A stretch of 36,131 bases of DNA from an archaeon 13_2_20CM_2_53_6. Its GTDB lineage: Archaea > Thermoproteota > Bathyarchaeia > 40CM-2-53-6. The notes under the pieces were generated by a model, which was given only the letters and a program-made list of their open reading frames with translations, made no database searches and had not been told where the DNA came from. The position numbers and the translations under genes were made by a program. The stretch is from assembly GCA_001915065.1 (NCBI GenBank), contig MNDT01000051.1, forward strand, positions 1-36,131, written 5' to 3'. This document shows positions 1 through 36,131 of the stretch, one piece after another. Each line of letters opens with the position of its first letter. Within the stretch, counting starts at the first letter, position 1.

Positions 1-41
1 CTTCACGGAGAAAAGATCGCCCCAGTTCAAGGGACGATGAC

Positions 42-836
42 ATGGGCTACGAAACGATCATCGTCGAGAAGAAGGATCAGATAGCAAGAATCACACTCAA
101 TCGCCCTCAAGCTCTCAACGCGCTCAACGAGAAGATGGGAGAAGAACTCAACGCGGCCCTCAAAGAGGTTGAAAGGGACCCCGAGACCCGATGCCTAGTG
201 ATCACCGGCGCCGGCCGAGCATTCTCGGCAGGCGAAGACGTCTCAGGACTAAAAGAGAGATATGCTGGAGGAGCACACCCCTCACTCGGCGACCACCTAC
301 GAAAGAAATACCATCCAATCATTCTCCGGATCCGCAATATGGAGAAGCCGATAATCGCACGAATCAACGGGATAGCCGCCGGGAGCGGCGCGAGCATCGC
401 CCTCGCCTGCGATATCCGAATTGCCTCAGAGGAGGCGGGCCTCAAACAAGCCTTCATCGGAGTAGGCTTGGTACCAGATTCCGGAAGTAGCTACTTCCTC
501 ACCCAGAACCTCGGCCCAGGACGAGCCCTCGAACTCATCATGACCGGAAGAACAGTAGGAGCGAAGGAGGCCGAAACCCTCGGCCTCGTCAACAAGACAG
601 TACCCGCAGCAGAGCTGGACAAGACGGTGGAAGAGATGGCTGAGAAGCTGGCGAACGGACCCACTAGGGCGCTAGGGCTCTCAAAGAGAGTCGTCAACCA
701 AGCAGCCAGACTCGAACTATCAGAGGCCCTGGAATATGAGGCTCAAAACCAACAAATCGCAGGCCGAACCAAGGATCACCTAGAAGCTGTCAGAGCATTT
801 CTCGAGAAACGTCAGCCCAAATTCTCAGGCAATTAG
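42..836 (+). CDS. Enoyl-CoA hydratase/isomerase family protein, PaaG-like
   Basis: 264 residues, a complete crotonase-fold protein. The N-terminus has the family's ITLNRPQALNALN strand and the CoA/oxyanion loop SAGEDVSG. The second oxyanion-hole segment is GIAAGSGASIALACD. Where hydratases carry their first catalytic Glu (the 'PEI' motif) this protein has AFIGVGL, and the second position reads GLVPDSGSSYFL, with Asp in place of the second Glu. That VPDSG pattern is typical of PaaG-type ring-epoxide or double-bond isomerases rather than classical hydratases, so isomerisation of an unsaturated or aromatic acyl-CoA is the more likely reaction. It lies upstream of a di-metal oxidase and an EthD protein on the same strand, which fits a catabolic acyl-CoA pathway. 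Family is certain; substrate is not. Confidence 0.9.
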   Translation: MGYETIIVEKKDQIARITLNRPQALNALNEKMGEELNAALKEVERDPETRCLVITGAGRAFSAGEDVSGLKERYAGGAHPSLGDHLRKKYHPIILRIRNMEKPIIARINGIAAGSGASIALACDIRIASEEAGLKQAFIGVGLVPDSGSSYFLTQNLGPGRALELIMTGRTVGAKEAETLGLVNKTVPAAELDKTVEEMAEKLANGPTRALGLSKRVVNQAARLELSEALEYEAQNQQIAGRTKDHLEAVRAFLEKRQPKFSGN

Positions 837-896
837 CCTACAAATCCCTCGGGTTCACCGAACAAGTGCGTTTCACGTGATCTAGAGCCTCGCAGG

Positions 897-904
897 TTTA
901 AGTA
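897..904 (+). promoter_or_regulatory. TATA-like box upstream of di-metal oxidase gene
   Basis: The AT-rich octamer TTTAAGTA lies 33 nt before the ATG at 937, inside the 100-nt gap after the PaaG-like gene. Spacing would put transcription start around 925, giving a short leader. It suggests the oxidase-EthD pair has its own promoter. Confidence 0.35.
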
Positions 905-936
905 ACATACCGAACCATCGCGGATAGAATACGGCG

Positions 937-1935
937 ATGCCTAAGGCGTCGAAGCAGAAGCCACCCGAACTCAATATCTTCCCCGGAAACTGGACCATAA
1001 AGAACGAGCAGATGTTCAAGGCCTTCGACCTATCTTTCGCTCAGCATTGGAATCCGGCCAATTTTCCCTGGGAAGAACTCGACGGGAAGAACTTCGATCC
1101 AAAGGAGCGCATCGCCCAAGCGTACTGGATGTCCAAGCTCGCACTGTTCGAAAAGTCAGGCATTGGAGCCTTCGGATTTGGAGCGGTCCGAGCCGCCGAG
1201 CTTAACCTGGAAGACCCTACCAAGAAGATGCTCGCGTCGATCACATATGATGAATGCCGTCATGACGAAGTCTGCAGACGAGCCTGCAACAAGCTCTGCC
1301 CCAACTGGCCCTACGGATACAAGCCCCAGTCAGACTTTGAGCAGAAAGCGCTGAGAAACATCGAGGCTCTCTACGAAGAGGGAAGACGATACTGGAAGGG
1401 GTTCAAGGGGGCCTGGGAGTATCTGACCCCCGAGCTACTATTCGCAGGCTTCTTCTTCGCAGAGATAGGCGCCGAGACGATATTCAACGCGATGCGCCAG
1501 ACAAGCAAGCTAGACATCTACCGCCAGTCGTTCCAGAACATTACGCGAGACGAGACGCGACACTTGGTGGCGACAATGGCCCTTCTCCGAGCAATGGCTC
1601 AAGAGTTCAGCGAGGAGCAGAAGCTTACGGTAACTCGGCAGATGAAGCAGGGCTTCATCTTCCTCTCGCCTCTACTCTACCAACACCAGGCGGAATTCTG
1701 GCGTCTACCCTCAGACTTTGACAAAGTAGACCAGGAAGTGGAAGAGATAGCCCGGAACGCCGGGCTCGGGGTCCTGACGATGGAAGAGAAGATCAAGTAT
1801 TGGAAACAGGCTATCGAGAAGAAGAGAGGAGAGATAGAAGAGATGGGCATCAAGGTCCCCGCGATCCCAGAACTCGGCGTCGAGGGCGTCGAGGTACAGG
1901 TTAAGAAGAACGAGACCATCGCAACCAGCTTCTAG
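937..1935 (+). CDS. Ferritin-like di-metal (R2-like) oxidase
   Basis: 332 residues, mostly helical. Two E-x-x-H metal-binding motifs are visible: DECRH (E106, H109) and DETRH (E206, H209). Candidate partner carboxylates are E72 in LALFEKSG and E176/E180 in FFFAEIGAETIF. This E...ExxH...E...ExxH spacing is that of the ribonucleotide reductase R2 / R2-like ligand-binding oxidase superfamily, which bind Fe-Fe or Mn-Fe centres and activate O2. No R1 subunit gene lies nearby, so nucleotide reduction is unlikely and an oxidase or oxygenase role is preferred. The gene ends 10 nt before an EthD gene and is probably co-transcribed with it. The exact subfamily (R2lox, AurF-like, acyl desaturase-like) cannot be settled by eye. 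Confidence 0.75.
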   Translation: MPKASKQKPPELNIFPGNWTIKNEQMFKAFDLSFAQHWNPANFPWEELDGKNFDPKERIAQAYWMSKLALFEKSGIGAFGFGAVRAAELNLEDPTKKMLASITYDECRHDEVCRRACNKLCPNWPYGYKPQSDFEQKALRNIEALYEEGRRYWKGFKGAWEYLTPELLFAGFFFAEIGAETIFNAMRQTSKLDIYRQSFQNITRDETRHLVATMALLRAMAQEFSEEQKLTVTRQMKQGFIFLSPLLYQHQAEFWRLPSDFDKVDQEVEEIARNAGLGVLTMEEKIKYWKQAIEKKRGEIEEMGIKVPAIPELGVEGVEVQVKKNETIATSF

Positions 1936-1945
1936 AGGACAACAT

Positions 1946-2257
1946 ATGACCGCAAAGATCATCGTCCTGTTCGGCAAACCCACAGACCCGCAACTTTTCG
2001 ACAAACAATACTGGAATGATCACATCCCAATCGCCAAACAGATGCCAGGCTTACGAAAGTACACAGTCCATAAGGTCGTCACCGCTCCACGAGGCGAACC
2101 CGCATACTACCAAGTCGCCGAACTAGAGTTCGACAACATGGACAGTCTTAAGAACGCCATTGCGTCCCAGGCTGGGAAAGATTCGGGCCGCCACGGGATG
2201 AAGATTGCGACTGGCGGAATGACATTTCTCTACGCCGAGTCGAAAGAAGCGATGTAG
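1946..2257 (+). CDS. EthD-family protein (dimeric alpha-beta barrel)
   Basis: 103 residues, the normal length for single-domain EthD proteins. The start MTAKIIVLFGKPTD, the segment WNDHIPIAKQMPGLRKY and the late AELEFDNMDSLKNAI are typical of the family, whose members form ferredoxin-like alpha/beta barrel dimers. EthD was named from an ethyl-tert-butyl-ether degradation locus; most relatives sit beside mono-oxygenases or other catabolic enzymes and their biochemical role is poorly known. Here the ATG lies 10 nt after the di-metal oxidase stop, so the two are probably one transcription unit. The conserved His in DHIP could be functional. A direct role with the oxidase is inference from position. 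Confidence 0.8.
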   Translation: MTAKIIVLFGKPTDPQLFDKQYWNDHIPIAKQMPGLRKYTVHKVVTAPRGEPAYYQVAELEFDNMDSLKNAIASQAGKDSGRHGMKIATGGMTFLYAESKEAM

Positions 2258-2317
2258 CCTCCCTACAAGCAACCTTCTTCTACAGCACGATTTGAAGACA
2301 ATTTCGGAATCAGGATT

Positions 2318-3472
2318 ATGGCACGAGTCGCGATTGTCGGTGTTGGACATTCGAAGTTTGGAAAAAGAAGCGACGCCTCTCTCCGGGAACTTGCATTCGA
2401 AGCCTACAGCGACGCGCTCGACGATGCAGAGATCGAGTCCTCAAGCATTGACGGTTCAGTAGTCTGCTCAGCGACCCACTATGACAAACAACGATCTCCG
2501 GCGGGGGTCGTCGCGGAATATCTGGGGCTGAATCCAAAGCCCACGTTCAACGTCGAAGCAGCCTGTGCATCAAGCGCTGTGGGATTGAGAACTGCTTGGT
2601 CACTAGTGTCGTCTGGACTTCACGATGTGATCGCTGTTGTGGGAGTTCAGAAGATGACAGAACTCGCTTCCCGCGAAATCCAAGAACTGATGGGCAGAGC
2701 GGGAGATGTGATGTGGGAATCTCCCTTCGGCACAACAATGCCCGCCTACTATGCAATGTACGCCACAGCTCACATGGCTCGATACGGGACAACCGAGGAG
2801 GACATGGCAGCTGTTACCGTGAAGAATCGGAAATATGGAACAAAGAATGCAAAAGCAATGTTCCAGAAAACGGTGAGCATCGAGGACGTGCTCAAATCAC
2901 GTCCCGTGTCGACGCCGCTGAAACTGTTCGACTGTTGCGCAAACGCTGACGGCGCAGCATGCCTCCTCGTCGCCAACGCGACGAAAGCTAGGAAGATCAC
3001 TGACAGACCAGTCTGGGTAGCAGGGCTAGGATTAGCCTCAAGCCCGATGGCCCTCGCAGGCAGACATGGGCCTATGACTAGCTTCGAAGTGACGAAGAAC
3101 GCTGCAAAGTCAGCATACGAGATGGCACGAGTCAAAGCTAGCGACATTGACGTTGCAGAGGTTCATGATTCATTCTCGATCACTGAGATCTTGAACTACG
3201 AGGACCTGGGGTTTGCCCGACCAGGGAAGGGACCCAAGCTGCTCAAAGACGAGGAGACAGAGCTAGGCGGAAAGATTCCAGTCAACATAGACGGAGGACT
3301 AATCTCGAAAGGACATCCCGTGGGCGCTACGGGAGCCTCACAGATCACAAGCATCGTTCAGCAGCTCAGAAAAGAAGCAGGTGACGTCCAAGTGGACGGC
3401 GCTAAGATTGGACTCGCCCAGAACATAGGAGGGATCGGCATGTACTGTTCCGTTACGATATTGCGGTCATGA
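2318..3472 (+). CDS. Thiolase family protein (acetyl-CoA acetyltransferase-like)
   Basis: 384 residues, full-length thiolase fold of the archaeal/SCPx type. The acyl-accepting Cys is C83 in NVEAACASSA. Active-site His residues are H283 in AEVHDSFSITE and H333 in SKGHPVGATG. The C-terminal loop where bacterial thiolases carry a second Cys reads NIGGIGMYCSV, so the usual C-x-G motif is altered as in other archaeal thiolases. In archaea these enzymes work with a DUF35 OB-fold/Zn-ribbon partner that channels acyl-CoA between active sites; such a partner follows at 4444, separated by an endonuclease gene. No HMG-CoA synthase is adjacent, so beta-oxidation and acetoacetyl-CoA formation are both possible. 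Confidence 0.88.
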   Translation: MARVAIVGVGHSKFGKRSDASLRELAFEAYSDALDDAEIESSSIDGSVVCSATHYDKQRSPAGVVAEYLGLNPKPTFNVEAACASSAVGLRTAWSLVSSGLHDVIAVVGVQKMTELASREIQELMGRAGDVMWESPFGTTMPAYYAMYATAHMARYGTTEEDMAAVTVKNRKYGTKNAKAMFQKTVSIEDVLKSRPVSTPLKLFDCCANADGAACLLVANATKARKITDRPVWVAGLGLASSPMALAGRHGPMTSFEVTKNAAKSAYEMARVKASDIDVAEVHDSFSITEILNYEDLGFARPGKGPKLLKDEETELGGKIPVNIDGGLISKGHPVGATGASQITSIVQQLRKEAGDVQVDGAKIGLAQNIGGIGMYCSVTILRS

Positions 3473-3538
3473 ATACATTCACACGACTCTACGAAGAAAA
3501 GCGAGCGTGATATTGAGCTGCAAACAGATTTCCAACAG

Positions 3539-4441
3539 TTGAATGATCAGAGTCTAGAGGGAAGAATTAGGGACTACGATGACGTCATACGTCTCCCACA
3601 AGACGGCCGTTCTCCAGCGGAAATCTCGTACCTGACTGGCATAGCTGATGGAACTATCAGAGGCTGGCTTGTGGATCATCGAAAGCCCTGGACTCGTTAT
3701 GAGCTTTTCAGACCTACTTCTTCGGAACAATTGTCCTATGCTATTGGAGTCTACATGGGGGACGGTTCGATTTCCAAACAGGGAAACCGTTCTGTCTTGC
3801 GTTTGCATGTGAAAGACCGAGAATTCGCTCGTAGGTTTTCTTCAACCTGCTCACAGATTCTGGGAAAGAAACCCTACTCCGTTAGGCATATCGCAGACCG
3901 AGACAAATACGAAACGACCGTTGCAAACACATCCTTCTGCAAGTTCCTTGAACAAACCTTTTCCCAGCTAGATCCGTACATACGAGACCATCCCTCTGGA
4001 TTTTTGCGAGGCCTTGCAGACAGCGATGGATGCCCTGCAATTACAACAACTAAGAAACGAGGCAAACCATGGTTCTTTGTTCAAATTGTGGTCGCAACAT
4101 CAACAAGCATTCCGCTCCTAAGCTATGCACGGACAATTTTGGGAGAATGCTTTAAACTCAAGGCAACGTTGGTGTACAAAGGTAAGCCGCGACCTAGACC
4201 TTACGAGAATGGGTTTTTCCATTCGAAGAAACGGGTCTTCGACCTGAGAATATCACGCTTTGAGGACATAAGACGATTTTCCCGAGTCGTTGGTTTCGGA
4301 CTGTCGCGAAAACAAGTGAAGCTCGAATCCGCCATCGCGGTCCGACAGAGTTTTGGATCTGGCGAAAAAGCAGTGGAAGAGTGGACTCGTAACTGGGAGC
4401 ACGGCAAGACTGAATGGGTTCGAAGGAAAGGAGCAAGCTAA
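3539..4441 (+). CDS. Free-standing LAGLIDADG homing endonuclease
   Basis: 300 residues. An N-terminal helix-turn-helix-like segment (about residues 19-45, RSPAEISYLTGIADGTI) precedes two LAGLIDADG motifs: SYAIGVYMGDGS (66-77) and FLRGLADSDG (155-164), each with the acidic metal-binding Asp. A single-chain two-motif enzyme of this size cuts long asymmetric DNA sites and spreads its own gene. The start is TTG at 3539; no ATG is well placed. It sits exactly between a thiolase gene and its DUF35 partner, and its stop is 2 nt before the DUF35 start. The gene looks A+T-richer than its neighbours, consistent with horizontal arrival. It has its own start and stop and no intein splice motifs, so it is not an intein. 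Confidence 0.85.
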   Translation: MNDQSLEGRIRDYDDVIRLPQDGRSPAEISYLTGIADGTIRGWLVDHRKPWTRYELFRPTSSEQLSYAIGVYMGDGSISKQGNRSVLRLHVKDREFARRFSSTCSQILGKKPYSVRHIADRDKYETTVANTSFCKFLEQTFSQLDPYIRDHPSGFLRGLADSDGCPAITTTKKRGKPWFFVQIVVATSTSIPLLSYARTILGECFKLKATLVYKGKPRPRPYENGFFHSKKRVFDLRISRFEDIRRFSRVVGFGLSRKQVKLESAIAVRQSFGSGEKAVEEWTRNWEHGKTEWVRRKGAS

Positions 4442-4443
4442 GC

Positions 4444-4857
4444 TTGGGTTTCGAAAAATTCGGACAATCAGGCTACTTGTCACAGACCAAGGTAACGCCG
4501 CTAATATCGTACCTGGAGAAGGGAATCGTCGTTGGGACAAAGTGCAAGAATTGTGGAAAGCTGTACTTTCCACCTCGAGTCGACTGCCCCGACTGTCGTA
4601 AGAGCGAGGTCGAATGGGTCCCGATCGACGGAAAGGCGAAACTCGTCACCTTTACAGAAGTCTATTTTGCGCCACCCGCCTTTGAACAATCCACCCCTTA
4701 CATTTTAGGACTTGCCGAGCTCGACGATGGGCTCAGAGTCTTCGCTCCAATCAGCCGCAATATCGACCTGAAGGAGCTGAAGCCTGACTTGGAGCTGATC
4801 TTGAAAGCCAAACAGGCGGGTGAAGGGGTCTTCTACCAGCTCGAGAAACCGGGCTGA
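4444..4857 (+). CDS. DUF35 Zn-ribbon/OB-fold acyl-CoA partner protein
   Basis: 137 residues from TTG at 4444, which gives the family-typical opening GFEKFGQ. An in-frame ATG at 4414 would overlap the endonuclease gene by 28 bp. The Zn-ribbon is CKNC (near residues 34-37) and CPDC some 15 residues later, followed by an OB-fold with VTFTEVYFAPPAF and a hydrophobic core to EKPG. In archaea this protein bridges thiolase and HMG-CoA synthase or binds acyl-CoA for a thiolase; the thiolase at 2318-3472 is its expected partner. A GGAG ribosome-binding site at 4430-4433 lies inside the 3' end of the endonuclease gene, so translation of this gene now depends on invader sequence. Confidence 0.85.
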   Translation: MGFEKFGQSGYLSQTKVTPLISYLEKGIVVGTKCKNCGKLYFPPRVDCPDCRKSEVEWVPIDGKAKLVTFTEVYFAPPAFEQSTPYILGLAELDDGLRVFAPISRNIDLKELKPDLELILKAKQAGEGVFYQLEKPG

Positions 4858-4880
4858 CAAACTCGACGGCTAGGGAGTTG

Positions 4881-6338
4881 CTATCCTAGGTTAACTGAGA
4901 CGTTCTTGGTTCGCGTGTAGTATTCCAAGGCCCTTATTCCATTCTCGTGGCCTATTCCACTGTCCTTGTAGCCTCCGAAAGGAGTCTGTGGAAAAGTGAC
5001 GAGATACTCGTTGATGGCAACTCCGCCCACTTCCAGCCTTGAAGCGACATCGTGAGCGGTCTTGAGGTTGCTGGTCCAGATGCCCCCGTAGAGGCCGTAG
5101 TCGGTCTCGTTAGCCATTGTTACAGCCTCGTCTGTTGTCTTGAATTTGGTTATGCTCAGTACTGGTCCGAAGATCTCGTCGCTGCCGACCTTCATCTCTC
5201 CAGTAACGTTCTCGAAGATCGTGGGTTCGACAAAGTTGCCCTTGTCGAGTCGCGGATCTTTTGGCTTCTTTCCACCGTGCAGAAGTTTGGCTCCTTCCTC
5301 TGTCCCATCCTTGACGTAGCCCAGAACAATATCTTGTCGGGACTTTGAGGCTACGGGTCCCATCTCGGTAGAATCCTCCAATCCCGGCCCGATCCTCATG
5401 GCCGCTGTCTTGTCAACTAGTTCTCTGACGAAGCCTTCGTAGATGGATTCGTGGATGAATGCTCGAGACCCTGCCCAGCACATCTGGCCCGCGTTGGTGA
5501 ATATGCCGTCCTTGACGGCCTTGATGGCTTTCGGAATGTCTGCGTCGGGGAATACGATGTGGGGGTTCTTGCCTCCAAGCTCCATGAGCACATGTGTGAC
5601 GTTTCTCGCCGCGGCCTCCATCACCTGCTTCCCAGTCTCGTCGGACCCGGTGAAGATTATCCCGTCCACGTCCTTGTCAGACACCAGATGAGCACCCACT
5701 TCAGAGCCCGAGCCCGTCACAACGTTCACAACTCCCTTTGGAGTGCCTGCCTTCGCGGCCAACTCGCCCAGCTTGATGGCGGTCAGAGGCGTGATCTCTG
5801 AAGGCTTCATCACGACAGTATTGCCAGCGGCCAGCGCGGGAGCAAGACTCCTCGCCGCAAGGGCGATCGGATAATTCCAAGGAACAATGTGGACCGTTAC
5901 TCCCAGAGGCTCCTTCAAGGTATAGTTGAGCCGTCTGGGCGGAACTGGAATAGTCTCCCCCTCAATCTTGTCCGCTAACCCAGCGAAATACTCGAAGGCT
6001 CGCGCAGCCCATGCGACGTCCCCCTTCGACTCTCGGAGCGTCTTCCCCTCGTTCATCGTCTCCAGCCGTGCCAGCTCATCCGAGTTCTCCCTGACGAGAC
6101 CCGTAAGCTTCGTTAGGATCCGTCCTCGCTTGGCCGAGTCCATGTCCCGCCACTCTGGAGAGTGGAACGCTGTCTTGGCCGCGTCAACGGCAGCTCTAGC
6201 ATCCTGCTTGGTGGCGCGGGGAACCTCAGCTATCACCTGGTTGTTTGACGGGTCAAGAATAGAACTGGCAAGACCGTTGCTGCTGTCCTTCCATTCTCCA
6301 CCAACCAGCATCTTGAACCTCTGAAGCTGAACAGTCAT
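4881..6338 (-). CDS. NAD(P)-dependent aldehyde dehydrogenase
   Basis: 485 residues, standard length for the ALDH superfamily. Cofactor-site motif PWNYP (N155), KPSE (178-181) and the Rossmann turn FTGSDETG are present. The general base is E253 in MELGGKNP and the catalytic nucleophile is C287 in GQMCWAGSR; the C-terminal PFGGYKDSGIG loop is intact. It should oxidise an aldehyde to the acid; similarity in layout is to the betaine-aldehyde/succinate-semialdehyde/medium-chain group, and the substrate cannot be named. It is convergent with the thiolase/DUF35 cluster (24-nt gap) and appears to be a single-gene unit with its own promoter. Confidence 0.92.
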   Translation of the reverse strand: MTVQLQRFKMLVGGEWKDSSNGLASSILDPSNNQVIAEVPRATKQDARAAVDAAKTAFHSPEWRDMDSAKRGRILTKLTGLVRENSDELARLETMNEGKTLRESKGDVAWAARAFEYFAGLADKIEGETIPVPPRRLNYTLKEPLGVTVHIVPWNYPIALAARSLAPALAAGNTVVMKPSEITPLTAIKLGELAAKAGTPKGVVNVVTGSGSEVGAHLVSDKDVDGIIFTGSDETGKQVMEAAARNVTHVLMELGGKNPHIVFPDADIPKAIKAVKDGIFTNAGQMCWAGSRAFIHESIYEGFVRELVDKTAAMRIGPGLEDSTEMGPVASKSRQDIVLGYVKDGTEEGAKLLHGGKKPKDPRLDKGNFVEPTIFENVTGEMKVGSDEIFGPVLSITKFKTTDEAVTMANETDYGLYGGIWTSNLKTAHDVASRLEVGGVAINEYLVTFPQTPFGGYKDSGIGHENGIRALEYYTRTKNVSVNLG

Positions 6339-6363
6339 TGTTGTCAGAGACTACCCCGGCAAC

Positions 6364-6374
6364 GTGATATAAAG
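6364..6374 (-). promoter_or_regulatory. TATA box of the aldehyde dehydrogenase gene
   Basis: On the minus strand the sequence CTTTATATCAC lies 26-36 nt before the ATG at 6338. That is close to the archaeal TATA-to-start-site distance, so the mRNA probably has a very short leader. Confidence 0.55.
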
Positions 6375-6403
6375 AGAGAACCGATCCAGTATTACCCACG
6401 AGT

Positions 6404-6419
6404 CCCGAGAAAACTCGGG
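6404..6419. other. Perfect small hairpin, 6-bp stem, AAAA loop
   Basis: CCCGAG at 6404-6409 and CTCGGG at 6414-6419 form an uninterrupted G+C-rich stem with an AAAA loop, 30 nt upstream of the aldehyde dehydrogenase TATA box. It could be an operator or an RNA hairpin. The stretch from 6421 to about 6655 holds no ORF or RNA gene that I recognise. Confidence 0.4.
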
Positions 6420-6659
6420 TACACCTATTCACTAGCCAGCATCAGGAAAGTTAGGTCGGCTCAAGTCGTTCAGAATAAGCCCGGATCCGCGATCGGGGAG
6501 GGAGGTCCCACGCGGCGGGTTTCGCACGCTTGGAGGCCGCCACACGGCAACTATAGAAATCAGCCAATAAGCCCGTTCTGCAAGATAAACCGATAATCTC
6601 GCCCAGAAAGGGTTCAGATGGGAAGACGAACCTGTCTAGGATTTAGAAATAAAAAATTC

Positions 6660-6903
6660 CCGCGACACAAGAGTGCTATTTGGAGAACTGTCGATTCTGA
6701 GAAATCGCATAGAACAAGCTCAGATCGCGAATCGGTCCACCGGACCCGGTTCTTGCGCCATTCTCTTCCGCGTAACCAGCGCTTCCGACCACCTTTGACC
6801 AGCCCAATCTGCGCCCAGACTCTTGAGACTCACCTAGAAAACAAGCCACCTAGCGAGACAGCTCTCCCAAAATCCCAAAAATAGTTGATCCTCGCGACAC
6901 AAA
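6660..6903 (+). repeat. Dispersed repeat, copy A (about 245 bp)
   Basis: This stretch matches 20404-20650 in inverted orientation. The best part, 6728-6851, aligns without gaps to the reverse complement of 20466-20589; I count about 18 mismatches in 124 positions, near 85 percent identity, with a 25-base identical run. Similarity fades but continues outward on both sides. CGCGACACAA occurs at 6661-6670 and again at 6893-6902, near the two ends. Both copies contain an 88-aa ORF in the same frame, but most differences would change amino acids, so protein coding is unlikely. It may be a non-autonomous mobile element or a duplicated structured or regulatory element. Copy A ends about 210 nt upstream of the surface-protein start at 7113. 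Confidence 0.75.
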
Positions 6904-7112
6904 ACAGCCCTCCCCGTGAGAAATCCCCCAAGCTAGGCATTAGTTTCACTCTAAGGCCTTCGACAGGCCGAACCCGAGGACACCGCTCAATTCGCGCGGC
7001 TCACGCTTTTACCGCTGTTAAGCAGGCTGTTACTCCTAGTCCGACTCTCGCGGTTCACGAGCTTCTAAGCCTACAACCCCGTTTCTCGCTCAACATCGAG
7101 GCTAGGCTTACA

Positions 7113-8192
7113 GTGAAAGCAAGAGCCCCAGTCATACTCTTCACAATACTCGCCTCACTCCTCGCTCCAACCCTGATTGGAAACGTAAACGCCACCTCCG
7201 GCTGCAGCAGCGGCTGCCAGCTGACCGCCAGCTCGAACGTCCCATCAGGCGACGGAACAATCTGGATCAGGATCGACAACAACATCAGCAACAGCACAAC
7301 AGGCTTCTACTGCAGCACGCACGCGTGCACCGTTCCCCTCCCCCGATCCTCCCCCCCAACCTTCACATTCGGAAATAACACGATCCACACCCTCGCCGTC
7401 TTGAACAGCACCTTCACAGGAGCCTCAACAGGCGGCCACTACGTCTGGAAGAACTGGTCCAACTACTACGGAACGCAGTTCGCAACAGTCTGGACGACGA
7501 ATCCGATGCTCGTCATCGGACCCATACTCTACAACTACACCGGCACAGCAGGATTCACCGCCGTCTTCGACAGACAATACGCGGCCACACTCTCATTCAC
7601 AAACGCAAAAGGCGACCCACTAAACCCAGCACCAGCATACGTCACGTTACAAGGCCAAGCGACCGGCACCAGCACAATTTCCGGCTACTCGGGACAATAC
7701 GTCACTGCAGACCTCTACACGGTCACATCTGCTCGATGGGAGGGAACCAACATTCCCACGACAACCACTCAGACCCTCGACTTGACAAACGGACCCGCCT
7801 CAGCCACAATCTCGCTCAAAGCCTACCCAGCAACAATCCACATCGTCGACAACAACAACAGCCCAGTCTCCGGAGCAAACGTCACAATCACATTCGTCAA
7901 CGGCACAATCACGAACAAAAACTATGTCAGCGACAGCAATGGCAACGTGAACCTCGGGGATATAGCCTACCCAGGCTCATTCGGACTAACAGTCCGCTAC
8001 CAAAACCAGGAATACGGACCCTATAGCCCAGACGCCGCCACCAACTCCACGTACACCGTCCAAGTAAACGCTGGTTCATCAACCACGACAACCGGCACCG
8101 CGATAGTCCTACTGGTAATCTTCGGAATAGCATTCTTCCTAATACTTCTCGCGATAAAGGTCAGGAAACCCGCTACCCCACCCAAGATATAG
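7113..8192 (+). CDS. Secreted surface protein with C-terminal membrane anchor
   Basis: 359 residues from GTG at 7113. The frame is open from 6885, but only this start gives a normal signal peptide (KARAPVILFTILASLL, then hydrophobic to about residue 27). The body is rich in Thr, Ser, Asn and N-glycosylation sequons. Residues about 250-330 form a carboxypeptidase-regulatory-like beta-sandwich (IHIVDNNNSPVSGANVTI). A transmembrane helix near 325-348 and a basic tail (KVRKPATPPKI) anchor it with the body outside. I do not recognise a catalytic domain; it is likely an S-layer-associated or adhesin-like protein. The C-rich, A-rich codon use is stronger than in neighbours. A pyrimidine-rich stretch just after the stop may terminate transcription. 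Confidence 0.7.
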   Translation: MKARAPVILFTILASLLAPTLIGNVNATSGCSSGCQLTASSNVPSGDGTIWIRIDNNISNSTTGFYCSTHACTVPLPRSSPPTFTFGNNTIHTLAVLNSTFTGASTGGHYVWKNWSNYYGTQFATVWTTNPMLVIGPILYNYTGTAGFTAVFDRQYAATLSFTNAKGDPLNPAPAYVTLQGQATGTSTISGYSGQYVTADLYTVTSARWEGTNIPTTTTQTLDLTNGPASATISLKAYPATIHIVDNNNSPVSGANVTITFVNGTITNKNYVSDSNGNVNLGDIAYPGSFGLTVRYQNQEYGPYSPDAATNSTYTVQVNAGSSTTTTGTAIVLLVIFGIAFFLILLAIKVRKPATPPKI

Positions 8193-8293
8193 AGGGGCGA
8201 AACCCTACTCTTTCTTCTTCTTAGGCTTCCTAATTTGACGAGGCTTACCCATGTTGACAGACGACTGTGAGACCGTTGTTGATATTGATAACA

Positions 8294-8304
8294 CTTATAC
8301 TTAC
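8294..8304 (+). promoter_or_regulatory. TATA box of a probable leaderless small gene
   Basis: CTTATACTTAC is centred about 25 nt before the ATG at 8323, the spacing expected between an archaeal TATA box and the transcription start. The start codon would therefore be at or very near the 5' end of the mRNA. Confidence 0.45.
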
Positions 8305-8322
8305 AAACGCCGAAAGTCGTCC

Positions 8323-8454
8323 ATGCGAACAAACGAGAAAGACCGAACACAAGCATCAGCGGACGACTTTGAGGACATCAGTATCGTCAAGAACCTGCTA
8401 GAGTTACAGTCTCGTTTGAGAAAGACTTATTCTATCGAGACCCAATCAGACTAG
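8323..8454 (+). CDS. Small acidic/polar protein, 43 aa, unknown
   Basis: 43 residues from ATG at 8323; an in-frame ATG at 8251 would give 67. The shorter form is preferred because a TATA-like box lies 25 nt upstream, making a leaderless transcript. The product is charged, with a D/E-rich centre (ADDFEDISIVKNLL) and a likely amphipathic helix to RLRKTY. No family is recognised. It lies alone between an anchored surface protein and a convergent Lrp-like gene. The evidence is promoter spacing and plausible helix composition, so it remains a candidate. Confidence 0.4.
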   Translation: MRTNEKDRTQASADDFEDISIVKNLLELQSRLRKTYSIETQSD

Positions 8455-8511
8455 TCACTTGGTCCTTCCACTAACTCTTGCTCAGAAGCGCTCAGCGCTG
8501 TGCGCGAGGTT

Positions 8512-8640
8512 TCATCGGAGGCTAGTTGTTCGTTCGGCCATCCTCACCATCTCGAGTAGCTCGGAAGGATTCTCGGCAATCTTGGGATTCGAGTCTAGAA
8601 TCCTTGTGACGGTCTCGACCCATTCCTTCAGCGGCTGGGA
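8512..8640 (-). other. Probable out-of-frame C-terminal extension of the RAM-domain gene
   Basis: In the -1 frame relative to the RAM-domain gene, the minus strand reads KKSQPLKEWVETV, then RILDSNPKIAENPSELLEM and MVRMAERTTSLR before TGA at 8512-8514. Composition and heptad-like pattern look like genuine protein, but this frame has no ATG, GTG or TTG before it other than inside the helix (ATG of LLEM). The two frames meet at a run of five A's. A one-base assembly error, a true mutation, or ribosomal slippage at AAAAAG are the options. Confidence 0.4.
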
Positions 8641-8918
8641 CTTTTTCTGACATGAGTCTTCAGGGGGCTAGGACCGAACACATCAGGCGTCACGACGACC
8701 GCGGTCTGAGTCTTCTCGACCCCCTCAACCTTCTGGATCTTCTCCAGAACGAGATCGGAGAGTGTGGTCAGGTCCGGAACCTCGACAAAGGCGATAACGT
8801 CGAAGGGCCCGGTAACAGCATGCGACATCTTCACACCCTCGATCTTCGAGATCGCCTCGGCAGCAGTCTTGGCCTTGCCAGCAGCCAGTTGCATCAGAAC
8901 ATATGAAGCCAGCCTCAA
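8628..8918 (-). CDS. Lrp/AsnC RAM-domain protein (no HTH)
   Basis: 96 residues from TTG at 8918. It is a stand-alone ligand-binding RAM domain: LASYVLMQLAAGKAK, then HAVTGPFDVIAFVEVPD, then LVLEKIQKVEGVEKTQT. These small proteins form dimers or octamers that bind amino acids or other metabolites and modulate Lrp-type regulators; no DNA-binding domain is present. The last 12 residues (THVRKSPSR) are not typical of the family. At the A-run around 8637-8641 the -1 frame continues with helix-like sequence to a stop at 8512, so the true C-terminus may be longer (see separate entry). Confidence 0.8.
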   Translation of the reverse strand: MRLASYVLMQLAAGKAKTAAEAISKIEGVKMSHAVTGPFDVIAFVEVPDLTTLSDLVLEKIQKVEGVEKTQTAVVVTPDVFGPSPLKTHVRKSPSR

Positions 8919-9099
8919 CCATTAGTCGCCTATGCAGAAGGCTCGCTGCCTGACGATGGCTGATTAACTCTTCGCTGAGCACTTCCCGAGCGGAACGGTG
9001 CTTCGACAAATCTGGCTGCGGTTACAATCCCTATTCATACCCGCCGCCATCGTCAACAACCATCACAGTCGAACAGGGTCGAAGCAACGACCAATCAGG

Positions 9100-9875
9100 A
9101 TGGACGTGACCCCAAACTGGAGAAGCCCAACCCTCCGTTCAAAGACTTCTACTCCCTATTCGGAGGAAGCCTCCCGGACGCCTCCTCGATCCTAGTCTCC
9201 GGAGACCCAGGCAGCGGAAAGACAACGCTAGCACAGCAGATCCTCTACGACGAACTGTGCAGACTAAAACCATGCATCATCATCACCTATGACACGTTCC
9301 CCTCCAACATCATAGAAAGAATGAAAGAGTTCGGATGGGACCCGAAGAAATACCAGTCAATGAACAAGTTGGACTTTGTCGACTGCTACTCAGCCACCGC
9401 GGGAATTACCGAAGGAGTAGTCCCCCAGCCGTTCGACCTGACCAGCGTAAGCATCTATCTGACCGCAGTGATGGAGAGACTCGGCAATCGCGATATAACC
9501 ATAGTACTGGACTCTCTCATTCCCATATTCAGCGAGACGGAGAGTAAACACGCGATCAGCTTCATACAGAGCATCGCTGCAAAAGTCAAGAAAGCTGGAG
9601 GAAAACTGATCCTCACACTCTCCACCGGAAGCGTCCACCCAGAACTCTTCCACAAGGTGGAAAGTCTAGTGGACGGAGTCGTGGAGCTGAGAATGGTGGA
9701 GGAGGGACAGATGCTCCGAAGATATCTACTTGTCCGAAAGATGGACCGACGTCACATAACACCTCGGCTGGTCCAGTTCGACATCATAGGCGGCCGTGGC
9801 ATACAACTCAAACTCTCAAGAATAGGCTTACTTTGGAGAAGATCCGGACTCTCACATCCAGCCCCCAAGAATTAG
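9100..9875 (+). CDS. KaiC/RAD55-like RecA-fold ATPase (start or frame uncertain)
   Basis: About 258 residues. The frame that ends at 9875 carries Walker A GDPGSGKTT (9201-9227), Walker B ITIVLDSLIPIF, and a C-terminal IIGGRGIQLKLS strand, i.e. a single KaiC-type domain of the RAD55 group that archaea use in signalling. The first in-frame ATG is at 9321, which would delete Walker A, so it cannot be the start. Between the upstream stop at 8976 and 9321 there is no ATG, GTG or TTG in frame. ATG at 9100 lies one frame off; one extra C in the run at 9110-9113 would join it to KLEKPNPPFKDFYSLFGG. Either a one-base deletion or a non-standard start is present. The PAN-like gene lies 145 nt downstream. 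Confidence 0.7.
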
Positions 9876-9978
9876 TAGCGGACCTACGAATCACATGGAC
9901 TATGCCGTTCCCCATCGGATGCCCCATCTACCGGGCACTTGACAAACCACAGAGCCCCATGGGATTCTGATGCCCATA

Positions 9979-9990
9979 TCTATTTATCTT
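9979..9990 (+). promoter_or_regulatory. TATA box of the PAN-like ATPase gene
   Basis: The AT-rich stretch TCTATTTATCTT lies about 30-40 nt before the ATG at 10021, giving a predicted leader of roughly a dozen nucleotides. Confidence 0.45.
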
Positions 9991-10020
9991 CGGACAGACT
10001 ATCAGTAATCAGACCCTGGC

Positions 10021-11280
10021 ATGGCTGAGCAAAACGCGCCAGAATATCCTCCGGCACTCGAACTCGAAAAGGAGCTTACTCGCAAGGAACGGCAGATAGA
10101 GTATCTCCAGCCCGAACTCCGCCGCTACCACAACCTGATGGAAGAACTCAAACAGGGCATGCGGCCAATCGGCACAATTGAAGACGTAAAAGGAGACACA
10201 GCCCTCGTACGATTGTCCGGCGGCCAAGCCTTCCAGGTAAGCATCCCTCCCGAATTAAGAGACCGAGTCGGCACGAGCGTAGACGCTGTACTCTCCCCGA
10301 CCAAAGGTGTCATAGTCGATGTCATAGAACGGATGAAGGACCGCAGCCTCCTAGAATACCAAGTCGAGAAGGCTCCAAAGGTCTTCTACGAGGATATAAT
10401 AGGACTACGAAAAGAGCTTCACAGCCTCAGACAGGCCATCGAGTGGATACTGGATCCCGGGACGAGGAGCAGGAGGGAACAGATCATACGAGATCCCAGG
10501 ATGCTGGAAGAAGCAGGGTCAGTGCTACTCTTTGGACCTCCTGGCACAGGAAAGACTTACATGGCCAAGGCTGTGGCTGGAACGATTAGTAACCGTGGAC
10601 AGAATACTAGCTTTCTCAAGATAGAAAGCTACGAGATCGTCTCAAAGTGGCTGGGAGAATCCGCAAAGAATGTCAAGGAAATTTTCAAACTCGCGCGAGA
10701 ATCCGCGCCAACAGTCCTCTTCATAGACGAGGCCGATGCCATAGGACGCGCTAGAATGGAGGCCACGACCGACGCCGGAAGAGACGTGCAGGGAATGCTC
10801 AACCAGATTCTGACAGAGCTCGGCGAGGGCTTTCATGTCAACCGCAACGTCGCGGTAATATTCGCCACCAACTACCCAAGCGTGATCGACTCGGCGCTAT
10901 TGGATAGAATGAAACGAATCATCTACGTGCCGCCCCCTAAGACCCGCGAAGAGGTGAAGAGACTCCTCGACTCCTACCTCGCCAAGGTAGAGGTCGACCC
11001 GGCAGTCTCCACATACAACGGTGGGCTAACGGAAGAATCCTTCGACGAGATCTGGAAAGTGATCCGATCACGACGCCAGATCTATGAGGCGTCGATACCC
11101 GACCGAGGAATCGCTGTACGAGACCAGTACGTGATCACTCCCCGAGACATGAAGAACGTGATACAAGAGGCCGCCAGCGAAGCGTCATTTGCGGGAGAAC
11201 CATTCGTTTCGATGGAGAGACTCCTAACCCTATTCCGAAGCCTATCCTCAGAGGAACGACCCTCCCGCCTAGTCAGCTAG
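10021..11280 (+). CDS. PAN-like proteasome-associated AAA ATPase
   Basis: 419 residues in the order of proteasome-activating nucleotidase: N-terminal coiled coil (about 14-48), OB-fold (about 48-110), AAA domain with Walker A GPPGTGKT (about 172-179), Walker B FIDEADAIG (about 235) and sensor 1 FATNYPS. PAN unfolds substrates and feeds them to the 20S proteasome. Two departures stand out. The C-terminus ends PSRLVS, without the HbYX tail that docks PAN onto the 20S core. The second region of homology reads LLDRMKRIIYVPPP instead of the RPGRFDR form, nearer to Vps4/katanin-type ATPases. It may work with another partner or as an independent unfoldase. NadE follows after 40 nt but may have its own TATA box at 11288-11295. 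Confidence 0.8.
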   Translation: MAEQNAPEYPPALELEKELTRKERQIEYLQPELRRYHNLMEELKQGMRPIGTIEDVKGDTALVRLSGGQAFQVSIPPELRDRVGTSVDAVLSPTKGVIVDVIERMKDRSLLEYQVEKAPKVFYEDIIGLRKELHSLRQAIEWILDPGTRSRREQIIRDPRMLEEAGSVLLFGPPGTGKTYMAKAVAGTISNRGQNTSFLKIESYEIVSKWLGESAKNVKEIFKLARESAPTVLFIDEADAIGRARMEATTDAGRDVQGMLNQILTELGEGFHVNRNVAVIFATNYPSVIDSALLDRMKRIIYVPPPKTREEVKRLLDSYLAKVEVDPAVSTYNGGLTEESFDEIWKVIRSRRQIYEASIPDRGIAVRDQYVITPRDMKNVIQEAASEASFAGEPFVSMERLLTLFRSLSSEERPSRLVS

Positions 11281-11320
11281 CATCCCCGTTTTATCCTTCC
11301 TCCTTACGTAGGCTGGAGCA

Positions 11321-12175
11321 ATGAGCCCGAGATTCGGAGCAGACGCCTTAACCCTCCACGACCGCGACGAGACAATAGAGGGGATCGTACGATTCCTCAA
11401 GACTCACAGCGAGAGAATCGGCGTGAAACACCTCATCGTCGGGATGTCAGGAGGTGTTGACTCAAGCGTCGCGGCCGTTCTCTGCTCGATGGCCGTGGGA
11501 GGACGAAGAACACTGGGCTTCTGCCTCCCGGAAGATGAGACGAAAAACCCAGCTAACGTACGAGACGCCGAAGAAGTAGCGAGAAAATTTGGAATAAAGC
11601 TCGAAACTCTTGACATCACGCCCATTATCAAAGCCATCATAAGCGTACTGCATCCCTCAACGGGCAACGTCACCTTACCATTGGGAAACGTGAAAGCACG
11701 CCTCAGAGCGGCGATTCTCTACTACCATGCCAACACTAGCAAGGGGATCGTAGTAGGTACAGGAGACAAGAGCGAGATCATGCTAGGATACTTCACAAAA
11801 TATGGAGATGGTGCTTGTGACATCCAGCCTCTGGGTGACCTTTACAAGACCACAGTTAGAGACCTGGCTAGACACCTAAGACTCCCGCCCGGAATCTACT
11901 CCAAACAATCCTCCCCCGAGCTTTGGCCGGGTCAGACAGCAGAGAAGGAATTGGGACTTGCCTACGAGAAACTGGACTTGATTCTCTGGGGACTCGAAAG
12001 ATGGATGCCGCCCCCAGAGATAAGCAGAGAGCTGGCGATTCCTGTGAAGACAGTGGAGAGCGTCAGGAAGAGATGGCTGCTCGCAGAGCATAAACGCCGC
12101 CCACCGCTGGCGATGAAACTGGGATTCAGAACCGGAAGCCAAGACATGCGCATACCATACAGCCTTCCAGGCTGA
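11321..12175 (+). CDS. nadE: NAD synthetase, ammonia-dependent type
   Basis: 284 residues. The ATP-pyrophosphatase P-loop SGGVDSS is at about 43-49. Substrate-site motifs GTGDKSEIMLGYFTKYGD and SPELWPGQTAEKELG are intact. It makes NAD from deamido-NAD, ATP and ammonia in the cytoplasm. There is no N-terminal nitrilase/glutaminase domain, so ammonia must be supplied freely or by a separate amidotransferase. The ATG is preceded by GGAG at a good distance. It converges on the ferredoxin oxidoreductase operon, with only 19 nt between stops. Confident call. Confidence 0.93.
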   Translation: MSPRFGADALTLHDRDETIEGIVRFLKTHSERIGVKHLIVGMSGGVDSSVAAVLCSMAVGGRRTLGFCLPEDETKNPANVRDAEEVARKFGIKLETLDITPIIKAIISVLHPSTGNVTLPLGNVKARLRAAILYYHANTSKGIVVGTGDKSEIMLGYFTKYGDGACDIQPLGDLYKTTVRDLARHLRLPPGIYSKQSSPELWPGQTAEKELGLAYEKLDLILWGLERWMPPPEISRELAIPVKTVESVRKRWLLAEHKRRPPLAMKLGFRTGSQDMRIPYSLPG

Positions 12176-12194
12176 CCATTGAGCAAGTCGCGAG

Positions 12195-13124
12195 CTAGGC
12201 TAGCTCGTCAAGCAGCAGCGCGATATCCCTATTGTATATGTCCTGCTCAACGAACGGCTTCTCTGCCAGAGCAGGCATTCGGGTCGCAAGCTGGTCCTCA
12301 AAGGTGGCAACTTCCATCTTGAAGAAGACACCGATCGGAATTTTCTCACCCCACTCGAATGATTTCAGGAGAGCGTCTCCTTTTTTCGCGTTTACCACAT
12401 CTCTGATGGTCGCGTCTGATACACGACCGTCATAGCCTGTCTCTTCAAGCTTGTACAATCTAGGGGCCTTCGTGGGAAGATCATCACCGGCATACCACTC
12501 CTTCGTGTTAATGTCATTATAAGTCGGACACGTCTGGAGAACGTCGACAAAAGCGCTCCCCCGGTGCTCGATGGCCGCGCGGAGCGTCATTTTCAAATGT
12601 CTAACATCCAGAGCGTAACTCCTAGCGACAAAAGTATATCCCGAAGCCACGGCCATCGCGATCGGATTGACACCTTCCTGAATCGAGGGAGCCGGCATCG
12701 ACTTTGTCTTGAGCCCTTTTGGAAGGGTCGGCGATGCCTGGCCCTTGGTCAGCCCGTAGACACCATTATCATGAAGGACATAAGTAAAGTCGAGATTGCG
12801 ACGTCCCGTGTTGACAAAATGCCCCGCCCCTATTCCAAGACCGTCACCGTCTCCTCCAACAGCAATGACAGTTAGGCTGGGATTGGCGAGCTTTGCGCCC
12901 GTAGCAATCGGCAGGACCCTACCATGGAGAGTGTGGAAGCCGTATGCATTGATGAAATGCGGCGTCTTCCCTGAGCATCCGATTCCCGAGAAGACCGCGA
13001 TCCGGTGTGGTTCTAGCTGCATCTCGAGGAGCGTCATCTGTATCGCGTTGACGATGCCGAAGTCTCCACAACCGGGGCACCAGTCGTTGTGGACCTGAGT
13101 CCTGTAATTCTTTAGCTCAAGCAT
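12195..13124 (-). CDS. korB: 2-oxoacid:ferredoxin oxidoreductase, beta subunit
   Basis: 309 residues. The N-terminal WCPGCGDFG cluster-binding Cys pair, the later Cys in SGIGCSGK, and the thiamine-diphosphate/Mg site [11 protein letters not shown] with [10 protein letters not shown] are all seen. With the alpha subunit it oxidatively decarboxylates 2-oxoacids (pyruvate, 2-oxoglutarate or branched-chain forms) to acyl-CoA with reduction of ferredoxin. The two-subunit layout and the overlap with the alpha gene match the Sulfolobus-type enzyme, which has broad specificity; the precise substrate is not readable here. ATG at 13124 overlaps the alpha stop by 8 bp, indicating translational coupling. 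Confidence 0.92.
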
Positions 13125-14973
13125 GGCTAAGCATTACCTCGCTCATCCCGTTCTTGACAATGTCCCTGACCCCTTCATAAATTTCGTTCTGCGAGAATGG
13201 TCTTCCGTCGAACTTGACGATCTTGTTATCAACAGCTATTCCGGTCATCTCCCGGATCAGTCCCGCCATCTGGGCCGAGTAATTATTCTCTATCGCAATC
13301 TTACGACGAGATTCGTACAATACTTTCTGGACAAGCTCGGTTGGAAACGGGCTCACGTATCGTATTTGCAAGAAGTTCGCTTCGACTCCGTTTGCGCTGA
13401 GCTCCTCCATCCCGTCGAGTATAGCTCCCTTTGTTGAGCCCCATCCCACGATTGTGATGGGGGCGGTTCTCGGCCCGTGAAGCGTTGCTTTCTTTGAATC
13501 CGGAATCACTTGACCGGCCAATTCTATTTTCTTCATCCTCTTGGTCATCATCCTGACGCGGAGACCAGCAGCCTCAGTGATATGACCATATTCGTCGTGC
13601 TCGTCGCCTGTCGTCCAGAAGATTCCACCCTTCTGACCAGGTCTCGTTCTCGGCGAGATGCCTAGTTCTGTTAACTGATACCTCTTGTAGTCGGGGTTCT
13701 TCGTAATGTCCAGCTCCTGCAAAAGGTCGCCTCTATCAACCTTCATTCCGTCCGTGTTAAGAAATGGGATGTCCTTGTAGGTGCTGGCGAGGAATTTGTC
13801 TGCCAGCACGATTACCGGCACCTGATAACGTTCTGCGTAGTTGAACGCGTCGAAAGTGTCGTAAAAGCATTCGACAACATCACCCGGGGCGATTATCATC
13901 CGGGGAAACTCACCATGAGCGGCATGCAAGGCAAAGCGGAGATCACCCTGTTCCGTCCTCGTCGGCATACCTGTTGCCGGTCCCGATCTCTGCCAGAGAA
14001 TTATCACAGGACCTGGTGCCTCAGTTATCCCCGACCATCCCAATCCCTCGGCCATAAGAGAGAAGCCGGGCCCAGAGGTCGAGGTTGAAGATCGTAGACC
14101 AGCGTGAGCTGCGCCCGTCGCCATGTTGATCGCTGAAATCTCGTCTTCCGCCTGGACGACTATCATGTTATAATTGCCTTGGTGAGACTCAAGATACTCG
14201 CTCTCGTCCGTGGCAGGAGTTATCGGATAGTAGGTCTGGAAACCGCAACCCGCTTTTACCTTGCCTATAGCCACCGCCTGAACCCCGCGGATCATCATTC
14301 GCTTTCCGCCCAAGGCCTGCCTCTGCAATCTTATCGGAAAAGCGCTGTGGCCGAATATCTTCTCGGCATAGTCATACCCATGCTGGGCTGCACTAATGTT
14401 CAGTTCTCCAAGAGCCGCCTTCCTTCCAGTGAAACCTTCCCTGATCGCCTCAGAAGCCAGCCCGAAATCGTAGTTGACCAATCCCAATGAGGCACCTAGC
14501 GCGATCGTGTTGACCATGACCTGGTACTTGCTAAGCTCGCGCTCCTTTCCGAATTCTTTCAACGCGTCAATCAGGAGGTCCATGTACGGTATCGGGAAGA
14601 GAGTAATGTCGTCTCTTCCAAAGGAATCGGGAGACAACTTTAGACCAGCATCGTAGATTATTCCGCCTCCTGGGCTGACCTCATGCCGGTGCCCCGAATG
14701 AGTTGGATGGGCCTTTGTGAGATCGCCAAACAATGTTTCCTTGTCAAGGGCGACTAGGAGGTCGACCCAGTCCACGTGGGAGCGGAGTTCCCTTGAGTCG
14801 ACTCTGAGCCGATAATAGCTGTGCTCTCCTTTGATGTTGGAATGATACTCGATATTCGCGAAAACATGAAGGCCACCTCTGATACAAGCCTTGGCGAAGT
14901 TCTCAGCGACAGAGTTGATGCCGCTGCCCTGAGGACCGCCGATCATCCAAGTCAAGCTGTTCGATATACTCAA
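13117..14973 (-). CDS. korA: 2-oxoacid:ferredoxin oxidoreductase, gamma-alpha fusion subunit
   Basis: 618 residues. The gamma domain (about 1-195, starting [18 protein letters not shown]) is fused to the alpha domain (about 225-618). The alpha domain carries the [14 protein letters not shown] motif (248 on) that lines the TPP and CoA site in this family, followed by [15 protein letters not shown]. Start is TTG at 14973, supported by a GGAGG ribosome-binding site about a dozen nt upstream; TTG at 14955 is a possible alternative. It is the first gene of the alpha-beta operon. Upstream lies nearly 470 nt without a clear gene. The enzyme is cytoplasmic and oxygen-sensitive in most relatives. Confidence 0.92.
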
Positions 14974-15441
14974 AGACTATTCGTCCTCCAAGAGCTTGGA
15001 ACCATACAAAAATTCTTGCCTCAGACCGATAACGGGTGATACGATTCTTGAAGAGTCCACTACAAAGATGTGGTGGTACCCTTGGTAAAAAGGAACACTA
15101 TATATGCTAAGCCGACCGACCTGGAATTCACCGCAGAAGGCATTATCCAATCTAATGAGGATGTTTCCATATCTGGGTCATATCGTACCCATCAATTGTT
15201 GCAAGCTAAAGACTCTTGACATCGAAGTTTTTTATGTCGAGAGCAGCGTATTGCCCCGAGCCTTCAGTCAAGCGCCGCGACGACGTGACATCTACTTGAG
15301 AGAGTAGTTACTACCTTTGAAGTTCACCTCGAGGCTCTTCTCACTTCCGTGACCGTCTGACTGAGCGGTTTACGAGGTCGAACTCGTCGCAGTGCATCGG
15401 AGGCGTCAGTCGAATACACTAGCGAAAGGAGTTGGCAAAAC
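14974..15441. other. Gene-poor intergenic region
   Basis: It separates the ferredoxin oxidoreductase operon from the MIP18-like gene. A near-palindromic AT-rich box CTATATATG (15100-15108) could act as TATA on either strand. A plus-strand frame at 15104-15307 (67 codons) has no family resemblance or ribosome-binding site and I do not call it. A short inverted repeat ACGAG/CTCGT lies near 15372-15387. No tRNA is recognised. Confidence 0.5.
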
Positions 15442-15747
15442 TTAGGCCACTGGCTTGTAGTCGGGATTGACCCTCTGGTTGATTTCGTTGGCTAGAGCAT
15501 GGCCGTGTAGTACGACTGTGACTTTCTTTACTCCATCAAGCTTGGAGGTGAGCTGACGGATATTCATTCCAATGTCTTCAGCAAATATCGGAGGGCAAAA
15601 TGGTGCTGTGAGATGATATTTGATGAATATTTCTCCGTCTTCCTTGATGGTTATCTCGTCAACTAGGTGCATCTCGGTTATTGGAAGCCCGATTTCTGGG
15701 TCTACTACCTTCTCCAATTCCCGTGTAACGTCATCAACTGTGATCAT
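15442..15747 (-). CDS. MIP18/DUF59-family Fe-S assembly factor
   Basis: 101 residues, a single DUF59 domain. The hallmark VVDPEIGLPITEMHLV is at about 15-30 and the reactive Cys lies in LTAPFCPP (about 50). Such proteins assist maturation of Fe-S proteins, like SufT/MIP18. Several likely clients are in this window: the ferredoxin oxidoreductase and the Cys-rich regulator next door. It is divergently transcribed from that regulator, with a TATA box at 15779-15788 and an ACCTA-AC-TAGGT palindrome (15756-15767) at the predicted start of transcription. Confidence 0.88.
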   Translation of the reverse strand: MITVDDVTRELEKVVDPEIGLPITEMHLVDEITIKEDGEIFIKYHLTAPFCPPIFAEDIGMNIRQLTSKLDGVKKVTVVLHGHALANEINQRVNPDYKPVA

Positions 15748-15778
15748 CGAGCATCACCTAACTAGGTTGCCATAATTT

Positions 15779-15788
15779 CATTTATACA
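15779..15788 (-). promoter_or_regulatory. TATA box of the MIP18-like gene
   Basis: Minus-strand TGTATAAATG lies 32-41 nt before the ATG at 15747. A 12-bp palindrome, ACCTAACTAGGT (15756-15767), sits where transcription should begin and may be an operator. Confidence 0.5.
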
Positions 15789-15876
15789 TTCGTCGGCGCG
15801 CGAATTTCCTCTTTTTCGGCTCGATTCTTCACAAAATCTCGTGGCGACAAACTAGGGAGATAACCTGATGGCAAAT

Positions 15877-15898
15877 ATGACATAAGTCATGTTTAAAT
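15877..15898 (+). promoter_or_regulatory. Palindromic operator abutting TATA box of HTH regulator
   Basis: ATGAC-ATAA-GTCAT (15877-15890) is a perfect 5-bp inverted repeat in the BRE position directly before TTTAAATA (15892-15899). The downstream gene encodes an HTH protein and starts about 30 nt later at 15928. Overlap of operator and TFB site suggests autoregulation by blocking pre-initiation. Confidence 0.5.
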
Positions 15899-15927
15899 AG
15901 CTTGCGAGAGAAGCAACGCATGCTTCT

Positions 15928-16377
15928 TTGATAATCCCCTGCGAAATCGCGTCAAAGTCTGTGATTCCCGCAATCCGAGCTATGGTGGCTCGCGAACTCA
16001 TCGAACAATATGGGATGAAGCAGGAGCAGGTGGCCGTGAGGCTTGGAGTGACTCAGGCCGCTGTCAGCAAATACCAACATCAAGTACGCGGAGAAGCGAT
16101 TCAACTTGAGTCTGCCCCTGAAGTGCAGAGGATGAGCAGGGATATTGCTTCCATGCTCTCCAAAAGTCCCAGCCCAATTGCCGTGTCTCAGAAGCTATGC
16201 CAAGCCTGCACAGACGTTCGTGCACTTGGCCTCATGTGCGAAACGTGCCACAAAGTTGACCAAGCGTGGGATGTCGAACACTGCACAATATGCTTCGGAA
16301 ATCACAGCTGTTCGGAGCTCGTAAGTATCGAGCCAGGTAGCATAGGAAAGTACAGACGTATACCTATTCGCACGTGA
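15928..16377 (+). CDS. HTH transcriptional regulator with C-terminal Cys cluster
   Basis: 149 residues from TTG at 15928, giving the family-typical opening IIPCEIASKSVIPAIRAM. The HTH is about 29-52 (MKQEQVAVRLGVTQAAVSKYQ). The C-terminal half carries Cys residues in LCQACTDVRALGLMCETC and in HCTICFGNHSC, enough for an Fe-S cluster or zinc site. This matches an archaeal family of predicted regulators with an HTH and a metal-binding Cys domain (COG2522-like). Being divergent from a MIP18-type Fe-S assembly gene makes an Fe-S or redox-sensing role attractive, but this is inference. A palindrome and TATA box lie just upstream. Confidence 0.75.
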   Translation: MIIPCEIASKSVIPAIRAMVARELIEQYGMKQEQVAVRLGVTQAAVSKYQHQVRGEAIQLESAPEVQRMSRDIASMLSKSPSPIAVSQKLCQACTDVRALGLMCETCHKVDQAWDVEHCTICFGNHSCSELVSIEPGSIGKYRRIPIRT

Positions 16378-16498
16378 TCTAGCCGGCTTCTATTACTCGA
16401 GACATAAGCGGGCTCGGCACCCTCGATTGTGGGAACAGTCTAAGTTCTCTGGCTCCGGGCTCCGTTGCGGTATGAAACCACGATCTGAAGAGTAGAAT

Positions 16499-16609
16499 CT
16501 AGTACCTGATCAATTTCCCGCTGGAAGCTTTCCGATATGGGCCCCTCTTCCTCTTTCTAGACTTTTCCTTCAATTCTCGTCGGCGGACCATTTTGTCTTC
16601 CAGACTCAT
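16499..16609 (-). CDS. Small highly basic protein, 36 aa
   Basis: 36 residues from ATG at 16609, with GGAG 5-6 nt upstream and a TTTAA-type box about 60 nt upstream. About half the residues are Lys or Arg, with segments KMVRRRELKEKSRKRKRG and GPYRKASSGKLIRY. It would bind nucleic acid or the ribosome if expressed. It is opposite in strand to both neighbours and fills most of the 330-nt gap after the HTH regulator. I do not recognise the family; short basic proteins of this kind are often missed in annotation. Support is the ribosome-binding site and the coherent composition. Confidence 0.4.
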   Translation of the reverse strand: MSLEDKMVRRRELKEKSRKRKRGPYRKASSGKLIRY

Positions 16610-16713
16610 CTTCTCCAATCACTGGATCCATTGATGAATGGTCAGTATGAAACTTTCGGAATGAACTCTTAAATGGGCTCCATTTACTAGTTGCACCCTG
16701 ACTAGGAAAGGGC

Positions 16714-17127
16714 GTGGTCAAACTGACACTCGGTCTGTTTGGAAAAAAGAGACCCGCAACGCACTCCGGACCAAGCCCAGAACCCGCGGTGCTCAGCAGA
16801 CTCCAAGAAATAACTGGTAACGACAATGAAATGTACCAATCGATGTCTAGACTACTTTTCTTAGACCCCCAGAAGATCACTACCTCACTAGAGGAGACGG
16901 TCAGTCAAGCCACAAATTTCGAGTCAACCGGTAATAAGCTAAGGGCCGAGGTATGGTACAGGATAGCCGGCGGAATAGCCCTCTACCGAGGAGACGCAGA
17001 GGGGGTGCGAAAGTTCTTCGAAAAGGCCGCCTCAATTTCGGGAAACGCAAAGCCTGAATATAAGACGGCTGCAGGTCGAGCCCAGGAGGCCGTGTTGGTA
17101 GCGGGGAAGTATTACGAGAACCTTTAG
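16714..17127 (+). CDS. Hypothetical helical protein, 137 aa (TPR-like)
   Basis: 137 residues from GTG at 16714. After a short basic N-terminus (GLFGKKRP) the protein is helical: MYQSMSRLLFLDPQKI, EETVSQATNFESTGNKLRAE, then VWYRIAGGIALYRGDAEG and FFEKAASISG. The last two segments pair like a TPR hairpin (a helix-turn-helix scaffold for protein contacts). No signal peptide, membrane helix or catalytic motif is seen. It lies alone, just before the tRNA-Glu gene on the other strand. Function unknown. Confidence 0.6.
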   Translation: MVKLTLGLFGKKRPATHSGPSPEPAVLSRLQEITGNDNEMYQSMSRLLFLDPQKITTSLEETVSQATNFESTGNKLRAEVWYRIAGGIALYRGDAEGVRKFFEKAASISGNAKPEYKTAAGRAQEAVLVAGKYYENL

Positions 17128-17222
17128 CCATTCCTCTCCAGGAGCACCAAAACAACGCCTCGAATCCTTCGAATTGTTTTGTGAAATGAGAACGAGACAG
17201 CTAGAGAAATACGCGTTAGTGG

Positions 17223-17318
17223 TGCTCCGGGCGGGACTTCCAGCAGCCCTGCCGCTTTTGAACCCGCGATCAACGGCTCGAAAGGCCGCTATGCTAAACC
17301 GGACTACACCACCGGAGC
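17223..17318 (-). tRNA. tRNA-Glu(UUC) with 20-nt intron in the T-loop
   Basis: Acceptor stem GCTCCGG/CCGGAGC (17312-17318 with 17224-17230), D-arm GTGT/GCAT, anticodon arm GCGGC-CTTTCGA-GCCGT (anticodon TTC) and T-stem GCGGG/CCCGC are all intact. CCA is encoded at 17220-17222. The T-loop is expanded from 7 to 27 nt. Removing 17237-17256 restores TTCAAAT, i.e. an intron between positions 59 and 60. The intron gives a textbook bulge-helix-bulge: outer helix the T-stem itself, 3-nt bulges AAA and AGT, central 4-bp helix TTCA/TGGA, inner 5-bp helix GCGGC/GCTGC with loop AGG. Mature length is 76 nt before CCA. Confidence 0.92.
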
Positions 17319-17437
17319 AACTAACGCTTCAAGCAGGTCTGATTTACCTTTTTGTTACAATGCCCTGATCCCGACCTTTCCAGTCTTTAGCTTGTAGACT
17401 CCCTATGTTAAGACCTGCTCTTTCTTAAGAACGGGCT

Positions 17438-17713
17438 TTACTTGGTAATTCTGAAACCGTGAAATTCTCCTTTGTAGTCTAACCATTGGACTTCGACGTT
17501 TCCCACTCTGGCCCCTTTCGGTCCGACATGGCAGAATTGTATGAGTTCGTCAAGTCCCTTCTTTTCACCCTCGACTAGTGTCTCGACCCGCCCGTCGGAA
17601 AGATTCCGCACCCATCCAGCGAGTCCGAGTCTTCTGGCCAGATCATTGATTTCTCTTCTGAAGAAGACTCCCTGTACTAATCCTGTGATAATTATTCTTG
17701 CTCGCGCTTCCAC
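17438..17713 (-). CDS. acyP: Acylphosphatase
   Basis: 91 residues from GTG at 17713, the usual size. The signature GLVQGVFFRREI contains the phosphate-binding loop and R19, and WVRNLSDG gives the catalytic N37. It hydrolyses the carboxyl-phosphate bond of acyl phosphates such as carbamoyl or acetyl phosphate in the cytoplasm. The gene appears to be monocistronic; the tRNA-Glu gene lies downstream of its stop on the same strand. Confidence 0.92.
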   Translation of the reverse strand: MEARARIIITGLVQGVFFRREINDLARRLGLAGWVRNLSDGRVETLVEGEKKGLDELIQFCHVGPKGARVGNVEVQWLDYKGEFHGFRITK

Positions 17714-17803
17714 ACATCTATGATGGAAGCAACTGGGATTTGTCTTTTCCGTTGGCCTGTGGCTAACGCAGATGTTGGCCCTACGCCAGGTAGTGATCCC
17801 TGT

Positions 17804-18268
17804 CTAGGCGGTTGGCGCTGTGGTGATTGGTTGTAGTTGTTGAGGAGAAGATTGTATGGGTGGCTCCCTCGAAGCAGTGTCGAGCTCTTGCACGAGGTTG
17901 TTGGTTGCTAGACCGTGTATTGCTGAGAAGACGTTCAGCGTCATGTAAAGGTAGCCGGCATCTTCCACATCGAACCTCAGGCCATGCTTCATTAGCACAT
18001 GCCTGGTTCCGGGAAACGCTACGATCAAATCACCAATGGTAGTCTCACCGTTAATCGAGCCTACCTCAATAGAGAAGACCGGGCGACCTTGTGGCGGCGC
18101 TAGGAGCGCGGAAGCCGGGGGGGTATTTGGAATCATCGAACCTCCGCTCAAGCTTTTGAGGGCGTGTTTTGGTGGAGACTGTTTTTCAGCTGGTCTGGGG
18201 GAGCGGCTCGATTTCCTGGATACTCTCTTTGTCTTTCCTTTCTTATTCTTGTTTCTCTTTCCAGCCAT
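17804..18268 (-). CDS. DUF1858-like domain protein with basic N-terminus
   Basis: 154 residues from ATG at 18268; GTG at 18277 would add three. The N-terminus is very basic (KRNKNKKGKTKRVSRKS), then Pro/Ser-rich linker, then a DUF1858-like helical domain at about 85-135 (TIGDLIVAFPGTRHVLMKHG). The Cys pair found in many DUF1858 domains is absent: the stretch after HGLRFDVEDAGY has none. The C-terminus is Gln/Thr/Pro-rich and disordered. DUF1858 proteins are often tied to Fe-S or hybrid-cluster proteins; here it follows the Mrp/NBP35 gene on the same strand with about 80 nt between. Function unknown. Confidence 0.6.
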   Translation of the reverse strand: MAGKRNKNKKGKTKRVSRKSSRSPRPAEKQSPPKHALKSLSGGSMIPNTPPASALLAPPQGRPVFSIEVGSINGETTIGDLIVAFPGTRHVLMKHGLRFDVEDAGYLYMTLNVFSAIHGLATNNLVQELDTASREPPIQSSPQQLQPITTAPTA

Positions 18269-18349
18269 ATGGGTCACAACACGCTTTGAACTGGGATTAT
18301 TGATCTATTACTAGGCTTGGACTTGGATATTAATACGCGTGGGGCGGGC

Positions 18350-19501
18350 TTAGCTCTTCGCGGGCTCGACCGACCATGCGATCGGTAGTCCTTGCGTGAG
18401 CTGTTGTACCTGCTCGGAGGTTCTGAGTCGGAGTTTGTCCGTGATTGCTTGGAAAGCGGGCGAGGAATAGTCTTCGATCCGTCCCTCGTCGGACTTTCGC
18501 GCTATCACCGGGTCTATCGGGATTGATCCAAGGAATAGAATCCCCAGTTCGGCTGCCAGTTTTTCCCCTTGGGAGGGTCCATAAACATTGATCTTCTCGC
18601 CGCACTCGGGGCACTCGAGATAGCTCATGTTCTCTACCAGCCCGAGGATTTCGGCGTTCATCTTCTTCGCCATGTTGACCGCCTTCGTCACGATCATTGA
18701 CGCTAGATTCTGGGGCGACGAAACGACGATTACTCCGTCAAGGGGGAGTGACTGGAACACAGTCAATGGTGCGTCGCTTGTGCCGGGCGGAAGATCCACG
18801 AGCAGATAGTGGAGGGGTCCCCAGTCCACTTCCCAGTAGAGCTGGCGGATGACGCTGTTGACTATTGGGCCACGCCAGATGACAGGTGTCCCCGGATCGT
18901 CGAGGACGAGGTTGATCGACATGACTCTGATCCCGGTCATGGTCTGGATAGGAGTGATGGCTCCTGAGGGGGTCTTGGAGGGGCGATCGGACAGTCCGAA
19001 GACTTTTGCGATGCTGGGCCCTGTGAGGTCAGCGTCCAAGACTCCCACCTCGTAGCCTTGTCTGCGGAGCTCGCAGGCGAGCATGCTTGTGACGAATGAT
19101 TTTCCTACGCCGCCCTTGCCTGAGACTACTGCGATGATGTTCCGTATCTCGCGTTTCCCGAGGCGTTCGATCCCTGGGCCGATGCTTGCCTTGGGTTCAG
19201 CCCCGGTCTTGGTAGTCCTGTTTTGAAGCATCGTTCTGAGATCGTTGAGCTCAGCCTTCGACATCGATGTCGTCTCAACTGTGACCGAGTGGACTGAGCC
19301 CGATTTCTTCAATGCCTTCTCCACATCGGACTGGAGGGTCTTGGCAAGAGGACAATGAGCAACGGTCAGAGCGATCTTTACCCTAACATCGTCTCCGGTT
19401 ATCGTGATGTCTCGGACCATGTTGAGATCGACGATGCTGATCCCTATCTCTGGATCGAGTACTCCGCGCAGACTATCAATGACGCTCTGTTTGTCGATCA
19501 A
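18350..19501 (-). CDS. Mrp/NBP35-type Fe-S carrier ATPase with DUF59 domain
   Basis: 383 residues from TTG at 19501, which begins just before the DUF59 domain (IDKQSVIDSLRGVLDPEIG). The frame is open a further 59 codons upstream but that part lacks any domain and would run into the TrmB promoter region. The DUF59 domain is at 1-80; the deviant Walker A SGKGGVGKS is at about 127-135; switch-like DLPPGTSDAP and the bridging Cys pair CPEC near 296 follow. Homodimers bind a labile 4Fe-4S cluster at this Cys pair and deliver it to apoproteins. Divergent from trmB; a MIP18-like protein at 15442 is a likely co-worker. Confidence 0.9.
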   Translation of the reverse strand: MIDKQSVIDSLRGVLDPEIGISIVDLNMVRDITITGDDVRVKIALTVAHCPLAKTLQSDVEKALKKSGSVHSVTVETTSMSKAELNDLRTMLQNRTTKTGAEPKASIGPGIERLGKREIRNIIAVVSGKGGVGKSFVTSMLACELRRQGYEVGVLDADLTGPSIAKVFGLSDRPSKTPSGAITPIQTMTGIRVMSINLVLDDPGTPVIWRGPIVNSVIRQLYWEVDWGPLHYLLVDLPPGTSDAPLTVFQSLPLDGVIVVSSPQNLASMIVTKAVNMAKKMNAEILGLVENMSYLECPECGEKINVYGPSQGEKLAAELGILFLGSIPIDPVIARKSDEGRIEDYSSPAFQAITDKLRLRTSEQVQQLTQGLPIAWSVEPAKS

Positions 19502-19613
19502 AGTGTTAGACGGGTTCCATCTGTAAACAGGCTGGGGAAGGTATTTACACCCTATTACTGGAGCGAAGCGGCAATCTGTACTGTTATCGACGTTGAAGGA
19601 CTGTGGTTGACTA

Positions 19614-20375
19614 TTGGTTGTGAGTGAGAAGACTCGGAGGGCTTTGAAGGAGTTTGGGCTGACAGAGTACGAGGCCAAGGCCTACGTCTCCCTCGTAGAG
19701 TCTGGGGCCGTAGCGGCTAGCGAGCTTAGCCGGATAGCTTCTATTCCCTATTCTAAGATCTATGAGATTATTGGGAATCTTGAGCGGAAGGGATGGGTCG
19801 AGTTGGAGCAAGGCCGTCCGACCAAGTACTACGCTAAGGCTCCTTCTACCGCTCTAGAATCGTCAAGGGTCCGGTTTGAGACCACGATAAGATCGAGCGA
19901 GGCGGATGCACTACAAGAGCTTCAGCCGCTCTATGAGAAGAAGGGAGTGCAAGAGAAACCGGACATCTGGATCGTTAGGGGCCAAGACAATATTCTGGAC
20001 AAGATTAGGGAGACGCTCGGACGTACGAGGAGGGAGTTGATGGTGGCTATGCCGGTCGTCCCGGATCCGATAGTGTCGATGGCTCTGCCGATACTCGCCT
20101 TGATGAGGGAGAAGGGAGTCAACGTGTCGGTTATGCTTCCCGTGACGACGGGCCGTGAGACCGTTCGACGGCTTAAGGGGCTCGTCCAGGTTCGGACTAG
20201 GGAGCAGATGTTTGGAGGCGGAATCATCTCGGACGATAGTCAGATCATAATCTTGCTGGGCGAGGACCCGGAGAAGGGGTTGACACTGGCTATCTCCTCG
20301 GACCATATCGGACTGGTGAGGTTCGGGAAGAGCTACTTCGAATACCTCTGGGAGAGCTCAACGCCAATATCCTGA
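19614..20375 (+). CDS. TrmB-family transcriptional regulator
   Basis: 253 residues from TTG at 19614; GTG at 19620 is an equally good start. The N-terminal winged helix (about 4-75) reads RRALKEFGLTEYEAKAYVSL and then ASELSRIASIPYSKIYEII, the TrmB hallmark. The C-terminal domain (WIVRGQDNILDKIRETLG on) is the phospholipase-D-like/effector domain found in the shorter members. TrmB proteins repress or activate sugar and central-metabolism genes in archaea. It is divergent from the Mrp gene. Repeat copy B begins within about 30 nt of its stop. Confidence 0.88.
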   Translation: MVVSEKTRRALKEFGLTEYEAKAYVSLVESGAVAASELSRIASIPYSKIYEIIGNLERKGWVELEQGRPTKYYAKAPSTALESSRVRFETTIRSSEADALQELQPLYEKKGVQEKPDIWIVRGQDNILDKIRETLGRTRRELMVAMPVVPDPIVSMALPILALMREKGVNVSVMLPVTTGRETVRRLKGLVQVRTREQMFGGGIISDDSQIIILLGEDPEKGLTLAISSDHIGLVRFGKSYFEYLWESSTPIS

Positions 20376-20388
20376 CCGTGCCCAACGG

Positions 20389-20423
20389 CCGTTTCTGTCG
20401 CGAAAGATCCGTTTGTGTCGCGA
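20389..20423 (+). repeat. Tandem 15-mer containing TGTCGCGA
   Basis: CCGTTTCTGTCGCGA (20389-20403) is repeated as CCGTTTGTGTCGCGA (20409-20423), one mismatch, period 20. The second unit overlaps the end of repeat copy B and corresponds to the CGCGACACAAA end of copy A. Confidence 0.6.
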
Positions 20424-20650
20424 GGAGCAACTCCCTTTTCAGATTTTAGGGGGGAGGATTCTGCCAGGTGGCTTGTTTTCCGGGCGAGTCTCAAGATTCT
20501 GGGCGCAGAATGGGCTGGTCACGGGTCGTCGAAAGCGCTGGTTACGCGGAAGAGAATAGCGCAGAAATGGGGATGGGTGGACAGATTCGCAATCCCGGTT
20601 AGCTCTGGGCGATTTTCCGGATGGATTTCTCCCCAAACAGCTCTTCTGCG
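20404..20650 (-). repeat. Dispersed repeat, copy B (about 245 bp)
   Basis: This is the inverted counterpart of copy A (6660-6903). The strongest part, 20466-20589, pairs with 6728-6851 at about 85 percent by hand alignment. In copy B the core holds a 5-bp hairpin TTCTG-CGCC-CAGAA (reverse strand), reduced to 4 bp in copy A, and a GCGCT...AGCGC inverted repeat that is imperfect in A. Copy B lies just downstream of trmB, away from any obvious promoter, whereas copy A is upstream of a surface-protein gene; a shared promoter role is therefore unlikely. Confidence 0.75.
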
Positions 20651-20953
20651 TCGTCAGTATTAGCTGCTTTAGGATTTGTTTGGTGGTAACGGTTTTGGTA
20701 ACCATGGATGGTAACAGTCGCGCGAGAGCCTGATTTCGTGGTGGGGTCGTTGAGCCTGGTCTTCGGAGTCAGGGTCCGGGAGGGTTTCTCGCGCTGGAGT
20801 CAACGGACTAGCGCCTGTTGCTGGGGTTGTTTGCGTGGAGGTTACGCAGTTTTCATCCGGGATCATCGGCTCCGGCCAGTTGGCCCGCAGCGAATAGTCT
20901 TAACTTGTCTCTGCTTCCGTCGCTAGGGTTGGGTCCCGGCAGGCGACGGAACT
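20651..20953. other. Unexplained intergenic region before tRNA-Leu
   Basis: No convincing gene is seen. GGTAAC occurs three times at 20685, 20697 and 20710 (spacing 12-13). A perfect 8-bp inverted repeat, GCGCGAGA (20720-20727) with TCTCGCGC (20787-20794), follows, and CGTTGA (20748-20753) pairs with TCAACG (20800-20805) in a crossing arrangement. This could be a structured RNA or a protein-binding region. An AT-rich box TCTTAACTT (20898-20906) is a possible tRNA promoter. Confidence 0.35.
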
Positions 20954-21062
20954 GCGGGGGTACCAGAGCCAGGTCTAATGGGCAGAAGGCAGATCCGAGG
21001 CCTGCTCAAGGCTTAGGACCCTGTGGCGAAGGCCTTCGTGGGTTCGAATCCCACCCCCCGCA
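20954..21062 (+). tRNA. tRNA-Leu(UAG) with 24-nt intron in the anticodon stem
   Basis: Type II tRNA. Acceptor GCGGGGG/CCCCCGC (20954-20960, 21055-21061), D-stem CCA/TGG, long variable arm GGC-GAAG-GCC, T-arm GTGGG-TTCGAAT-CCCAC, discriminator A at 21062 and encoded CCA at 21063-21065. The anticodon loop is CTTAGGA (anticodon TAG) and its 3' stem is CCCTG. The 5' stem CAGGG appears only if 20986-21009 is removed, placing an intron between positions 29 and 30. A relaxed bulge-helix-bulge supports this: central helix GGGC/GCTC (20980-20983, 21004-21007), 3-nt bulges AGA and AAG, inner helix AGGC/GCCT (20987-20990, 21000-21003). Mature length is 85 nt before CCA. Confidence 0.9.
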
Positions 21063-21179
21063 CCATTGAAAATGTCCTGGCCGTTACTACTCTTGATGCT
21101 GGCTTTCTCGATCTGCTCGAAGGCTTGAATGCTGGCTCAGAGTTCAAGTTCTTAAGGCTCAAATCTACGACAGCCTGCA

Positions 21180-22046
21180 TTGGCCCTCCGTAATAATGCA
21201 GGTCCAACGCTTCTGACTATGCTGCTCCTCGTACTCGGTTTTAGCTTGCAGACGGCAAACCTACCCGCCATCCCTATGACGCCAGCAACCCCTCAGGTGT
21301 CACTAATAGGGAACGCATTCGCCTGGAATTACTCGTATCCTTCAGGAAGCAACCCGCAAATTACAGTCCTACACGGCCAATCCCTTACCGTGCAACTATC
21401 CTCTGTAGACATGTTACCTCACCAGTTTGTCGTGGACGTGGATAATGATGGAGGTGGTGACGCTTCTGACTGCGGGACGGTTGACCTTTGTTCGGCCCCG
21501 TTTTCAACATCTCCGACGACTTTCAGCTTTTCCATCAATTTCCCGGGTGGGGAATACACTTACTACTGCTCTGTGCACCCGATGACAATGTTTGGAAGGT
21601 TCGTGGTCCAGGATTTCGGATTCGCATCAAGCCCGTCTTCTCTTGCGCTAATGCAGGGCTCGGTGACATCCTCAGCTATTACTGTCACCAGCCTGGGCGG
21701 GTTTGTAGGCAAAGTCAACTTAACAGCTTCGGTTTTGCCGACGGGGCCAGTGGCGAGCTTGAACCCTACTAGCATCCGATTCTCTGCTGACGGGTCGGCT
21801 AGTTCAACCCTAACGATTTCCACTTCGAGGACTACGCCCGAGGGGGTGTATACGGCGACTGTATCAGCAACCAACGGGACATTGTCCGATTCAATCGCCT
21901 TGCCAGTCACTGTGACGTCTGCTGTTTCCATTGGAGGAAGCCTTCCTCTGTGGGCAATCGCGGCCGGAGCGGCTACGATAATCGCTGTTGCGGTCGCTGC
22001 GATATTCGTCAGGGGACGGAGAAAGCGTGCGAGCAAACGGTCGTAA
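21180..22046 (+). CDS. Membrane-anchored cupredoxin (type 1 copper) surface protein
   Basis: 288 residues from TTG at 21180; ATG at 21219 would drop the basic n-region of the signal peptide. After the signal, a plastocyanin-like domain (about 35-150) has the type 1 copper ligands: His about 81 (LPHQF), then Cys about 130, His about 133 and Met about 137 in YYCSVHPMTMFG. A second beta-sandwich (about 155-255) resembles the NEW3-type domain also seen in the FG-GAP protein of this window. A C-terminal helix (LWAIAAGAATIIAVAVAAIF) and tail RGRRKRASKRS anchor it outside the cell. A role in surface electron transfer or copper handling is likely. Convergent with the binding-protein gene. Confidence 0.82.
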   Translation: MALRNNAGPTLLTMLLLVLGFSLQTANLPAIPMTPATPQVSLIGNAFAWNYSYPSGSNPQITVLHGQSLTVQLSSVDMLPHQFVVDVDNDGGGDASDCGTVDLCSAPFSTSPTTFSFSINFPGGEYTYYCSVHPMTMFGRFVVQDFGFASSPSSLALMQGSVTSSAITVTSLGGFVGKVNLTASVLPTGPVASLNPTSIRFSADGSASSTLTISTSRTTPEGVYTATVSATNGTLSDSIALPVTVTSAVSIGGSLPLWAIAAGAATIIAVAVAAIFVRGRRKRASKRS

Positions 22047-22113
22047 TGTACTCCTCGTGGACCTACTGTCGCGAGAGACGTACGGGCTTAATCGTCCTCG
22101 TAGGGCTTGATGG

Positions 22114-22146
22114 ACGAGCGAGGAGCGGGCACTTGCGCTCGCTCGT
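22114..22146. terminator. Hairpin between convergent genes
   Basis: ACGAGCGAG (22114-22122) and CTCGCTCGT (22138-22146) form a perfect 9-bp G+C-rich stem with a 15-nt loop in the 130-nt gap between the stops of two convergent genes. No T-run follows, so it may shield mRNA ends rather than terminate by itself. Confidence 0.4.
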
Positions 22147-22176
22147 GAAACGCCGTTACGTGTCTGGACCGCCTTT

Positions 22177-24906
22177 TCAGTCGGCCATGCCGGGTGGTAT
22201 TGTGAATTGTGCAAGATACGTACTGGTCAGATCGTGGATGTCAACCACTCCATCATAGTTCACGTCGTTTGCGGATAATTTCGACACTGGCATGACGGCT
22301 TTGAACTGGGCGAGGTATACGCTTACGAGGTCATTCACATCCACTCTATTGTCCCGCGTTGGGTCTGGCCAGACGTAGGTCAGACTCCCGGTGGGGGGCC
22401 AGGGTAGACCGCCTGAGGTACAGGGATTTCCGCAGAGTCCTTGTTGCTGAGCCTCAAAGATCAAGCGTTGTATGATGTAGACATCGAGAGAGTTTATTAC
22501 CGGTCCATTGATGCGCACGGTCACCGAGGGGCACGCCGTAGGGCATCCCGTACCGTATGGGTTTTTGAAGGTAATATTGCCCTCGGGCGACATTCTATAG
22601 TCTACGTTGAATCGGAGGGTATCGCTGGGTGTTGTCGCGTTGACCTGCAGCAAGAGGTCAAGGTCGGACTGGTTCACAATTCCATCCCTACCCACGTCGG
22701 GCTGCAAACCTACTCCCGTGGCGGAACTCCAGAACCTGGTTCCATCCTTGTAGTAGGGGTTTGGCTTTAGTAATATGGTATTAGTACAGTCAGCGCCCGA
22801 GCAACCTGCGATCATGTAGGGTCCTGTCCCCACGTACTCGATCGGACCACTGGGACACGTAATGCCGCAGCCGAGGCCTTGGAAGCTCGGAAAGAGGGTT
22901 GCATCGGGAAACGAGCAATTCGCCCTAGGGGAAATCCCAAAGCCAACGTTGTGTCCAGCGGCTGGATTGTAGTCTGCGCACCAGACGTGTTGAGGGATGA
23001 TCGGAAGGAATCCCACGTTCTGAGCCAAGAGGGCGCCGAGGCTGTTGAAGAACACGAGAACTGTCTGGGATCCATCGGCGTTCGAGATGATGGTTGTGTT
23101 GTAGACGCTCTGAACGAATGGATAGTTGATCCCGGGGTTCTTCTGAGCGTACTCGATGCTGAACTTGATGTCCTGACCCGTCAGAGGCTGACCGTCGTTC
23201 CATAGGACTCCCTGCCTGAGTTTGAAGACCCCGACAGCTGCAGCCTGGCTCAGGGCAGTATTGAAGTAGGTGCCCGAGCCGAAGCTGTTCACAAGGACAG
23301 GCACGACTTCTTGAGGGCTAGCGGGGCTTCGGGTCAGCATGCTGTCATAAGTCTGCTGCATGGCCAATTGGTCCCAGAGCCACACACTGGTAACGATATT
23401 GGGTTGTTGAATGGTACTCTTGAATCCCCAGTCCAGGACACCTTGCCCCTTGAAATTGGCGTAGGAGGACCCGGGGGGCTGACAGTTGTTCAGGAACATT
23501 CCGGTAAGCGTGTAGTAATTGTCTAGTCCGGTACCCAGATTGTTCCCGACAAAGTTGGTCCAGCACGCTCTCTGGGTGAAAGACTCCGAGCCCGTGCCCG
23601 TGGCGCCGCTGGTCAGTATTGGAGGGCTTCCATAGTCTCGGATCCATGCCGCCTTGTCTCCAGAAGTAGAGAATAGAGGAACGGTCGGCATCTTCCCCGT
23701 TATCTTTCCAGTGCCGGAACTGTAACCCCAAGCATAAGTCTGAGTGGCAACAGCTGCGTTGATAACGTCGGTGTACGTGGCGCCGGTGTTGATGGGAGCT
23801 GCGAGGTTGTCGTATTGCGCGTCTACGAAGCAGTCAAAATTTAGCGGAAAGTTTCCTTGCCAAGCCCCTCCACAGCCAACCGGGGCCTGACTGCTGCCGT
23901 AGAGGAAGGGAAGATGGTCAGGGTCAAAGTCCAGTCCCCAGCCTCCCGTGTACAGATTCCACCTATTCCATGGTGCTGTGAGTATTATCGAGTTAGCTAC
24001 CCGCCGATCGACCACGTTCGGTGAGACGTTAAGGATGCATGGGTTGCTTGGGCAGACAGTGACTGGACTGCCTCCCGTTTTTGGCGTGTAAGAGTTTGGA
24101 AGGTTCTGCATCTGCTGAACTAGAGCTTGCCCTGCCTGAGTGCGAAGGGGATCATCGATACGGATAAGGAATTTGATGGGTGCAGTGCACAGGTTATTGC
24201 TGTCGACGCATGCTGTCCCTCCCAATGGGGCTTGAGTAGGAGGTGAGGCCAAGCATCCGGAGACTGTTATTCCATTCACTATCGTAGAGCACAGGGGATC
24301 GAACCGCCATCCGCTCTCATAGAGGACCTGAAGGCCCTTGCTAGGGTTGTAGTCGCCGTAGGGCGTGGGATACCCCAGCTGTTGACAGGTAACAGAACCG
24401 GGCTGGCCGAAGGCGGTGCCTGCGCATATAGGCTGGGCAAATCCTCCCGCTATGTTGAGCACTATGTTCTGTCTGTCAACCAGGTACGCGAGCGCCTGGC
24501 GGAAGCCCTGTGTCGAGGAGACGAGGCTGGCGTTGCTGTTCACGTCGATCTCGAACATCCCGATATCGTTATGCTTCCAGGTGAAAACCTGGCCTTGGCA
24601 GACTACACTGGGAACGCTGGTGTCACAGGATGTTGAGCCTGGAACTGTCTGAGTCCAGGTTTTCAAGTATGGAAAGGGAACAGGCCAATCCACAATGTCC
24701 AACGCACCCGCCTGGAACGCGAGCATTTCCTGGTCTAGGCTGTCATACTCGTGAATCAAGACCGTGCCTGTTCCTGGACCCATTGTACCGGGAATCGTAC
24801 CGGAGGCTGACACGTGAGGAAGAGCGATCATGCTGTTTGGAAATGCTAAGATAAAGATCAATATCAGAACAGGTATGAGAATGCTTCTTGCTGGCCTTGG
24901 ATCCAT
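22177..24906 (-). CDS. Oligopeptide-binding protein (SBP_bac_5) with C-terminal dockerins
   Basis: 909 residues. Signal peptide at about 1-34 (SILIPVLILIFILAFPNS), with no lipobox Cys. The body is an extracellular solute-binding family 5 fold: LAFQAGALDIVDWP near the N-terminus and FKLRQGVLWNDGQPLTGQD in the second half. It is longer than usual and rich in paired Cys. Near 735-820 a dockerin-like module starts DVGRDGIVNQSDLDLLL. At about 848-905 a clear type I dockerin has two Ca-binding repeats, DPTRDNRVDVNDL and DVNYDGVVDIHDL, each followed by a YLAQF helix. No C-terminal membrane helix is present, so surface retention must come from docking. The cohesin protein at 34686-35948 is the expected receptor and the Dpp operon at 29-35 kb the expected transporter. 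Confidence 0.85.
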   Translation of the reverse strand: MDPRPARSILIPVLILIFILAFPNSMIALPHVSASGTIPGTMGPGTGTVLIHEYDSLDQEMLAFQAGALDIVDWPVPFPYLKTWTQTVPGSTSCDTSVPSVVCQGQVFTWKHNDIGMFEIDVNSNASLVSSTQGFRQALAYLVDRQNIVLNIAGGFAQPICAGTAFGQPGSVTCQQLGYPTPYGDYNPSKGLQVLYESGWRFDPLCSTIVNGITVSGCLASPPTQAPLGGTACVDSNNLCTAPIKFLIRIDDPLRTQAGQALVQQMQNLPNSYTPKTGGSPVTVCPSNPCILNVSPNVVDRRVANSIILTAPWNRWNLYTGGWGLDFDPDHLPFLYGSSQAPVGCGGAWQGNFPLNFDCFVDAQYDNLAAPINTGATYTDVINAAVATQTYAWGYSSGTGKITGKMPTVPLFSTSGDKAAWIRDYGSPPILTSGATGTGSESFTQRACWTNFVGNNLGTGLDNYYTLTGMFLNNCQPPGSSYANFKGQGVLDWGFKSTIQQPNIVTSVWLWDQLAMQQTYDSMLTRSPASPQEVVPVLVNSFGSGTYFNTALSQAAAVGVFKLRQGVLWNDGQPLTGQDIKFSIEYAQKNPGINYPFVQSVYNTTIISNADGSQTVLVFFNSLGALLAQNVGFLPIIPQHVWCADYNPAAGHNVGFGISPRANCSFPDATLFPSFQGLGCGITCPSGPIEYVGTGPYMIAGCSGADCTNTILLKPNPYYKDGTRFWSSATGVGLQPDVGRDGIVNQSDLDLLLQVNATTPSDTLRFNVDYRMSPEGNITFKNPYGTGCPTACPSVTVRINGPVINSLDVYIIQRLIFEAQQQGLCGNPCTSGGLPWPPTGSLTYVWPDPTRDNRVDVNDLVSVYLAQFKAVMPVSKLSANDVNYDGVVDIHDLTSTYLAQFTIPPGMAD

Positions 24907-24980
24907 AAGATTCAGATCTGCCGGGGAAAAATGGGGGCTAAGGGTAAAAAGGTTTTACATCTAGGTAGAGCGGAAGCCGT

Positions 24981-27062
24981 CTACGGATTTCCACTGGTTG
25001 CCCGAGTAGCATCACCCGAGGAACCGTGTTTCAACTGGGCGTCTCGCCTTAGATAGAGGACGACCATGAGGCCTAGTGCTACCAGGGACCCAGCCAGCCC
25101 GTATGAGAGGTAGGTCGAGAGGAGGGAGCCATTCTGAATGGGAGGCTGGGCTAGAACGGTTATTCCGACTGTCTGGGAAACGGACCTTCCGCCGGCGTCC
25201 GTAACGGTAACGTTCGCTGAGTAGAAGCGGGGAAGGGAGTATGTGTGTACGGGGGAGGATACCGCGGATGATTGTCCGTCATCGAAGGACCATGAGTAAG
25301 AGTAGGGTGAGATGCCGCCGGAAGCTTGAGAGCTAAACGACACTGTTAAGGGGGCGGTGCCACCGGTTATGTTTGACGTTGCCGTGAGCGTCAACTGATT
25401 TGTAGCTCCAGGCGCAAGAACGCGGACCTGGACCCTGGTGGTCTCAGCCTCGGACCCGCTGTTTCCGGTTATCGTCACGTCGTAGTTTCCCGATTGGGCC
25501 CCCGTCGCATTTACTCCAAGGGAGACAAAGACTCTGCTCTGCATGGTCAAGTCTACACTCGTCTGGTTGAGAGAAATCGAGAGACCTTGAGGTGAGGTGG
25601 AGGCAGAGAGAGATACTGTCCCGGAGAAATTTCCGAGACTGTACAACCTTACTGTAGATTTTAAGGATGACCCGGAGTAGAGCACCAAGGAGGCTGGACT
25701 TGCGGACAGGACGAATCCAGATCCCTTGTATAGATAGGCAGCTCCGGACTCTAGGAGACCTCCATGGGAGTTGAACGGAGCGCCGAACAGGTAATCCGAC
25801 GAAGTGCCCCCATAAACTGACCATCCCATATTGTCGCCAGCAGACTCGCCATCAATCTCTACGATAAGACCAAAGTCAATTCCCGAGTATATGTAGACGC
25901 TACCGGCATCCGTTCTCCCGCCTGGAGAGGCAAGGTCTGCGGCAATTATGAGAGTAGGGCTGACATTGTTCGGGTCTGTCTCCATGGATACAGCCCAACC
26001 GAAATCGTCACCCGACGAGGGACCGTCGAAGCGATGAACGAGTGTGTAATTCGATCCGGAGAAGAGATACGCCGACCCAACGTTCGCCCTACCTCCAGGG
26101 CTGGCAGACGGAGCTCCGATGATCAGGTCAGGCCTCCCATCGCCAGGGATGCCCAGTCCACCGGCAACAGAGGTACCAAAAAAGTCCCCCGCCACCTCTC
26201 CATCGAACCGTTTTAACAGACTGAGTCCGCGGCCAGAAAATAGGTAAGCGCTTCCAGCGTTAACCCTACCACCCGGATCAGCTAGGTCAGCACCAACAAG
26301 AAGATCCGGAATACCGTCCCCATTAACATCGGCTACTCCAGCTAGGGACACTCCGAACTCGCTATGGGCCATCTCACCATCCAGCCGCCGATAGACAGTA
26401 AGATTACTGCCAAAGTACACGTAGACGCTGCCCGCATTCGTTCTCTGAGAATCAGGAGATGCGTCTATCGCCCCAACAGCAAACTCCGGACGAGCGTCGA
26501 CATGAAGATCCCCAACAGTAGCAATGGACGCTCCAAAAAGTTCCCCCGCGACCACCCCATCAAGCCTGCGAATCAGAGAGAAATCCCGCCCTTCGAACAC
26601 GTATACGCTCCCCGCGCGCGATCGGCCTCCCGGACTAGCCATGTCCGCACCTATGAGGAGATCAGCATATCCGTCGCCATTGAGATCTGCAGTGCCTGAG
26701 ACTGAGGCTCCAAAATCATCGCCCGAATTCTGACCATCGAATCTGTGAATGAGAGTGAAATTTTTTCCTGAAAATAAGTACGCGCTTCCCGCCCCTGTAC
26801 GGTTTCCCGGAGACTCACCAGGAGCTCCAATCAAAATCTCGTTGTAACCATCATGAAACAGGTCGCCCACTCGAGTGATGCTGAGCCCCAAGTCTCCGCT
26901 CGTGACTGCGCCGTTGAACTTGTTGATGAGCTGCAATTGAAGATTCGATTGCTGTCCCGAAACGGTGAAATTTGTGAAGGGACTGGTGGAGATGAGAATT
27001 AGGGAGAGGACAAGCAGCCGTGTTCGCAATCGGGAGAACGGGACTCCTCTTTGAGACCGCAT
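24981..27062 (-). CDS. FG-GAP repeat / PKD surface protein with C-terminal anchor
   Basis: 693 residues from ATG at 27062; an in-frame GTG at 27089 overlaps a TATA-like box (27072-27084) and is less likely, while TTG at 27029 is also possible. A signal peptide is followed by seven FG-GAP blades of about 60 residues, each with RFDG..GD.FG, a Ca-site of the DLNGDGYADLLIGA type, SPGGR and GSAYLFSG. This forms an integrin-alpha-like beta-propeller. Next come a NEW3-like sandwich (SASPASLVLYSG on), a PKD domain (YSWSFDDGQ), one membrane helix and YLRRDAQLK. It should be an extracellular adhesion or binding protein. It lies upstream of, and on the same strand as, the dockerin-bearing binding protein, with a 75-nt gap. 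Confidence 0.88.
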   Translation of the reverse strand: MRSQRGVPFSRLRTRLLVLSLILISTSPFTNFTVSGQQSNLQLQLINKFNGAVTSGDLGLSITRVGDLFHDGYNEILIGAPGESPGNRTGAGSAYLFSGKNFTLIHRFDGQNSGDDFGASVSGTADLNGDGYADLLIGADMASPGGRSRAGSVYVFEGRDFSLIRRLDGVVAGELFGASIATVGDLHVDARPEFAVGAIDASPDSQRTNAGSVYVYFGSNLTVYRRLDGEMAHSEFGVSLAGVADVNGDGIPDLLVGADLADPGGRVNAGSAYLFSGRGLSLLKRFDGEVAGDFFGTSVAGGLGIPGDGRPDLIIGAPSASPGGRANVGSAYLFSGSNYTLVHRFDGPSSGDDFGWAVSMETDPNNVSPTLIIAADLASPGGRTDAGSVYIYSGIDFGLIVEIDGESAGDNMGWSVYGGTSSDYLFGAPFNSHGGLLESGAAYLYKGSGFVLSASPASLVLYSGSSLKSTVRLYSLGNFSGTVSLSASTSPQGLSISLNQTSVDLTMQSRVFVSLGVNATGAQSGNYDVTITGNSGSEAETTRVQVRVLAPGATNQLTLTATSNITGGTAPLTVSFSSQASGGISPYSYSWSFDDGQSSAVSSPVHTYSLPRFYSANVTVTDAGGRSVSQTVGITVLAQPPIQNGSLLSTYLSYGLAGSLVALGLMVVLYLRRDAQLKHGSSGDATRATSGNP

Positions 27063-27162
27063 TCGTCCTCTGGAATATTTAAGCAGCACAATCCTGAGAG
27101 TCTAGATTCCTTACCAACTCGCGTGAATACTCCACGCCAAATCAACGCTCGTTCTCGCGGAA

Positions 27163-28089
27163 TCAGTAACCGGAGGCGTAGAAGACAAGCCCAGTCAGAA
27201 CTGGGGCCGCGAGGTTCGTTTGGAGGAACGGATTGTCGTAGTGTCTGCTCATATACCAGACGGCAATGTCTTTTCTAAAGACGCTCTCGCCGTTGACGTA
27301 TGAGGATAAGTCTTGATCGACCTGATCAGGCAAGTGGCTCTTTTCGATCTCGTTCGCGTGATCCTGGACCACGATGATGGTCCCGGGGGTCCAGAGCGTC
27401 TCTTGGATATCCGTTGGAGTAAAGAAGACCCCTCTGCTTCCTTGAGCCACCTCCCAGCTCGTGAACATGTGTGAAGAGTCTCGCATCCCGGTATCGTTGA
27501 GAATGGTCTCCTGTCGGATTGGCACCCATCCGACGGTCTGGTATTGGAGTATGATGTTTCTCACATCGCTTCCGATCGCGAAGTCCAAGCGCCAGTGAGG
27601 TTCGTAGTAGTGGATCTCATTGCATCCACCTCTACCAATTTGAAGCAGTGCTAGAAAGTGTCCGTCAGGATAGAATCTCCAGATCTGTTGGTAATCGTAG
27701 CCTGGTACTTCGTAGTAGCCTCTGATCTGGAATCCCCCGGCCGTTAGGTTGTCATAGTATAGAGCGTAGGGCGCCGGATTCGGAGGTCCGATCCATGCAG
27801 ACCTCAACTCGTCATAGAAGTAGCAGGCTTGATTATAGAAGGGATAGTAATTCACTATTATCCCAGCCAGTCTTGCATCCCGTAGGAGCAAAACTCCGTT
27901 GTAGCTCACGTTGTAGAGTTGTATCCCGTCGTCCAAGGAGACGTTCCACGGAATTGTCCAGCCACTACGAACTATTGGATTGTTCGAGAAAACTGCCCGA
28001 GCAGTGGGAATGTGGGAGAGGATGGGAAGTGTGGACAGAGCAGTGACGCATAGAACAAACAGGACCCTTAGGAGGCGTCGGCCCTTCAT
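27163..28089 (-). CDS. Secreted protein resembling copper amine oxidase beta-supersandwich
   Basis: 308 residues from ATG at 28089, which has GGAG 5 nt upstream; GTG at 28104 is the longer alternative. Signal peptide LLRVLFVLCVTALSTLP. The mature part recalls the C-terminal domain of copper amine oxidases: DGIQLYNVSYNGVLLLRDAR, then a WRFYPDGHFLALLQIGRGG block, then HYYEPHWRLDFAIG with two His where the copper HxH site would be, then DIAVWYMSRHYDNPF before the C-terminal strand. I do not see the Asn-Tyr-Asp/Glu motif that makes the topaquinone cofactor, so activity as an amine oxidase is doubtful. It may be a non-catalytic relative. Placement between surface-protein genes fits an extracellular role. 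Confidence 0.5.
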   Translation of the reverse strand: MKGRRLLRVLFVLCVTALSTLPILSHIPTARAVFSNNPIVRSGWTIPWNVSLDDGIQLYNVSYNGVLLLRDARLAGIIVNYYPFYNQACYFYDELRSAWIGPPNPAPYALYYDNLTAGGFQIRGYYEVPGYDYQQIWRFYPDGHFLALLQIGRGGCNEIHYYEPHWRLDFAIGSDVRNIILQYQTVGWVPIRQETILNDTGMRDSSHMFTSWEVAQGSRGVFFTPTDIQETLWTPGTIIVVQDHANEIEKSHLPDQVDQDLSSYVNGESVFRKDIAVWYMSRHYDNPFLQTNLAAPVLTGLVFYASGY

Positions 28090-28221
28090 CGAAGCTCCAG
28101 TCACTCAAAATAAAGATCTGTTGGGAGGCATAAATGCTTCTGGCATCTTTCCGGATTAGGTTATATTGTCGACTGGGAGCAGTTCGAGAACCGAGAAGTT
28201 CAGTTCACCCGTGTTGGACCT

Positions 28222-28911
28222 ATGAGGTTTGCACTTCTACTCATATTGACCTTGACGCTAGCTCCATCTATGCTTCCCACTGGAGCCGCGCAGTATTCCG
28301 TAGGAGTGCGCCCGGGGGACTGGACCAAATACCAGATTAGTGGAGACCTATCTGAGAACGCAGTAGTCTCCAACCTAACCGTGATACAGGTCTCTCGAAC
28401 AAATGTTACCGTGAAATCCACAGACTTTTACAACGATGGCACGAACTCCAGTAACTTCCTGTGGGTAGACATCTCGACAGGACAGAACAACACGGCTCAA
28501 TCCGGTTTCCCAGCATTCTTCTTCATCATTCTCCCAAGTAGGGGTATTGGAGAAGGGATCTACGGAGTTCAATCACTGGTCATTCAAAACAGTCTTGAAA
28601 GAACGTACGTACAGACCATCAGACGGACGAACTTTGCCAACATCACGACTGTCGGATCTGGAAGCACCTCGTACTATTGGGATGCCCAGACGGGAATTCT
28701 TGCGGAAATTCTGCAGTTACACCAAAATAGAACCGTGGCGATTCACGCGATGATAGTAGCAACTAGCCTTTGGAGCCCTCAGCCCCAAAACTCTTCCCTG
28801 ATATTCTTGGAAGCCACGCTGATCGGCGTCATAGGTGCGGGCATGGCCGTTCTGGCTTACGCTAGGCTTTCTAGAAGACACAAGAGTAAGAAGCCTAGAG
28901 CCCGCAACTGA
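28222..28911 (+). CDS. Hypothetical membrane-anchored extracellular protein
   Basis: 229 residues from ATG at 28222. Signal peptide FALLLILTLTLAPSMLP; extracellular beta-rich middle with several N-glycosylation sequons (NLT, NVT, NSS, NIT); membrane helix about 192-213 (LEATLIGVIGAGMAVLAYA) and a strongly basic tail (SRRHKSKKPRARN). The motif VRPGDWTKYQISGD near the N-terminus is seen in many archaeal surface proteins of unknown function. It is the only plus-strand gene in the surface island, lying between the Dpp operon and the surface-protein genes. A TATA-like TTATATT lies about 60 nt upstream. Confidence 0.6.
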   Translation: MRFALLLILTLTLAPSMLPTGAAQYSVGVRPGDWTKYQISGDLSENAVVSNLTVIQVSRTNVTVKSTDFYNDGTNSSNFLWVDISTGQNNTAQSGFPAFFFIILPSRGIGEGIYGVQSLVIQNSLERTYVQTIRRTNFANITTVGSGSTSYYWDAQTGILAEILQLHQNRTVAIHAMIVATSLWSPQPQNSSLIFLEATLIGVIGAGMAVLAYARLSRRHKSKKPRARN

Positions 28912-29057
28912 TCTCGATCATGTGGGATAACGAGGTTGCCGGGCAATACTGAGATAGTCCTCAAGCCCCATCACCGGTTTCGTTGGGACCGCCGAAGGAA
29001 CGACCTCATCGCCGACCTTTAGGATCAATGAACCAGTATCTATTGGGCTAGATCGAG

Positions 29058-30074
29058 CTAGTAGCCTTTGGCCTCTCCTATTAGGTGGCAGGCAGCCCAA
29101 TGGCCGGGCTCCGCTTCAATCAGCGGGGGTTCGTCCTGTGTACATCGTTCAAAGGCATACGGGCAACGTGTGTGGAATCTGCAGCCGTTTGGCGGGTTGA
29201 TCGGACTTGGTATTTCTCCGCTAATCACGGCCTCGCCCCTTTTCTTGTCGGGATCTGGGGATGGGACGGCTCGTATTAGTGCGTCAGTGTAGGGATGGAG
29301 CGGGCTGGCGATTACGCTATCTGCTGGGCCGATCTCCATGATCTTTCCGAGGTACATGACTGCTATTCGGTCGCAGATGTGTCTGGCCAAGGCCAGGTCA
29401 TGGGTGATGTATACAAAGGAGGCACCTCTTTTCGCGACCAAGTCGACCATGTTGTTGAGGACTTCAGCTCTGATGGAAACGTCTAGCATTGAAACAGGCT
29501 CGTCTGCTACGACAAGTTCAGGATTCAGGATAAATGCTCGGGCCACTGCTACTCTCTGCCGCTGCCCGCCGCTTAGCTCGTGAGGGTAACGATACATGAA
29601 CTCTTCCGGAGGAACAAGCTCAACCTCTCTAAGGGCTTGCTTGACTCTCTCTTCGACCTCTTCACCGGTCTTATAGTCGTGTTGAACCTGGACTGGTTCT
29701 GCAACGATATCTTTCACTAGCATTCTAGGGTTGAGGGACTCGTACGGGTCTTGGAAGATTATCTGTAACTGGCGACGGACCCTCTTGAGCTGGCGCGATG
29801 ACAACTTTGCGATGTTCCTTCCTCGAAACTCGATAGTCCCCTTTGTCACGTTTATGAGCCGTAGGATCAGCCGACCCGTTGTTGTCTTTCCACTCCCGCT
29901 CTCTCCAGCCAGCCCTAGAATCTCCCCTTTTCGAACTGTGAAGCTGACGTCATCAACTGCTTTCACGTACAGTTGCTGACCAACCAAGGTTGAGAGAAAG
30001 CCCGTTCTGACCGGGAACCATTTTGTCAGGCCTTCGACCTTTAGCAATTCGTCCTGTTCCTTCAATTGTCTCAC
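29058..30074 (-). CDS. dppF: Oligopeptide ABC transporter ATP-binding protein DppF/OppF
   Basis: 338 residues. Walker A GESGSGKTT, signature LSGGQRQRVAVARA, Walker B LVVADEPVSMLDV and H-loop THDLALA are complete. The C-terminal oligopeptide-transporter extension has the Cys pattern GCRFHTRCPYAFERC and AACHL, which in some relatives binds a 4Fe-4S cluster. It pairs with DppD to power peptide import. Its GTG start overlaps the DppD stop (GTGA), so the two are translationally coupled; it is the last gene of the operon. Confidence 0.93.
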   Translation of the reverse strand: MRQLKEQDELLKVEGLTKWFPVRTGFLSTLVGQQLYVKAVDDVSFTVRKGEILGLAGESGSGKTTTGRLILRLINVTKGTIEFRGRNIAKLSSRQLKRVRRQLQIIFQDPYESLNPRMLVKDIVAEPVQVQHDYKTGEEVEERVKQALREVELVPPEEFMYRYPHELSGGQRQRVAVARAFILNPELVVADEPVSMLDVSIRAEVLNNMVDLVAKRGASFVYITHDLALARHICDRIAVMYLGKIMEIGPADSVIASPLHPYTDALIRAVPSPDPDKKRGEAVISGEIPSPINPPNGCRFHTRCPYAFERCTQDEPPLIEAEPGHWAACHLIGEAKGY

Positions 30075-31036
30075 ATTTTGTCGGGGTACAGGTGGCAGGC
30101 CACATAGTGGTCCGGTCTCAACTCAATCAGAGGTGGCTGAACCTTCTTACAGACGTCCATGACGTACGGGCATCTCGGGTTGAATCGACAGCCTACGGGA
30201 GGATTGAGAAGGTCGGGGGGCTGACCTGGTACGGAAGACAGTCTTTTACGTTCGCCTCGAATATCTGGAAACGCCTGCAGCAGACCCTGAGTGTACGGGT
30301 GCAGAGGCTCGTGGAATACACTTGGAGTACTACCATACTCGGCAATGTTTCCTGCATACATGATCACGACCCGTTCGCAGGTCTCAGCTATTATCGACAG
30401 GTCATGTGATATGAGAATCATGGAGAGATCAAGTTTTTCCTTCAGGTCCCTCATCAGACGTAGGACTTGAGCTTGGACTATGACGTCAAGCGCGGTTCCA
30501 GGCTCGTCAGCAATTACAAGTTTGGGGTTGCAGGCAAGCGCCATGGCGATGAGGGCTCTCTGCCTCATCCCGCCGCTGAATTCGTGGGGATATCCGTCGA
30601 CTCTTTCCGGATCGATCCCTACGAGCTCCAGAAGTTTCGCGGCCCGTTCTCGACATTCTTCCTTTGAGACTTCCTTATCGTGGGTCCTTATCGCTTCGAT
30701 TATCTGGTCTCCTATCTTGTATACGGGATCGAGAGCGTTCATTGCTCCCTGAAAAACTATAGACATGTCCCTCCATCTTACTTGCCTCATCTCTCTGTCG
30801 GTTAGATTGAGAAGGTTCCTGCCGTCGAGGTTTATCTGGCCCTTCAGGATCCTTCCAGCTTTGGGAAGTAGTCTCATGAGTGAGAGTGCCACTGTGGTCT
30901 TGCCGCAGCCTGACTCGCCGGCGAGCCCGAGGGACTGGCCCTTCTTGACGCTGAAGCTTATTCCTTCGGCTGCCCTCACTGGTCCTCTCTTGGTCTCGTA
31001 GTTTACTGTTAGATCTTTGACCTCCAAGACCGACAA
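30071..31036 (-). CDS. dppD: Oligopeptide ABC transporter ATP-binding protein DppD/OppD
   Basis: 321 residues from TTG at 31036. Walker A GESGCGKTT, Q-loop IVFQGAMNALDPV, signature FSGGMRQRALIAMALA, Walker B KLVIADEP and H-loop SHDLSII are present. After Walker B it reads DEPGTALDV where nearly all DppD proteins have DEPTTALDV. The C-terminal Cys-bearing domain (GCRFNPRCPYVMDVC, VACHL) is complete. It forms the heterodimeric motor with DppF. Confidence 0.93.
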   Translation of the reverse strand: MSVLEVKDLTVNYETKRGPVRAAEGISFSVKKGQSLGLAGESGCGKTTVALSLMRLLPKAGRILKGQINLDGRNLLNLTDREMRQVRWRDMSIVFQGAMNALDPVYKIGDQIIEAIRTHDKEVSKEECRERAAKLLELVGIDPERVDGYPHEFSGGMRQRALIAMALACNPKLVIADEPGTALDVIVQAQVLRLMRDLKEKLDLSMILISHDLSIIAETCERVVIMYAGNIAEYGSTPSVFHEPLHPYTQGLLQAFPDIRGERKRLSSVPGQPPDLLNPPVGCRFNPRCPYVMDVCKKVQPPLIELRPDHYVACHLYPDKM

Positions 31037-31105
31037 TGGGTTGTCTGACCTGTTATGCGATACGGAATCGAAAAGCTATGAATAAGCTTTGGGGAGGCAA
31101 GACTT

Positions 31106-32068
31106 CTATTTTCGTCTCTTTCCTAGCCGGCGACTGCGGGTTAACCTTCGGTCTGCAAGAGCCGTTAACGCCCATGCCGCGAATGCGACAATGATCACGC
31201 TGGCAAAGACGGGTTCGAGGAGGTTCGACCCGAAATACACCAGGTTTCCCTTCGGAGAGGCGAATCCAGGAGCGGTCAGGGTTGCTCCGACAGAGTAGAT
31301 CGCTTCCTCCGTGGTCGTCACGGTCTCGCCAGTCGCCTCGTTTATGCTGATCTTGGCGAGAATATCGAACCCCACGTGGCTCGTCCACGCCGTCATCTGG
31401 GAGTCCGTGTTGAAGCCTCCTGACCATAGGTCGAGAGAGGCTGAGAGCGATGAGAAGTCGAGGAGGTTCAGGTTCGGTACTAGTTGTTCAATCTGGAGTG
31501 GCGAAATTTGGGCTCTGCCCATCTGAAACGTTACGGTCTCGATGCGGCTCGGATTTGGGAGCAGGGAGTTCTTTGCAAGGGTGACGAGGCTTTGTCCTAC
31601 TTCGCTCTTGCCGACTAGGTTGAAGGCAACCCCGTTGGACATGACTCCTTCTTGGACTTTGAATGATCTCCAAGCAAAGTCAGCACTCGCAGAGCCTCCG
31701 AAGTAGGAATGGATAGCTCCTAAAACGGAGAAGTTGAGGCTATAAGTTAGGATTGTTCCGTTGGAAGATGCAGTTAGACTAGGGCTCTCCACCCAGACTT
31801 GAGAATCCAACCGTCGTAGAGAGTTGTTCAAGTCCTGCGTTAGAGCTGTTGAGTTGGAATGGTCGATCGTGAGGTTGAACGGAGATGTTGTGGTGATGTT
31901 CTGGAATAGGGAGCCTGAGATACCTACCGATATATGGTCTCCTGTCACAGAGATCTGGTAAGCGTTTGAAGATGTGGCGAGAGCCGCGTTGGGGAGGCCA
32001 GCGACCAGGGCCGCCACTATGAGTATCAGTAGCGTCTTGACTCTGGTTACTCTTCGTACTAGGGGCAA
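31106..32068 (-). CDS. Unknown anchored extracellular protein inside the Dpp operon
   Basis: 320 residues from TTG at 32068, with GGAG 4 nt upstream. A signal peptide (TLLILIVAALVAGLPNAALA) is followed by about 250 residues of extracellular sequence with many sequons (NIT, NLT, NST, NNS). A membrane helix lies near 283-305 (ASVIIVAFAAWALTALA) and the tail is RRLTRSRRLGKRRK. No known domain is recognised. It sits between the permease DppC gene (34-nt gap) and the ATPase DppD gene (70-nt gap) on the same strand, so it is almost certainly co-expressed and probably part of, or an accessory to, the transporter at the outer face. Confidence 0.7.
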   Translation of the reverse strand: MPLVRRVTRVKTLLILIVAALVAGLPNAALATSSNAYQISVTGDHISVGISGSLFQNITTTSPFNLTIDHSNSTALTQDLNNSLRRLDSQVWVESPSLTASSNGTILTYSLNFSVLGAIHSYFGGSASADFAWRSFKVQEGVMSNGVAFNLVGKSEVGQSLVTLAKNSLLPNPSRIETVTFQMGRAQISPLQIEQLVPNLNLLDFSSLSASLDLWSGGFNTDSQMTAWTSHVGFDILAKISINEATGETVTTTEEAIYSVGATLTAPGFASPKGNLVYFGSNLLEPVFASVIIVAFAAWALTALADRRLTRSRRLGKRRK

Positions 32069-32101
32069 AGTCTCCGGCCTAGAAAATGTGTAGGTGACTG
32101 A

Positions 32102-33637
32102 TTAACGTCGTTGCCTCAGCCTGGGGTTCAAGATATCGTCTATGCCGTAACCCACGAGTATGAAGGAGAGCGATAGGAGCGCTATGGAAATACCTGGCGG
32201 AACGAACCACCACCAGAAGAAGAAGCCCTGGAAGCTCTCAGCATTGTTGAGCATTCTTCCCCATGACATGACGAATGGGTCGAAGAGCCCGAGAAAACTA
32301 AGGGCTGCTTCCAAGGTAATGGCTGCAGGGACGCTTGTTGCTAGGCTCACATAGGTGAGCCCCATAACATTGGGGAGGATGTGTTGGCGTATGAGGTGTC
32401 CGGTCCCTGCGCCAACCGCTCGGGAGGCTTCTACGAAAGGCCTCTCCTTCAGTGTCACAACTTGGGACCTGATCACTCTGGCGAAGCCCATCCAGCCGAG
32501 GAGTGCGATGACTGTTATTATTGACGTGAGGCTGGGACTGAGAATTGCGACGAGCACCAAGATTAGAGGGAGGCCTGGGAGGACCAGTAGCATGTCTGTG
32601 AACCTCATGAGAACCTCGTCGAGAACTCCGGCCTTGAAGCCTGCCACCAAGCCCACGACGAGCCCTACTCCTACGGCAATGCCGGCTGCGAGTAGCCCGA
32701 CTAGAAGGGATACTCGGGCGCCGTAGACTAGCTGACTGAATAGGTCTCTCCCTACGTAATCAGTCCCGAGTAGCCCGTAGGAAGTTCCATAAAGCCTCAG
32801 GCTGATATCGTCCAAGTAGACGATCCCCGAGAACGGTTGAGAAAGATCAGTGTCAGCTATAGTGACGACGAGTTTGAACGAATAGGATCCCATGCTAGAG
32901 AAGACGAGCGCGTTCGGGAGTATTCCTCTCTGGCTGGCTGCTCGGAAGATCGAGGAGGTTTGGAGCGATGAGTCCAGCGAGTCGATTTGTGGATTCGGAG
33001 TATACCATAAGTTATAGGGCTGTTGTGCCAGACTATCGGCGGAAGCCACACGATATGACTGGTTTCCAATTCTGTCGATTGTGAAGAGGGCTGCTACAGT
33101 GCTCGGAGTGGCTCCGGATAGATGAAAGAGGACTGAGCCGGTTCCCACGAATCTTCCCGGAGGACCGTCATATGGATAGTTGAACCGGGACTCGACTGTG
33201 AAGTTGATGCCTCCATAGATGCTCCCTGACGTTCGTGGGGCTACGTTTACCTGGAGGCTTCCTGCGGCATTGTGACCCACTGTGGGAGAGTACTGGAAGC
33301 TAACCGCCCCCGGGTTGTTCGTGGTTAGCGTGTATTGCGAGATTGAATCCTGCGTGTCGAATGCCCCTGTTGAAGTCTGGGAGGGAACAAGTTGGTTGGC
33401 ACTGAGTCCCTTCTCGAAGGTTAGGGTCCGATACCAGGATGGAGCAGCATAATTGGCTGCTAAGTTCTGGGCGTATACAGGATCGTTGCTTGTGAGGAGC
33501 GGGGCGAAGAGTGCTATGAGGATGTAGAATACGATGATGGATGTTCCGAAGATGGCTCTTCTACTTCTTCTAATGAGGAAGAAAACGTTAAGGATTCTGC
33601 CTAGGCCCTTTCGGAGGCGGACCTCTCTGGCTTCCAA
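32102..33637 (-). CDS. dppC: Oligopeptide ABC transporter permease DppC with large extracellular insert
   Basis: 511 residues from TTG at 33637; a normal DppC has about 300. TM1 (about 27-50, ending APLLTSNDP) and the canonical GTDYVGRDLFSQLVYGARVS before TM2 are conserved, as is the EAA loop EASRAVGAGTGHLIRQHILPN. Between TM1 and TM2, where standard proteins have some 25 residues, there are about 220. This insert begins near YAAPSWYRTLTFEKG and is beta-rich, with VSFQYSPTVGHNAAGSLQV, FVGTGSVLFHLSGA and IVYLDDISLRLYG; it looks like a jelly-roll, carbohydrate-binding-like sandwich on the outer face. It could bind the docked substrate protein, peptides or the glycan layer. TTG start lies 7 nt after the DppB stop. 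Confidence 0.9.
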   Translation of the reverse strand: MEAREVRLRKGLGRILNVFFLIRRSRRAIFGTSIIVFYILIALFAPLLTSNDPVYAQNLAANYAAPSWYRTLTFEKGLSANQLVPSQTSTGAFDTQDSISQYTLTTNNPGAVSFQYSPTVGHNAAGSLQVNVAPRTSGSIYGGINFTVESRFNYPYDGPPGRFVGTGSVLFHLSGATPSTVAALFTIDRIGNQSYRVASADSLAQQPYNLWYTPNPQIDSLDSSLQTSSIFRAASQRGILPNALVFSSMGSYSFKLVVTIADTDLSQPFSGIVYLDDISLRLYGTSYGLLGTDYVGRDLFSQLVYGARVSLLVGLLAAGIAVGVGLVVGLVAGFKAGVLDEVLMRFTDMLLVLPGLPLILVLVAILSPSLTSIITVIALLGWMGFARVIRSQVVTLKERPFVEASRAVGAGTGHLIRQHILPNVMGLTYVSLATSVPAAITLEAALSFLGLFDPFVMSWGRMLNNAESFQGFFFWWWFVPPGISIALLSLSFILVGYGIDDILNPRLRQRR

Positions 33638-33644
33638 TTACGCC

Positions 33645-34646
33645 CTACCCGTACTTTATCCGGGGGTCGATTAGTCCAAGAATAATGTCTGCGGCGAAAT
33701 TGGCGATAATGACCATGAGGGCGATAATGTAGAAGATGGCTTGCATTGCAGGATAGTCATTGTTGTTTATGGAACGGAGAATCCACCAGCCCATACCCTC
33801 GTAGGCAAATACGCTCTCCGTGATCAACGCTCCGGCTAGAATGAAGCCCACGCCCAGGGCAATCGATGTCACAATTGGAAGGGACGCATTCTTGAGAGCA
33901 TGCTTAAAGAGCACGGTTCTCTCGCTTAGGCCCTTGGCTCTAGAGGTCAGAATATAATCGTCGGTCAGAGCTTCTGTCATTGTCGCTCTCGTGAGAAGCA
34001 GATAGCCACCGTACTGGAAGAGAAAGAGCACCATTACAGGGAGGAATAGGTGTTGCGCTCTCCCTTGAATATACTCGACAAGTCCGCTGAAAGTACCAGT
34101 ATTTGGTGGACTGAGGGTCCAGTTGTCAGGCTGATCGTGGGCAAGAGGGAACCAGTGGAGGTAATAGAAGAAGATGAGGATGGCCGTGACGCCCATGAAG
34201 AAGGTTGGCAGCGAAAAAGTGACCAGCGAGCCTGTCACGGCTGCCGAGTCGAATACCCCACCCCTCCTGCTGGCCGTGATGACTCCGAGGAATACTCCAA
34301 CAGTTATCGACAGAACGGTTGAGACCCCGATGAGGAGAAGAGTGTCGGTCAGCCTTGCGACGATCTCGTTGGAGACGGGCGCCGCGGTGTAGAAGGAGTA
34401 TCCGAACTGGAAGGTCAGCATGTTGACGACGTAGTCCTGAAACCTCGTGAAGACATCTTTGTCAAGGCCGAATTTTGCTATGACGCTGTCGCGTGCTGTT
34501 GTGCTGTGGAGCTTTCCTGTTGAGGCTAGTGCGTCGATCGGGCTTCCCGGCATCACCTCGAAGATTATGAAGTTGAGGGTTATCACGAAGAGGAGCAGTA
34601 CGAGGGTATATGCGGATCTTCTTGCTATGTAACCTCGGAGCCCCAA
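33645..34646 (-). CDS. dppB: Oligopeptide ABC transporter permease DppB
   Basis: 333 residues from TTG at 34646. Six membrane segments are visible, the first as YTLVLLLFVITLNFIIF. The N-terminal PGSPID and the EAA-type cytoplasmic loop (ILTSRAKGLSERTVLFKHALKNA) contact the ATPases. The C-terminus ends with ADIILGLIDPRIKYG, the standard DppB ending. It forms the translocation path with DppC. It lies 40 nt downstream of the cohesin gene on the same strand, so both are probably on one mRNA. Confidence 0.93.
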   Translation of the reverse strand: MGLRGYIARRSAYTLVLLLFVITLNFIIFEVMPGSPIDALASTGKLHSTTARDSVIAKFGLDKDVFTRFQDYVVNMLTFQFGYSFYTAAPVSNEIVARLTDTLLLIGVSTVLSITVGVFLGVITASRRGGVFDSAAVTGSLVTFSLPTFFMGVTAILIFFYYLHWFPLAHDQPDNWTLSPPNTGTFSGLVEYIQGRAQHLFLPVMVLFLFQYGGYLLLTRATMTEALTDDYILTSRAKGLSERTVLFKHALKNASLPIVTSIALGVGFILAGALITESVFAYEGMGWWILRSINNNDYPAMQAIFYIIALMVIIANFAADIILGLIDPRIKYG

Positions 34647-34685
34647 AGCCGACGAGTGATTGCTGGCGTGATTTTCTTTATATTC

Positions 34686-35948
34686 TTATCGTTGCGCCGA
34701 ATCTTCCGCTTCTTCGGCTCTGATGCGCCGACTCCTGAGGAAGAAGAGCCCGACGGCAACGGCAACTACTGCACCCACGCCCCCTGCAGGAATTACCCAA
34801 ACCGGAAAGTTGTTCAGTACTGGCGGGACGAGTTCTCCCGAAACAGTTACGGTCTGGTTCAGAGTGTCCGAGAGACGACACGAACACGTGTCCGTAACAG
34901 TGAGGCTCACGGTATAGTTGCCGGGCTTGTTGAAGGTGTGTGTGACGATATAGCCCCCGCCTGAGCCACCATCACTGAAGAGCCAGAGGGGGTTCGGGAG
35001 TAGCGGGTCGCCGTCTGGGTCGTAGCTGGCCGTCGCGTTGAAGGTGACAGGTTGGCCGGGACGCGGGTTGCTGGGTGAGAAGGTGAATAGAGCTCTCGGG
35101 GGCGTGTTGTAGCCGCTGACGTAGATAGTCTCTATAGTGGATGCGTTGGCGGCTACCCCGGTAGGGTTCCCGTCGTCGGTCACCGTGAGGTTGACGTGGA
35201 GGGGTCCCCCTGAGATAGCGTAGGTGTGGATTATTACCGGCACGGTCACTGCTGTCTGATTCCCGTCGCCAAAATTCCATGAATATCTGACGATACTTCC
35301 GTCGGAGTCGTAGCTGCCCGAGGCATCAAAAGTGGTTGGTCTAGTGGCGACCGGAGGAGAAGGCGAGATTGCGAATGAGGCTTTAGGTGGAATGTTGTAT
35401 GGGATGTTGGAGAAGAGCCCGTTTACTATTGTGTGTTGAATTTCCGTGGCGGTACTGCCGACAATGGAGATCAGCGCGGTATTGTTCATCACTAGACTGG
35501 TCGTCCCAAGTGCTAACACCTGGGCTTTTACGTACAATAGGGTCCCGTTGCCAACGAAGCCGGCGTCGGGATAGTTGCTCACAACGATAAGATCGTCGGA
35601 TTGTACTAGACCGGTCGTTGCGTTAAACTTACCGGTGAATAATGTACTCCCTCCCAAGGCATTGGCGATATCGCTCAACGCTGGACCCTCGATGACCTGA
35701 GTAATCTTGAGAAGTGTTGCATTCAGCTTAAGGTATAGCTGCCAAGCATGAAGAGTCTCGGGGCTTGGACCGACATTCGATACGTTAATCGCGAAGGTCG
35801 TAACACTCCCTGCACCTAGGCCCAGGTTGACAATGCTGGGCGCGGTCATTATGGCATTGTTCGTTGCGTTGACAAAATGAGAGGCGATTGAGGGAAACGT
35901 TAAGATTAGCAACGCAAGGATGATCCAGATGGCTCGACTTTTCATCAT
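34686..35948 (-). CDS. Membrane-anchored cohesin protein with two PKD domains
   Basis: 420 residues. Signal peptide at about 1-28. Residues about 33-185 read as a cohesin domain: GAGSVTTFAINVSNVGPSPE, LHAWQLYLKLNATLLKITQV, GNGTLLYVKAQVLALGTTSL, and a closing IVNGLFS. Cohesins bind dockerins tightly in a Ca-dependent way. Two PKD domains follow (SYDSDGSIVRYSWNFGDG and SYDPDGDPLLPNPLWLFSDG), acting as a stalk, then a membrane helix (VWVIPAGGVGAVVAVAVGLF) and LRSRRIRAEE. It would display one cohesin above the membrane. It starts 5 nt after a dockerin-ended gene and precedes dppB by 40 nt, so its natural partners are encoded beside it and at 22177-24906. Confidence 0.82.
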   Translation of the reverse strand: MMKSRAIWIILALLILTFPSIASHFVNATNNAIMTAPSIVNLGLGAGSVTTFAINVSNVGPSPETLHAWQLYLKLNATLLKITQVIEGPALSDIANALGGSTLFTGKFNATTGLVQSDDLIVVSNYPDAGFVGNGTLLYVKAQVLALGTTSLVMNNTALISIVGSTATEIQHTIVNGLFSNIPYNIPPKASFAISPSPPVATRPTTFDASGSYDSDGSIVRYSWNFGDGNQTAVTVPVIIHTYAISGGPLHVNLTVTDDGNPTGVAANASTIETIYVSGYNTPPRALFTFSPSNPRPGQPVTFNATASYDPDGDPLLPNPLWLFSDGGSGGGYIVTHTFNKPGNYTVSLTVTDTCSCRLSDTLNQTVTVSGELVPPVLNNFPVWVIPAGGVGAVVAVAVGLFFLRSRRIRAEEAEDSAQR

Positions 35949-35953
35949 GATCC

Positions 35954-36131
35954 CTATGTGAACTGGTGAGTATAGGTAAGGACTAGGTCGTGAATGTCTA
36001 CGATCGGGACGGGAGTATCGCCGGTCACATCGTACTGTGCTATGTTTGTAAACTGGTGCTGCCAGACGGCAATGAGGTCGTTTATGTCCACCACTCTGTC
36101 TCCAGTAACATCTCCCATCTTGCGGACGCAG
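35954..36131 (-). CDS. C-terminal dockerin of a protein cut by the window edge
   Basis: Only the last 58 codons are in the window. They form a type I dockerin with two repeats: GDVTGDRVVDINDLIAVWQ and DVTGDTPVPIVDIHDLVLTY, each followed by HQF, ending in TAG at 35954. The second repeat is close to the last repeat of the binding protein at 22177 (VVDIHDLTSTYLAQF). The first repeat has Arg in place of the usual Gly in the Ca loop. The remainder lies beyond position 36131. Because it heads the cohesin-Dpp operon, a second substrate-binding protein is the most likely identity, but this cannot be seen. Confidence 0.75.
   Translation of the reverse strand, partial: CVRKMGDVTGDRVVDINDLIAVWQHQFTNIAQYDVTGDTPVPIVDIHDLVLTYTHQFT

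What the first reader, a model, noticed from the sequence alone, without database searches (positions are those of the whole stretch)
22177..36131. Cohesin-dockerin-tethered oligopeptide uptake system
A dockerin-ended gene, a membrane-anchored cohesin-PKD-PKD protein, permeases DppB and DppC, an unknown anchored protein and ATPases DppD/DppF form one minus-strand operon. A peptide-binding protein with dockerins lies 4 kb downstream on the same strand. Seen: the domains and gene order. Known: cohesin and dockerin form high-affinity pairs in cellulosomes and occur in some archaea without cellulase systems. Inferred: the cohesin holds soluble binding proteins at the mouth of the importer, a non-covalent alternative to lipid or TM anchoring, which could allow exchange of binding proteins of different specificity.
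Basis: partly seen in the sequence, partly recalled or inferred. Interest (0 to 1): 0.88.

Follow-up and report, generated by a model that had tools for sequence, protein, structure and literature searches.

The report
Cohesin socket beside archaeal peptide importer
An archaeon may hold the food-catching proteins of a peptide importer at its surface with the same cohesin-dockerin snap-fastener that builds cellulose-digesting machines in bacteria; the parts and their repeated grouping are there, but the binding itself has not been tested.

Summary
The parts are real. Residues ~31-182 of the 34686-35948 product are a divergent cohesin: Pfam misses it, but its nearest homologue passes Pfam's Cohesin cut-off and a family profile matches only cohesin-bearing chains in the PDB. 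The protein has two PKD domains and a C-terminal membrane helix, and lies 39 bp upstream of dppB in a tight run. Dockerins end the contig-cut upstream gene and the binding protein (SBP) at 22177-24906, which lies outside the run. In the genus, anchored cohesin - long SBP - DppB recurs: a cohesin gene lies within 4 kb in 8 of 11 loci of this DppB type with room upstream, against 0 of 11 loci of another type. Dockerin-SBPs fall on one side of the permease tree; one genome has six for one DppB. Against: about half of these transporters have SBPs without a dockerin while the cohesin persists; other dockerin proteins could be its partner; lack of a C-terminal anchor is not peculiar to these SBPs (8 of 17 others lack it too). 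Dockerin-SBPs are already reported in ANME archaea. Extras: DppC of this type carries an unknown outside domain, and the SBPs are circularly permuted. Verdict: new variant of a known kind, partly supported.

The parts
35954..36131 (-). C-terminal 58 residues of a gene cut by the contig end; nearly all of it is a dockerin (two repeats, the second loop with an insert)
   Evidence: translation; genus dockerin HMM; A3 profile E 1.3e-18, but A3 contains it
34686..35948 (-). membrane-anchored cohesin protein, 420 aa: N-terminal hydrophobic (signal-like) segment, cohesin, two PKD domains, C-terminal TM with basic tail
   Evidence: hydropathy
35403..35858 (-). cohesin domain, residues ~31-182
33645..34646 (-). 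DppB-type permease
   Evidence: PF00528 1.9e-38; 18 of 18 genus genomes, this one included, have a match
32102..33637 (-). DppC-type permease with a large inserted region
   Evidence: PF00528 9.8e-27, OppC_N; TM spacing
32762..33496 (-). DppC region between TM1 and TM2 that holds the insert; no Pfam match, no significant PDB match
31106..32068 (-). unknown protein with N-terminal and C-terminal hydrophobic segments, recurrent near this transporter type
   Evidence: 14 of 18 genus genomes, this one included
30071..31036 (-). DppD-type ATPase
   Evidence: ABC_tran + oligo_HPY
29058..30074 (-). DppF-type ATPase
   Evidence: ABC_tran + oligo_HPY
22177..24906 (-). peptide/solute-binding protein, family 5, segments in circularly permuted order, with C-terminal dockerin; outside the dpp run
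   Evidence: SBP_bac_5 3.9e-18; order of segments; PDB
22210..22377 (-). C-terminal dockerin of the SBP
   Evidence: residues 847-894; extent, whose profile contains it
22603..22704 (-). weak half-dockerin (EF-hand-like) inside the SBP, residues 735-768; marginal
   Evidence: 7.1 bits

Best explanation
The 34686-35948 product is a membrane-anchored cohesin that stands beside the DppBCDF-type importer and binds, through Ca2+-dependent cohesin-dockerin pairing, secreted proteins that carry the matching dockerin: chiefly peptide-binding proteins, here the 22177-24906 product and perhaps the upstream dockerin protein. These SBPs have a signal-like N-terminus and no C-terminal membrane helix, so the pairing would keep them on the cell and let several SBPs share one importer. 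Shown: domains, order, hydropathy, recurrence in relatives. Inferred: binding, Ca2+ dependence, cleavage of the signal, substrate (peptides, from family), sharing.
For: Cohesin and dockerin homology. Order coh-TM, SBP+dockerin, DppB in G004, G009, G012, G014; in G008 and G011 contig fragments show the end of a dockerin-SBP directly before DppB, and in G017:C20 a dockerin-ended fragment, with the cohesin out of view. Cohesin gene (HMM E<1e-5) within 4 kb of DppB in 8 of 11 loci of this type with at least 4 kb of contig upstream, 10 of 11 within 6.2 kb, against 0 of 11 fetched loci of the other DppB type (Fisher p 0.001; loci are related). Dockerin presence splits the transporters along one branch of the DppC tree: with only visible labels 7 against 7 loci, support 89/98; with SBPs adjacent to DppB only, 6 against 7, support 100/99. 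It also changes once on the DppB, DppD and DppF trees, with weaker support 56/52, 67/72, 82/85. Several dockerin-SBPs per transporter: G012 six for one DppB at E<=1e-10. A separate family of the class has a Pfam-grade dockerin-SBP (SBP_bac_5 7e-30, Dockerin_1 26.8 bits) followed 0.5 kb on by a Pfam-grade cohesin gene (35.1 bits). In the window's genome three dockerins and two cohesins were found; the three dockerins share a QF signature that none of the other 48 stretches compared has, a feature noticed after the fact.
Against: At this transporter type the SBPs of G001:C87, G003, G010, G013 (two loci), G015, G016 and a G002 fragment have no recognisable dockerin; in G001, G003, G010, G013:C135 and G015 a cohesin gene still stands directly upstream of them. 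In G001, G010 and G013:C135 the gene before that cohesin encodes a non-SBP dockerin protein. G002:C94 has room but no cohesin. Lack of a C-terminal helix is shared by 8 of 17 SBPs of other types, and an uncleaved N-terminal anchor is not excluded. In the window the SBP is about 10 kb from the cohesin and not in the run. The G099 case shows no hit to the window's Dpp proteins in the 20 kb read. The window domains fall under Pfam's cut-offs. No structure or binding data.
Confidence: 0.48

Rival explanations
1. The anchored cohesin mainly holds other dockerin proteins of a surface network (propeller-like proteins, PKD scaffolds); it travels with the dpp genes because all belong to one cell-surface locus. 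SBP dockerins, where present, dock on other cohesins.
For: Non-SBP dockerin genes directly precede the anchored cohesin in G001, G010, G013:C135; these three have BNR or Reg_prop matches, some under cut-off. Many extra cohesins exist in the genus, including a 2195-aa protein with three. The anchored cohesin persists where SBPs lack dockerins.
Against: A cohesin with C-terminal helix is 64-171 bp from a long SBP on ten contigs, and one whose helix falls under my threshold is 190 bp away in G015; dockerin-SBPs fall on one side of the permease tree; the window's genome shows only one other cohesin (the genome is about 80% complete).
Confidence: 0.31
2. The C-terminal repeats of the SBPs are structural Ca2+ modules descended from dockerins and bind nothing.
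For: In most relatives the SBP dockerin is followed by further residues (19 to 134 in those with a full hit other than G001:C180), and in several its second Ca2+ loop is degenerate. The dockerin profile also hits EF-hand proteins, at weaker scores.
Against: The window SBP has a two-repeat dockerin at its very C-terminus, similar to the one ending the upstream gene (42% identity in A3; 38% over 47 columns), with a cohesin gene on the same contig.
Confidence: 0.11
3. Cohesin and dockerin serve cell-cell or matrix adhesion, with the SBP acting as an adhesin or sensor rather than in uptake.
For: Cohesin/dockerin proteins are discussed as adhesins or attachment parts in ANME and partner bacteria (PMC9012536, PMC10553843, passages).
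Against: Permeases and ATPases lie in the same run, and the order is kept across several species.
Confidence: 0.08

Closest known systems
Dockerin-bearing ABC substrate-binding proteins of ANME archaea (PMC9012536, passages read)
   Same: NikA/OppA-type SBPs with dockerins in archaea not thought to degrade cellulose
Cellulosome with cell-surface anchoring scaffoldins (recalled; PDB cohesins and dockerins matched)
   Same: cohesin and dockerin modules; cohesin on a surface anchor
   Different: cargo is a nutrient-binding protein; single cohesin; anchor is a TM helix with PKD domains; no glycoside hydrolase over Pfam's cut-off among the 21 dockerin proteins scanned here
Cellulosome-like complex proposed for Ca. 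Stygibacter, Cloacimonadota (PMC8542988, passages read)
   Same: non-clostridial cohesin-dockerin surface complex
   Different: there dockerins are on peptidases and glycoside hydrolases and cohesins on a large scaffoldin-like protein
Archaeal SBPs anchored by a C-terminal TM helix (recalled as a kind; seen here)
   Same: SBP held at the outer face; 9 of 17 SBPs of other types tested in this genus have such a helix
   Different: covalent membrane anchor in the SBP itself instead of a separate anchored cohesin

Membership tests
Cohesin (PF00963) | Pfam match over the curated cut-off | tested here: not met
   no match for the window protein
Cohesin (PF00963) | homology to accepted cohesins by sequence or profile | tested here: met
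Cohesin (PF00963) | jelly-roll beta fold | tested here: inconclusive
   single-sequence AlphaFold2 model, pLDDT 31
Cohesin (PF00963) | binds a dockerin | not testable with these tools
   needs a binding assay
Dockerin_1 (PF00404), window SBP and upstream fragment | Pfam match over the curated cut-off | tested here: not met
   14.4 bits and 16.8 bits against 22.9
Dockerin_1 (PF00404), window SBP and upstream fragment | two EF-hand-like repeats, each with a Ca2+ loop and helix | tested here: met
   sequence; genus HMM; the fragment's second loop has an insert; helices judged from sequence only
SBP_bac_5 (PF00496) | Pfam match over the cut-off | tested here: met
   66.2 bits against 32.4
SBP_bac_5 (PF00496) | canonical order of segments | tested here: not met
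   residues 57-202 match profile 159-280, residues 560-722 match 20-143
Dpp/Opp ABC importer | two permeases, two ATPases with oligo_HPY, family-5 SBP | tested here: met
   SBP outside the run
Cellulosome | scaffoldin with several cohesins | tested here: not met
   one cohesin in the window protein; up to three in one protein of a relative
Cellulosome | dockerins on polysaccharide-degrading enzymes | tested here: inconclusive
   0 of 21 dockerin proteins scanned with Pfam (16 of the 42 listed, plus 5 of class relatives) have a glycoside hydrolase over cut-off; one GH43 hit lies under it

The most novel reading that the evidence does not exclude
A plug-in importer: one DppBCDF machine whose DppC carries its own extra outside domain, served by an anchored cohesin socket into which a set of interchangeable, circularly permuted, dockerin-tagged binding proteins is plugged. 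Permutation and dockerin together would set where on the binding protein the tether sits.
Probability: 0.25. Interest if true: 0.82.

Novelty: new variant of a known kind. Interest (0 to 1): 0.62.

Why it matters
Archaeal binding proteins are generally thought to be held by lipids or membrane helices (recalled). A non-covalent, modular tether would let one importer be served by several binding proteins, and would give cohesins and dockerins of archaea that are not known for cellulosomes a concrete, testable job. The system looks small in the window's own genome (two cohesins and three dockerins found), so the pairing can be tested with few proteins.

Tried and rejected
Pfam alone for the cohesin: no match; replaced by relatives and profiles. 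The idea that the open frame 34686-36131 is one long gene: rejected, since the dockerin gene reads in another frame up to a stop 5 bp before the ATG at 35948. Structure models of the window cohesin domain and SBP dockerin from single sequences: pLDDT 31 and 44, not used, no fold search made. The one scan of genome contigs with the whole protein brought 31 loci whose matches lie in query residues 136-407, mostly the PKD part. Identity of the upstream cut gene (SBP or propeller type): undecided. A homology for the DppC insert: none in Pfam for 11 members, one PDB hit at E 0.85. The iterated dockerin and combined cohesin HMMs contain window sequence, so their window scores are circular and are not used as evidence for the window domains; the A3 and A5 own-genome searches also contain window sequences, and only their other hits are informative.
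Full report
What is there. On the minus strand a tight run holds: the end of a gene cut by the contig end; a 420-aa anchored protein; DppB; a 511-aa DppC; an unknown 320-aa protein with N- and C-terminal hydrophobic segments; DppD; DppF. Gaps are 5, 39, 7, 33 and 69 bp and a 4-bp overlap (coordinates). About 4 kb further on, past a plus-strand gene and two minus-strand genes, is the 909-aa binding protein. Pfam confirms the permeases, ATPases and SBP_bac_5.

The cohesin. Pfam sees only PKD-type domains in the anchored protein and no Cohesin in the genome at E<=1. The first 182 residues match a protein of another family of the same class, G042:C44, at E=6e-14 and 37% identity; the same stretch of G042 is over Pfam's Cohesin cut-off. 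The window domain aligned with ten relatives (A1) gives a profile whose 29 PDB matches at E<=0.1 are all cohesin, scaffoldin or cellulosome-anchoring chains. Nine of eleven members hit Pfam Cohesin; the window's does not. Profile comparison with nine cohesins of the genus gives probability 99. The protein ends in a membrane helix and a basic tail.

The dockerins. The cut gene ends in a two-repeat dockerin, as does the SBP. Both score under Pfam's cut-off (14.4 and 16.8 bits against 22.9), but an HMM built from 22 Pfam-grade dockerins of other genomes of the genus finds both. A profile that includes them has solved dockerins as its best PDB matches (2y3n, 7.8e-18), with EF-hand proteins such as calmodulin lower down among the 60 of 156 shown. 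In this genome three dockerins (two on this contig, one in a 611-aa protein on contig C1) and two cohesins were found. The three dockerins share a QF signature that none of the other 48 stretches compared has; I noticed this after the fact.

Conservation. Pfam Dockerin_1 occurs in 13 of 18 and Cohesin in 15 of 18 genomes of the genus at the loose thresholds used (E<=0.1 and E<=1; over the cut-off in 9 and 11 of 18), and in 48 and 47 of 151 genomes of the class at E<=0.001. DppB relatives fall in two types: this type, 48% identity or more to the window, 21 loci counting the window; and another, 30-38%, 12 loci. Of the 11 loci of this type outside the window with at least 4 kb of contig upstream, 8 have a cohesin gene within 4 kb and 10 within 6.2 kb on either side; G002:C94 has none. 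Of the 11 loci of the other type that I fetched (about 4 kb each side, less at a few ends), none has; the twelfth was not fetched, and one cohesin lies 8.6 kb from the G004:C12 locus. Fisher test for 8/11 against 0/11: p=0.001, with the caution that the loci are related. The usual order is anchored cohesin, long SBP, DppB, DppC, DppD, DppF, often followed by the unknown protein. A cohesin protein with a C-terminal helix is 64-171 bp from a long SBP on ten contigs, not all of them with dpp genes in view, and in G015 one whose helix falls under my threshold is 190 bp away. The unknown protein has relatives in 14 of 18 genomes, this one included.

Binding proteins with and without dockerin. SBPs just before DppB of this type carry a dockerin in G004, G009, G012, G014 and, by contig fragments, G008 and G011; in G017:C20 a dockerin-ended fragment stands there that resembles the end of a dockerin-SBP elsewhere in G017. 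They lack one in G001:C87, G003, G010, G013 (two loci), G015 and G016, and a G002 fragment ends likewise without one. On a first DppC tree of 16 loci the label changes once (90/98), but two labels there were assumed (G017:C17, where no SBP is visible, and G017:C20). With only visible labels, 7 against 7 loci, it still changes once (89/98); with only SBPs adjacent to DppB, 6 against 7, the split has support 100/99. It also changes once on the DppB, DppD and DppF trees, with support 56/52, 67/72 and 82/85. By tree position G017 has permeases on both sides. So dockerin-SBPs go with one part of the transporter tree; a single gain or loss is enough, which also means few independent events.

Anchors. 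None of 32 long SBPs tested has a membrane helix in its last 110 residues (29, five of them without their true N-terminus, plus 3; one of 1334 aa has a hydrophobic stretch within its last 160). SBPs cut at the C-terminus were left out. Of 17 SBPs of other types, 9 have a C-terminal helix and 8 do not; those 8 may be held by their N-terminal helix. So the missing helix is compatible with tethering but does not prove it.

Several SBPs per importer. G012 has six dockerin-SBP genes, four in tandem on another contig and one with only a half-dockerin hit, and one DppB at E<=1e-10. In another family of the class, G099:C39 has a 705-aa SBP with a Pfam-grade dockerin followed by a gene with a Pfam-grade cohesin, with no hit to the window's Dpp proteins in the 20 kb read.

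Results against. Where SBPs lack a dockerin a cohesin still stands directly upstream in G001, G003, G010, G013:C135 and G015, and in G001, G010 and G013:C135 its own upstream neighbour is a non-SBP dockerin protein, propeller-like by Pfam. Of 21 dockerin proteins scanned with Pfam (16 of the 42 listed for the genus, plus 5 of class relatives), none has a glycoside hydrolase over cut-off. So the anchored cohesin may serve other partners, at least in part of the genus. Nothing here measures binding.

Mechanism. Best reading: the cohesin is a socket on the membrane; secreted SBPs plug in by dockerin, Ca2+-dependent; they deliver to DppBC; several SBPs may share one importer. Shown: domains, topology by hydropathy, order, recurrence. 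Inferred: binding, signal cleavage, sharing, peptide as substrate. A further hint: in the 16 full-length DppC of this type TM1 and TM2 start 242-278 residues apart, against 65-75 in the 11 of the other type (one fragment left out). The insert has no Pfam match and only one insignificant PDB hit. By topology it should face outside and could receive the SBP or the cohesin; that is a guess.

Circular permutation. The SBP segments are in an unusual order: window residues 57-202 match the later part of SBP_bac_5 and 560-722 the earlier part. A profile of 16 long SBPs aligns its positions 614-705 to residues 68-161 of a solved SBP and, not significant by itself, 91-191 to residues 181-298. A G015 SBP matches the solved OppAIV (4gl8) as 216-532 to 38-338 and 58-146 to 379-466, the second piece at E 5e-4. 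Two SBPs of the genus, 51% identical, are permuted relative to each other: 159-589 to 47-466 (2e-150) and 52-147 to 477-565 (5e-19). Two library searches found no paper that describes this: one returned a single biosensor paper (listing only), the other none.

What is known. Chadwick et al. 2022 (PMC9012536, passages seen) state that common dockerin proteins in ANME are SBPs of ABC transporters, NikA/OppA among them, and that binding partners need experiment. PMC5244752 and PMC10553843 treat cohesin/dockerin in relation to adhesion, PMC8542988 as a cellulosome-like complex; passages seen only. Peer et al. 2009 was not held. I found no description of an anchored cohesin encoded with the permeases in searches, of which I saw the listings (20 of 27, 12 of 16) and which cover open-licence PMC text only. 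Hence: new variant of a known kind.

Noticed in passing
window 22177-24906; L238:3491-5233; L239:5247-7001; L243:4778-6547: Family-5 binding proteins here have circularly permuted segment order relative to SBP_bac_5 and solved structures. Two SBPs 51% identical are permuted relative to each other, so break points differ; Pfam coordinates suggest a third break point for the long SBPs.
   Followed up: partly
window 32762-33496; 16 DppC proteins: DppC of this transporter type has roughly 170-210 extra residues between TM1 and TM2, with no Pfam match and no significant PDB match.
   Followed up: partly
L210:3028-15206 (G012:C25): Four dockerin-SBP genes in tandem on a contig without a DppB match at E<=1e-10.
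   Followed up: partly
L176, L212, L213, L216, L217, L224 SBPs; L160, L165, L166, L210 SBPs: Several SBPs without dockerin end in ...GYDC; several dockerin-SBPs end in ...FFC or ...YFC...GC. Both put a cysteine at the very C-terminus; meaning unknown.
   Followed up: no
L172:10014-16601 (G013:C135): A 2195-aa protein with three cohesin hits and PKD-like motifs, a possible scaffoldin.
   Followed up: no
L053:6582-7403, L055:19169-19982: Small proteins of class relatives that hold both a cohesin and a dockerin hit, which could chain head to tail (the second is cut by the contig end).
   Followed up: no
window 24981-27089: FG-GAP repeats plus PKD and a C-terminal hydrophobic segment next to the SBP gene, an integrin-like surface protein.
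   Followed up: no
window 3539-4441: LAGLIDADG-like domain (Pfam 4e-11) in an ORF just after a thiolase gene.
   Followed up: no
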